IMG/VR virus record: IMGVR_UViG_3300035523_000062
Location: 1 to 43,700 of that record
Reading direction: 5' to 3' (one strand)
Length of the DNA stretch: 43,700 nt
Source: a virus
Under the pieces are notes generated by a model. That model saw nothing but the letters and a program-made list of their open reading frames with translations. It ran no database searches and was not told the origin of the DNA. Position numbers and translations under genes: made by a program. This document shows positions 1 to 43,700 of the stretch, piece by piece (position 1 is the stretch's first letter; each line of letters starts with the position of its first letter).

Positions 1-504
1 CGCCGTCACGTCACGCCCGCCGGCCCAGCATAGCTCGGCGTCCACAAGGGCCGCCAGCCCCTCCGCAGCCAGCACCACCCCACACGCAGCCCGCAACGCG
101 CTCCGGGCTTCCGCGTCCGCCGCCTGCTGGCGCTGGGCCAGCTCGCGGTTCAGCCGCGCCTCCAGCGCCTTGAGCTGCTGAGCGATGCCGTCGTGCTTCT
201 CCTGCAACACCGTTCGGGCGACGCTTTGGCCCGAGGGCAGCTTGCGGATCTCCGCCTTCAGCCGCGCCTGCTCCTTCGCCGCCGCGTTGCGTGCGTCGTT
301 GAACTCCTTGTCCGCCGCCTCCTTGGCCGCCTTCAGCGCCTGCTGTGTGGCAGGCAGGCCCGGCCAGGCGCTCAGCGCCCTCCGTGCGTCCAGGGTGCCG
401 ATAGCCGGCCCGTCCGCCGCCCACAGGCGCGGGAGGGGGGTGCCCAGCAGCAGCAGGGCGAGGGCGGCCGCGACGCCGCCACCGATGCGCGTTCGTGTGC
501 TCGT
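1..504 (-). CDS. OmpH/Skp-like secreted coiled-coil protein (partial, ACG start)
   Basis: The frame runs from 504 down to the window edge without a stop, so the C-terminus is missing. It has a hydrophobic Sec-type leader (STRTRIGGGVAAALALLLLG, then LWA-A) followed by IGTLDARRALSAWPG and a long Ala/Lys/Glu/Gln-rich coiled-coil stretch, the layout of the OmpH/Skp periplasmic chaperone family. An ideal ribosome site (AAGGAGG at 516-510) lies 5 bases before ACG at 504-502, and no ATG, GTG or TTG exists near it in frame. Translation therefore either starts at ACG, or ATG has mutated (or been misread) to ACG. The gene follows the tail fibre gene by 10 bases, so it looks like the last visible gene of the phage late operon. 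Family assignment is from composition and layout only; a phage-specific coiled-coil protein is possible. Confidence 0.55.
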
Positions 505-514
505 GGTTGCCTCC

Positions 515-3500
515 TTATGAGCCTGTGTAGCCTGTAATGATGCCGCCTACGACCGTGATGGTCCCGGTTGCCGTGGTGATGGAGCCAGACCAGCCTGCTG
601 TAGTCGCGTAGCCGCGAACCACCGCAAAGCTACTGCTCGTCTTGATGACTCCCGATGCCCCGATGGTCCCGGTAACCTCGATCGCCGCGTCAGCGCTGCT
701 TGCCGCGTTGACCCGGATGCCCATTCCGGCTGAGCTGAGTTGCTGCACCTGTAGCGAGGGATATGAACTACTGGCCGTGCAGAACACAGTGCCGTTGGGG
801 CCGTAGGACAGGCTGCTGTCGTAGAGACCCCACCCATCGCTGGGGTTCGAGGTTAGCTGGCTGACGAACGGGAAAATGCCGTTCGAGATGCCAGCCCTTA
901 CCACTGAGTTGGTGTTGGTCAGGCTCTTCCAGCTCCGCACCCCCGCCGCCGTGCTGCTCAGCACCATCCCGTCGGTGGCGGGATTGCCGAGGCCCGGCTC
1001 CTTGCCAGCGAAGGAGTTGTAGGTGCCGCTTGCCAGCATCCCGTCGTGCGTGCTGTCCGCGTACTGACTGCTCAACGCTTGGCCGGCCAGCGTGAGCCCT
1101 CCGGAGGACGCGCCTAGCGTCACCGCCGAGTGGAACCGCGCATCGTTGCCCTGCGCCGCCGTGCCCGCCGTGGATCCATAGGTCACGGAGACCTGTTGCC
1201 CCGATAGGCTGACGCCAGCCCCTGCGGTCACCGCGTCATGAAAGCGGCTATCGTTACCCTGGGCAGAGGTGCCCGCCGTGGTGCCGTAGGTCACGCTCAC
1301 CTGCTGCCCCGAGAGCCCGATGCCCGTCCCGGCCGTCACCGCCGCGTGCCGCTGGCTGATGGCGCTCGTGAGGTCCGCCGTCGCCGCCACGATGCTCAGC
1401 GCCCCCGTAGTCGCCGTCGCCCCCACCACCCCGCCGGCCGAGAGGTTGGGCAACAGCACACTGGAGCCGGCCCCGTTCGCGGTCAGCGACAGGTTGCCGT
1501 TGGAGGAGGAGAGGGAGAGGCGTCCACTTGGCAACGCTTGCAGGTTGTAGAGGCCGGCGCCTTGGTCCCACAGGAAGAAGCTGTTGTCGTCAGCTTGCTT
1601 GCCCAGCGTCCACTTGGCGACAGCGGCATCGGCGAAGGTCAGGAACGCCTGGTAGGTGTTCGCCACCGGCGTATTGAGGATCAGGTTCGCCGCCCCGGAC
1701 CCCAGGATCTTGGCCCCCAGCATCGACGTGACGCCGACGGCATCCACGCTCAGGGCGGGGTCAGGGCTCCCGCCCGAGGCAGCGAGACTGCTGTGGACGT
1801 GCCCCAGGAGGCTGTACCGCGTGTCGTGGTTGTGGGGTCCGTCCGCCACTTGGCCCACGCCTGGCCCCACGGAGAGGCCGAAGGTGCCGGTCGTGCCGTT
1901 GTAGGTCAGGGGCGCGGTGGCGCTCACCAGCCCCCGCACGCCCGCCGTGAAGGGCTGCCAGGTCCGGTCGCCCCTCAGATACGAGGTCCAGTCCCCGCCG
2001 GCAGGCAGGCCCTCCTTGGCGTTGAGTTGCGCTTGGATGCCGGAGGTCACCCCGTCTAGGCGCCCCAGCTCCGTCATATCCACCGCCGCCGGCCAGCCGG
2101 AGAGGTCGCTCGCCGCCGCCCCGCCCGAGAGGGTGCCGCCGGCGCTCTTCACGACGCCGGAGACGATGCTCGGCACCGCCAGCACTCCGGCAGCGTCCAG
2201 TGTGGCCTTGGGGGCGCCCGTGTTGGTGTAGATCGCCAGCGGGTTGCTGATGGCGTCCGACCCCAGCCTGTTGGTGGCGGTCCCGTCGATCGTTTGGCCC
2301 AGCATCCAGTTCGCGCCGGCCCGCACCGCCTGCCCCTGCGGCAGGGAGAGACCCCCAGCCGTGGCCTCCAGGCTTCCCGCCTTGGCCGCGCCCGTCACCC
2401 ACAGCCCGCCTGTCTGGCTGGCCGCTGGCGTCGCGGCCTGCAGCTGCACCTGCGGCACGTTGGCGAGCTGGTCGAGCCCCAGATTGACGCGCGCTCCGGC
2501 CGCCGTCCCGGCTCCGGTACCGCCGCTGATTACCGGGAGGAGCCCGCCCACCTGGGAGGCCAGATTGACGGCGCTCGACGAGTAGAGGTGGCCGCTGCTG
2601 TCAGCCATCAGGAACCCGCCCGTACCGATCAGGTCCGCGAGGATGAGGCTGCCCTTGGTGGCGTGGCTGGTGCTGCCGAGGGTGAGGTTGCCGCTCGCGA
2701 CGTTGCTCCCGTACAGCGTCTGCCCGGAGCCGCGCCCCGCCAGGCGCGCGTATTGGGTGTGGTAGTCGCCCACGTCCGGGCCCGTCACGTCCGCATGGGC
2801 CACCGCGCCACCGAAGCTGACCCAGGCGGTGCCGTTGAAGACGTAGGATTTCGCCTCGTCGCCCACCAGCAGCGCGAGGTTGGTGGTCTGAGCACCACTG
2901 GCGGGCGTGAAAGTCCAGGCGGCGCCGCTCCACTCAGCGATGGCGTTGTCATGCGTGGCCCAGGCGCCCGTACCCGTGGGCCACACGATGTAACGTTGGC
3001 CCACCGCGGGGGTGCCAGGGGGCGTCGATAGGTCCTTGTCCAGGACCGACGCCGCCCAGGTGATGCCGGAGGCGCGGCTGTCTACGTAGGCCATCGTGGC
3101 GGCATCGCTGCCCGCCGAGGGGGTGCCGAGCCCGGTGATGCGGTACCCGCCCGCCGGCAGGTTGCCGGTCAGGGCGCGCCCGCCGTCGGCCCGCAGGTAG
3201 AGGGGATGATCGTCGGCCGTCAGGCCCGAGAGGCCGCTGTGGGGCAGCGTGGGCAGCGCCGTGCTGGCGATATGGCCGTCCGCCACCGTCAACGCCACGC
3301 CGCCGCTGCCCGCGTACAGGATGCCCGCCGTGGTCAGGGTGCCGGCGAAATACCCGTTGCCGGCCGCGCTCACCGTGAAGCGACCGACTCCGGAGGAGCT
3401 GTCGAGACTCAGCCCGTTGGCGACAGTGGAGCTGCCCAGGGTGATGAGGTTGGTACCGGCCGCCTGCGACAGGAGGTGCTGAGTGCCGTTGGCCCGCACG

Positions 3501-3775
3501 CTCCCCGCGCCGAGGTACAGGTGGCCGCCCGTGCCGATCGTCAGGCTCGCGGCCCGTACCATCGGCGTGTCGGTGGCAACGCCCAGCACCTCCACACTGC
3601 CGGAGGTCTGCACGCGCAGCACGTTCGCGCCGTCCACGGTCGGGCGCACCAAGTGGGATCCGGTCTCCAGGTTGATAGTTGAGCGTACCTGTCTGCCGCT
3701 GTCCACCACGAAGTCCGCCCAGGAGGGCGAGACGAGGCAGGCAAGGGCGAGTAGAGCAAGGGACAGACGCCGCAT
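515..3775 (-). CDS. phage tail fibre / receptor-binding protein with signal peptide (DUF2793-like)
   Basis: 1,086 residues. The protein starts with a clear Sec signal peptide (MRRLSLALLALACLVSPSWA, cleavage after residue 20), which is unusual for a virion protein. The rest is Gly/Ser/Thr/Ala-rich beta-type sequence with short repeats (two near-identical segments containing VTAGxGxxLSGQQVSVTYG), typical of a trimeric fibre shaft. Residues about 235-325 (PGTPAVGQRYIV, then TGAWATHDNAIAEW) resemble the DUF2793 module of tail fibres. The gene starts 2 bases after the stop of the 872-residue tail protein. It is probably the adsorption protein; the last residues (GTITVVGGIITGYTGS) look like a fibre tip. 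Virion or exported fate is uncertain because of the leader. Confidence 0.75.
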   Translation of the reverse strand: MRRLSLALLALACLVSPSWADFVVDSGRQVRSTINLETGSHLVRPTVDGANVLRVQTSGSVEVLGVATDTPMVRAASLTIGTGGHLYLGAGSVRANGTQHLLSQAAGTNLITLGSSTVANGLSLDSSSGVGRFTVSAAGNGYFAGTLTTAGILYAGSGGVALTVADGHIASTALPTLPHSGLSGLTADDHPLYLRADGGRALTGNLPAGGYRITGLGTPSAGSDAATMAYVDSRASGITWAASVLDKDLSTPPGTPAVGQRYIVWPTGTGAWATHDNAIAEWSGAAWTFTPASGAQTTNLALLVGDEAKSYVFNGTAWVSFGGAVAHADVTGPDVGDYHTQYARLAGRGSGQTLYGSNVASGNLTLGSTSHATKGSLILADLIGTGGFLMADSSGHLYSSSAVNLASQVGGLLPVISGGTGAGTAAGARVNLGLDQLANVPQVQLQAATPAASQTGGLWVTGAAKAGSLEATAGGLSLPQGQAVRAGANWMLGQTIDGTATNRLGSDAISNPLAIYTNTGAPKATLDAAGVLAVPSIVSGVVKSAGGTLSGGAAASDLSGWPAAVDMTELGRLDGVTSGIQAQLNAKEGLPAGGDWTSYLRGDRTWQPFTAGVRGLVSATAPLTYNGTTGTFGLSVGPGVGQVADGPHNHDTRYSLLGHVHSSLAASGGSPDPALSVDAVGVTSMLGAKILGSGAANLILNTPVANTYQAFLTFADAAVAKWTLGKQADDNSFFLWDQGAGLYNLQALPSGRLSLSSSNGNLSLTANGAGSSVLLPNLSAGGVVGATATTGALSIVAATADLTSAISQRHAAVTAGTGIGLSGQQVSVTYGTTAGTSAQGNDSRFHDAVTAGAGVSLSGQQVSVTYGSTAGTAAQGNDARFHSAVTLGASSGGLTLAGQALSSQYADSTHDGMLASGTYNSFAGKEPGLGNPATDGMVLSSTAAGVRSWKSLTNTNSVVRAGISNGIFPFVSQLTSNPSDGWGLYDSSLSYGPNGTVFCTASSSYPSLQVQQLSSAGMGIRVNAASSADAAIEVTGTIGASGVIKTSSSFAVVRGYATTAGWSGSITTATGTITVVGGIITGYTGS

Positions 3776-3776
3776 C

Positions 3777-6395
3777 TTAGCCTCCTGGGGTGAACTCGAC
3801 GGTCACCACCTGATCGAGGATCGGGTGGCAACCGGCCGCGAAGGTGATCGTGTAGTCGGAGATCGACCATTCCTTGATGGGGATGTGGTAGTTCTTGCCG
3901 ACCCAGACGCGCACTAGCGTTCCCGGTATCGGTGCCTTGGGCGTTACCCCGTCGGAGGCATACAGCGTGAGGGTCCGAGTGCCGCCCGCCAGGGTGTCCG
4001 GGTTGGCGTCCCAGGTCCGGGCGTACACTCCGGGCTCGCTCGGCCCGTACTGCGCCAGAACGGGCAGCGTGCTGCTGCCAGGGTCTCCGGTCGGCACGCT
4101 GTTGCCCGGAGTGCTGACCAGGTTGGAGCCTCCCCGGTGCCCGCCGCCCCCGCCCCGCCCCTTCTTGCCGCCGAGGGCGTAGAGCAACAACAGCGCCGGG
4201 TCCGGACGCCGGTTGTCCAGGTCCAGGTCGCAGCGCTCCCCGCCGTGCTCGGCCATCGTGTACTGCACGCGGGTGGGGTAGCTGATTAGGGGCACCGTCA
4301 GCCCGTCCACCCGCACCAGGCCGGTGGTCGCCAGGGCGTCCGTGGAGGTGTCCACCTGGCACACCAGCGTGTCGGCCGGATCGATGCTCACCTGCCCGGT
4401 TCGGACGGGCGAGGCATAGCGGTTGAGCCAGCCGGCCGCGTAGGCCCGCGCCTGTTTCAGGGTGGTGATCTCCTCGGCGTCCACCACCTTCTCCCGCAGA
4501 CCGTAGGTGCTGATGCTGGCCTGCGCCGCGGCGGAGAGGGCGCCCGCGCCCGTGGTCGGCAGCGCCACGGCCGGCGTCGCGTTGTCGCCCCGGAACACCC
4601 ATTCGCAGGTTTCGCCGGGCATGAACTCGTCGTCACCCGCTACCCCATCCTCGCGGAGCATACAGCAGTCCACGTCCAGCACTCCGGCGGAGCAGACGGC
4701 CAGCGCCGCCCGAAGGCCGGTGGCGTGCTCGTTGCCCTCCGTGACGATCACCGCCTTGATGCGCTGCCAGGTCCCTAGCCCGTTGGTCACCACCGTGTTC
4801 CCGCTCATGGGCAGCCAATGCTTGACCGACCCGCCAGGGTCGTCCACGTAGAGGCCGAGGCTCACCGTCATGGCGGTGGAGCTGCGAAGCCAGAAGTAGA
4901 GGGCGAACGCCGTGTACTTGCGGAAGGGCGACCCGTGGTCGTTCGTTGGGATCAGCGTGACCTTGCGGCCGCCGTAGCTCAGCACCTTGCCCGTGGTGTC
5001 GATCCGCACGCAGGAGGAGCCATACAGGGGCGACGCGTTGCAGCTCCAGTCCACCGGCACGTCGGTGACCAGCTTCTTGGCGTCGGTATCGTACAGCACC
5101 CAGCCGTCCTGGCTGGTTTTGTCGCCCCGGAACAGCCACAGGTCGTCCAGGAGGATGCCGGTGGTGCCCGCCGTCCAAGTCACCGTTACCTTGATGTACT
5201 TGGCCGTCGTGAGGGCGGCCGCGACATGGAACACCTCGCGGTGCTCCTGGTAGCTGCGCCAGGTAACGCCGAAGCTGCCATTGATGGGCGTGGCCAGCAC
5301 GGCCAGGGCCGCGTTCAACACCTCCACCTTCACGCCGACCGTCGCGCTGCCCGCGACCCAGAGGGCCGTGTTCAGCAGGAACAGGAAGGGGGTGTCGGCG
5401 CCCACCAGGAGTTGCGCGCTCACGTCCACCGTCTGGGCCACGCTGCTGCCCGCCACGGAGCCCAGGATGGCGACGTAGTTGCCGGACCGCGCGTAGGCAC
5501 CGCTCCACCGCTCGGAGGGCCGCTTGCGGGCGTCCCCCGTCTCCACCCAGGGGTCGGAGGCGTTATGGTGCCACACGGTGCCCGTCTCGAAGGACGGGTC
5601 GATCAGCAGGTTGCCCGCAACCGTCTCGCCGGGAAGCAGGGCTTGAGCGAACCGGCTGTTGTAGACCGTGTTTCCCGCCGCCCCCGCGTTGCCGCCGACC
5701 AGTTTGATCGCGTTGACGACCCCCGCCAGGTCCTCCGGCTGCGCCAGATAGGTGACCTCTCGGCCGGCGCGGAAGCGGTAGTCCTCCAGCGTGACGGCGA
5801 TGGGCATCGCCCGCACGTACAGCACGTTCCCGCCGCCCGTTGGGTCCACGGCGAAGCCCCACAGCAATCCGCGCATGGAGGCGTCGGCCAGCTTGTCGAA
5901 GGCGGCCCGGAGGTCGGTATCGAAGAACTCGGCGCGCTCCAGCGTGTAGCCGATGGGCGTGTCGATGCTGACCGTGAGGCCCGGAAGGGCCGGCAGCAGG
6001 TAGCGGTGGGCGAGCTGGGCGAAGAACTCGCTCACGTCGGCGCCGCCGGCCTTGACGATGGCGGAGTCCACCAGGAGAGTGCCGCAGCGCCCCATTAGGC
6101 CGCAGCCGGTCAGCGTGAGGCTCGGGGTATCCTGCAGGCTCCGCTCCACCTGCTCCACCCAGCCGCGGTAAACGCACGCGCTGCCCCACCAGAACTCCAC
6201 GCGCCAGTTGCTGGCGGGCATCGCGCCCAGCAGGGCCGTGATCTCCACGTCCTCATAGGCCGCCACCAGGTCCAGTGTGAAGGTGTCGCACCCGCCCCGC
6301 TCGGTCAGGATGAAGTCACGGGAGAGCACCCAGGCGCGCGGGCACGGAACGCGGGTGCCAGCCGCCGTGTAGAGCCTTGTCTCGAAGGCGAGCAT
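3777..6395 (-). CDS. large tail/baseplate protein (tail-associated, Tal/hub-like position)
   Basis: 872 residues, placed directly after the distal tail protein, where siphoviruses encode the tail hub or tail-associated protein. The N-terminal 300 residues (MLAFETRLYTAAGTRV, FTLDLVAAYEDVEI, VEFWWGSACVYRGWVEQVER) read like a baseplate hub domain. The middle (about 290-430 and 460-600) resembles two jelly-roll carbohydrate-binding-like modules (SYQEHREVFHVAA, ILLDDLWLFRG). The C-terminus after a Gly-rich linker (GGKKGRGGGGGHRGG) is a small beta domain. The start codon overlaps the preceding stop (TAATG). No catalytic motif is recognised, so the role as hub plus host-surface-binding modules is inferred from order and composition. 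Confidence 0.65.
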   Translation of the reverse strand: MLAFETRLYTAAGTRVPCPRAWVLSRDFILTERGGCDTFTLDLVAAYEDVEITALLGAMPASNWRVEFWWGSACVYRGWVEQVERSLQDTPSLTLTGCGLMGRCGTLLVDSAIVKAGGADVSEFFAQLAHRYLLPALPGLTVSIDTPIGYTLERAEFFDTDLRAAFDKLADASMRGLLWGFAVDPTGGGNVLYVRAMPIAVTLEDYRFRAGREVTYLAQPEDLAGVVNAIKLVGGNAGAAGNTVYNSRFAQALLPGETVAGNLLIDPSFETGTVWHHNASDPWVETGDARKRPSERWSGAYARSGNYVAILGSVAGSSVAQTVDVSAQLLVGADTPFLFLLNTALWVAGSATVGVKVEVLNAALAVLATPINGSFGVTWRSYQEHREVFHVAAALTTAKYIKVTVTWTAGTTGILLDDLWLFRGDKTSQDGWVLYDTDAKKLVTDVPVDWSCNASPLYGSSCVRIDTTGKVLSYGGRKVTLIPTNDHGSPFRKYTAFALYFWLRSSTAMTVSLGLYVDDPGGSVKHWLPMSGNTVVTNGLGTWQRIKAVIVTEGNEHATGLRAALAVCSAGVLDVDCCMLREDGVAGDDEFMPGETCEWVFRGDNATPAVALPTTGAGALSAAAQASISTYGLREKVVDAEEITTLKQARAYAAGWLNRYASPVRTGQVSIDPADTLVCQVDTSTDALATTGLVRVDGLTVPLISYPTRVQYTMAEHGGERCDLDLDNRRPDPALLLLYALGGKKGRGGGGGHRGGSNLVSTPGNSVPTGDPGSSTLPVLAQYGPSEPGVYARTWDANPDTLAGGTRTLTLYASDGVTPKAPIPGTLVRVWVGKNYHIPIKEWSISDYTITFAAGCHPILDQVVTVEFTPGG

Positions 6396-7168
6396 TAGAG
6401 GTAGCGTCCGCGCCAGGTGGTGATAAGGCTCGCCAGGGTCAGGGGCGCGGCAAAGGTCAGCACCAGGTTGTTACTGCCGGGGATGAGGCCGAAGAAGCTG
6501 CCCGCCGTCAGGAGGCTCAGGGCGTTGGCGCCGTTGCGCGTCACCGTCTGCGCCAGGGCGTCCACCACCAGCACGTCGCCGGCCGTGAAGGTCCCGGTGA
6601 GGGTGAAGGACTTGACCGGCGAGGGGCTGGAGCGCTGCAGCACGATCGTTCCGGTCCCGCCCACGCCGATCGTGAGGGTGTAGGCTGGCAGGGCCTCCGC
6701 CGTCCCGGTGGCGATGACGTTGTGGCCGGGCGCGCCCGCCGCCGGGGTCAGGACGGTATCGGTGCTCGCGAGGGCCGCGTACAGGTAGGGGTCCGGGCAG
6801 CGGAAGTGCGCCTCAAAGGTGCAGGTGTTCTTCATCCGGTTGTTGAGCCCGATCGTTGGCAGCCCCACCGGGCAGGCGCGTCGATACCGATCGTCCCAGC
6901 GGTAGAGGTTGGCGTAGCCGGTGCCGGGGTTGTGGGCCGCCAGGAAGGCATCGAGGGCCGACCGCCAGAGGGCCGCGCTGGAGGCGGAGATGCGCCCCGA
7001 AACCGTCACCTCGCGAGGTCCCAGCAGCGCCTGCGTCTCCCGCGCCCGGTCGCTGCCCGGCACCGCGATCGCCTCGCCCCGGTCCCCAATCCGCTCCTGC
7101 CAGTCGCTGACATGGGCGCTGTTGGAGGCGTAGACGTAGCTGCCAAACTGGTAGGCCAGGCTTGCCAT
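6395..7168 (-). CDS. distal tail protein (Dit-like)
   Basis: 257 residues between the tape measure and the large baseplate protein, the usual place of Dit. The first 130 residues (VSGRISASSAALWRSALDAF, then LYRWDDRYRRACPVGL and CTFEAHFRCPDPYLYA) match the Dit pattern of an N-terminal ring domain that ends in a phrase about 'dPy'. The remainder is a small beta-rich, galectin-like domain (ALPAYTLTIGVGGTGTIVLQ). Dit forms the hexameric hub that joins the tail tube to the fibres. GGAGG lies 8-9 bases before ATG. Family assignment rests on position and these motifs. Confidence 0.7.
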   Translation of the reverse strand: MASLAYQFGSYVYASNSAHVSDWQERIGDRGEAIAVPGSDRARETQALLGPREVTVSGRISASSAALWRSALDAFLAAHNPGTGYANLYRWDDRYRRACPVGLPTIGLNNRMKNTCTFEAHFRCPDPYLYAALASTDTVLTPAAGAPGHNVIATGTAEALPAYTLTIGVGGTGTIVLQRSSPSPVKSFTLTGTFTAGDVLVVDALAQTVTRNGANALSLLTAGSFFGLIPGSNNLVLTFAAPLTLASLITTWRGRYL

Positions 7169-7179
7169 CTCTACGCCTC

Positions 7180-10100
7180 CTAAGCGGCGGTGGGAGCGGT
7201 GCGGAGGGAGCGGCGGAAGGCGTCGGCCAGTTCCGCGCCCACCTGGCGCGCGCCCTCGCGCCCGTGGACGTGGACGGTCCCCATGTTGATGGTCACGGAG
7301 GTGCCGGTGAGCTGCTCGTTGGGGATGATGGTGCCGGAGTTGCGAGGCAGGAAGAGCTCTGGCCCGCGCTCGCCCACGATGGCGGCTTGACCACGCGCCA
7401 GCGTCCCTCCCTCGGCCATCAGGGGGATGCCGAAGAGGCCTCCGAGAAAGCCGACCACCTTCTTGGCCGCGACCTCCGCGATTATCTGAAGGATCATGTC
7501 CTTGAAGCCGCCCAGAAGAGTGCTGAACATGCCCTTGGCGCCCTTGCCGATGTTAAGGAAGCCCTGAGCGAAGATTGCCTGCATGTCCTGGCTGGTGCGG
7601 GCCCAGAACTCCTGATTGGCCCGCTGCTCAGGGGTCCTGTTCCGCTTGGCGGCTTCCTTGTTCGCTCGCGCCACTCTGTCGGACTCGATGGCCGCGACCT
7701 TCTCAGAGTCGAAGCTGAGCCCAGAGGCGCCAGGGCCGACGTTCCCGTAGCTGCTCCCCTCGGGCGTTCTGTGGCGCTCCATAATGCGCTCTACGTAGGC
7801 ATCGGCCATCTTCGCGGCGATGCGCTCGGAGTCCACGTTGCCCTGAGCCCACTCGGGAATGGGGAGGTTGTCCCCAACCAGGGCCGGACGCACCGGAACC
7901 GCCATCTCCGCCTGGCGCAGTTCACGGCGCCGCCATTCGAACCGTGCCGGGCTCGGAGGCCCCATCTCGTCGCCCAAGCCCTGCAGCGACTTCAGCCGGG
8001 ATTCCGCCGTCCATCGACGCGCGACGTCCTCCGGGACCCCCTTCTTGCGGAAGTAGAGCTCCAGGTCCGCCAAGCGGTCCTCAAAGTCGCGCTGGAAGTC
8101 GGTCTCGCGGGCGGCCAGGTTCGCCTTCAGGGCCTCCATGTAGCGCTTGCGTGCCGCTTCGGACTCCCGAGCCGTCTTCTTGAGGGCGTCCCTCTCCTTC
8201 TGGGCCGCCTCCCGCTGGATCTTCTGGATGTCGCGCCCGAGCTCGGCCTCCAGGCTGCTGATCGCCTGATGCTGCTTGGCCGTGGACAGAGCGGAGGCCC
8301 GGATCTCATCGACCTTGACGCGGGTGGCCTCGCGGCGCACGGCGATCTCCCGTCTGGTGTCATCGGAGATGCCGGCAATGACGGAGTCACGGTAGAGCTT
8401 GTCTGCCTTGCGCGCCTCCTCAACGTCAGCGGCAGCCTTGGCGGCCCACGCCTCGCGGTTCTTGTTGGCGTGGGCGAGCTGCTCCCAGTTGCTGGAGCCG
8501 CCAGGCGCGGCCAGATGAAGGTGCTCGTTCCACTTTGAGCTCTTGGTCCTGAAGGCATATCCCAGACCTGCCGCCTCCAGCGCCTGCTGTACCGTGGAGC
8601 GCTGGGCTTCTGACCACCCCTTGGTATCAACGTCCAAGGAGTGCCCGGTCTTGTGGGTGTACTTGCTTAGCTCGTCGAAAGGGTGAACCCCTCGCGTAGT
8701 ATGGCTCTCAAGCAGTTTCCTCACGTTGGCTGGCAACTGCTTGAGCATAGAGGATAACTCGGTCGCAACATAGACGCTACCGACTTTGGCATAGCCGCCG
8801 CGCTGAGAGAGGTCCTTACTGGCCGCCTCCATGCGTCGCTGGAGCTCGCTCTGCAGCTTCTGAAGCAGGGGGGATCCCTTAGGCAGGCCATAGGGATCGG
8901 CGATGCCCAGAGCCTTGGCGGCCCTCTCGATCTCGACCATGGCTGGCTGCCCCACGCCGCTGTCTGTGAGTGCTTGCTTTCTTAGGGTGCTTCTGGTCTC
9001 CTCCAGGGCGGCGCCCGACATGCCAGGCATGTAGGCAGGCATAGCACGCGACGGCCAGCCCTTCTCGCGAGCGTCCCTAACGCCCCAAATGGCCTCACGC
9101 AGCACGCCCGCGCGGTTCCCGCCTGCGGTGTCTCGCTCCTTCTCGGCCGCCTTCCACTTGTCGTAGGCGTCCTTGCCCTCCGTGAGCAGCTTGTAGATCC
9201 CCAGGGTTGCCAGTGAGTACAGGCCGAACCGCGCGGCCGCGGCTGCCTGCGGGATCTCCGCGAGGATGGTCTTGACGCGCATCAGGCGATCAGCCACGGT
9301 CACGAAGCTGGAGGCCAGCAGCAGCGCCCCGCCCACTAGGCCCGCCGTCGATCCAAGTCCGGTACCCAGGGACACCAGGAGGTCCTGCGCCCCACTGCTG
9401 AGACCACGGAACCACTCGATGGCCTTCCGGGCCGTCTCGGACAGTCGCAGCATCGTGTCGCCCAGGGCGTCGAAGGGTGCCCTGAGGGCCGTCATGGCCT
9501 GCGCGTCCTGGGTGAGGGCTGTAAAACTCTTCAGGATGGTTCCCAGCGCCTTGGTGATGTCGGGCGTGAACTTGGACGTCAGGCGTGACGTGAACTCATT
9601 GAAGGCGTCCCCGAAGTTGGACAGGATCATCGGGAGCGTGCCGGCCAACTTCTGCTGGGCTCCGCCGAACTGCTGCTGCATGCCCGCCACCAGGGCATCA
9701 GCGACCTGCTGGCCGGTGACATGCGCCCGCTGCAGGGCCTCCGTGTCAGCCGTGCCAAAGCGTCTCTTGAGCACACCCGCCACGTTGAGGCCAGGCATGT
9801 TGAGCAGTACCTGGTTGAGGTCCTGCTGAGACGCAGAGCCGCGAGAGAGGATCTGCCGGAAGCCCAGCAGGGCCCGCTCCTGAGCGTCTCGCGAGATTCC
9901 CAGGGCCGTGGCGGTGTCCCCGAAGGCCCTCATGGTTGGGATGACCTTGCCCAAGCCGTTAGGCCCATAGGCGGCCGCCAGGCTCTGGGCGATCGGCAGC
10001 ATCTCCTTGAACTCCAGACGGGAGGACAGCGCCTCCCGGCGGAGGTCTTTGATGAGCTTCGCGGCGCCCCCAGAGGAGCCGGTGATGAGTGTCAGGGCGG

Positions 10101-10590
10101 CCTGAGTCTGAGTCAGGGTCACGTTCATGTCGGTGCCACTCTTGGCAACCGCCGCCATTCCCAACACCATGCCGCCGAAGGCTGCCGTGAGGCCCCACCC
10201 GACTCCGCGTAGCCCCTCCAGTGTGGTGCTGAGGCGCGAGAGGCGCTGCCCTGCGTCCACGGTGGCCTTGTCCAGGCCCCGCATCTCCTTCGACGCCGCC
10301 TTGATCTGGGCCACGCGAGCCGCGACGGCCTTTCGCTCCGCCTCCACCGACTCGTAGGTGGCCTTGATGCGCGCTTCTTTCTCCTCGGCCACGCGCGCCT
10401 TCAGGTCCTGAAGTTCCTTGTTCCCGAGGCGCTCCTTCTCGGTGACGCGCTCCTTCTCAACGTCGGTCATCCGTTTGGCAGACGCGCGGACGGTGGCTTC
10501 GGCGTCCTTGGTGGCCTTGTTTACCGCCGTCTCCAACTCGCGCACGTCAGCGCCGAGCTTTAGCACAATGTCTGCCAGTTGGATGCTCAC
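7180..10590 (-). CDS. tape measure protein with embedded M15-like peptidase
   Basis: 1,136 residues; the longest late gene, placed after the chaperone gene as expected for a tape measure. It starts at GTG, overlapping the stop of the frameshift extension. Residues 25-115 form a charged coiled coil. Hydrophobic segments lie near 130-152, 425-447 and 1030-1075. The tape-measure domain (about 140-380, with SASQQDLNQVLLNMPGLNV) is the form seen in lambda-H-like phages. Residues about 590-700 contain HKTGHSLDVD and, 40 residues later, EHLHLA, resembling the metal ligands of M15 D-Ala-D-Ala peptidases, which suggests a wall-cutting domain used during DNA entry. The C-terminus (GPELFLPRNSGTIIP) is the usual end motif of phage tapes. 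Confidence 0.85.
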   Translation of the reverse strand: MSIQLADIVLKLGADVRELETAVNKATKDAEATVRASAKRMTDVEKERVTEKERLGNKELQDLKARVAEEKEARIKATYESVEAERKAVAARVAQIKAASKEMRGLDKATVDAGQRLSRLSTTLEGLRGVGWGLTAAFGGMVLGMAAVAKSGTDMNVTLTQTQAALTLITGSSGGAAKLIKDLRREALSSRLEFKEMLPIAQSLAAAYGPNGLGKVIPTMRAFGDTATALGISRDAQERALLGFRQILSRGSASQQDLNQVLLNMPGLNVAGVLKRRFGTADTEALQRAHVTGQQVADALVAGMQQQFGGAQQKLAGTLPMILSNFGDAFNEFTSRLTSKFTPDITKALGTILKSFTALTQDAQAMTALRAPFDALGDTMLRLSETARKAIEWFRGLSSGAQDLLVSLGTGLGSTAGLVGGALLLASSFVTVADRLMRVKTILAEIPQAAAAARFGLYSLATLGIYKLLTEGKDAYDKWKAAEKERDTAGGNRAGVLREAIWGVRDAREKGWPSRAMPAYMPGMSGAALEETRSTLRKQALTDSGVGQPAMVEIERAAKALGIADPYGLPKGSPLLQKLQSELQRRMEAASKDLSQRGGYAKVGSVYVATELSSMLKQLPANVRKLLESHTTRGVHPFDELSKYTHKTGHSLDVDTKGWSEAQRSTVQQALEAAGLGYAFRTKSSKWNEHLHLAAPGGSSNWEQLAHANKNREAWAAKAAADVEEARKADKLYRDSVIAGISDDTRREIAVRREATRVKVDEIRASALSTAKQHQAISSLEAELGRDIQKIQREAAQKERDALKKTARESEAARKRYMEALKANLAARETDFQRDFEDRLADLELYFRKKGVPEDVARRWTAESRLKSLQGLGDEMGPPSPARFEWRRRELRQAEMAVPVRPALVGDNLPIPEWAQGNVDSERIAAKMADAYVERIMERHRTPEGSSYGNVGPGASGLSFDSEKVAAIESDRVARANKEAAKRNRTPEQRANQEFWARTSQDMQAIFAQGFLNIGKGAKGMFSTLLGGFKDMILQIIAEVAAKKVVGFLGGLFGIPLMAEGGTLARGQAAIVGERGPELFLPRNSGTIIPNEQLTGTSVTINMGTVHVHGREGARQVGAELADAFRRSLRTAPTAA

Positions 10591-10820
10591 TTGTGGCTCC
10601 GCTTCGCCTTCTCGATCAGCTCAGTCTGGACGTCTGCCTCTACCTTCGCAAAGGCGAGGGCATGGAGGAGGTACTCGTCAGGCTGCTGCTCCAGCTCCCA
10701 GGGGGCGACCTTCAGCCATCGCGCCGCCTGAAAGAGGTTCCAGCGGTCGATGAGGGGCTCTATGCCCTCTGGGTCCCCGTAACCGGCTAGGTACCAGAAG
10801 AGTCGGTCGAGGTCTCCACC
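10587..10820 (-). CDS. -1 frameshift extension of the tail assembly chaperone (gpGT-like)
   Basis: This open frame has no start codon of its own but encodes a sensible 77-residue segment (GGDLDRLFWYLAGYGDPEG, RWLKVAPWELEQQPDEYLL) that ends in TGA overlapping the GTG of the tape measure. It joins the chaperone at the heptamer C CCC CCG (10826-10820, 0-frame codons CGC CCC CCG), a standard X XXY YYZ slippery site. A -1 slip reads base 10820 twice and gives a fused protein of about 206 residues. Lambda G/GT and many siphoviruses use the same device, in the same position, to set the ratio of two chaperone forms. Confidence 0.8.
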   Translation of the reverse strand, partial: GGDLDRLFWYLAGYGDPEGIEPLIDRWNLFQAARWLKVAPWELEQQPDEYLLHALAFAKVEADVQTELIEKAKRSHK

Positions 10821-11206
10821 GGGGGGCGGCGGTCGTCCCAGATGGCCGAGTAGATGGCGCCCAGGAAGTCGAAGTCTAGGGACTCCAGGAGCTCCTGAGT
10901 GATGGGCACGGGCTTGGCGCCGTCCAGGACTGTCCAGGACTCCAGAATGACGGAGAGGTCATAGACCATCACCGCCTTCAGGGCTTCCTCGGTCGCCCGG
11001 TCCGCGTCGTCCTCCGTCGCCCGCGCGGCCTTCTCGACGGCCCGACGCTCGGCATCATACTGTCGGGACAGGATGCCCCTGCGATAGGTGACCTCGAACT
11101 TCTCGCCCTCGAACTCCACGGGTACGGTGTGGGTCCGGTTGCGGATCGTGCTGAGCTGCAGGCCCTGCGGCTTCTCTGCCGTCCGTGCCTTCGTGCCCTC
11201 TGCCAT
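10787..11206 (-). CDS. tail assembly chaperone, short form (gpG-like)
   Basis: 139 residues, Lys/Glu/Asp-rich and soluble, between the major tail protein and the tape measure. A candidate start 15 bases further upstream has no ribosome site; ATG at 11206 has GAGAGGAGA just before it and is preferred. The protein binds the tape measure during tail assembly in related phages. The in-frame stop is TAG at 10787, 31 bases past the slippery heptamer where a part of the ribosomes is expected to shift to the -1 frame (see the extension entry). Function is inferred from order and the frameshift. Confidence 0.75.
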   Translation of the reverse strand: MAEGTKARTAEKPQGLQLSTIRNRTHTVPVEFEGEKFEVTYRRGILSRQYDAERRAVEKAARATEDDADRATEEALKAVMVYDLSVILESWTVLDGAKPVPITQELLESLDFDFLGAIYSAIWDDRRPPVETSTDSSGT

Positions 11207-11221
11207 CGCTTCTCCTCTCAC

Positions 11222-11248
11222 AAACCAGAAGGGGGCCCGAAGGCCCCC
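11222..11248 (-). terminator. intrinsic terminator between major tail protein and chaperone genes
   Basis: Read on the minus strand: GGGGGCC, TTCG loop, GGCCCCC, then TTCTGGTTTG. A seven-pair GC stem with a UUCG tetraloop and a modest U tract. It probably reduces, rather than stops, transcription from the abundant tail tube gene into the chaperone and tape genes. Confidence 0.65.
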
Positions 11249-11274
11249 CCCACATCCCCGGTTGCCGGCGCGGA

Positions 11275-12564
11275 TTAGGCCACCGCCTGCAGCATGCTGT
11301 TGATTCGGACTCGCAGGAAGCCGCCCAGCGCCGTGGAACTGGCGGGCCCGTCATAGAGGCTCACCAGGTCGTAGGCATAGGTCTTCAGGTTGTCGGTGTC
11401 GCCCCGGCTCTGCTTGCTAACACTGCACGGCATCGTCCACTGGAACGAGTAGGTGGCGGTCCCGTCGGCCGTCGGCCCCGTCACCGTCACCTCGAAGTAG
11501 AGCAGATCGCCGGCCCGGAGGTTGTTCAGGTAGGCATCCGTCGAGCCGCTCTTCGGAACCACGATCTGCGCTGTCGGTTTTCCGTGGAGTTCCACGGTGT
11601 CGTCGTAGCTCTCGGAGGCGTTCAGGTAGTAGATCCCCTGTCGGCGGCTTCCCACCTGCAGGCTTACGCTCAGGACGTTGCTGAGGGCGGCCATGTTGTT
11701 GAGCGCCGTCCCCATCTTGACCGAGATGGCCTTGGGGGGCAGGGGTACGAACGCAATCCGGGTCGGGGTGATGCCATCCAGGCAGTAGCCGACGCTGACT
11801 CCCGGGCTGGTGCCGCCCGTCAGAGTAGCGCCGTTGGCCGTGATGGCCGTCGCGGTCGTGTTGGCCAGCGTGCCGGCGAGCTCTATGCTCCACGGACCGC
11901 CCAGCGGGCCCAGCACGTTCACGTTGCCGGCACCGACGGTCGTCAGCGCCTCCAGGGCGCTCTTCACGGCCGCGGCAGCGGCGTTGTAGGCGATGCCGGC
12001 GCTCGTCTGGCCCCCGTAGCTGAGCGTGAAGGTGCCGCCGGTCGGCGACCCGGTGATCCACACGTTCTGTACCCGGAGACCGTCGAGCAGCTTCCTGGCC
12101 AGGAGCTTGCCGCTCAGGGAGATGGCCTGCCGGGTCAACTCAATCTTGAGGTCGTTGAACGTCAGGCCTGACACCCGCGAGGCATGGGCGGAGCTCCCCA
12201 GCCCGGCCGTGAAGGTCTTGTAGGCGTCGGGATCCGACTGGCTGGGCAGGAACTCATGCTGCTTGGCCGTCACTCCGCCTGAGGCTGCTGAGACGACGGG
12301 GCTGCAGAGCAGCGAGGAGAGGACGTAGGCCAGCTCATTGAACCCGGCGGCCTTGCCGTTGTAGGTCCCGCCAGTCTCCTCCTTGCCGATAATGGTGTCG
12401 ACGGCCGCCTTGCTGCCGTCCTCCTCCACCTCCACCACCGGGATATCGGGCTCCAGCGTCACCGTCATACCCAGGAGGCGGTTCGTCGGCTGCACCGCCG
12501 TCCCGTCCGTGGACTCCAGCGCGAGCTGGAGTCGTTCCAGTGTTGCAGGGGTAGCCTGTGCCAT
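11275..12564 (-). CDS. major tail (tube) protein
   Basis: 429 residues. ATG at 12564 follows GGAGGAG with good spacing; an in-frame ATG 21 bases upstream has no ribosome site. The sequence has the tail tube pattern MTVTLEPDIPVVEVEEDGS and, in the middle (about 165-250), an inserted beta module (TFTLSYGGQTSAGIAYNAAA, then NVNVLGPLGGPW) of a type often found in phage tail tubes and fibres. The last part (SKQSRGDTDNLKTYAYDLV) returns to the tube fold. It sits between terminators on both sides, as expected for a protein needed in many copies. Assignment is from order, length and these patterns. Confidence 0.75.
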   Translation of the reverse strand: MAQATPATLERLQLALESTDGTAVQPTNRLLGMTVTLEPDIPVVEVEEDGSKAAVDTIIGKEETGGTYNGKAAGFNELAYVLSSLLCSPVVSAASGGVTAKQHEFLPSQSDPDAYKTFTAGLGSSAHASRVSGLTFNDLKIELTRQAISLSGKLLARKLLDGLRVQNVWITGSPTGGTFTLSYGGQTSAGIAYNAAAAAVKSALEALTTVGAGNVNVLGPLGGPWSIELAGTLANTTATAITANGATLTGGTSPGVSVGYCLDGITPTRIAFVPLPPKAISVKMGTALNNMAALSNVLSVSLQVGSRRQGIYYLNASESYDDTVELHGKPTAQIVVPKSGSTDAYLNNLRAGDLLYFEVTVTGPTADGTATYSFQWTMPCSVSKQSRGDTDNLKTYAYDLVSLYDGPASSTALGGFLRVRINSMLQAVA

Positions 12565-12587
12565 GGGGGTCTCCTCCTGGCGCATGG

Positions 12588-12620
12588 AAAAGGCCCCTGG
12601 CGGTGGTCTGCCAGAGGCCT
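12588..12620 (-). terminator. intrinsic terminator upstream of the major tail protein gene
   Basis: Minus-strand stem AGGCCTCTGGC / GCCAGGGGCCT (11 positions, one mismatch) with an 8-base loop, followed by TTTTCC. It marks the boundary between the head/connector part and the tail part of the late operon. Confidence 0.7.
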
Positions 12621-12645
12621 GAGTGCTAGTCGATGGGGTGCCCGA

Positions 12646-13080
12646 TTAGGCCGGGGCTATGTCCAGGCGGTAGAGCCCGCCGATGTAGCGTAGGTCGGTC
12701 TTGTCCTCCACCTGGGCGTAACGCACCGTGCGCTCACGCACGCAGGAGAGGATGGTGTAGGTCTTGGATCCGAGGGTGACGACCTCTGGGACCGTGAGGG
12801 TCAGCACCTCATCGATGCGGTTGATGAGCTGCTCATAGACCGCCACGCTGCCGGTGTTGGTCACCAGGTTGACCAGGTAGAGGGGACGCGCGAGCAGCCG
12901 GTCCCCCGCCGCCCCCACCACGTCCTGCTCGCTGTTGTTGCTCAGGATGATGAGCGGGTAACTGGACCCGTTGGGTGCCACGTCCGAGTAGATCCGGCTC
13001 CCGATGAGGCCCTGTAGGGTGGTGTCGGCGGTCAGCTTCGCGTAGAGCCAGCGCTCGGCGCCCAGCAGTTCGTTAGCCAC
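12646..13080 (-). CDS. tail terminator / tail completion protein (DUF3168-like)
   Basis: 144 residues. The N-terminus (ERWLYAKLTADTTLQGLIG, then IYSDVAPNGSSYPLIILS) is the typical opening of DUF3168-type tail completion proteins, which cap the tail tube and join it to the head. The start overlaps the stop of the gp10-like gene by 8 bases. Position just before the major tail protein agrees. Confidence 0.75.
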   Translation of the reverse strand: MANELLGAERWLYAKLTADTTLQGLIGSRIYSDVAPNGSSYPLIILSNNSEQDVVGAAGDRLLARPLYLVNLVTNTGSVAVYEQLINRIDEVLTLTVPEVVTLGSKTYTILSCVRERTVRYAQVEDKTDLRYIGGLYRLDIAPA

Positions 13081-13519
13081 GGGTCACCTCTCTGATGGCC
13101 AGCTCCACGCTCAGGGTCAGCAGCTCTTTGATCTCCGGAAGGCTCGGCTCAATGAAGGGGCGGGGGGCCATCCGTACCGTGCCGTGCTCCAGGAAGTCGG
13201 CGATGCCGTCCTGGTTGCCGATCACGACCGCCCAGGTGAGGCCGTCGCCCGGCACCTCTTGGTAGCGGATGCTGTCCTGCAGGGCTCCCGTCCAGTTCGC
13301 GGGGCTCTCGCCCGGCGCGGAGGCCTGGTGGGGCAGAGGCTGCGGGCCATGGGTGTAGACGCGTCCGGTTTTGGGCCCGCGCAGTATCTTCTCCCGCAGG
13401 ATAAGCTGCGAGTTCTCCGCCGTGGCGGCCACGGCTCGAGCGGCCGCAGAGTGGACCGCCGCGGTGAGCTTGCCCGCGTTGTTGGCGCGGGTGACGACCG
13501 TATAGCTGACGCGCGGCAC
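13073..13519 (-). CDS. HK97 gp10-like neck/tail protein
   Basis: 148 residues, GTG start. Motifs AVAATAENSQLILREKI, GRVYTHGPQPLPHQASAPG, GALQDSIRY and the closing FLEHGTVRMAPRPFIEPSLP are the hallmark of the HK97 gp10 family (minor tail/neck protein). It lies between head closure and tail terminator genes, the usual order. The start overlaps nothing but follows the preceding stop by 1 base. Confidence 0.8.
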   Translation of the reverse strand: MPRVSYTVVTRANNAGKLTAAVHSAAARAVAATAENSQLILREKILRGPKTGRVYTHGPQPLPHQASAPGESPANWTGALQDSIRYQEVPGDGLTWAVVIGNQDGIADFLEHGTVRMAPRPFIEPSLPEIKELLTLSVELAIREVTRG

Positions 13520-13520
13520 G

Positions 13521-13889
13521 TCAGAGGCTCTGCTGCAGGTAGAGGGTGATGCAGGGCGCGCCGTTCTCTCCCACGTTGGTCTGTAGGACCTCGTAGGTCC
13601 GCCCGCCGCTCACCAGCCGGTCCTGGGGGCCCACGCTGGTGCCCAGCGGCACCGCGCCCTGCCAGCTCAGGAGGGAGGTGAGGGCGCCGCCCCGCTCCTC
13701 GGAGACGGCCTGCTGGCGCGCGGTGAAGAGTCGGCAGGGGATGGTGCCCCCTACCTGCACCCACGTCTCCGCGCTCCCTCCGGCGCCATCCGAGACCAGC
13801 GTCCGCCGCTGAATCACGCAGGTGGCGTCCAGCGTCGCGGCTATCTCGGCGGCAAAGGTGGGCGCGATGGCGGTCGATGCCTGCCGCAT
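13521..13889 (-). CDS. head closure / head-tail joining protein
   Basis: 122 residues. CVIQRRTLVSDGAGGSAETW followed by GTIPCRLF and DRLVSGGRTYEVLQ is the pattern of phage head-tail joining (SPP1 gp16-like) proteins that seal the portal after packaging. The ATG overlaps the stop of the connector gene. Neighbours on both sides are neck proteins. Confidence 0.75.
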   Translation of the reverse strand: MRQASTAIAPTFAAEIAATLDATCVIQRRTLVSDGAGGSAETWVQVGGTIPCRLFTARQQAVSEERGGALTSLLSWQGAVPLGTSVGPQDRLVSGGRTYEVLQTNVGENGAPCITLYLQQSL

Positions 13890-14272
13890 TACTCCACCAC
13901 CGGGGGATCGAAGATGCCGCGCCAGGTCGGCCGATACTCCTCCAGCATCTCCTGGTCGCTGCTCACTAGAATGCCGGTCTCCGCCCCGATCGGCAGGGCG
14001 CCCTTCCGCAGCGCGTCGGCCAGTTTCAACAGATCCGCGATGGCGTGCTTCTCGGTCTTGTAGGTGCCGCTCTGCACCACCCGGGCCAGGCGTGCCCGGT
14101 CCCGGGCCAGCGTCTCGTAGGCCTCGGCGGCCGCCAGCGGCACGTTGTTGCGGCTCGCGATCAGGAACTCGCTGATCTCCGCATCGCTGAAGAGGGCCAG
14201 GGCGATGTCGGTGTCGCAGATCCGCAAGCGGACCTTGCCGATATTCGTTGCCAAATCGTAGGTGGCTGCCAT
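13889..14272 (-). CDS. head-tail connector protein (gp6/gp15-like)
   Basis: 127 residues from ATG at 14272. A longer open frame exists upstream but reads in the wrong frame through the hydrolase gene, so the inner start is taken. The sequence (MAATYDLATNIGKVRLRICD, FSDAEISEFLIASRNNVPLA, AAEAYETLARDRARL) matches small alpha-helical adaptor proteins that dock under the portal. It starts 2 bases after the previous stop. Confidence 0.75.
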   Translation of the reverse strand: MAATYDLATNIGKVRLRICDTDIALALFSDAEISEFLIASRNNVPLAAAEAYETLARDRARLARVVQSGTYKTEKHAIADLLKLADALRKGALPIGAETGILVSSDQEMLEEYRPTWRGIFDPPVVE

Positions 14273-14274
14273 CT

Positions 14275-16185
14275 CTACTCCGGCCACACGTACCAGGCGT
14301 CGCCCGTGCCCTCGTAGGCGCGAGCCAGCCTCCAGGCCAGCAGGCGGTCTCCGGCCTGCAGGAAATGCACCTGGTCTAGGGTCAAGCTGTTCTGTTTCTC
14401 CCGCAGGGAGTTGATGCTCCCCAGGTCCATCACCCACGGGACCGTGTTGGCGACGAACACGCCCCGGTGGGCGCCCAGGGTGAGGAGAAGGCGGTTGAAC
14501 AGATGGCGAGACTTCGTGTTGTACCAGGGAGAGACATCTTGGGAGTCGGCCGCGTAGGGGGGCACGTCGCTCAGGACGACCTCATTGTTGTAGGCGCGCG
14601 CCTGGCCGACCCAGGTCAGGAGGTCCGCGAACTCCCGGCGCACCGAGGCCATCATGGCCTCTTCCGTGCCCCAGAACGCCGTCCTCAGATCATTGGTCGC
14701 TCCGCACTCTACCAGGCAGACGGTCGCATCCCGCACCTCGCGAATGTCGTGACGACCGATGACGCTGTTGGCGTGCCCTCCCCAGCGAACCCAGAAGGGT
14801 GTCTTGGTGGCGTCGTAGCTGTCGGGGCTGAACCCCTTGCCAGGGATGCCGAGGCCGATGATGTAGGGTTGCGCCGCGAAGTACCCCAGGGTGCTGTCCT
14901 GCAGCTCCGCTCCTACGTGCTGGAGCGGGTAGGTGTACACGTAACTGTCCGCGCCCGCGAACCAGGGCCGGCGCGCTACCACCAGCTTGCCGAGGGTGGG
15001 GATGCCGCCGCTCGAACTGATGGCGACACGGGTGATGTCGATCCACTCGTTGTTCACCGCGTCGATCTGGTCTCGGCTGCCCCTCACGCCAAGGGCCTTT
15101 ACGGCGTGGCAGATGAGCGTGGTATCGCCAGCATCGGAGCCGCCCGCCTGGCCCACGGTCTTGTCGATGTAGTACAGGTCCGCCTTCTTCAGCGCCGGGT
15201 CGATGTGGACAGCGAAGGAGAACCTGCCCGCCGCCTCGCCCGCCCCTAGCGCGTTGCTGCGTCCCGCCCAGGTCACCTGATCGACGGCCCCGAGGTCGAG
15301 CACAAGCGTCTGTGCGGTGACCAGTGTCGCCTTGGTGGTAGCCGGGTTGTCCGTCCCTCGGATGCCCTGGAGCGCGAGGGTCAGCGTCTGACCGTCCACG
15401 CCAATCACGTCATCGAAGATGAGGTAGTAGGGGCTCTGGAAGGCCGGCACCTTGTAGGTGTTGCCCGGAGCCGGGCTGGCCGTCTCCATGCGCTTGCAGG
15501 TCGTCTTGATGCAGGCCCGCAGCAGGATCGGGTAGGTCTGGTTTACGAGGCTGGCGGTGGGGATGGGGTCCGTAGACCAGACACCCACTAGCGAGCGGCA
15601 GGTCCCGCTGCCGCTCGCGCTCGCGCCCAGGGTCGGGTTGGAGGCGCCCGAGGCGTCGAGGTGGACCCCCACCAGATCCCCCGTGGCGATCGGCCCGATC
15701 CCGGTGGTGGTGCCGCCCGCCGTCAGGTCGATGGTCTGGTTGGCGCCGCCAGCGGGGTCGGTCGCGGTCCAGGCTACCGGTGTGCCGACCAACGCCAGGT
15801 TGGCGCCGCTCGTGCGGTACACACAAACCTTGCCGCCCGCCGCGTTGACGGAGGTCAGTGTGACGGAGGTAAGGTAGTGGCTGCCCAGCGCCGCCACCTC
15901 GGCCGGGAGCGTAATGGCATCGTCGGCGACGATCCACCCGTGCAGCCCTCCGGGGTTGCGCCAGGCGGCCACCGCGACGCTGGCCGCCGCGTTGTGGTCG
16001 TGGCCGTAGCCCCCGACCTGCAGCTCGTAGGCGCCGATGTCCCCGGTAGTGGAGGTCAGCACCACGCTCTTGGCGCGGATGCCCTTCTGGGGCGTGGCGG
16101 CCCAGGCCTGTCCCCAGAGGAGGGTGAGGGCGACGAACAGGAGGGAGAGGGCGACGAACAGGAGGGAGAGGCGGTGAGTCCTCAT
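14275..16185 (-). CDS. secreted SGNH/GDSL-like hydrolase within the head-neck gene block
   Basis: 636 residues. It starts with a signal peptide containing a doubled LSLLFVA segment and a cleavage site at AWA-A. Residues about 40-330 are a beta-rich, lectin-like region. From about 440 on the sequence resembles SGNH hydrolases: CGATND near 493 (block III, with the Asn) and DQVHF near 604 (block V Asp and His). A clear GDS block I is not seen; the closest phrase is YIIGLGIPGKGF near 445, so activity is unproven. ATG at 16185 overlaps the preceding TGA; GTG one codon earlier is an alternative. Being placed between capsid and connector genes is unusual for an esterase or depolymerase. Confidence 0.6.
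   Translation of the reverse strand: MRTHRLSLLFVALSLLFVALTLLWGQAWAATPQKGIRAKSVVLTSTTGDIGAYELQVGGYGHDHNAAASVAVAAWRNPGGLHGWIVADDAITLPAEVAALGSHYLTSVTLTSVNAAGGKVCVYRTSGANLALVGTPVAWTATDPAGGANQTIDLTAGGTTTGIGPIATGDLVGVHLDASGASNPTLGASASGSGTCRSLVGVWSTDPIPTASLVNQTYPILLRACIKTTCKRMETASPAPGNTYKVPAFQSPYYLIFDDVIGVDGQTLTLALQGIRGTDNPATTKATLVTAQTLVLDLGAVDQVTWAGRSNALGAGEAAGRFSFAVHIDPALKKADLYYIDKTVGQAGGSDAGDTTLICHAVKALGVRGSRDQIDAVNNEWIDITRVAISSSGGIPTLGKLVVARRPWFAGADSYVYTYPLQHVGAELQDSTLGYFAAQPYIIGLGIPGKGFSPDSYDATKTPFWVRWGGHANSVIGRHDIREVRDATVCLVECGATNDLRTAFWGTEEAMMASVRREFADLLTWVGQARAYNNEVVLSDVPPYAADSQDVSPWYNTKSRHLFNRLLLTLGAHRGVFVANTVPWVMDLGSINSLREKQNSLTLDQVHFLQAGDRLLAWRLARAYEGTGDAWYVWPE
16126..16167 (-). repeat. 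21-bp tandem duplication within the signal peptide
   Basis: Two identical 21-base copies (16126-16146 and 16147-16167) encode LSLLFVA twice in the hydrophobic core of the leader of the SGNH-like protein. The repeat keeps the frame and lengthens the core by seven residues. Confidence 0.9.
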
Positions 16186-16469
16186 CACATCACCGCCTCT
16201 TCCGCCGTGAAGGGCTGGCCCGTGGTGTCGCCGATGATGTAGACGGCGCAGGCCGGCACCGCGTTGTCCCAGATGATGTCCTGCCCCTGGGTCAGGAGCC
16301 AGTAGCCCTTCCCCACCACGGCCGCCTGCCCCAGCCTCACGTAGAGAGGCAAGGGGCTCCGGCTAACCACCCGGAGGTAGCGGCGCTGGCGGGCCGGGTA
16401 GACCTGCTGCGAGACACCGCCGGCCGTGATGGTGCCCTCGGTCTCCACTGGGTCTATGATGTGCATCAT
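16185..16469 (-). CDS. small phage structural-region protein, unknown function
   Basis: 94 residues, not recognised. It is beta-rich with one hydrophobic patch (PLYVRLGQAAVVGKGYWLL) and reads like the small proteins next to capsid genes that record a measured value or accessory head surface (VSQQVYPARQRRYLRVV). Start and stop both overlap the neighbouring genes (TGATG), which strongly supports that it is translated. It could be a minor head or decoration protein. Confidence 0.65.
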   Translation of the reverse strand: MMHIIDPVETEGTITAGGVSQQVYPARQRRYLRVVSRSPLPLYVRLGQAAVVGKGYWLLTQGQDIIWDNAVPACAVYIIGDTTGQPFTAEEAVM

Positions 16470-16714
16470 CAGCCTCCCGGAGCCTTCTTGCGGCTCCCGG
16501 CCTTCGGGGCGGGCGTGGGGGTTGGGGCAGGAGTGGACTCGGTGCAGTGCTCGCCGGGCGCCTGCGACTGTGCGAGGGCGAGGAGCTCCGCCAGGGAGTC
16601 TCGCACCTCGCAGGTAACGTCGAGTAGAGCGGCGAGGAGCCGCAGGTCAGGCCGCATGTCGTCAGACAGCGGGCGTCCCAGCAGCTCCTCGCTCAGTCGT
16701 GCCTCCGCGCTCAT
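16469..16714 (-). CDS. small helical protein downstream of capsid gene, unknown function
   Basis: 81 residues with a helical N-terminus (LSEELLGRPLSDDMRPDLRL), a Leu-rich helix (CEVRDSLAELLALAQSQ) and a Pro/Thr/Lys tail (TPAPTPTPAPKAGSRKK). The ATG overlaps the stop of the capsid gene (TAATG). No family is recognised. Coupled translation supports a real gene. Confidence 0.65.
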   Translation of the reverse strand: MSAEARLSEELLGRPLSDDMRPDLRLLAALLDVTCEVRDSLAELLALAQSQAPGEHCTESTPAPTPTPAPKAGSRKKAPGG

Positions 16715-17718
16715 TAGTTGGTGAGGCGGAAGGTCGGGTTGGTGTAGGTGGTGGTGGCGACGATCTGCCGCGCCACACCCGCCCCCAGGTGAGCCACCAC
16801 GAAGCCGTAGCGGTCCTTGAAGTAGCTGCCCGCCAGGGGATACTTCTCGTTGAAGCTCTCCTGGTACATCTTGAGGCCCTGCGCGGAGGGGTCGTAATGC
16901 ACCCGCTTGGCGATGGGGGCCAGGCTGCGATCGACCACGGCGAAGTACCCGCTGGGCACGTTGTCGTCGAAAACGAACTCGATGCCGGCGTACCGGATTC
17001 CGGAGCCGTAGGCGCCCTGATCCTGAGCCTTGATGCGCTCGGGAGTCGTCAGGCTGCTGGCCACCGAAATGTTCAGCAGTCCCTCAATGGTCGCCGCCGC
17101 GTCCGTATTGAAGAACGCGAGGAGGCTGTTGGGTCCCAGGCCGTAGCCGTGGTGACGGATGTGGGCCGCGGCAGCCGTCACGTGGCTGAGGGCCAGCGTG
17201 GTGGTGTTGATGCCCGCGAAGTGGGTGTGAGCGGACCCGAAGTGGGAGTTGTTCTTGTAGTTGGGGACGTCGGTCTCGCCGTTGTACCAGGAGGCCCGGT
17301 AGGCGGTCCCGACGGAGCCGGCGGTCTGGCTGGTGAAGAGGGTGCGGAAGAATTCCGCGTCCTCGCGCTCTGAGGCGCCCGCCATCACCGCGTCGAAGGT
17401 CTGCTGGAACTCGCCCGGCTTGGCGTCCTGCAGACCCTCAATGGTCCACATCACGCCGCTCTCGAAGCCCTCCAGGGGCACGGAGATGAGCCGGTAGCTC
17501 TGGCGCTGCGACTCAGGGCTGCCCCCGTCGGCGGAGCGCCGGAACTGGATGGGCGCCTGGGCGATCCGCATGACCTCGCGGACATCCCGGAAGCTCAGGT
17601 CATTGATCAGCGGGTTGACCGACTGGTTGTAGACCGCCAGTCCGTCCACGACCGCCTGAAGCATCTGGGTCTGGTCGGCAACCATCCCCTGGGCGTAGCC
17701 TACGCTGCCGCTTGCCAT
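16714..17718 (-). CDS. major capsid protein
   Basis: 334 residues after scaffold and decoration genes, the standard order. Features typical of HK97-fold capsid proteins encoded with DUF2190-type decoration proteins: an N-terminal helix region, FRDVREVMRIAQAPIQFRR, a long middle domain (HYDPSAQGLKMYQESFNEKY) and a C-terminus ending in the A-domain-like VVAHLGAGVARQIVATTTY. AAAGGAG lies 7 bases before ATG. No protease gene is visible, so maturation may not need cleavage of a prohead domain. Confidence 0.8.
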   Translation of the reverse strand: MASGSVGYAQGMVADQTQMLQAVVDGLAVYNQSVNPLINDLSFRDVREVMRIAQAPIQFRRSADGGSPESQRQSYRLISVPLEGFESGVMWTIEGLQDAKPGEFQQTFDAVMAGASEREDAEFFRTLFTSQTAGSVGTAYRASWYNGETDVPNYKNNSHFGSAHTHFAGINTTTLALSHVTAAAAHIRHHGYGLGPNSLLAFFNTDAAATIEGLLNISVASSLTTPERIKAQDQGAYGSGIRYAGIEFVFDDNVPSGYFAVVDRSLAPIAKRVHYDPSAQGLKMYQESFNEKYPLAGSYFKDRYGFVVAHLGAGVARQIVATTTYTNPTFRLTN

Positions 17719-17735
17719 GGTGCGCTCCTTTCAGC

Positions 17736-18143
17736 TTAGGCCAGGGTCGAGGTGCCGGCGACCTGGGCGGTCGCGAAGTAGCTGCCCAGGCTGAACAACA
17801 CCTTAGTTGCGCTGACGGCGACCCCCACAGGCTGAATCGCGGTGCCCGCGGTGGTCGGGCGGGTCTGGGTGACGCCCCCCGCCGTGTCGAGGTAAACGGT
17901 GCCACTGAGGGTCAGGCCGGTGAAGCCGTCCACGATGGCCCAGGTGGCGACCGCCACATACTGGTTGCTGGCGCCCTTGGCGGCCTTGACCGCGACCCCC
18001 ACCGCCTGCACGATGGCGCCGGAGGCATTGGTCGCCACGATGGCGTTGCCGGAGGAGTCCACTCCGACCAGCTTGCCCTCGGCGATGTCAGCAGCAGCGG
18101 CCGCCTTCAGGGTGAGGGTGTTACCCTGCTTGGTTACAGCCAT
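17736..18143 (-). CDS. capsid decoration / cement protein (DUF2190-like)
   Basis: 135 residues, Ala/Gly/Val/Thr-rich beta protein. The phrases LTLKAAAAADIAEGKLVGVD, VGVAVKAAKG and LSGTVYLDTAGGVTQTRP match the DUF2190 capsid cement family, which trims and stabilises the capsid surface. It is located between scaffold and capsid genes, as in many siphoviruses. Confidence 0.75.
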   Translation of the reverse strand: MAVTKQGNTLTLKAAAAADIAEGKLVGVDSSGNAIVATNASGAIVQAVGVAVKAAKGASNQYVAVATWAIVDGFTGLTLSGTVYLDTAGGVTQTRPTTAGTAIQPVGVAVSATKVLFSLGSYFATAQVAGTSTLA

Positions 18144-18159
18144 GTTGGTCTCTCCCGAA

Positions 18160-18720
18160 TCAGCCGCCGGGCATCACCCGCCCCCGAAGAGAGCGGTAGG
18201 TGCTCTTGGTCTGATCCACGGTGGGGCCGTTCGAGCCTCCGGGGTTGCGCCCCCCGGAGTTCGGTAGGCCACCTGCGGGCTTCAGCTTGTCGGCTGCCTC
18301 CCGCGCCTGCGCGAGCCATGACAGTTGCTTCTGCGGGGGTCCCTCGGGAAGCAGCGCCTGCAGCTCCGGAGGCAGAGCCGCCTTCTGGCGCTCCACCTCG
18401 GTGGTCACGACGGCCGTCAGCTCCTGCACCTGGGGCGCCAACTGCTCGGCCAGCGCCGCCTTCTCGGCGAGCTTCTGGGCCTCCGACTTGCTGGCTTCCT
18501 CGATGCCGGAGAGCTTGGCTTCCGCCGCCTCGCGCTTCTTCTGCTCCGCCTCGAACAGCCGCCTGAACTTGGCTGCCTCGCCGTCCTGCTCGCCCTCGCC
18601 CGGTTTGGGGGCGGGAGGTGTCGCGGGGGGCGGGGTGCCTGCCGGGGGCGGGGTGCCTGCCGGGGGCGGGGTGCCTGCCGGGGGCGGGGTGCCTGGGGTC
18701 CCGCTCGGTTCCTCTGCCAT
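18160..18720 (-). CDS. scaffold protein with Pro-rich repeat N-terminus
   Basis: 186 residues from ATG at 18720, preceded by AGGAGGAGA. N-terminal residues 5-35 are a perfect repeat of GTPPPA, then a charged coiled coil (about 40-125, FRRLFEAEQKKREAAEAKL) and a basic C-terminus (TYRSLRGRVMPGG), the general plan of phage scaffolds, in which the C-terminus binds the capsid protein. A longer frame extends upstream through the terminator but lacks a ribosome site. Assignment comes from composition and position before the capsid gene. Confidence 0.75.
   Translation of the reverse strand: MAEEPSGTPGTPPPAGTPPPAGTPPPAGTPPPATPPAPKPGEGEQDGEAAKFRRLFEAEQKKREAAEAKLSGIEEASKSEAQKLAEKAALAEQLAPQVQELTAVVTTEVERQKAALPPELQALLPEGPPQKQLSWLAQAREAADKLKPAGGLPNSGGRNPGGSNGPTVDQTKSTYRSLRGRVMPGG
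18626..18695 (-). repeat. 18-bp tandem repeat coding for GTPPPA
   Basis: Three full 18-base copies (18626-18643, 18644-18661, 18662-18679) and one of 16 bases (18680-18695), identical in sequence. They encode the Pro-rich N-terminus of the scaffold protein. Perfect identity implies recent slippage or expansion. Confidence 0.9.
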
Positions 18721-18742
18721 GGGGTCTCCTCCTGTTGCCAAA

Positions 18743-18758
18743 CGTGCGCGAGCGCACG
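18743..18758. promoter_or_regulatory. palindrome CGTGCGC-N2-GCGCACG upstream of scaffold gene
   Basis: Perfect 7-base arms, centred about 30 bases upstream of the scaffold start. A close relative of this dyad lies at 24931-24947 ahead of the late operon. It may be an operator; that is a guess from the shared core CGTGCG/CGCACG. Confidence 0.4.
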
Positions 18759-18807
18759 ACAGGGTCTCGGCTGGCGCAAGTGCCTGCTCCGGGCCGTCCG
18801 GGTCAAA

Positions 18808-18836
18808 ACGCAAAAGGCCCACCCGTAGGGTGAGCC
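18808..18836 (-). terminator. intrinsic terminator upstream of scaffold gene
   Basis: Minus-strand stem GGCTCACCC / GGGTGGGCC with a 3-base loop, then TTTTGCGTTTTG. One pair is G.U on this strand. It separates packaging/portal genes from the capsid genes. The 219-base gap between genes holds this element and the dyad at 18743 and no gene. Confidence 0.7.
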
Positions 18837-18939
18837 TCAGTCAAAGCTGTAGGTTGGGGGCGCCTATCGGACGGGCGTTACCCAGTCCGCGGCCTCATAG
18901 AGCCAGTAGGCCAGCCATAGGCGCAGCGCGTGCGAGAGG

Positions 18940-19209
18940 TCAGTCAGCCACCGCCTCATAGGTCGCCTCGAAGATGTCGGGCTTGCAGGGGTAGACCTCT
19001 CCCGCGATGCCGCGAATCACGTAGTCACCGGGGCTCGCGCTCATGTCGCCTTCCAACGTCTCAATGACGACCGGAAGCCCCATGACCTGGGCTGCCTCAA
19101 GTGCCATCTGGCTCATGCCTGGGTACGCGAACGCCAGGACCTCGGCTTGGTTCTTGCCCGTGAACTGGACGGCCTCCACCACCACCGGCTTCTTGCGGTA
19201 CCTCGCCAT
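18940..19209 (-). CDS. small phage protein of a widespread unknown family
   Basis: 89 residues from ATG at 19209 (AGGAAGG 6 bases upstream; an in-frame GTG two codons earlier is less likely). MARYRKKPVVVEAVQF at the start and GDYVIRGIAGEVYPCKPDIF at the end form the signature of a common small phage protein whose function is unknown. Its place among head genes is not informative, because family members occur in varied positions. Confidence 0.75.
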   Translation of the reverse strand: MARYRKKPVVVEAVQFTGKNQAEVLAFAYPGMSQMALEAAQVMGLPVVIETLEGDMSASPGDYVIRGIAGEVYPCKPDIFEATYEAVAD

Positions 19210-19221
19210 GCTCACCCTTCC

Positions 19222-19599
19222 TCAGTCGGTAACCGGGGCCATTCGGGGCCCAAGCAGCCTCAGACGACGGAACCTCTGGCGGCCACTCCAGCCCAGAATC
19301 AGGCCGACCTCGTAGTAGGTCGCGAGGTCGGGCCTCGCATCCCCTCGCGTCCGCCATCCTGCTGACAGGGGGCCCACGATCACACGAAACAGCCATTGCT
19401 GGGAACACTGCCCGATGGGCGCCGCGACCTTCAGCATCAGGCGGGGTTGCCACCAGGGGATGCGGTACACCTGGCGTCCCGTGGGTGGCAGCCTCGCGAG
19501 CCCAAAAGCGAGCGTCCCGAACCGCAGGCCCAAGAGAGCCCAGGCTTCAGTCTGCGAGCTGTATGTCCCTGGTCGCCAGTAGAACCTTAGTCTCCTCAT
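19222..19599 (-). CDS. hypothetical protein, Trp/Arg/Leu-rich
   Basis: 125 residues, not recognised. It is rich in Trp, Arg and Leu, with several amphipathic stretches (WALLGLRFGTLAFGLARLPP) and possible membrane association. Its ATG overlaps the stop of the MuF-like gene (ATGA) and it fills the space between two accepted genes, which argues that it is translated, though composition is odd. Confidence 0.5.
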   Translation of the reverse strand: MRRLRFYWRPGTYSSQTEAWALLGLRFGTLAFGLARLPPTGRQVYRIPWWQPRLMLKVAAPIGQCSQQWLFRVIVGPLSAGWRTRGDARPDLATYYEVGLILGWSGRQRFRRLRLLGPRMAPVTD

Positions 19600-20384
19600 C
19601 CTTCCTCCGCGTTTGTGAAGCCCTTAGCCCCTGTGTTGGTGACCACGACGCACTTACACGCTGTGAGGCAGGCGCTACTCCCGTCACCGGGCCACCGCGT
19701 GAACTCCGAGAGCGGCCGCCAGCCCTGCGAGGCCTCCTCGATGCAGTCCTGGCAGTGCTCGGCGTTGCCCAGCACCCACAGGCCCATCACCTCGCCCGGT
19801 AGGCCCTGGAGCGGAGAGCCGCCCAGCCTCGCCTCTAGCGGCGTGGTGCCCGGCTGCAGCTCCGCCGCCACCAGGTCTCCGGTCGGCCCGCTGCCCAGGC
19901 CTCCGGTCGCTGCAGTGCCCGCCGTCCCCTCCTGTGCCGCCTGCGTCCGCAGGGCCGTCGCCCAGGCCTCGTTCGCTGTGCCGGTGAGTCGCTGCCCGTA
20001 CAGCACCGCCCTCGCCTTGCGACCCGCTCCCGTGGCTGCCCTCGCCACCGCTCGCCCCGCGTCCGTGGCACCCTCGGTCGCCGCCTTCACGTCCGACAGG
20101 AAGCCCCGCAGGAAGCTGACCTGCGCCAGCGCTACCCGCTCGCCCACAGGAGCCGCGAGGAGCTGCTGGAGCTCCTGAGAGCCCAGGGCACGCGCCCGCA
20201 GATACCCGAGGGTCGCGGCCGCCCGGTGCGCCTTCAGCAGCAGGGTCCGACCCCGCGCCTGCGCCTCCTGAGCCGTGAGGTCGCCACGCCGGTACCGGGC
20301 GAGCAGCAGGAAGAGGGCGTAGGACAGGCGGCGCTTCAGCTTGCGGAGGCCCTCGTCGGTCTGCTGCTCGGGGTCGTCAGGCAT
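19596..20384 (-). CDS. MuF/SPP1 gp7-like head morphogenesis protein
   Basis: 262 residues after the portal, where minor head (MuF-type) proteins lie. Residues 10-130 are helical with an Ala-rich region. The C-terminus has the conserved phrase of the MuF-like family: NAEHCQDCIEEASQGWRPLS, followed by TRWPGDGSSACLTACKCVV; the four Cys/His positions suggest a metal site. Members enter the capsid and help DNA exit or assembly. The family match is by motif and position. Confidence 0.7.
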   Translation of the reverse strand: MPDDPEQQTDEGLRKLKRRLSYALFLLLARYRRGDLTAQEAQARGRTLLLKAHRAAATLGYLRARALGSQELQQLLAAPVGERVALAQVSFLRGFLSDVKAATEGATDAGRAVARAATGAGRKARAVLYGQRLTGTANEAWATALRTQAAQEGTAGTAATGGLGSGPTGDLVAAELQPGTTPLEARLGGSPLQGLPGEVMGLWVLGNAEHCQDCIEEASQGWRPLSEFTRWPGDGSSACLTACKCVVVTNTGAKGFTNAEEG

Positions 20385-20391
20385 CGTCGTG

Positions 20392-20745
20392 TTACCTGCA
20401 GTCGGACGCGGCGAAGAAGCTCCGAAGTAAGCCCTGGATGGTCTGGCGCAGGGTTGGCTTGCTCCCTGGCTCCGGTCCCGCGTCCTGAAGAGCCGTGAAG
20501 TGTAGCTTGCAGGGCTGTCCCCATGTCGTTGGATTCTGGCAGAAGACCTCCCAACCGTGCTCTGAGTAGCGGCTGGTCAGGTCGCTGATCAGCGCAGGAC
20601 CGAAGCAGCGCCCGTCCGGGAACTCGCACTCAATCTCGCGACTCCCCGAGGCCAGCCGCTTGTCGACACACTCCTCTGCCCCAGCGACGTACTCTTCCCA
20701 GGACCTTCTCTCCCGGTCCTTCGCCTCCCATGGCGTCAGTGCCAT
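20392..20745 (-). CDS. hypothetical protein in the portal-head interval
   Basis: 117 residues from ATG at 20745, which overlaps the stop of the previous gene (TGATG). A longer frame upstream reads out of frame through the previous gene and is ignored. Contains WEEYVAGAEECVDKRLASG and four cysteines; charged N-terminus. No family is recognised. Confidence 0.6.
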   Translation of the reverse strand: MALTPWEAKDRERRSWEEYVAGAEECVDKRLASGSREIECEFPDGRCFGPALISDLTSRYSEHGWEVFCQNPTTWGQPCKLHFTALQDAGPEPGSKPTLRQTIQGLLRSFFAASDCR

Positions 20746-20939
20746 CAGTCCGCGCCCGCCAACGCACCCGGCTCCAGGCCGGCCTGCGTCCATGCGTTCA
20801 TGATGGTCGCCCACATCTCAGTGGCCATCTTCTCCATCTCCGCGATGGTTGTGGTTCCTGGCAGCCTTCGGAACAAGAGGTTGTTGACCTCGTTCTTCAG
20901 CTCGTTGGCCCACCAGTCCATGTCTGTCTCTGGATTCAC
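20745..20939 (-). CDS. small hypothetical protein after portal
   Basis: 64 residues, acidic and helical (MNPETDMDWWANELKNEVNN, TTTIAEMEKMATEMWATIMN). ATGA overlap with the portal stop and TGATG overlap with the next gene mark it as a coupled gene of the late operon. Not recognised. Confidence 0.6.
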   Translation of the reverse strand: MNPETDMDWWANELKNEVNNLLFRRLPGTTTIAEMEKMATEMWATIMNAWTQAGLEPGALAGAD

Positions 20940-22462
20940 TCTGCCCCCTCACCCTCTCCGGCGCCTTCCCGCGCCTGCCCCTGGGCCAAGTTGTCTTCCT
21001 CGGCCGCCACAATCTCATCGAACTTGGCGAGCAGCTCCTCAACCGCCGTCGCGATGTCCTGCTCGGTCGGAGCCTGCGCCAGGGCCGCCTTCTGCCCCGG
21101 AGCGCCTGGCTTGCCCGCCGGCATCCCCTTGCCGCCCGCCATCGCGCCAGGAGGCCCCTGTAGGGCCATGGGGGCGGGCGCGGCGGCCTCCAGCAACTTC
21201 TGCTCCACCACCACGCGCTTGAGCTCGTCGCCGGGGTTCTCGATTCCGAGCGTCGTCATGGCTGTCCGCCGGCTCTTGAGCTTGTTGGTGACCAGCGAGA
21301 CCTCATCGGCCACCAACGCCGCCACGTCCTCCGGGACCGCGCAGGGCCACCGCACATTCACGGCCTCCAGCGGCACGTCATGGCCCGCCGTCACCAGCGC
21401 CCGCCACATCACGCGCTCCAGCGCCGGACCCCAGTTGGCCTGCTTCATGGCGGTCTTCGCCAGCAGCGGCCCGTAGAGGATGCGGAGCGCCACGCCGCTG
21501 ATCTGCGAAAGCCCGCTGTCCGCTTGCCCGAAGGCGACGGCCGGAACCTGGCTCACCTCGGCGATAGCGTTGCGGATGCGAGTCAGCTGCTCCTCGACCG
21601 CCGGGACGTTGCCACTCCACTCCAGGAAGTGCGCGTCGGCGTTCTCGCCTGGAAGCCAGAGCACCGTCCGCATGTCCTTCTTGATCTCGTCGCTCTTCTG
21701 GACGCCCTGGATCACGATCGTCGGGCCGGCGTAGTAGTCGATGATCTGGGTCTGCTTGCCGCACAGGTGATCGTACTGCTCCACCAGGTCCAGGATGCCG
21801 TCCAGGTCGCTGAGCCCGTAGGCGCTCCCCGGCACCGAGAGGTTGCGGACCCACGCGGCCGGCAGCACGTCGTAGGTCAGGCTCCGGCTCGTGTCCTCCG
21901 TGTCGCCGTCGTAGACCGTCAGGCTGGTCTCATCGTAGATCTCCCGATGCAGGATCCGTTCGCCCTGGCGGTCCGTGACCTCGTAGGCGATCTCCAGGCC
22001 GATCAGCTTGCTGTAGTCGGCGCCGTCGAAGGTGGGCAGGCACAGGCTCGGGTCGATGCACTCCACGCGAGGCTGACCGTCGGCGCCCTGGGTCGCCAGC
22101 AGTACCGCGTCCCCGTAGATGCCCGCCGTCAGGGCGTGCTCCAGCATGGCGCGGTCGCTGCCAGAGCGGTCCCAGATGCCCTCAGCGGTCGCCGTCGCTG
22201 CCTCGTCGTCGTCCACCTCCCAGCCCAACGCGCCTCCGCACAGGAAGGCAGCGCCCAGGTTGGCGATGGGGCGGCTGAAGTTGAAGGCAACCCGCTTGGT
22301 CTCCGTGGGGACGGAGCTGCCCAGGGTGCCCCGCACGCTGTAGCCCTGATAGGCCCGCAGGCAGCGCGCATACCCCGCCTTGCGGCGGGTGTCCTGCTGC
22401 TGGAACTCCAGGCTCCCGCTCTGGCGCCTCCGACCGAAACCCAGACTCTGCAGCCAGCCCAT
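20936..22462 (-). CDS. portal protein (SPP1 gp6-like)
   Basis: 508 residues directly after terL, the invariant position of portal. Sequence marks include ALTAGIYGDAVLLATQ, VLPAAWVRNLSVPGSAYGLS, DLDGILDLVEQYDHLCGKQT and SGVALRILYGPLLAKT, the pattern of SPP1 gp6-type portals, with a Pro/Ala/Glu-rich C-terminus. The dodecameric ring at the vertex binds terminase and later the connector. ATG shares one base with the terL stop (TGATG). Confidence 0.85.
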   Translation of the reverse strand: MGWLQSLGFGRRRQSGSLEFQQQDTRRKAGYARCLRAYQGYSVRGTLGSSVPTETKRVAFNFSRPIANLGAAFLCGGALGWEVDDDEAATATAEGIWDRSGSDRAMLEHALTAGIYGDAVLLATQGADGQPRVECIDPSLCLPTFDGADYSKLIGLEIAYEVTDRQGERILHREIYDETSLTVYDGDTEDTSRSLTYDVLPAAWVRNLSVPGSAYGLSDLDGILDLVEQYDHLCGKQTQIIDYYAGPTIVIQGVQKSDEIKKDMRTVLWLPGENADAHFLEWSGNVPAVEEQLTRIRNAIAEVSQVPAVAFGQADSGLSQISGVALRILYGPLLAKTAMKQANWGPALERVMWRALVTAGHDVPLEAVNVRWPCAVPEDVAALVADEVSLVTNKLKSRRTAMTTLGIENPGDELKRVVVEQKLLEAAAPAPMALQGPPGAMAGGKGMPAGKPGAPGQKAALAQAPTEQDIATAVEELLAKFDEIVAAEEDNLAQGQAREGAGEGEGAE

Positions 22463-23889
22463 CAGCGGTTCCCCCAGAACTCAGCGTAGAGCTCGTCGTC
22501 GGTCTGAAGCTCCATCGGCACTGCTAGTTCGTTGAAGGCGTCGGCCGCGGCGTCCACCTGGTCGTCATGGGCGCCGCCCGGGAAGGCTCGGAGCTCCTCC
22601 ACAAAGGCCTTGTTCCAGGCGCCCCGCACCAGTGTGACGTTCCCGGCGTTCACCTGCGAACTGAAGGGGTCGGCCCTCACCGACTTATCGCCGCTGACCT
22701 TGTGGGTCTTGGCGGTCCAGCCGGCGAGCTTGCGGACAAAGGCCTTCGCGGTATCGACGCCCGCGCTGCCGGGGTCCTGGGGGCCCAGGATCGGCACCTC
22801 GCGCCCGTCCAACTCCGCCGTGCTCCTGATCTCGCGGTCGCGATGGTCGGTGGACCATTGGCCCCACGCGATATTGAGCACGAAATAACGGCCCTCCCGG
22901 TCCACCCCCATCTTGACGCCGGCCGTATAGTCGCCGTCATCCTCGGTGGCGGCCAGGTCCCAGGCTCGCACCAACCGAAGCCCCACCGGCGCGGCGTCCA
23001 CGTACTGGAGCTGTGAGACCTTGAAGAAGGCACCCTCTCGGGGCGTCGGGTGCTGCTGGTAGAGCGCTCCAAAGCTGTAGGTGCCCAGCACCTTCTGAGC
23101 CCGCCCGAGGGCCTCCTCGTCGTAGCGCTCCGGACACAGGGCCTCGCCGGGGTTGCGGCCCAGCGGGTCGTTCTCCTCCGCCAGGGCCGGGAGGTTCACC
23201 ACCTCCCAGGTTTCGCCCTCGCCGCTCTCCATCTCGGCCAGAAGCCGGCCCGCCAGGTCGTCCTCATGCCAGCGGGTCATGATGAGGACGATGGCGCAGC
23301 CAGGCTCCTGGCGTGTCCACAGGTCGTCCGTGTACCAGTCCCAGACTCGGTTCCGGTAGGTCTCGCTCTCCGCCTCGGCCCGGTTCTTCACCGGGTCGTC
23401 AATCAGGATCAGGTGGCCGCCCTGGCCCGTGATGCCGGAGCCCACGCCGATACTGCGGTAGCCGCCGCCCTCGGGGGTCTCCCAGTCGTCTACGGCCGTG
23501 CGGTCGGAGGCCAGCGTGATTCGACGCTCCGCGATACGCCGGCTCTTGCGCCCAAACTTGCTCGCGAAGCTGCTGTTGTAGGCGCCAACGATGATGCGGG
23601 TTTCGGGGTTCTGCTCCAGCCGGTAGACCGGATACCGAACCGTCAGCATCTCCGACTTGCCGTGGCGCGGTGGCATGAAGACCATGGCGCGCCGGCACTC
23701 GCCGGAGGTCACCCGCGCCAGCAGCTCCTGAACCTTCAGCAGGTGGGGCCACTCCCAATGCCAGGAGGGCGTGACCTGCTCCAGCCAGGGGCGGAACTCA
23801 GTCGGACTGTTCTCCCTCCTCGGCTCCTCGCTGGAGGGCTTCGAGAAGGCGAATCGCTTTGTCGGTCTGAACGCCGTGGAGGATCGCAA
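22462..23889 (-). CDS. terL: terminase large subunit (ATPase-nuclease); start uncertain
   Basis: The conserved protein begins near EFRPWLEQVTPSWHWEWPHL (about 23,805). Counting from the TTG used here: Walker A-like MPPRHGKSEM at about 72-81, Walker B HLILIDDP at about 159-166, RNase H-like nuclease acids in RAWDLAATEDDGDYTAG, and a closing HDDQVDAAADAF. It cuts and pumps DNA into the head through the portal. The start is unclear: no ATG or GTG occurs in frame near the terS stop. TTG at 23889 is the nearest candidate but has no ribosome site; ATG at 23994 and TTG at 24021 lie deep inside terS. The terL frame is +1 relative to terS and would continue at once if ribosomes skipped a base at the terS TGA (GAC TGA GTT). 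Confidence 0.85.
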   Translation of the reverse strand: MRSSTAFRPTKRFAFSKPSSEEPRRENSPTEFRPWLEQVTPSWHWEWPHLLKVQELLARVTSGECRRAMVFMPPRHGKSEMLTVRYPVYRLEQNPETRIIVGAYNSSFASKFGRKSRRIAERRITLASDRTAVDDWETPEGGGYRSIGVGSGITGQGGHLILIDDPVKNRAEAESETYRNRVWDWYTDDLWTRQEPGCAIVLIMTRWHEDDLAGRLLAEMESGEGETWEVVNLPALAEENDPLGRNPGEALCPERYDEEALGRAQKVLGTYSFGALYQQHPTPREGAFFKVSQLQYVDAAPVGLRLVRAWDLAATEDDGDYTAGVKMGVDREGRYFVLNIAWGQWSTDHRDREIRSTAELDGREVPILGPQDPGSAGVDTAKAFVRKLAGWTAKTHKVSGDKSVRADPFSSQVNAGNVTLVRGAWNKAFVEELRAFPGGAHDDQVDAAADAFNELAVPMELQTDDELYAEFWGNR

Positions 23890-24169
23890 GCTCGGAGGCG
23901 TGCTGTTCCTTGAGCCAGGCCGGGTCTCGGAAGTGCCGAGCTTGAACAGCAAGGGTCGTGAGGGTTTCCTCGAGGTAGGTGAAGAGGAGCTCATCGGCCC
24001 GCTCTGCTTTTTGGGTTGCAACGTGTTGCAACGCCTCCGGCTGCTCCGCGCGCCACCGGCTGCAGGTCGACTTGTCGATGCCGTAGCGCTTGGCGACCTC
24101 GCAGATGCCCTGGCCTGCCATCAGCGCAGCCATCACGGCGGCCTTGACCTCGGGGGTATGTGGTCGCAT
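23798..24169 (-). CDS. terS: terminase small subunit (HTH DNA-binding)
   Basis: 123 residues. N-terminal helix-turn-helix (TPEVKAAVMAALMAGQGICE, VAKRYGIDKSTCSRWRAEQP, residues 5-45) followed by a helical oligomerisation region (DELLFTYLEETLTTLAVQAR). This plan and its place before terL identify the subunit that recognises the packaging site. No strong ribosome site precedes the ATG. Palindromes upstream (24191-24338) may be its binding target. Confidence 0.8.
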   Translation of the reverse strand: MRPHTPEVKAAVMAALMAGQGICEVAKRYGIDKSTCSRWRAEQPEALQHVATQKAERADELLFTYLEETLTTLAVQARHFRDPAWLKEQHASELAILHGVQTDKAIRLLEALQRGAEEGEQSD

Positions 24170-24190
24170 GGCAGTATCTCAGGGTAGGGG

Positions 24191-24231
24191 CCCGCCGGCA
24201 GGTGAGAGGAAGGGCAGAGCCTGCCGGCGGG
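24191..24231. repeat. 12-bp inverted repeat upstream of terS
   Basis: CCCGCCGGCAGG at 24191-24202 and its exact complement at 24220-24231, with a 17-base loop. Neither strand shows a U-run after the stem, so it does not look like a terminator. It lies in the 174-base gap between the first late gene and terS. Confidence 0.6.
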
Positions 24232-24260
24232 TTGGCTGGTGGAGCCATCTAGGTCGGGAG

Positions 24261-24338
24261 CGAGGGCCCTCGTCGTGCGCCTGGGCCCCGGCTCCCTCCG
24301 GCTTGCGAGGGCCGGGTGTGCGCCGCGTGTTCGGCGCA
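24261..24338. repeat. further palindromes in the pre-terS gap
   Basis: CGAGGGCCCTCG (24261-24272) is a perfect 12-base palindrome. TGCGCCG (24319-24325) and CGGCGCA (24332-24338) form a 7-pair stem with a 6-base loop. Together with the repeat at 24191-24231 they make the gap dyad-rich; a cos/pac or terminase-binding role is inferred only. Confidence 0.45.
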
Positions 24339-24343
24339 AAGGG

Positions 24344-24682
24344 TTAGCCGATCGTGACCGTCACGCTGTCGAGGAGCTGCCGCTCGTACTCGCGGCGGGT
24401 GAGCTTACCCTTGGGCAGCCAGGGCCTGCCGTGGGGGCCTCGGTCGTCCGAGAAGGCCGCGATCTGGGGAGTCTGCTTGCCGCGCTCAGGGCGGCTGTAA
24501 TCCTGGGCGGCCCGGGCCTCGTCGGCCAGGTCCCCGGCGGGGGCGGGTAGTACGTGGGTCAGGCGCAGGGGACGCGCGGGCTTCTGAGCCTCTGCCTCGC
24601 GGCGTTTGCGCTCCTCCAGGGCCTGGATGGGCCCCTTCCAGCTAGACGCCTCGTTCCCTCTCCGCCATGCCGCCACGCTCAT
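24344..24682 (-). CDS. first late-operon gene, hypothetical charged protein
   Basis: 112 residues from ATG at 24682 (a G-rich site lies 5 bases upstream; an earlier ATG at 24700 lies in the hairpin tract). Basic and Pro-rich (MSVAAWRRGNEASSWKGPIQ, ALEERKRREAEAQKPARP, WLPKGKLTRREYERQLLDSV). No family is recognised. Its place before terS suggests a packaging-related helper, but small HNH or regulatory proteins also occur here; no HNH motif is seen. Confidence 0.5.
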   Translation of the reverse strand: MSVAAWRRGNEASSWKGPIQALEERKRREAEAQKPARPLRLTHVLPAPAGDLADEARAAQDYSRPERGKQTPQIAAFSDDRGPHGRPWLPKGKLTRREYERQLLDSVTVTIG

Positions 24683-24701
24683 ACGCACCCCCCAATGCAA
24701 A

Positions 24702-24730
24702 GGGCCCCCTCGCCAGAGACGAGAGAGCCC
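24702..24730 (-). terminator. hairpin at the head of the late operon
   Basis: Two-part stem (GGGC/GCCC and CTCG/CGAG with internal loops) followed on the minus strand by CTTTGCATT. It lies 20 bases upstream of the first late gene and could act as a leader attenuator or a weak terminator. Confidence 0.35.
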
Positions 24731-24930
24731 TATACTGACACCTGCCGCGCCGGTGACCCGTAGCTTGGTTGTGAGTCGTCAAGACCTACTAAAAGTCTAC
24801 CCCCACCCCCCTACAGTCGGCAAGAGTCTGGAGTGTGCCAGTTTGTGGCCGCAGGGTCTGCACCGTTGGCGCTTCCCACGGTCCTGTGATACTGAGGCCC
24901 CGTCAGCCGCCCCAGACACCCTGACTACTA

Positions 24931-24947
24931 TCGTGCGTAACGCACGA
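24931..24947. promoter_or_regulatory. 17-bp perfect palindrome, possible operator
   Basis: TCGTGCGT-A-ACGCACGA, 8-base arms around one base, in the region from which the late operon must be started. Similar to the dyad at 18743-18758. Likely a regulator site, by inference. Confidence 0.45.
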
Positions 24948-25040
24948 CCCGTGGGAGCGACCTGCGGGGCCTCCTGCCGGGCGCACCGCACGCGCCCAAC
25001 ACTCTGTAGTTCCTGGTTCTGCTAGCCGACCTTACCCCTG

Positions 25041-25253
25041 ATGGATCCCAAGTACCTGTACATCGTCCCCGTCGTCACTCCCCGTGGCCTCGTGCAGCTG
25101 CACCTCTACCAGGCGCCCTGTGGCGTCTACGTGCAGGCGGGGCCCGGAGCTAGGTCGAAGCCACGCGCGGACCCGGAGGGCGAGGCGCTGCTGGGCAAGC
25201 ACATCGAGGGATGCGCGGAGTGCCGGCGGCTCATGGAGTGGGAGGAGTTCTGA
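25041..25253 (+). CDS. small hypothetical protein with CxxC-type end
   Basis: 70 residues. Sensible codon use (mostly G/C third positions) and a structured sequence: MDPKYLYIVPVVTPRG, then LHLYQAPCGVYVQAG, and HIEGCAECRRLMEWEEF at the end, where CAEC with a nearby His could bind metal. No ribosome site is seen before the ATG, so the start is uncertain. It faces the minus-strand accessory genes and ends 3 bases before the end of the next gene. Not recognised. Confidence 0.5.
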   Translation: MDPKYLYIVPVVTPRGLVQLHLYQAPCGVYVQAGPGARSKPRADPEGEALLGKHIEGCAECRRLMEWEEF

Positions 25254-25256
25254 GGG

Positions 25257-26036
25257 TCAGGGGACTTCACGATAGAGCACCAGCGGGGTTACCCGCACAC
25301 CATCCACCGGCAGCACCATCGCGCTGAGGGCATCTGCCGCCACCTGTGAAGTGGCGATCAGCGGCCCCTCCAGGGGGAGGTCTGAGGGGGAGGGATGCTC
25401 TACCAGACCGACCAGGTGTACCTCCGAGAGGCCCAGAGACCCATGGCGGAAGTAGTAGGAGGAGATAGGCTCCTCCATTCCGTTATCCTTAACCGTCCCT
25501 ACCAGCGCCGTGCCGTCGTCGCAGCGCAGCAGGAAGCAGGAGGGCATTAGCATGGTTTCCAGCGACTTCTTCAACGCCCGGGCGTTGCGGGACTCGTCGC
25601 TCTCCCGCTTGCCCCGAGGCCGAGTAGAGGGATCCTCCACCGAGAAGCCGAGGCTGCTAGCCGCTATGAGCAACATGGTGCGGTCGATGAAGCCGATAGA
25701 CCCTCGCGCGTGTACCAGGGCGCCATGGGTCGCTCTGTGGGGGTCGTCCTGGACCCGTCCCGACCCCATGAGTTCCGCCAAGACATCGATCACCAGCAGG
25801 TCATGGGGGTCGACGGAATCGCGGACGGAATTGGTCAGCTCGCGGCCGTTGAGCAGGTCGGAAGCGAATACCCCAAGACTGGCTTTGGTGTCAGAGGAAT
25901 GACTCTCTCGGGTGGTGGTGGTCTTCTCGTGGGCGGAGAGACGGCCCCCGAAGAGCTGGGCGTAGTACGAGGCGATACGGTTATGGTCTCGGTACAGTAG
26001 GTCGATTAAGCCGACCGTCCGTGCGTCGTGCTCCAC
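25257..26036 (-). CDS. DUF6414-like protein
   Basis: 259 residues from GTG at 26036, with GGGAGG 7 bases upstream and inside the previous gene, so the 56-base overlap is real translation coupling. The start LIDLLYRDHNRIASYYAQLF followed by a TTTT/ES-rich segment recalls DUF6414 proteins, a family of unknown role found in bacteria and mobile DNA; this match is from memory of the motif. The rest has two mixed alpha/beta parts (DLLVIDVLAELMGSG, MLLIAASSLGFSVED, and GPLIATSQVAADALSAMVLP). As an accessory prophage gene it might protect the lysogen, but no direct evidence exists. Confidence 0.55.
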   Translation of the reverse strand: MEHDARTVGLIDLLYRDHNRIASYYAQLFGGRLSAHEKTTTTRESHSSDTKASLGVFASDLLNGRELTNSVRDSVDPHDLLVIDVLAELMGSGRVQDDPHRATHGALVHARGSIGFIDRTMLLIAASSLGFSVEDPSTRPRGKRESDESRNARALKKSLETMLMPSCFLLRCDDGTALVGTVKDNGMEEPISSYYFRHGSLGLSEVHLVGLVEHPSPSDLPLEGPLIATSQVAADALSAMVLPVDGVRVTPLVLYREVP

Positions 26037-26214
26037 GGGCTATCCTCCCTCGTGCTTCCTCGAAGCGGCGGTCAAACTCCGCCTTCTGCTCGGGGGCACG
26101 AGAGACTTCATCAGCCAGCAGGCGGAAGGCACCTCGCACGACCTCGCCCATCCGCTCCTGGACCTCTTCAGTAATCCCGAAGCGCTCACAGGCCTGCTTC
26201 TGTCGGTCGGTCAT
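25981..26214 (-). CDS. small charged helical protein
   Basis: 77 residues, rich in Arg and Glu (MTDRQKQACERFGITEEVQE, RMGEVVRGAFRLLADEVSRA, FDRRFEEARGRIARGARR). AGGAGG lies 8 bases before the ATG. Its 3' end overlaps the start of the DUF6414-like gene in another frame and carries that gene's ribosome site. Not recognised. The 183 bases upstream (26215-26397) hold only C-rich sequence with no gene. Confidence 0.6.
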   Translation of the reverse strand: MTDRQKQACERFGITEEVQERMGEVVRGAFRLLADEVSRAPEQKAEFDRRFEEARGRIARGARRTDGRLNRPTVPRP

Positions 26215-26397
26215 AGTTCGGTCCTCCTGCTGGCGTGAAGCAACGACACCCCCGTTATACCATGCGCTGACGGTCCGGGATAGCCTCTCAGTGCCGCCGT
26301 CCCCACCACTCCCCCAGCGTCGGCCCTCCCCGCGCCCACTCCAGCAGCCGCCCCCACAGCCGCCACACGCGCCACGCCCCGCCCGCTCCCGCCATGG

Positions 26398-27048
26398 TCA
26401 GCGGTCTCCCACCCGCAGGACGAAGTAGGATGCGCTGGTCTCCGGGAACCCGACCTTGCCGACGGCCTCTGCGGGAACACTGTCTGCGATGTGCCATCCC
26501 AGTTCGCACATAGACTCTCGGATTCCCCGGTCCCTGAGCTTCTGCTGAAGCATGTTGACGGTGTTCCCGAAGCCCTTCTCATTGCCATCAGGGAACTTGC
26601 GCGCCAACCCGTCCAGCATCGCCTGATAGTCCCGCTCTGCGTCCTCCGTGCAGGCGGTGTCCTGCTCGATCACGCAGAGCATGTGAGCCATGCTTGCCGG
26701 CGCTTGGGACGGTTCGGCTGCCGCTGGTATTGCGGAGTTATCTGGCGGGTCTGGTGACTGCAACTCGGGCTTCGCTCCAGGCTGCATTGCCGCCCACACG
26801 AACAGGGACACCAGCAGGAGCAGCACCACGGAAGCCCACACGCCCGTGGTCGGTGTCTGCTTGGGGCGATAGGGTGATCCGGTAGCCGTTCGGTCACTCG
26901 AAGGCAGACGGGAGAGGTCGAACTCTCGTACCGCCCCCTCATCCGGTGGCTCTGGTGACGGCTCCTGGGCTGCCTCCACCGGCGCCTCACGCTTCGCCTT
27001 CTCCTCCAGGTAGATTCGTTCGCGCTCTTCCGGCGTCAGGTCTGGCAT
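26398..27048 (-). CDS. single-pass membrane protein, accessory prophage gene
   Basis: 216 residues. A charged cytoplasmic part begins MPDLTPEERERIYLEEKAKR, a phrase shared by many prophage membrane proteins. One membrane segment follows (about 67-88, VWASVVLLLLVSLFVWAA). The outer part (90-216) holds three cysteines (MLCVIEQDTACTED, ESMCELGW), probably disulfide-linked. It begins 10 bases after the end of the BNR gene. It might alter the lysogen surface or block superinfection; that is inference from topology and place. Confidence 0.65.
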   Translation of the reverse strand: MPDLTPEERERIYLEEKAKREAPVEAAQEPSPEPPDEGAVREFDLSRLPSSDRTATGSPYRPKQTPTTGVWASVVLLLLVSLFVWAAMQPGAKPELQSPDPPDNSAIPAAAEPSQAPASMAHMLCVIEQDTACTEDAERDYQAMLDGLARKFPDGNEKGFGNTVNMLQQKLRDRGIRESMCELGWHIADSVPAEAVGKVGFPETSASYFVLRVGDR

Positions 27049-27058
27049 GGCGTCCCCC

Positions 27059-27916
27059 TCACCCCAGCCCCACCACCAGCCGCAGCAGCCGTATGGCGTC
27101 CTTCACCGTCACCTTGCCGTCCCCGTCTAGGTCCCCCGCGACGGGTGCGGGCGGCGGAGGTGGCGCCGGGAGGGTGTACTCCCACAGGGCGACGCAGTCC
27201 AGGCCCATTCGATTCTCGAACATCTCAGGCTGGAATACGAGGACGCGCCGGGGGTTGTTGGGGTCCGTGGAGAGTTGAGCCGTAGGGGCGAAGGCTGGGC
27301 CAGCCAGCCCCTTCTGCCGCAGCTGCCAACTGATGCCTCCGTCATCGCTGAACTCCGGCACCACCGTCCATGGGCTGGGGGTCCATCCCCAGTCGTATGC
27401 TTGGCGTAGCCTCCATACCTCAGTGCCTGACAACCACGCACCCTTGCGGGTCGTGCGGGTCGGTGTCTGCCACCGTGGCTCTGTCAGCGCCCAGGTGGCT
27501 CCCCCGTCATGGCTGGTAGCGGTTTGGCCTCCCTCTGCCACTGTGCGGAACTGCACACTGTCGCGGTCGCTTGGGTCTACCACCCCTTCCATCGACACGA
27601 GGACGCACCCCACACCCACGGGCAGATCGGCGGGTCGTTTCAGGGCGCTGGCGTCCATCGTTGGCCCCTGGAACTGCCGCCAAGACACTCCAAAGTCATC
27701 CGAACGCAGCAGTCCATAGCCAGGCTCGTTGATGCCTGCCTTGTTCGGGCCAAAGCTGGTGAGCACGTACAGCCGCGTGGGCTTACCTCCTACCGCCAGC
27801 ACGCCCTCGTTGTCCTGCATGGAGGCCAGCAGGCAGGTCCACTCCCCTTCGCCGGCCCACGCGGCCCCGACACTCACCAGCGCCAGCAACCCCCACACCA
27901 CCACCCGCTTGCCCAT
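27059..27916 (-). CDS. secreted Asp-box (BNR) protein with dockerin-like C-terminus
   Basis: 285 residues from ATG at 27916 (GAGGAGG 6 bases upstream). Signal peptide MGKRVVVWGLLALVSVGAAW with cleavage at AWA-G. Three Asp-box motifs (SDDFGVSW near 75, SHDGGATW near 137, SDDGGISW near 192) indicate a small beta-propeller of the sialidase/BNR type, though no catalytic Arg triad can be confirmed. The end is Pro-rich (LPAPPPPPAP) then GDLDGDGKVTVKDAIRLLRL, a single dockerin-like calcium loop and helix of the form common at the ends of secreted proteins in Armatimonadota and Planctomycetota. In a prophage it looks like cargo taken from a host genome. Confidence 0.7.
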   Translation of the reverse strand: MGKRVVVWGLLALVSVGAAWAGEGEWTCLLASMQDNEGVLAVGGKPTRLYVLTSFGPNKAGINEPGYGLLRSDDFGVSWRQFQGPTMDASALKRPADLPVGVGCVLVSMEGVVDPSDRDSVQFRTVAEGGQTATSHDGGATWALTEPRWQTPTRTTRKGAWLSGTEVWRLRQAYDWGWTPSPWTVVPEFSDDGGISWQLRQKGLAGPAFAPTAQLSTDPNNPRRVLVFQPEMFENRMGLDCVALWEYTLPAPPPPPAPVAGDLDGDGKVTVKDAIRLLRLVVGLG

Positions 27917-27993
27917 AGTGAGCCTCCTCACGGGCGCCATTCTGCATCCGTTCGCCATCTCCTCTACACTATCCGGCGATCTCACGGTCCTGT

Positions 27994-28009
27994 ACTTGTG
28001 AGAACAAGT
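27994..28009. promoter_or_regulatory. inverted repeat ACTTGT-N4-ACAAGT, possible operator
   Basis: Perfect 6-base arms about 80 bases upstream of the BNR gene and at the edge of the gene-free region. Its size and place suit a repressor site for the minus-strand accessory operon. Confidence 0.4.
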
Positions 28010-28055
28010 GTTTGGTGTGGCTGGCGCGCGAAAACCACAGAGGTAACAAGGGGTG

Positions 28056-28262
28056 GAAGGTGGAATCACTCCTTGGCAGTGGCCGACCGGCAAGCGACCG
28101 CTGCTCAGATACCGCGCACCTTTGGGCCTCTGGCCCAGGGGGCCTCTGTCGCTGGGTGACCAGCCGGGCCGCGCGCGGACCCGTCTTGCCGGAGCAGGAC
28201 CCCCTGGGCTAGGGGCCTGCTGTTGTTATAGACCGCCGGACAAAACGCCTTCAGCAGCAGGG
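28056..28262 (+). ncRNA. candidate structured RNA
   Basis: A 19-pair uninterrupted stem joins 28124-28142 to 28200-28218. Three of its pairs are G.U when read on the plus strand and would be A.C mismatches on the minus strand, so the fold fits a plus-strand transcript. Inside lies GCTGG-GTGA-CCAGC, a stem capped by a GNRA tetraloop (28151-28164), and a GC-rich hairpin at 28166-28182. Upstream, 28075-28082 pairs with 28098-28105, again with G.U pairs; downstream, 28216-28222 could pair with 28255-28261 (competing with the long stem's last pairs). No known RNA family is recognised. Ends are approximate and no promoter was identified. Confidence 0.45.
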
Positions 28263-28582
28263 GAGGAGTTGGTAGCGGGGGCTCAGAAGAGGACAAGCAA
28301 GAGCTACACCCTCCCCCACCACGGGGAGAGCCAGGGGACGGAGCGGCAAACTCACATCCCCCGGCATACGCGCGGAGACCCAACCAGGGACGGCCATCCC
28401 TAGAGAGGCGTCGGTGCGATGGGCACCTTACTCCAGAGACCTATTCGGCGTCACCCCTCGTTTTCCTCACGTCCCGTAAGTGCCACAAGCAGGCAGCCCC
28501 ACCCGTTTCTCCGCCGGACCTCTCTCGGCGCTCGTTCCAACCCCACCAGCTAGGCCCCACCGCGCCTGTCGTGAGCGTGAAC

Positions 28583-28693
28583 TCCCACAGTTTTGAGTGT
28601 CGGAGTACACGTCACCCCGGTACGCTATCCTGCGGGAGTGTGTTTCACGACAAGCGAGCGCACGGACTCCGGTTGACACTCAAAACTGTGGGA
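28583..28693. repeat. 19-bp inverted repeat pair spaced 73 bp
   Basis: TCCCACAGTTTTGAGTGTC at 28583-28601 and its exact complement at 28675-28693; five more pairs (GGAGT/ACTCC) continue inward after a small offset. A second dyad overlaps the first arm: TGTCGTGA (28567-28574) with TCACGACA (28645-28652), and ACTCCC (28581-28586) with GGGAGT (28634-28639). The two folds exclude each other. The site may be a looping operator pair or an RNA switch ahead of the early promoter. Confidence 0.65.
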
Positions 28694-28722
28694 ATCGGAT
28701 CCAGAAACACCCCAGAAACCGC

Positions 28723-28752
28723 TTGACGCACATTCCACGCATATGGTATATA
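28723..28752 (+). promoter_or_regulatory. sigma70-like early promoter
   Basis: TTGACG at 28723-28728, 18-base spacer, TATATA at 28747-28752, in an unusually AT-rich patch. It points to the early genes starting at 28,899. An imperfect dyad just downstream (GGGTGC-N5-GCACCC within 28759-28783) could be an operator or leader hairpin. Confidence 0.6.
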
Positions 28753-28898
28753 TGGGGTGTAGGGTGCATCGGGCACCCACTACACATGAGCCACGGGGAG
28801 GGACACCGGCTCTGTTCCTCCCCGCGCAACGGGAGCCAGCCATGGTTGTAGCAACACCAGCCCCCAGGTCTAGTGTTCAACGTGACCGAGGGTCAATC

Positions 28899-29123
28899 AT
28901 GCCAAAGCCTCAACGGCGTGCCACTGGCTCAGAGAACCGGAAGCGCTACTCCATGCCCATTTCCAACGGCTACAAGACCGTCGCCGCCATGATCGCCAAG
29001 CTCTACGAGGTGGACGAGGGCGACGTTTACGAGCAAGCCGCGAAGGACTGGGTAGACGCTGAGGCTGCGAAGTTTGGGCTGACGCACCTGCTGCCCAAGG
29101 CTGAGGAGCCGCAAGAGGGGTAA
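28899..29123 (+). CDS. small basic protein at the head of the early region
   Basis: 74 residues from ATG at 28899 (GAGGG upstream). An in-frame ATG at 28842 with GGAG upstream would add 19 residues. MPKPQRRATGSENRKRYSMP is basic; the rest (YKTVAAMIAKLYEVDEGDVY, EQAAKDWVDAEAAKFGLTHL) is helical and could be a small DNA-binding (ribbon-helix-helix-like) regulator. First gene after the promoter at 28723-28752. Not recognised with certainty. Confidence 0.6.
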   Translation: MPKPQRRATGSENRKRYSMPISNGYKTVAAMIAKLYEVDEGDVYEQAAKDWVDAEAAKFGLTHLLPKAEEPQEG

Positions 29124-29207
29124 CTGAGCCCCCAAGAAGAGGAACCCCGGCCGCCGATCATTCTTCCCGGAGCGAGCGACGGCACGGGGCCTGTGGAGGA
29201 CATTCGA

Positions 29208-29432
29208 ATGTCTCCATCCCGTATTGTACCCCAATGTGCCACGTCTAAGCAACCTGACGGACACAAACCTGCACCGGCGTCCAGCCGACGCACCTTCGAC
29301 CTCCTCGGCTGGTTCCTCGTCGCCCTCACCGTCGGCGCGATGGCCTACGGTCTGGTGGGCGCGGCCCTCGACCAGGACGCTCAGATGCTCCGCGCCCAGG
29401 CCGTGGCTCGGCAGAAGGCGGGGCTGCGATGA
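29208..29432 (+). CDS. small single-pass membrane protein
   Basis: 74 residues from ATG at 29208 (GGAGG 8 bases upstream). One membrane span at about 32-52 (LLGWFLVALTVGAMAYGLVG) and a short charged tail (LRAQAVARQKAGLR). Overlaps the next gene by ATGA. Not recognised. Confidence 0.55.
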   Translation: MSPSRIVPQCATSKQPDGHKPAPASSRRTFDLLGWFLVALTVGAMAYGLVGAALDQDAQMLRAQAVARQKAGLR

Positions 29433-29722
29433 TCTGCCTCGCCAGCCCCACCCCCCAGGTCACTCGCAACCAGCAGCTCTGGCGCCGCACGCGAGAGGTC
29501 CTCACCTCTCGCCCCCAGGGCTACCACCAGCGCCTCTTCGCGGAGCGGGCCCGCACGCCCCACACCTGCCGGGACTGCGGCGCCCCCATCCAGCGTGGAG
29601 AGATGTACGGCGGCATCTTCCTGCCCCGCACCACCCTCTACCACTGCCTGGCCTGCTGCCTCACCGAGGACCCGGAGCCTGACGCGCGCCCCTTCGCCGT
29701 CCACCGCGGGGTGGCCCGATGA
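29429..29722 (+). CDS. zinc-ribbon-like protein
   Basis: 97 residues. CRDCGAPIQRGEMYGGIF followed by YHCLACC gives two CxxC pairs 20 residues apart, a likely zinc site. The N-terminus is basic. ATGA overlaps at both ends show coupled translation within the early operon. Such proteins in phages often bind nucleic acid or a host enzyme; no family is identified. Confidence 0.65.
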   Translation: MICLASPTPQVTRNQQLWRRTREVLTSRPQGYHQRLFAERARTPHTCRDCGAPIQRGEMYGGIFLPRTTLYHCLACCLTEDPEPDARPFAVHRGVAR

Positions 29723-29928
29723 GCGACCAGGACATGGCCGAACTGGACAGGGCCATCTGCTCGCTCGGCAGCGCTCTCTACTCCCTCAAACGGGCCCAAG
29801 AGGCCCTCAGCACGGCGGGCGACCTGGACGGTAGCCTCGCAGGTACCGCTGAGGAGGTAGTCGACGACTGCGAGTGGCTGCTCCGCGATTGCCGGAAGGC
29901 TCGGTACGGTACAGGAGGTGCCCGATGA
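29719..29928 (+). CDS. small helical protein
   Basis: 69 residues, acidic helices (MSDQDMAELDRAICSLGSAL, SLKRAQEALSTAGDLDGSLA, EEVVDDCEWLLRDCRKARYG). ATGA overlap with both neighbours. Not recognised. Confidence 0.6.
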   Translation: MSDQDMAELDRAICSLGSALYSLKRAQEALSTAGDLDGSLAGTAEEVVDDCEWLLRDCRKARYGTGGAR

Positions 29929-30194
29929 GCGGCACCGTCCCCTGCCGCGTCTGCGGCGCCGAGTTGGACCCCGAGACCGAGGCCCGCGCCGTCGCCCTCT
30001 ACCCGGAGCGCGCGATGAGCCCGGCCGTCACTCTCTGCAAGGCCTGCTACGAGGAGGAGCCGGTTCGCGTATACGCCGTCGCCGAGGCCGTCAAGGTCCA
30101 CCAGGCCGGCCTGAAGCGCCAGCAGGAGCTGCTGACTCGCACCCGAGCCCGCGCCGGCCACCTGGCCCACGCCAAAAGAGGGGGGCTTCTGTGA
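29925..30194 (+). CDS. zinc-ribbon protein, early operon
   Basis: 89 residues from ATG at 29925. CRVCGAELDPETEARAVALY followed by CKACYEEEPVRVY gives two CxxC pairs, and a helical basic tail follows (RQQELLTRTRARAGHLAHAK). ATGA overlap upstream and TGATG downstream. A second zinc-ribbon protein in the same operon; not further identified. Confidence 0.65.
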   Translation: MSGTVPCRVCGAELDPETEARAVALYPERAMSPAVTLCKACYEEEPVRVYAVAEAVKVHQAGLKRQQELLTRTRARAGHLAHAKRGGLL

Positions 30195-30403
30195 TGGCGA
30201 CCCTTCGCATCCGCCGCAACGCCGCCCGCGCCCTGGGGCAGATCACGCCCCACCTGTACGTGGGCAGCCCCAAGGAGCTCAAGACGAGGGCGTACCTGCT
30301 CTCCCAGGTGCTGGGCCTGCACCCGGCCTGGATAGACCGCTGCTGCACGCGACCGCAGCCCTTCCAACCTGCCGACAAAGCGGCCAGCAAAACCATCCAC
30401 TAG
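30194..30403 (+). CDS. small basic protein
   Basis: 69 residues from ATG at 30194, overlapping the previous stop (TGATG). MATLRIRRNAARALGQITPH, LKTRAYLLSQVLGLHPAWID. No cysteine pairs or clear fold. Followed by a 120-base gap with an operator-like dyad, so it ends the first early operon. Confidence 0.55.
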   Translation: MATLRIRRNAARALGQITPHLYVGSPKELKTRAYLLSQVLGLHPAWIDRCCTRPQPFQPADKAASKTIH

Positions 30404-30458
30404 GGGCACAAGGAGGATCCGGGGTCGGGTAGAACAGTAGGGTGCTAAGCGATCAATA

Positions 30459-30482
30459 GTCTGTTTGCTATTCCGAACAGAC
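30459..30482. promoter_or_regulatory. 24-bp near-perfect dyad upstream of the HTH regulator
   Basis: GTCTGTTTG, 6 bases, CGAACAGAC: nine-base half sites with one mismatch. It lies about 42 bases upstream of the regulator start at 30,525 and is a good candidate for an autoregulatory operator. It does not fit the CTGT-N8-ACAG LexA pattern because the spacing is 12. Confidence 0.5.
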
Positions 30483-30524
30483 AGGGCAGGCCCGATGGAT
30501 GAAAGCTTTGAGGAGGTGGATCCC

Positions 30525-30818
30525 ATGTACCGACTGCTCGTAGAGCGCGGATGGCTGAGGGTGTTGTCCATGCAGGCCGTGGCGCTCTGGAACCACCTGG
30601 CGCAGCTTAGGCGCGCGGAAGCCGAAGCCGGCTACCCCATGCGAGAGCTGGCGCTAGAGTTCGGCGTCGGGCACGTCACCCTCTACGAGCGCCTCCGAGA
30701 GCTGGAGGACAACGGCCTAGTCACGGTCGAGCGCCACGGACGCCGGCACCCACTCCAGATCACCCTCGTGACCAACATTCCCGTGGCGCCGCTTGAGCGC
30801 GTCACTCGGGAGGCTTAG
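30525..30818 (+). CDS. winged-helix DNA-binding regulator
   Basis: 97 residues from ATG at 30525, which has AGGAGG 8 bases upstream; ATG at 30495 is a weaker alternative. MQAVALWNHLAQLRRAEAE, then YPMRELALEFGVGHVTLYER, LRELEDNGLVTVERHGRRHP forms a winged helix with a clear recognition helix and beta wing. It sits between the first small-gene operon and the recombination genes and directly follows an operator-like dyad, so it probably regulates early genes. Confidence 0.7.
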   Translation: MYRLLVERGWLRVLSMQAVALWNHLAQLRRAEAEAGYPMRELALEFGVGHVTLYERLRELEDNGLVTVERHGRRHPLQITLVTNIPVAPLERVTREA

Positions 30819-30820
30819 CC

Positions 30821-31435
30821 ATGAGCGAGTACACCGACCAGCAAGACGAGCAGTTGGAAGAGATAGTGGCCCGGCTCTGGAGCGAGGACCTGGAGACGGC
30901 AGCGCAGGCCTTCGAGGACCATGACCGCCTGGTGGACGGCACCTGCGACCCGCCTTCCCTCGTCGTGGCGGACTCCAATGACGCTGTGCGGATCCTGCGC
31001 CGCATGTCCGGCCTGCGACAGGCCCTCGACGCCCTGTCGGCCCCCTTCACCGAGGAGATCCGGCGGCTGCAGGAGCGCCAGGAAGAGGTCACCCGCACCT
31101 ACCGCCAGATGCTGAACTGGCTCGACGCCGCCTCCAAGGAGCCGCTGAGGACCTTCGCCCTCGCGAACCTGCCGGACGGACGCAAGAGCCTGCCCCTGCC
31201 CTACGGCACGCTGAAGCTCCGGCAGGCGCCCGCCAAGCTGGACGTGACCGACCCGGAGGCCTTCTGCGAGTGGGCCCGCGCCCAGGGCTACGGCGACGAG
31301 TTGATCCGCACCAAGGAGGAGCCCAACAAGCGCGCCCTGGCGTCCTGGTTCAAGGGCGCGGAGGGCGAGGTCCCGGAGGGCACGGTCTTCGTCCCGGAGC
31401 ACACCGACTTCTCGGTAGAGCTGAGGAGGGAGTGA
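30821..31435 (+). CDS. Gp157/Gam-like protein, recombination module
   Basis: 204 residues. N-terminal acidic coiled coil (1-105), then SLPLPYGTLKLRQAPAKLDV and KEEPNKRALASWFKGAEGEV, a beta-hairpin plus helix pattern seen in the siphovirus Gp157 and Mu Gam-like groups. Such proteins bind DNA ends and protect them from host nucleases. It is next to a RecT gene, which agrees with a recombination role. ATG 2 bases after the regulator stop; TGATG overlap downstream. Confidence 0.65.
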   Translation: MSEYTDQQDEQLEEIVARLWSEDLETAAQAFEDHDRLVDGTCDPPSLVVADSNDAVRILRRMSGLRQALDALSAPFTEEIRRLQERQEEVTRTYRQMLNWLDAASKEPLRTFALANLPDGRKSLPLPYGTLKLRQAPAKLDVTDPEAFCEWARAQGYGDELIRTKEEPNKRALASWFKGAEGEVPEGTVFVPEHTDFSVELRRE

Positions 31436-31638
31436 TGGGGACCTTTCTGCTGGAGGAAGTGCTGCCCCTGGTCGGGGTGGTGGTTGTGCTGAAGACCCTG
31501 GAGCTGCGGTTCCGGCCTCGCGTGCCGAGCCTGAAGACCTGGGACCCGAAGGCGCTGGACCGACTGGCGCGAGACGTGATGTACAGCGAGGCCGAGGAGC
31601 TGGTTGAGCGCGCCTTCGCGGAGGAGGAGATACGCTGA
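31435..31638 (+). CDS. small protein with N-terminal membrane segment
   Basis: 67 residues from ATG at 31435 (GAGGAGGGA 5 bases upstream). Hydrophobic start MGTFLLEEVLPLVGVVVVL then LARDVMYSEAEELVERAFA, acidic. TGATG overlap on both sides. Not recognised. Confidence 0.55.
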   Translation: MGTFLLEEVLPLVGVVVVLKTLELRFRPRVPSLKTWDPKALDRLARDVMYSEAEELVERAFAEEEIR

Positions 31639-32660
31639 TGGGAACCGCTGCTGAGCTGGTCGCTACCAGCTACGCCCCCGTGGTGCGTCAGGTGCCTCGG
31701 GAAGACTATGAGCTCATCCACGCGACGGTCGCCAAGGGTTCCACGGACGCGGAGTTCCGGCTGTTGGTCCACATGGCCAACAACTACGGACTGGACCCGC
31801 TGCTGAAAGAGATCTGGTGCGTCAAGCGCAACCAGAACGACCCGGCCCTCATCATGTGCAGCCGGGACGGCTACCTGAAGGTCGCCCAGGACCATCCCGA
31901 CTACGAGGGCCTGCTGTCCTTCGTGGTGCGGGAGGGCGATGAGTTCTCGATCGACGCCTCAGAGTACAGCATCACCCACCGGATGGGCGCCAAGCGCGGC
32001 GCCATCCTGGGAGCCTGGGCCCGCTGTGACCGTCGCGGCCGGCGCCCCCAGATCTGCTTCGTGGACTTCGAGGAGTACAAGGGCAACAGCCCCGTCTGGA
32101 GCAAGTACCCCTCCGCCATGATTCAGAAGGTCGCGGAGGTGTTCGTCCTCAAGCGCCAGTTCACCATCAACGGACTGGTGACCAAGGAGGAGCTGGACGC
32201 GGGCGAGGTCCCCAGCCCGCCCGTCATCGACGCCCAGTACAGCATCGCCGCCCCGGAGCCGTCCCCCAAGATGGCCTGCGAGACCTGCGGCGCCGAGTTG
32301 ACCCAGGGCCAGGCCAACTACAGCCAGACGGCCTACCACAAGAGCCTATGCCCCAAGCATCAGAAGTCAGCCGCGGCGGCTCAGGTGAAGACCGCAGGCA
32401 GGGCCGCCGAGGCCCCCGCCCCCGAACCCGTCGTCAGCTCCTCCGACCCTTCAGCGCGCATCACCGCCTCCACCCTGGCCACTCTGACCAAGAAGGTCGA
32501 TGCCTGGAAGGCACTGGGCGCTGACGACGTGGCGGTGGCCTCCCTGATGAGCAAGTACGGCTCCGCCACTCCTGAGCACCTCACCGAGCTCCGCGCCCTG
32601 GACCTGATCGACGCCCTGCAGGCCCAGATCGACAACCCAGACCCCTTCGTTAACGAGTAG
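31638..32660 (+). CDS. RecT-type single-strand annealing protein
   Basis: 340 residues. DAEFRLLVHMANNYGLDPLL, KEIWCVKRNQNDPALIMCSR, DGYLKVAQDHPDYEG and KYPSAMIQKVAEVFVLKRQF form the conserved core of the RecT/Bet group (about 30-185). The C-terminus adds a CETCGAEL...LCPKH zinc-like motif (near 213-235) and a helical tail, so it is longer than classic RecT. It pairs single strands in phage recombination. No RecE/exonuclease is next to it; the VRR-NUC protein at 38.5 kb is the only visible nuclease. Confidence 0.85.
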   Translation: MGTAAELVATSYAPVVRQVPREDYELIHATVAKGSTDAEFRLLVHMANNYGLDPLLKEIWCVKRNQNDPALIMCSRDGYLKVAQDHPDYEGLLSFVVREGDEFSIDASEYSITHRMGAKRGAILGAWARCDRRGRRPQICFVDFEEYKGNSPVWSKYPSAMIQKVAEVFVLKRQFTINGLVTKEELDAGEVPSPPVIDAQYSIAAPEPSPKMACETCGAELTQGQANYSQTAYHKSLCPKHQKSAAAAQVKTAGRAAEAPAPEPVVSSSDPSARITASTLATLTKKVDAWKALGADDVAVASLMSKYGSATPEHLTELRALDLIDALQAQIDNPDPFVNE

Positions 32661-32664
32661 GCCC

Positions 32665-33687
32665 ATGCACGACACGACCCCTGGGGCCCCTCTGAGGGAC
32701 CTCAAAAACGCGGAGATGAGGGTGACCCTGGCGCTTCAACGCCGGGGCCCCCTCACTGCCCTGGAGATCTGCGAGGAGTCCGGCATGACGCGCAACACGG
32801 TAAGTGTTGGGGTGGCCTTCGGCATGGGGCGCGGAACCATCGTCGAAGGTCGCCGAGGACGCTTTCGCGAGTACCAGCTAGCTGAGAATCTCACATTCTC
32901 AGATTCTGAGAATCTCACATTCTCAGATTCTGAGAATCTCACATTCTCAGATTCTGAGAATCTCACATTCTCAGATTCTGAGAATCTCACATTCTCAGAA
33001 TCTGAGCAGTTGGAGGCATCCGCAGAGGCCCCAACTTCTCAGAATGTGAGAAGTTCAGACCCGGAAGAGTCCTCCAGGTGCTCAGATTCTGAGAAGTTCA
33101 GCCCCGAAGAGCCCTCCAACTTCTCAGAATGTGAGAATGTGAGAAGTTCCGTCGTGGGGGGTAGGGGGGTTAAAGACTCTCTTACACCCAGAACCAAGGA
33201 GAGAAAGACTAGACCCCAACCCGGAGGGGGTGCAGGGGGAACCGTACCCGCCGTCGCCAAGCCCGCCCGCGCCACACCCTCGACCTCCGAGCGGTTCGAG
33301 CAGTTCTGGGCGGCCTACCCCCGCAGCATGCGCAAGGGCGACCGACTCACGGCCTGGAGGAGGTGGCAGCGCCTCGCCAAGCACCCCGAGAACCCCCTGT
33401 CTCCCGACACCTCGGCCCAGGACTTCCAGGACCTGATGGACGGCCTGGAGCGCTGGAAGAACTCGCAGTTCTGGGCGAACGACGGCGGCCAGTACATCCA
33501 CATGCCCGCCACCTGGCTCAACAAGTGCCTCTGGACCGAGCATCCCCTTCCGGTACGGGTAACCCAGAGCATCCCCGTGGGCCCACGGTCGCAGGCCCCC
33601 GCTCCCGCCCTCACCCAGGCCGACCGCGACCACGAGGAGTTCATGGCGCGGGCCCGCCGTAACCAGGAGGCCTACGATGGCGACTGA
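32665..33687 (+). CDS. phage replication initiator (lambda O-like) containing iterons
   Basis: 340 residues. N-terminal winged-helix part (ALQRRGPLTALEICEESGMT, RNTVSVGVAFGMGRGTIV), a low-complexity Ser/Glu/Asn-rich middle produced by the iteron array (ENLTFSDS five times, residues about 74-113), and a C-terminal domain of phage replication proteins (SERFEQFWAAYPRSMRKGDR, LTAWRRWQRLAKHPENP, QYIHMPATWLNKCLW). The next gene is a DnaC-like loader and overlaps this one by 11 bases, as with lambda O and P. It should bind the iterons in its own gene and open the origin. Confidence 0.8.
   Translation: MHDTTPGAPLRDLKNAEMRVTLALQRRGPLTALEICEESGMTRNTVSVGVAFGMGRGTIVEGRRGRFREYQLAENLTFSDSENLTFSDSENLTFSDSENLTFSDSENLTFSESEQLEASAEAPTSQNVRSSDPEESSRCSDSEKFSPEEPSNFSECENVRSSVVGGRGVKDSLTPRTKERKTRPQPGGGAGGTVPAVAKPARATPSTSERFEQFWAAYPRSMRKGDRLTAWRRWQRLAKHPENPLSPDTSAQDFQDLMDGLERWKNSQFWANDGGQYIHMPATWLNKCLWTEHPLPVRVTQSIPVGPRSQAPAPALTQADRDHEEFMARARRNQEAYDGD
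32884..33003 (+). repeat. iteron array, probable replication origin
   Basis: Five 24-base units with period 24 (32884, 32908, 32932, 32956, 32980); four identical, the fifth differs by one base. Each contains the dyad TGAGAAT-CTCAC-ATTCTCA, and each junction forms TTCTCAG-ATT-CTGAGAA. Related sites follow in the same gene: AACTTCTCA/TGAGAAGTT dyads at 33033-33055 and 33118-33148 and CTCAG-ATT-CTGAG at 33081-33093. The segment is AT-rich in a GC-rich genome and lies in the initiator gene, as the lambda ori does in O. Confidence 0.8.
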
Positions 33688-34540
33688 CTTCGAGCGCCTC
33701 AGCTTCCGCAACCTCCCGGTCAGGCCCCGAGTCCTGAGCCCCACCCGCCCCGAGGACTGGCTCTGCTCCGAGGGCTGCCGGATGCCCTGGCGCGAGGCGG
33801 GCCACAACTGGCTGCGCGACCAGTGCCTCCACGAGGCGGAAGCGGCCCTGCGGGAGACCGAGCGGATCGAGGCGCAGCGCCAGGCCCGCCGCGAGGCCCG
33901 CGAGGCCTCGGACGCCGCGCAACTCCGGCTAGACTCACGCATCAGCCAGATCCTGGCCGGCTGCACCTTCGCCAACTTCCGCGTGGAGCACCGCGCCATG
34001 CGGGCCATCATGGCCGACGTTCGGCTGATGTCGGAGCACCCCCAGGGCGCCCTCTACCTGGACGGCCCCACCGGGACCGGCAAGAGCCACCTGGCCGCGG
34101 CGGCCTGTAACGCCGTGCTGGACCGAGGGCAACGCGCCGTCATGCGCTACAGCCACGAACTCTTCGCGGAGCTCTTCGAGGAGGTACGTCGCCAGGAGGA
34201 CCGAGACAGCGCCTCCCGCTCCCTGCTGGAGTCCCTGCACCGCTCCCGGCTGCTGGTGCTAGACGACTACGCGCTAGTGAGGCCCAAGGCGCTGGAGGCA
34301 GACCACCTGCTGGAGATTCTGCACCACCGCATGGCTCACGGCGGGGGGCTCATCATCACCAGCAACGTGCCCATGACGGCGCTCAAGGGCCGCTACGTCG
34401 AGGCTGGCGCCGCCCTCTTCTCCCGCCTGAGTGGCCTCTGCCGCCGAGAGGACGGAGAGCCTCGCATCTACACCGTGCCGGCCAGCATCACCGACCACCG
34501 CATCCGTCCCCTCGCGGCGAAGGAGGCCCGCCATGCCTAG
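33677..34540 (+). CDS. DnaC/IstB-like AAA+ helicase loader (lambda P analogue)
   Basis: 287 residues. Walker A GPTGTGKS near 131 and Walker B LLVLDDYA near 192 with sensor-like LIITSNVPM, the plan of DnaC-type loaders; the N-terminus (1-110) holds a CRMPWREAGHNWLRDQC stretch with cysteines and a coiled helix. AGGAGG lies 6 bases before the ATG. It should load host DnaB helicase at the phage origin together with the initiator upstream. Confidence 0.85.
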   Translation: MATDFERLSFRNLPVRPRVLSPTRPEDWLCSEGCRMPWREAGHNWLRDQCLHEAEAALRETERIEAQRQARREAREASDAAQLRLDSRISQILAGCTFANFRVEHRAMRAIMADVRLMSEHPQGALYLDGPTGTGKSHLAAAACNAVLDRGQRAVMRYSHELFAELFEEVRRQEDRDSASRSLLESLHRSRLLVLDDYALVRPKALEADHLLEILHHRMAHGGGLIITSNVPMTALKGRYVEAGAALFSRLSGLCRREDGEPRIYTVPASITDHRIRPLAAKEARHA

Positions 34541-34703
34541 GACTCTACCGCTCCCCCTGCAAGACCACCTGCGCTCCGTCCAGGTCGTGGACTGGGAGGC
34601 GCGCCGCCAGGGCCGCAACACGACCCGCGAGCGGATCCGCCTCGGCCACACGCTGCGCCTGCGCTGGCCAGCGTCCCCGAAGGTCCGGAGGGTTCAGCGA
34701 TGA
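34533..34703 (+). CDS. small basic protein
   Basis: 56 residues from ATG at 34533 (AAGGAGG upstream). Very Arg-rich (DWEARRQGRNTTRERIRLGH, TLRLRWPASPKVRRVQR). Overlaps the loader gene and the next gene. Could bind nucleic acid; not recognised. Confidence 0.55.
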   Translation: MPRTLPLPLQDHLRSVQVVDWEARRQGRNTTRERIRLGHTLRLRWPASPKVRRVQR

Positions 34704-34831
34704 CACGAGCACTCAGACCTCTGGGAGTCCGGAGGGTGCGGCCCCTGAAGGCCGAGCATCCCCACTACTACAAGCGGATCCGCCGAGTCGGTCGCCGCGT
34801 GCTCAGGAAGCTGGGCCTCTGCCATGCCTGA
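34700..34831 (+). CDS. very small basic protein
   Basis: 43 residues, ATGA overlap with the previous gene and 8-base overlap with the next. MTRALRPLGVRRVRPLKAEH then HYYKRIRRVGRRVLRKLGL; highly basic. Start/stop overlaps are the only support. Confidence 0.45.
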   Translation: MTRALRPLGVRRVRPLKAEHPHYYKRIRRVGRRVLRKLGLCHA

Positions 34832-35135
34832 CACCCTGACCCTACAGGCCGGAGAGCGCACCCTCACCCTCGCCGGCGATGAGGCCCACGCCCTGATCGA
34901 GCGCTACTTCCCCGCCGAGGAGTCCGCCCCGGCCCCCGAGCCCATCGACCCCCGCCGCGCGGCCGAGGAGGAGGCCCAGGAGGCCCTGCGGACCCTCTGG
35001 GCCGACACGCCCGACTACCTGCGGCTCTGCTGGGGTGTGGAGCGCGTGCAGGACCTCACAGAGCGCGGCCTTCGAGAACTGCTGGCCCGCATCCCCAGCC
35101 GCCGAGCCTGGCTGTCGCACGGGAGGAGACGATGA
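34824..35135 (+). CDS. acidic hypothetical protein
   Basis: 103 residues. TLQAGERTLTLAGDEAHALI at the start, then an acidic helix (AEEEAQEALRTLWADTPDYL) and a basic end. Overlap with both neighbours (ATGA downstream). Not recognised. Confidence 0.6.
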   Translation: MPDTLTLQAGERTLTLAGDEAHALIERYFPAEESAPAPEPIDPRRAAEEEAQEALRTLWADTPDYLRLCWGVERVQDLTERGLRELLARIPSRRAWLSHGRRR

Positions 35136-35275
35136 AGAACCGAGCACACAGTTTTCGCAAGCGACGGGCCCGCTCCTGGATCGCCGTGGAGTGCCGGCTC
35201 TGGAAGGCGCAGCGCCCCTGGAGCCACCTGCTGCGCCAGGTCCGCCGGCTGGAGCGCCTGGAGGTGGGGCTGTGA
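35132..35275 (+). CDS. very small basic protein
   Basis: 47 residues from ATG at 35132 (GGGAGGAG upstream). MKNRAHSFRKRRARSWIAVE, CRLWKAQRPWSHLLRQVRRL. Its stop overlaps the methyltransferase GTG. Basic; possibly DNA- or RNA-binding. Not recognised. Confidence 0.5.
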   Translation: MKNRAHSFRKRRARSWIAVECRLWKAQRPWSHLLRQVRRLERLEVGL

Positions 35276-36558
35276 CGGCTACCTACCAGATCCTCGAGGG
35301 CGACGTGCGCGAGCAGCTGGCTACCCTGCCGGCGGAGTCGGTCCACTGCTGCGTGACCAGCGTCCCCTATTGGGGCCTTCGGGCGTACAACACAGAGCCG
35401 CAGGTGTGGGCGGACGGTTGGCGCGGAGAGCTCGGCCAGGAGCCGACGCCGGACCTGTACGTGGCGCACATGGTCGAGGTATTCCAGGCCGTGCGGCGCG
35501 TGCTGCGGAAGGACGGCACCCTCTGGCTCAACTGCGGGGACTCCTACGCCACTGGTGCCGGCCGCGTGGGCGAGTGCCCAGGCGGAGGAGAGCAGGGAGA
35601 GCGTTGGGCCGGCTACAGAGGCACCCGCGACGGTAGCCCCAAGCACACGGCGGGCATCGGCCCCATGATTCAGCCTAACAGGATGCCCTTGCCTGGCCTC
35701 AAGCCGAAAGACCTCCTGCTGATGCCCGCGCGCCTCGCCCTAGCGTTGCAGGCGGACGGGTGGTGGCTGCGCTCTGACATCATCTGGCAGAAGCCGACCT
35801 GTATGCCGGGTAGCCAGACGGATCGTCCGACCAGCAGCCACGAGCACATCTTCCTGCTGGCGAAGGCAGAGCGATACTTCTACGACCGCTGGGCCATCGC
35901 GGAGCCATCGGCAGGCGGGAACCACGGAACGGCGGCCAGCTTCAGGCGCACCGCCTCTGCCCGTGGACAGGTGCTCCAACCCGGTAACACCGCCACTCAT
36001 AGGCCGGACCGCGAAGAGGTCTGCTATGACGGGCCTACACGCAACGCCCGCGACGTGTGGAGCATCCGCTCCGAGGCGTCCCCCTTTGAGCACTACGCCG
36101 CCTTCCCTCCGGAGCTGCCCCGACGCTGCATCCTAGCGGGTACGAGCCAGGCCGGCGTATGCCCTGAGTGCGGGGCACCGTGGGCGCGAGTGGAGGGGAA
36201 CCGCGAGGGTGTGCGCCCGCCGAAGCGGACCCGGCACCCCGAGGGACAGCACCCCTTTGACGACTACCACGGGCGGACGCCTACGGTCCGGCATCTGACC
36301 GGAGCATGGGCTCCTACCTGCACCTGTGACGCCGGCTCTCCGGTCCCCGCTACCGTGCTCGATCCCTTCTCGGGGACCGGCACCACTGCTGCGGAGGCGC
36401 TGCTGCTGGGCCGCAACGGAACCGGGATCGAGCTGTCGCCGGAGTATGCCGAGATGAGCCGGACGCGCTGTCAGGCGGCCGCCAACGGGCGGGTGCTGAA
36501 GCGGCGGAGGACGGAGGAGATCGAAGGTCAGCTATCCCTCGAGGAGGTGAACCTATGA
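35272..36558 (+). CDS. orphan DNA methyltransferase (beta class)
   Basis: 428 residues from GTG at 35272, overlapping the previous stop (GTGA). Catalytic motif IV TSVPYWGLR at 29-37 (a variant of TSPPYW) precedes the SAM-binding motif DPFSGTGTT near 364, the beta order typical of N4-cytosine and N6-adenine methylases of the site-specific type. Near 297 lies CPECGAPW with later TCTCDAG, a likely zinc insert. No restriction enzyme gene is next to it, so it is a phage orphan methylase that may protect phage DNA or mark host DNA. Substrate base and target are unknown. Confidence 0.85.
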   Translation: MTATYQILEGDVREQLATLPAESVHCCVTSVPYWGLRAYNTEPQVWADGWRGELGQEPTPDLYVAHMVEVFQAVRRVLRKDGTLWLNCGDSYATGAGRVGECPGGGEQGERWAGYRGTRDGSPKHTAGIGPMIQPNRMPLPGLKPKDLLLMPARLALALQADGWWLRSDIIWQKPTCMPGSQTDRPTSSHEHIFLLAKAERYFYDRWAIAEPSAGGNHGTAASFRRTASARGQVLQPGNTATHRPDREEVCYDGPTRNARDVWSIRSEASPFEHYAAFPPELPRRCILAGTSQAGVCPECGAPWARVEGNREGVRPPKRTRHPEGQHPFDDYHGRTPTVRHLTGAWAPTCTCDAGSPVPATVLDPFSGTGTTAAEALLLGRNGTGIELSPEYAEMSRTRCQAAANGRVLKRRRTEEIEGQLSLEEVNL

Positions 36559-37526
36559 GCCGCGTCCTCATCCACCCCGAGCGCCTGCGGGAACTCTTCG
36601 ACGCCGGCATGCCCTACCGCGACATCGCCCAGGAGCTAGGAGTGCGGGAGCAGTCCGTGAAGGCGCGCCTCGGACGGATGGGCTTGCACCGCCAGCCCCG
36701 GCACTGGACGCCCGCCGAGGAGCAGCAGCTCCGCAACTTGGCGGGCCTCTACCCGCCGACCGAGATCGCCCTGCACCTGGAGCGCGGAGCGACGGCCATC
36801 AGGGTTCGGATGGCGCGCCTGGGCATCAGCACCAAGCCCCGGCAGCCGCAGGCCCTGACGGTGCCGGTCATCGCCCGAGCCCTCGGGGTGGACGCCTCGA
36901 CCGTCAAGGGCTGGGTGCGGGAGGGCCTGCTGCGGTGCCGACCCTGGGAGGGGCGCGGAGGCTACGTGCCGGGAGTGCTCATCTACCCGGAGCCCCTGCG
37001 AGAGTTCCTAACCCAGCACCCGGAGCGCCTCGACCTGGCGAAGGTCCCGGCCGGCCCCTATCGGCTGCTGCTAGAGCGCGTCTGGACGCCAGAGGCGAGG
37101 GCCGAATACTGGTCTGCCGCCCACCGGACCGAAGGACACGGGCTCTGGACGACTCCACTGCTGGCCTCGGCGCTGGGAGCAGACCCGGTTTCGGTGCTGG
37201 CAGGCATCCGGTCCGGACGCTTCCCGGCCCGCCGCGAGGGCTCCGGCGGCTATGTGATGCGCCCGCAGGACGTGCTGCCCGCCAGCGCCCTCATCCCCAC
37301 CTGGCACGACGCCTCTTCCTGCCCTCCGCTCTGCCTCACCTGCCGGCGTGCCATGCTGGTGGCGCCCGAGGGGGTGCTGCGGATCGGCCACGAGTTCCGG
37401 CGCCCCATCGAGACCGGCCACCGGCGCCGCTGGCACCAGCGAGACTACACCTGGCGCGCCCAGCGCCAACTGACGCAGTGCGACCCCTGCCACCAGGAGG
37501 GCCGCAGGCTGGAGATGCCGAGATGA
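36555..37526 (+). CDS. multi-HTH DNA-binding protein
   Basis: 323 residues. At least three helix-turn-helix units: MPYRDIAQELGVREQSVKAR (18-37), LYPPTEIALHLERGATAIRV (about 70-90), and VPVIARALGVDASTVKGWVR (about 103-125), plus a fourth-like TTPLLASALGADPVSVLAGI. The C-terminus has CLTCRRAML and QCDPCHQEG cysteine pairs, perhaps zinc-binding. ATGA overlap with the methylase. Probably a transcription factor for early or late genes; repeated HTH and zinc make a regulator more likely than an enzyme. Confidence 0.65.
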   Translation: MSRVLIHPERLRELFDAGMPYRDIAQELGVREQSVKARLGRMGLHRQPRHWTPAEEQQLRNLAGLYPPTEIALHLERGATAIRVRMARLGISTKPRQPQALTVPVIARALGVDASTVKGWVREGLLRCRPWEGRGGYVPGVLIYPEPLREFLTQHPERLDLAKVPAGPYRLLLERVWTPEARAEYWSAAHRTEGHGLWTTPLLASALGADPVSVLAGIRSGRFPARREGSGGYVMRPQDVLPASALIPTWHDASSCPPLCLTCRRAMLVAPEGVLRIGHEFRRPIETGHRRRWHQRDYTWRAQRQLTQCDPCHQEGRRLEMPR

Positions 37527-37744
37527 GAGACCATACCTGGCCGCGCCCGGGGACCCACTGCCACCGGCTGCTGGCCGTCCTGAAGGCGAGCCCCGGCGAC
37601 TGGTGCGCCAACCTCTACCAGCGCCTGGGCGTGATGGTCCACAGCCGAGTGGCGGACCTGCGGAGCCACGGCTATCGCGTGGAGAGCCGCTGCGCCGGCC
37701 GTGGGCGCTACGAGTATCGGATCGTGACGGAGGAGCCGCGATGA
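37523..37744 (+). CDS. small winged-helix protein
   Basis: 73 residues from ATG at 37523 (ATGA overlap). CHRLLAVLKASPGDWCANLY, QRLGVMVHSRVADLRSHGYR, then VESRCAGRGRYEYRIV has the helix-helix-wing form of the small phage HTH proteins that open with a 'HsRvadLRk.G' phrase. Likely DNA-binding regulator. Confidence 0.7.
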   Translation: MRDHTWPRPGTHCHRLLAVLKASPGDWCANLYQRLGVMVHSRVADLRSHGYRVESRCAGRGRYEYRIVTEEPR

Positions 37745-37986
37745 ACCGCCCACAGAAGGACCCCGAGGCGGTCGCCTACGGGAGGCGCCTCAAGAGACTG
37801 CGGGTCATCGCCCGACTGACCCGCCCGCAGCTCGCCAAGATCAGCCTGGCCTCGGAGGATAGCATCAAGCACTACGAGTCCGGGCTCCGGATGCCCTCCT
37901 CTGAGTACCGCGCCAACCTGGAGCGTGTGCTGGCCGAGCGAGTCGGCCCCTGCGCCCACTGTCCGCTGAGGGAGGGGACGGCATGA
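37741..37986 (+). CDS. XRE-family helix-turn-helix protein
   Basis: 81 residues from ATG at 37741 (ATGA overlap with the previous gene). RRLKRLRVIARLTRPQLAKI, SLASEDSIKHYESGLRMPSS is a Cro/CI-type HTH, with CAHC at the end. It lacks the C-terminal dimer/protease domain of CI-type repressors, so it is more Cro-like. The only XRE-type protein in the window. Confidence 0.75.
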   Translation: MNRPQKDPEAVAYGRRLKRLRVIARLTRPQLAKISLASEDSIKHYESGLRMPSSEYRANLERVLAERVGPCAHCPLREGTA

Positions 37987-38339
37987 GCGAGCAGAGAGAG
38001 CCCTACACCTGGCCCGAGGGAGGCGCACCCGAGGCCCCCACCGACACCGCCAAGCCCGCCGGAACGCGGGTGGACCCCCGGAGCTTCGACCACCGCTGGA
38101 CCCGCGCCAAGCACGCGGTGGTGGCGGCCGTGAAGCTCGGCCGTGGGGTCGAGTACGCGGTGCTGGAGGGCTGGCGGGAGCTGCTGCCCTATCCTGGGGC
38201 TCGGGAGAAGATTGCGGCCATCATCCAGACTTCGAACCTCCTCTGCGAAACGGCAGAGGCCGCGCTGGAGTCCAGCCACAAGGCCGCCAGCCGCAAGAGT
38301 CGGAAGGCGGCCACGCTGCCGCTGGAGGTGGAGGCATGA
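37983..38339 (+). CDS. hypothetical early protein
   Basis: 118 residues. Disordered acidic/Pro-rich start (1-30), then a helical part (HRWTRAKHAVVAAVKLGRGV, EKIAAIIQTSNLLCETAEAA) and a basic tail. ATGA overlaps at both ends. Not recognised. Confidence 0.6.
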   Translation: MSEQREPYTWPEGGAPEAPTDTAKPAGTRVDPRSFDHRWTRAKHAVVAAVKLGRGVEYAVLEGWRELLPYPGAREKIAAIIQTSNLLCETAEAALESSHKAASRKSRKAATLPLEVEA

Positions 38340-38509
38340 AGCGGACAAGGCAATACGGCAGAGCCCGTTGGGGCAAGCCTAACCCTCTCACCAAGAAGGC
38401 GATCCGCGAGCACAACAAGGCGCTTGACTACGAGAATGGATGGATTGAGCCCACTTCAGCAGACCGGGACGCGGCCAGAGAGCAGCCAGAGACAGAGGTG
38501 ACGCCGTGA
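38336..38509 (+). CDS. small basic protein
   Basis: 57 residues from ATG at 38336 (ATGA overlap; GGAGGTGGAGG upstream). MKRTRQYGRARWGKPNPLTK, KAIREHNKALDYENGWIEPT. Not recognised. Its stop overlaps the GTG of the nuclease gene. Confidence 0.55.
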   Translation: MKRTRQYGRARWGKPNPLTKKAIREHNKALDYENGWIEPTSADRDAAREQPETEVTP

Positions 38510-38973
38510 GCACCCTCACGAAGCCCCGCAAGTCGCGAGTCGTGACCGAGCGGGAAGACGCCGTACAGAGGCGCATCCTCAGCACCTGGGACGCCATCAA
38601 CAACGGCCTGCAGACCCCCTATGAGGTGCTGAGCACCAGCCGCCAGGCCCGCAACTACACGCGCGGGGGCGGCGCTGGCGTCACCCAGGGAGTGCCGGAC
38701 CTGCTGTTCGCTCACCCGGCCTGGGGCGGCATCCTGGTCGGCCAGGAGGTCAAGACGCACGACCGCACCAGCAAGCCCAGCGAGGCCCAAGCGAGGCTCG
38801 CGGAGATGGGCGTGTATGCCATCGTGCGCGATGAGCTGCAGAGCGTGGGCGCCCTGGCGATGTGGGAGTACCACCACCGGCCGGAGGGCTGGCTGGGGCG
38901 CTACGAGCACCTGATCCAGTGGCTGCGCGCCAACGGAGGGCCGGTAGTGAGGGAGGTACGGCACCATGGATAG
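38506..38973 (+). CDS. VRR-NUC-type nuclease
   Basis: 155 residues, GTG start. The VRR-NUC/PD-(D/E)xK core is visible: QGVPDLLFAHPAWGG at 61-75 (Asp65), GQEVKTHD at 79-86 (Glu81, Lys83) and SEAQ near 92-95. These small enzymes cut DNA junctions and often serve replication or recombination in phages. It may supply the nuclease missing beside RecT. The stop lies in the next gene with an 8-base overlap. Confidence 0.8.
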   Translation: MSTLTKPRKSRVVTEREDAVQRRILSTWDAINNGLQTPYEVLSTSRQARNYTRGGGAGVTQGVPDLLFAHPAWGGILVGQEVKTHDRTSKPSEAQARLAEMGVYAIVRDELQSVGALAMWEYHHRPEGWLGRYEHLIQWLRANGGPVVREVRHHG

Positions 38974-39331
38974 GCAGTGGCGGACGCTGACCGACACCCA
39001 GGCGTGGGAAGTCGCACGGCAGATGGACCCGCAGAACAGGGACCTGGAGACCTATCAGCAGATAGTTCTTCGCTTAGCCCTCCGCGAGACGCTCTCGGAC
39101 GTGGACACCCAGCGCGACACCATCGTGGCGCTGGAAGGAGAGGTCGCACGGCTGCGGGAGATGGTGGCGGGGGCAGACCGCTTCTGGTGCGGCGAAGTCA
39201 GAATCTGGGGCACACTCGCCGGCAGGTGGTGGTGCAGCGAGGGGCCATTTGAGGAGGAGCCTGGCAGCTTCCCCACCCTCGACGAGGCGTGGGATGCGGC
39301 GAAGGCGGCACTGAAGGAGGCAGCGGAGTGA
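38966..39331 (+). CDS. hypothetical protein with coiled coil
   Basis: 121 residues. TDTQAWEVARQMDPQNRDLE at the start, a coiled-coil middle (DVDTQRDTIVALEGEVARLR), and a Trp-rich end (WCGEVRIWGTLAGRWWCSEG). Overlaps both neighbours. Not recognised. Confidence 0.55.
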   Translation: MDRQWRTLTDTQAWEVARQMDPQNRDLETYQQIVLRLALRETLSDVDTQRDTIVALEGEVARLREMVAGADRFWCGEVRIWGTLAGRWWCSEGPFEEEPGSFPTLDEAWDAAKAALKEAAE

Positions 39332-39534
39332 GCAATGCCCCGGTGCTGGCCATGGGGATTGAGGACGCGGCACGGTCCGTGGGGCTGAGCTACCAGACGC
39401 TCCGGAAGGCGGTGGAGCGGCAGGAGCTGCCGGTGGTCAAGGAGGGGCGGCGGGTGCTGGTAACGGTCGCTAGTCTGAGGCGCTGGCTGGAGAGCAAAGA
39501 GGAGACCTGGCGATGCAGCCCCACCGGAATGTAG
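39328..39534 (+). CDS. excisionase-like HTH protein
   Basis: 68 residues from GTG at 39328 (AAGGAGG upstream; GTGA overlap). MGIEDAARSVGLSYQTLRKA, VERQELPVVKEGRRVLVTVA, SLRRWLESKEE is the HTH_17/excisionase-type fold of Xis and related adaptors. It is the last phage gene on this side, about 100 bases from the end of groEL, which is where directionality factors often lie next to attR. No integrase is present in the window to pair with it, so an ordinary regulator remains possible. Confidence 0.65.
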   Translation: MSNAPVLAMGIEDAARSVGLSYQTLRKAVERQELPVVKEGRRVLVTVASLRRWLESKEETWRCSPTGM

Positions 39535-39552
39535 CTGTAGGTGTAGCTGTAG
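39530..39552 (+). repeat. short direct repeat TGTAGCTGTAG
   Basis: TGTAGCTGTAG at 39530-39540 and 39542-39552, one base apart, at the stop of the excisionase-like gene. It could be binding sites for a directionality factor near the prophage end, but is too short to be sure. Confidence 0.35.
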
Positions 39553-39579
39553 CGGGAGCGCCCCCGGTGGTTTTGGGGG

Positions 39580-39623
39580 CCTCTCGGAGGTCCCATGAGC
39601 GTGAAATCGGGACCTCCGAGAGG
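39580..39623. terminator. 15-bp perfect inverted repeat between prophage and groEL
   Basis: CCTCTCGGAGGTCCC at 39580-39594 and its exact complement at 39609-39623, with a 14-base loop. A smaller stem (GCCCCC/GGGGGC, 39560-39580) lies beside it. No clear U-run follows on either strand. It lies 10 bases after the groEL stop and about 45 after the last phage gene, so it may be a two-way transcription end or part of the attachment site. Confidence 0.5.
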
Positions 39624-39632
39624 GGGTTAACG

Positions 39633-41273
<1,641 letters not shown>

Positions 41274-41440
41274 TTACACTACCTCCTTGAAGTCACGCTC
41301 TCGCGCGAACCTGCTCGGGCGCCCGGTGGCGGCCCACTATCCCGCACACGGAGCCCCTGAAGTCTTAGCCTGCGATACGCATACTGGCCCCGAGGCCGCG
41401 CGCCCCACCAGCGGTGAGGGTGCCTCGGCAGCCGCGCGAG

Positions 41441-41734
41441 TTAGCCCTTGATGGCGTAGATGGAATCCTCGTCGAGGATCACGAGCTCCTGACCATCCAC
41501 CGTTACCTCGTTGCCGCCATACTTGGCGTAGACAACCTTATCGCCCACCTTCACAGACATGGGCTTGCGCTCACCAGTGTCCAGCACCCGGCCTGGACCC
41601 ACGGCCACGACCTCGCCCTCCTGGGGCTTCTTCTTAGCGGAATCCGGCAGGACGATGCCGCCCGCGGTGGTCTCCTCACCCTCGGTCGCCTTCACGACTA
41701 CCTTGTCGCCCAACGGTTTGATCAAGTGTGTCAC
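41441..41734 (-). CDS. groES: co-chaperonin GroES (10 kDa)
   Basis: 97 residues. IKPLGDKVVVKATEGEETTA, GGIVLPDSAKKKPQEGEVVA, VGDKVVYAKYGGNEVTVDGQ and LVILDEDSIYAI are the full GroES pattern, including the mobile loop that contacts GroEL. GGGGAGGTGA precedes the ATG. It heads the groESL operon behind a CIRCE-controlled promoter. Confidence 0.98.
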   Translation of the reverse strand: MTHLIKPLGDKVVVKATEGEETTAGGIVLPDSAKKKPQEGEVVAVGPGRVLDTGERKPMSVKVGDKVVYAKYGGNEVTVDGQELVILDEDSIYAIKG

Positions 41735-41864
41735 CTCCCCAAGAGATAGCTGCTGCGCGTTGGCCTGCCCCGGAGGCGGGCCCAGAAGGCCTGCCTGCTA
41801 GCCACGAAGACCCGTGGTGCCCCGCCCATCCGCCCGGCGGGATTCGCCTCGCGCAGAGCGCGGA

Positions 41865-41891
41865 TTAGCACTCAGCAGTAGGGAGTGCCAA
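41865..41891 (-). promoter_or_regulatory. CIRCE element (HrcA operator)
   Basis: TTAGCACTC at 41865-41873, nine bases, GAGTGCCAA at 41883-41891; the consensus is TTAGCACTC-N9-GAGTGCTAA, so there is one difference. It lies just downstream of the groESL promoter, about 130 bases before groES, where HrcA blocks transcription until heat stress. Confidence 0.9.
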
Positions 41892-41901
41892 TCCCTTCGA
41901 T

Positions 41902-41930
41902 ATGCTAGCAGGAGGCCACTAAGGTGTCAA
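41902..41930 (-). promoter_or_regulatory. groESL sigma70 promoter
   Basis: Read on the minus strand: TTGACA (41930-41925), 17-base spacer, TAGCAT (41907-41902), with TGC before the -10 (extended form). The start of transcription should fall near 41895, at the edge of the CIRCE element. Confidence 0.8.
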
Positions 41931-42025
41931 CAGACCGCAGGCGGCCCATTGGGTCAGCTGCCAAGATGCCCCTACACCAGAAGGAGTGGGGCCCTTGCCT
42001 GCGCGAAGACTCTAGTGTGCCTCGC

Positions 42026-43417
42026 ATGACTCGTTACCCTCTCATCATCAGCCGGTCCCCCGGAAGCACGGGAGCAGGCGGCCCGCGCCTTGGCAGCGCC
42101 GCTGCCCTTGGGACCGCGATCGCGCTTATGCTGCTTTTGCTCCCCAGTTACGCCAAGGCGGCGAGGCCGGCCACCGCCTCCCGCGCCCCGGTGACGAAGC
42201 GCGCTCCCAAGGCGGCCCCGCAGCCCGCCCGCCTGCTTGTGAAGCCATCTCGGCTTGAGGTGGGGCCCGGGGAGAAGGGCCTAGTCGTGGAGATCACGAT
42301 CACGCCTCCGGGGCGCAAGCGGACCCAGGCCATGCTTTCCGCCGACCTACCGGCGGGCGTTACCCTCGATCCCGAGGCGTGGACCGGCGAGGTTCCGCCC
42401 TGGGGGGCCAAGGCGTACCTGAAGCTCGGCGCGCTCCCCGCGACAAGGGCTGGCGGCCTAGTTCGGTTCAGAGCCACCTTTCTGGTCTCTGGGGCTGCTG
42501 CCACGGGTGACCTGGTCGCGGAGGTGACGCCGCCCCTGGCCGTAGCGATCAAGCCGGACCCGGTCGGCAGCTCCGTGAAGGTATGGGTACGCAACCTTCT
42601 GAAGCAGCGGCCGCTGAGGGTGCGAGCCGCGATCACCAACAAGGATCGCTTCCTTCAGAACGTGGTCTCCGGGATGACGCCGGAACTGGGTCCGGGCAGG
42701 AGCGCCGAGGTGACCATCCCCGTCATCTCCGACGGCATCGCGCCCGACGTCCCCTACCGCTTCGAGGCGACCGCCCAGACCTTCCAGGGCTACCGGACGA
42801 AGGTGGCCCGGCAGCTCACCTTCCTCACCGCTCCGCGCCGCCCGCAGCCCCCAGTCGTGGACGGCTCGCTGAAGGGCTGGGAGGACGCCTATGTGGTGGT
42901 GGCACGAGGCGCCGTGGCAGGCCGGCTCTCCGGAGTCACGGGCCGTGTGGTCTGGGACGATGAGAACCTCTATCTCCAGGTGCGCGCCGTGGATCGCCGG
43001 ACGGCGGCCCCGGGCCCGCGCGCGGGCGCTGGAGCCGTGGACAGCCTCCAGGTCGCCATCGACCCGGCGGGGCTCCACCTCCCCTACTCCCCCTGGATCC
43101 TCGTAACCGCTCAGCCCTCGTCCGAGCCTAGCGGCGCCTCAGTGTCGGCCGCCTACTCCGCCCATCCGGAGAGACATGGCCTGCCTGGTGCCAAGGCCAC
43201 GTGGAGCTGGCGGGACGGGCTTGGGACCTACACGCTGGCCCTACCCTGGAGTGAGCTGGGGATGCAGGCGCGCGTGGGCCTCACCTTTGGCTTCAGCTTC
43301 CGAGCCGAGATCGCGGAGGGCAGCTCCCCCGGCGAGGGTCTGGGCTGGGGGACGGGCATCGTCCCCACTCTGGACCCACAGCAGTTCGGTGACCTCACCT
43401 TGGGAGGTTCGGAGTAG
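42026..43417 (+). CDS. secreted protein with C-terminal CBM9-like domain
   Basis: 463 residues from ATG at 42026; a longer frame starting at 41924 would run through the groESL promoter and is rejected. Signal peptide with core AALGTAIALMLLLLPSYAKA. Residues about 60-280 are beta-sandwich repeats of the kind seen in secreted envelope proteins (VEITITPPGRKRTQAMLSAD). From about 285, PPVVDGSLKGWEDAYVVVAR and TGRVVWDDENLYLQVRAVDR resemble carbohydrate-binding family 9 / DOMON-like domains. Divergent from groESL, downstream gene 2 bases away. Function not known; a cell-surface or sugar-binding role is inferred. Confidence 0.65.
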   Translation: MTRYPLIISRSPGSTGAGGPRLGSAAALGTAIALMLLLLPSYAKAARPATASRAPVTKRAPKAAPQPARLLVKPSRLEVGPGEKGLVVEITITPPGRKRTQAMLSADLPAGVTLDPEAWTGEVPPWGAKAYLKLGALPATRAGGLVRFRATFLVSGAAATGDLVAEVTPPLAVAIKPDPVGSSVKVWVRNLLKQRPLRVRAAITNKDRFLQNVVSGMTPELGPGRSAEVTIPVISDGIAPDVPYRFEATAQTFQGYRTKVARQLTFLTAPRRPQPPVVDGSLKGWEDAYVVVARGAVAGRLSGVTGRVVWDDENLYLQVRAVDRRTAAPGPRAGAGAVDSLQVAIDPAGLHLPYSPWILVTAQPSSEPSGASVSAAYSAHPERHGLPGAKATWSWRDGLGTYTLALPWSELGMQARVGLTFGFSFRAEIAEGSSPGEGLGWGTGIVPTLDPQQFGDLTLGGSE

Positions 43418-43419
43418 AA

Positions 43420-43700
43420 ATGAGCGATGAGCGGCCGGAGCTAGGAGTTGGGAGGGAGAAGCTTCGCGCCGGACCGCTTGTGCTTCTGGAGGGCCAGCCC
43501 GGGGCCCCAGAGGAGGGCCCAAAGGCGTTCTCCAAAGCCGTTACCTGGCGTTCCGTGCTCCTCGGCAGCATCCTCACACCCATTAACTGCTACTGGGTGA
43601 TCCAGATGGAGCGGGTGCGCTACTCCGCTCACCCCACCACCATCTCCATCCTCTTCAACGCGGTCTTTGGCGTCCTCATCGTCTACATGCTGAACCGCCT
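43420..43700 (+). CDS. DUF6785-like membrane protein, N-terminal part
   Basis: The first 93 residues only; cut by the window edge. After a cytoplasmic start (MSDERPELGVGREKLRAGPL) comes TWRSVLLGSILTPINCYWVI and PTTISILFNAVFGVLIVYML, two membrane segments with the phrase LTPINCYWVIQME that I associate with DUF6785 (oligopeptide-transporter-like) proteins of Armatimonadota and related groups. It starts 2 bases after the previous stop, so the two genes form an operon. Confidence 0.65.
   Translation, partial: MSDERPELGVGREKLRAGPLVLLEGQPGAPEEGPKAFSKAVTWRSVLLGSILTPINCYWVIQMERVRYSAHPTTISILFNAVFGVLIVYMLNR

Follow-up and report, generated by a model that had tools for sequence, protein, structure and literature searches.

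A palindrome-rich non-coding gap between divergent modules of a probable Armatimonadota prophage as a candidate control region

A 43.7-kb virus record, referred to below over its whole analyzed length of 43,700 nucleotides as the window, contains at positions 28056-28262 a stretch for which a new structured RNA had been predicted from the sequence. This original prediction described a 19-pair stem with three G.U pairs, an inner GNRA-capped hairpin and flanking stems within a gene-free 1-kb zone, and it assigned the RNA to the plus strand. The locus raises the question of what its folding represents: an RNA encoded by one strand, a piece of a larger non-coding region acting in cis, a former gene, or a duplication that folds by chance.

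The window contains two oppositely oriented gene blocks. The leftward block, which spans 515 to 27916, encodes tail, head, SPP1-type portal and terminase proteins together with some accessory genes. The rightward block, which begins at 28893, encodes a winged-helix protein, a Mu-Gam-like protein, RecT, a replication initiator with internal repeats, a DnaC-like loader, a DNA methylase and HTH proteins. The gene bordering the gap on the rightward side spans 28893-29123, and HTH proteins of the prophage are encoded at 30465-30818, 36555-37526 and 37603-37986. The rightward block is the early replication/recombination module, and the leftward block carries the late structural and accessory genes. 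At the right end of the record, a groEL gene (39633-41270, minus strand) has its nearest relatives in Armatimonadota genomes (about 75-79% over about 200 residues). This makes it very probable that the record is a prophage flanked on the right by host DNA; the host is an uncultured Armatimonadota bacterium. The left end of the prophage falls outside the record, and none of the genes examined in it was recognized as an integrase.

Several observations concern the modules themselves. The last gene before the gap, read leftward (27059-27916), encodes a BNR-repeat protein that is probably secreted and whose C-terminal module is dockerin-like. The dockerin-like part is mostly the sole portion of this protein with relatives in Armatimonadota genomes, and the gene is an unusual prophage cargo. 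The closest phage match of the RecT-like protein (31638-32660) is a protein of Methanobacterium virus PhiF3 (53% over half the length), which ranks well above the bacterial phage matches. Inside the replication-initiator-like gene (32665-33687), five 24-bp units (CTGAGAATCTCACATTCTCAGATT) occupy 32882-33006; the units are nearly identical (99% match), each of them is self-complementary, and no other part of the window comes close to them in structure. They are likely a replication origin within the initiator gene, an arrangement resembling that in phage lambda, whose origin of replication lies within the O gene. Just after 39332, inspection by eye suggests a small HTH frame resembling an excisionase, and a strong palindrome is found at 39580-39623, at the 3' end of the host groEL. 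The right end of the prophage is located in 39332-39630, with the attachment site probably close by.

The leftward and rightward modules are separated by a gap of 0.97 kb (Table 1). A crude gene call, in which counting ORF extensions trims the gap to 28094-28742, contains no larger gene-free stretch in the record and no other one between divergent genes. We trained a codon model on genes from the record itself and scored it in 150-nt steps: all six frames gave negative values at every step from 27900 to 28800 and stayed negative to about 28890, and positive values returned at 28893, where genes resume. The predicted gene-free 1-kb zone is borne out by these scores. The original prediction had also named a conserved protein in the stretch as a finding that would speak against it; no protein explains 28056-28262. 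In principle, the stretch might be a decayed protein gene, for example of a DNA methyltransferase, as 28210-28254 has a 47-nt match (81%) in an Armatimonadota genome, to a stretch that looks like a gene and that, from its sequence alone, we take to be methyltransferase-like. However, this match (E = 7.7e-4 in one of 291 genomes) is at about chance level, the similarity ends after about 15 codons, plasmid records contain nothing that matches the overlapping frame and the codon scores are negative throughout. We therefore rejected a decayed methyltransferase gene, and consider any origin of the stretch from a decayed protein gene highly improbable.

Table 1. Coordinates of features in and around the divergent gap
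Feature	Coordinates	Strand	Basis and remarks
Non-coding gap	27917..28892		Start codon of leftward block at 27916, rightward block from 28893; codon model, gene call
Upstream flanking stem region	28056..28123	+	Folds; rearranged when context is longer
Main stem, 5' arm	28124..28142	+	Pairs with 28200-28218; stem scan and folds
Inner hairpin GCTGG-GTGA-CCAGC, GNRA-type loop	28151..28164	+	Fold; pairing probability 0.97-0.99
Two more short hairpins filling the junction	28165..28199	+	Fold; the second is TCTTGC-CGGA-GCAGGA
Main stem, 3' arm	28200..28218	+	Followed by a loosely T-rich stretch, weakly terminator-like; stem scan and folds
Downstream flanking stem CTGCTG...CAGCAG	28219..28262 (stem about 28219-28258)	+	Fold
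Segment strongly structured on minus, not plus, strand	28268..28425	-	z = -3.1; 1 of 200 shuffles equally good
Perfect 19-bp inverted repeat TCCCACAGTTTTGAGTGTC, left arm	28583..28601	+	Stem scan
Inverted repeat, right arm	28675..28693	+	TTGACA hexamer at 28673-28678 overlaps the arm
Best plus-strand promoter-like site in gap, TTGACG-18-TATATA	28723..28752	+	Score 8.1; shuffle 95th percentile 8.6

Within the gap, the main stem consists of 19 uninterrupted pairs, three of them G.U (G28124.U28218, U28129.G28213 and G28132.U28210), and an outermost G.U pair, U28123.G28219, extends it to twenty. It closes a junction containing three hairpins, one of which is capped by GUGA. The stem was thus found as predicted, and the inner hairpin (GCUGG-GUGA-CCAGC) and the stems flanking the junction on both sides are likewise present in the minimum-energy fold. 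On the plus strand, which was folded in seven sequence contexts, the pairing probability of the main stem was 0.96-0.99 in six of them and 0.73 in the remaining one. Outside the 32.9-kb tandem repeat, only the inverted repeat at 28583-28693 scored higher as a stem. The main stem was matched in none of 481 local shuffles of the gap, and the energy of its 108-nt core (-69.8 or lower) was attained in one of these 481. The core, with z = -3.9 on the plus strand (-4.3 in a run with fewer shuffles), is the lowest plus-strand window outside the tandem repeat and the 3' end of groEL (39.5 kb). For the full 207-nt unit, 28056-28262, z was no lower than -2.1 and 6 of 200 shuffles folded equally well; across the record, 23 of 436 windows of this length were at least as extreme (pooled standard deviation). 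The folding potential of the main stem is probably non-random; we do not take it as strong, because the feature had been freely chosen when the prediction was made.

Some of these values are also what would be expected if the stretch had no function as a unit and were a GC-rich inverted duplication plus chance, given that very GC-rich, self-complementary DNA folds well by default. Stems scoring at least 18 arose at a rate of 0.05 per shuffled 43.7-kb window, on either strand (4 of 80 local shuffles), before allowing for the free choice of feature, and the rank of the 207-nt unit among windows of its size points the same way. Moreover, a diverged direct copy of the 5' arm comes immediately after it (GGGCCTCTGGCCCAGG / GGGCCTCTGTCGCTGG), as a local duplication would leave, and no sign of conservation was found. 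The near-complete failure of gap shuffles to reproduce the stem or the core energy argues against such an origin, as does the second, stronger inverted repeat in the same gap, and we regard an element with no function as a unit as less likely than not. Separately, the direct-repeat motif in the stem was considered as a repeated binding site and rejected, its copies being no more numerous than chance.

Excess structure is not confined to the main stem but occurs at several gap positions and on both strands. In scans with 108-nt windows, z was -4.3 at 28118 on the plus strand and -3.5 at 28318 on the minus strand. With 375-nt windows, z was -4.0 at 28531 (plus), -3.6 at 28281 (minus) and -3.3 at 28056 (minus); these three rank among the ten most extreme of 350 and lie wholly or mostly within the gap.

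Which strand would carry an RNA was a central point of the original prediction, which held that the stem forms only on the plus strand and that the bias in G.U pairs marks selection for RNA on that strand. Neither claim withstood closer analysis. The minus strand retains the stem, with 16 Watson-Crick pairs and two A.C mismatches, and the 108-nt core has a z of -3.2 on that strand. The G.U argument rests on two internal pairs plus one or two terminal ones; if G.T/A.C mismatches fall on one strand or the other at random, there is an even chance that the two internal ones agree, and the argument therefore carries little weight. Indeed, the bias reverses once the next 170 bases are included: over 28056-28430, the minus strand forms 20 G.U pairs vs eight on the plus strand, and folds with -190.2 kcal/mol (z = -3.4) vs -176.9 kcal/mol (z = -1.9). 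In the minus-strand minimum-energy fold of this segment, local hairpins replace the main stem. Across the whole gap, the corresponding values are -381.3 (z = -3.5) for the minus strand vs -347.0 (z = -2.8) for the plus strand. Taken together, the strand comparison leans slightly to the minus strand. More generally, a few G.U pairs in a single stem are too little evidence for calling a strand.

We also scanned the window for promoters, using a matrix with approximate sigma-70 weights. The best score in the window, 12.4, belongs to a minus-strand site upstream of groEL, which suggests that the matrix is able to find plausible promoters in this DNA. Upstream of 28056-28262, no convincing plus-strand promoter was found with this approximate matrix (best score 5.2 vs a shuffle mean of 5.4). 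The best plus-strand candidate in the gap (Table 1) is located downstream of 28056-28262 and points away from it, a placement suited to the rightward genes. Minus-strand matches in the gap are weak, the best one (5.96) being near the shuffle mean of 5.4. A terminator scan flagged the 3' arm of the main stem, where a short hairpin is trailed by loosely T-rich sequence; two such sites in 2.5 kb are close to the 1.0 expected by chance.

Relatives of the region were sought in several collections. Comparison with Rfam, which had been proposed along with the original prediction, yielded no family match at gathering thresholds in the whole window; at relaxed thresholds, only sub-threshold families appeared, mostly eukaryotic and fitting by chance. 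No DNA similarity to the region was detected in phage records or plasmid records. Viral contigs searched via the two gap-flanking genes and via RecT contained no relative, and those searched via the terminase contained relatives of up to 58% identity only. These terminase relatives, about 50-58% identical, have little of the early module in common. Among 291 genomes of the host phylum, searches with the DNA, with the protein encoded next to the gap on its rightward side and with a covariance model built from the single sequence yielded no relative preserving the region, although an empty answer from genome searches shows little when no known positive accompanies it. Across 47 sources, the covariance model matched only the window itself. 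One exact 17-mer of the core occurs in nine viral contigs and another in none. We rejected these contigs as relatives: five of the nine share a 14-bit model match (E = 0.28) that contains the chosen word, and this is a chance match. In related prophages of similar layout, the divergent gap is structured in two (L132 and L136) and not structured in a third (L133).

Against this background, the originally proposed free-standing structured non-coding RNA can be weighed. Such an RNA would be transcribed from the plus strand and composed of a domain at 28056-28123, a four-way junction at 28124-28218 and a domain at 28219-28262, with the main stem serving as its core or as part of a terminator. The rank of the 108-nt core among plus-strand windows, a main stem stably paired in most contexts, the GNRA loop, the compact junction, the weak terminator-like tail behind the stem and the lack of a protein reading all fit this proposal. 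However, plus-strand promoter scores upstream do not exceed background, neither an Rfam family nor, in the genomes and other sources searched, a relative by sequence or covariance model was found, and the wider segment 28056-28430 favors the minus strand, G.U pairs included. A plus-strand RNA of this kind is therefore improbable. What stands of the original prediction is a structured non-coding element, probably above chance in its folding and explained by neither a protein nor an Rfam family; its assignment to a plus-strand RNA does not.

The strongest feature of the gap is the perfect 19-bp inverted repeat, whose arms are 73 bp apart (Table 1). Stems of its level, scoring at least 20, were found in none of 80 whole-window shuffles. 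The repeat lies a short distance upstream of the best rightward promoter-like site. No further copy is present in the window, and no exact match was found in viral contigs. In the 291 phylum genomes, the repeat occurs as single copies with two mismatches in four genomes, compared with two genomes for a reversed control pattern. A recognizable mobile-element end was rejected on the basis of this absence from viral contigs and the isolated two-mismatch matches in the phylum. We consider 28583-28693 a candidate regulator site or a candidate small invertible or mobile element.

Based on these results, we suggest, with a probability of roughly 0.5, that the fold is a piece of a palindrome-rich non-coding control region that lies between the divergent prophage modules and acts in cis. 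This reading takes in the gap, the main stem, the 19-bp repeat and the above-chance folding on both strands, and an independent plus-strand RNA gene is not required. The putative role of the repeats would be to provide binding sites for regulators of divergent promoters, to fold in the 5' leader of the leftward transcript, or both; for the rightward promoter, the 19-bp repeat would be the candidate site of regulator binding. A leftward leader structured in this way might, for example, help RNA polymerase to read through the long late operon. Such a minus-strand leader is the specific mechanism we favor, given that this strand has the better fold over 28056-28430 and runs into the genes that start at 27916; as a particular mechanism it is nevertheless a tentative choice, with the odds against it. 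Against the control-region reading stand the weak minus-strand promoter matches, the failure to find a relative that preserves the region, and the varying structure of the gap in related prophages.

Still less probable is that the gap encodes a new class of structured phage RNA, in the form of either a leftward leader or a separate plus-strand RNA. The former would be a part of the leftward transcript, several hundred nucleotides long, that modifies RNA polymerase without a protein; the latter would be a separate RNA around the four-way junction closed by the 19-pair stem. To our knowledge, gene control in Armatimonadota phages is almost unexplored. Should the gap be a control region, it would mark the starts of the two main transcripts and the repeats to which a regulator might bind; a structured RNA, if shown, would extend the short list of phage RNAs known to act without a protein.

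With regard to known systems, the original prediction had invoked the large phage RNAs GOLLD and ROOL. These are covariation-supported families, with many GOLLD members exceeding 800 nt, and they are often, not obligatorily, located near tRNA genes (PMC12286853). The present stretch resembles them in being encoded by a phage or prophage and extensively base-paired (PMC12286853), but differs from them in having neither a family match nor a tRNA gene. No GOLLD or ROOL match was obtained in 27900-28900 at E values up to 10, and ARAGORN found no tRNA genes in the window, so that the comparison is unsupported.

A second comparison is with the HK022 put RNA, which mediates antitermination; put RNAs are about 70 nt long, form two stem-loops and lie downstream of early promoters that have been mapped (PMC9378689). 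As a structured cis RNA near the start of a phage operon, put illustrates a possible way for a leader to work, whereas at the present stretch no convincing promoter of this kind and no similarity to put were seen; the likeness is a functional speculation.

Finally, the gap can be compared with the divergent, immunity-like control regions of lambdoid phages. It differs from these in that no repressor gene was identified beside it, its putative operators are unmatched to a regulator and its 0.97 kb are unusually rich in structure. As to divergent promoters, there is one rightward candidate, within shuffle range, together with the 19-bp inverted repeat, and no good leftward candidate. The likeness to the lambdoid regions lies in the non-coding gap that separates oppositely oriented modules, in its inverted repeats and in a promoter-like site placed before the early genes.
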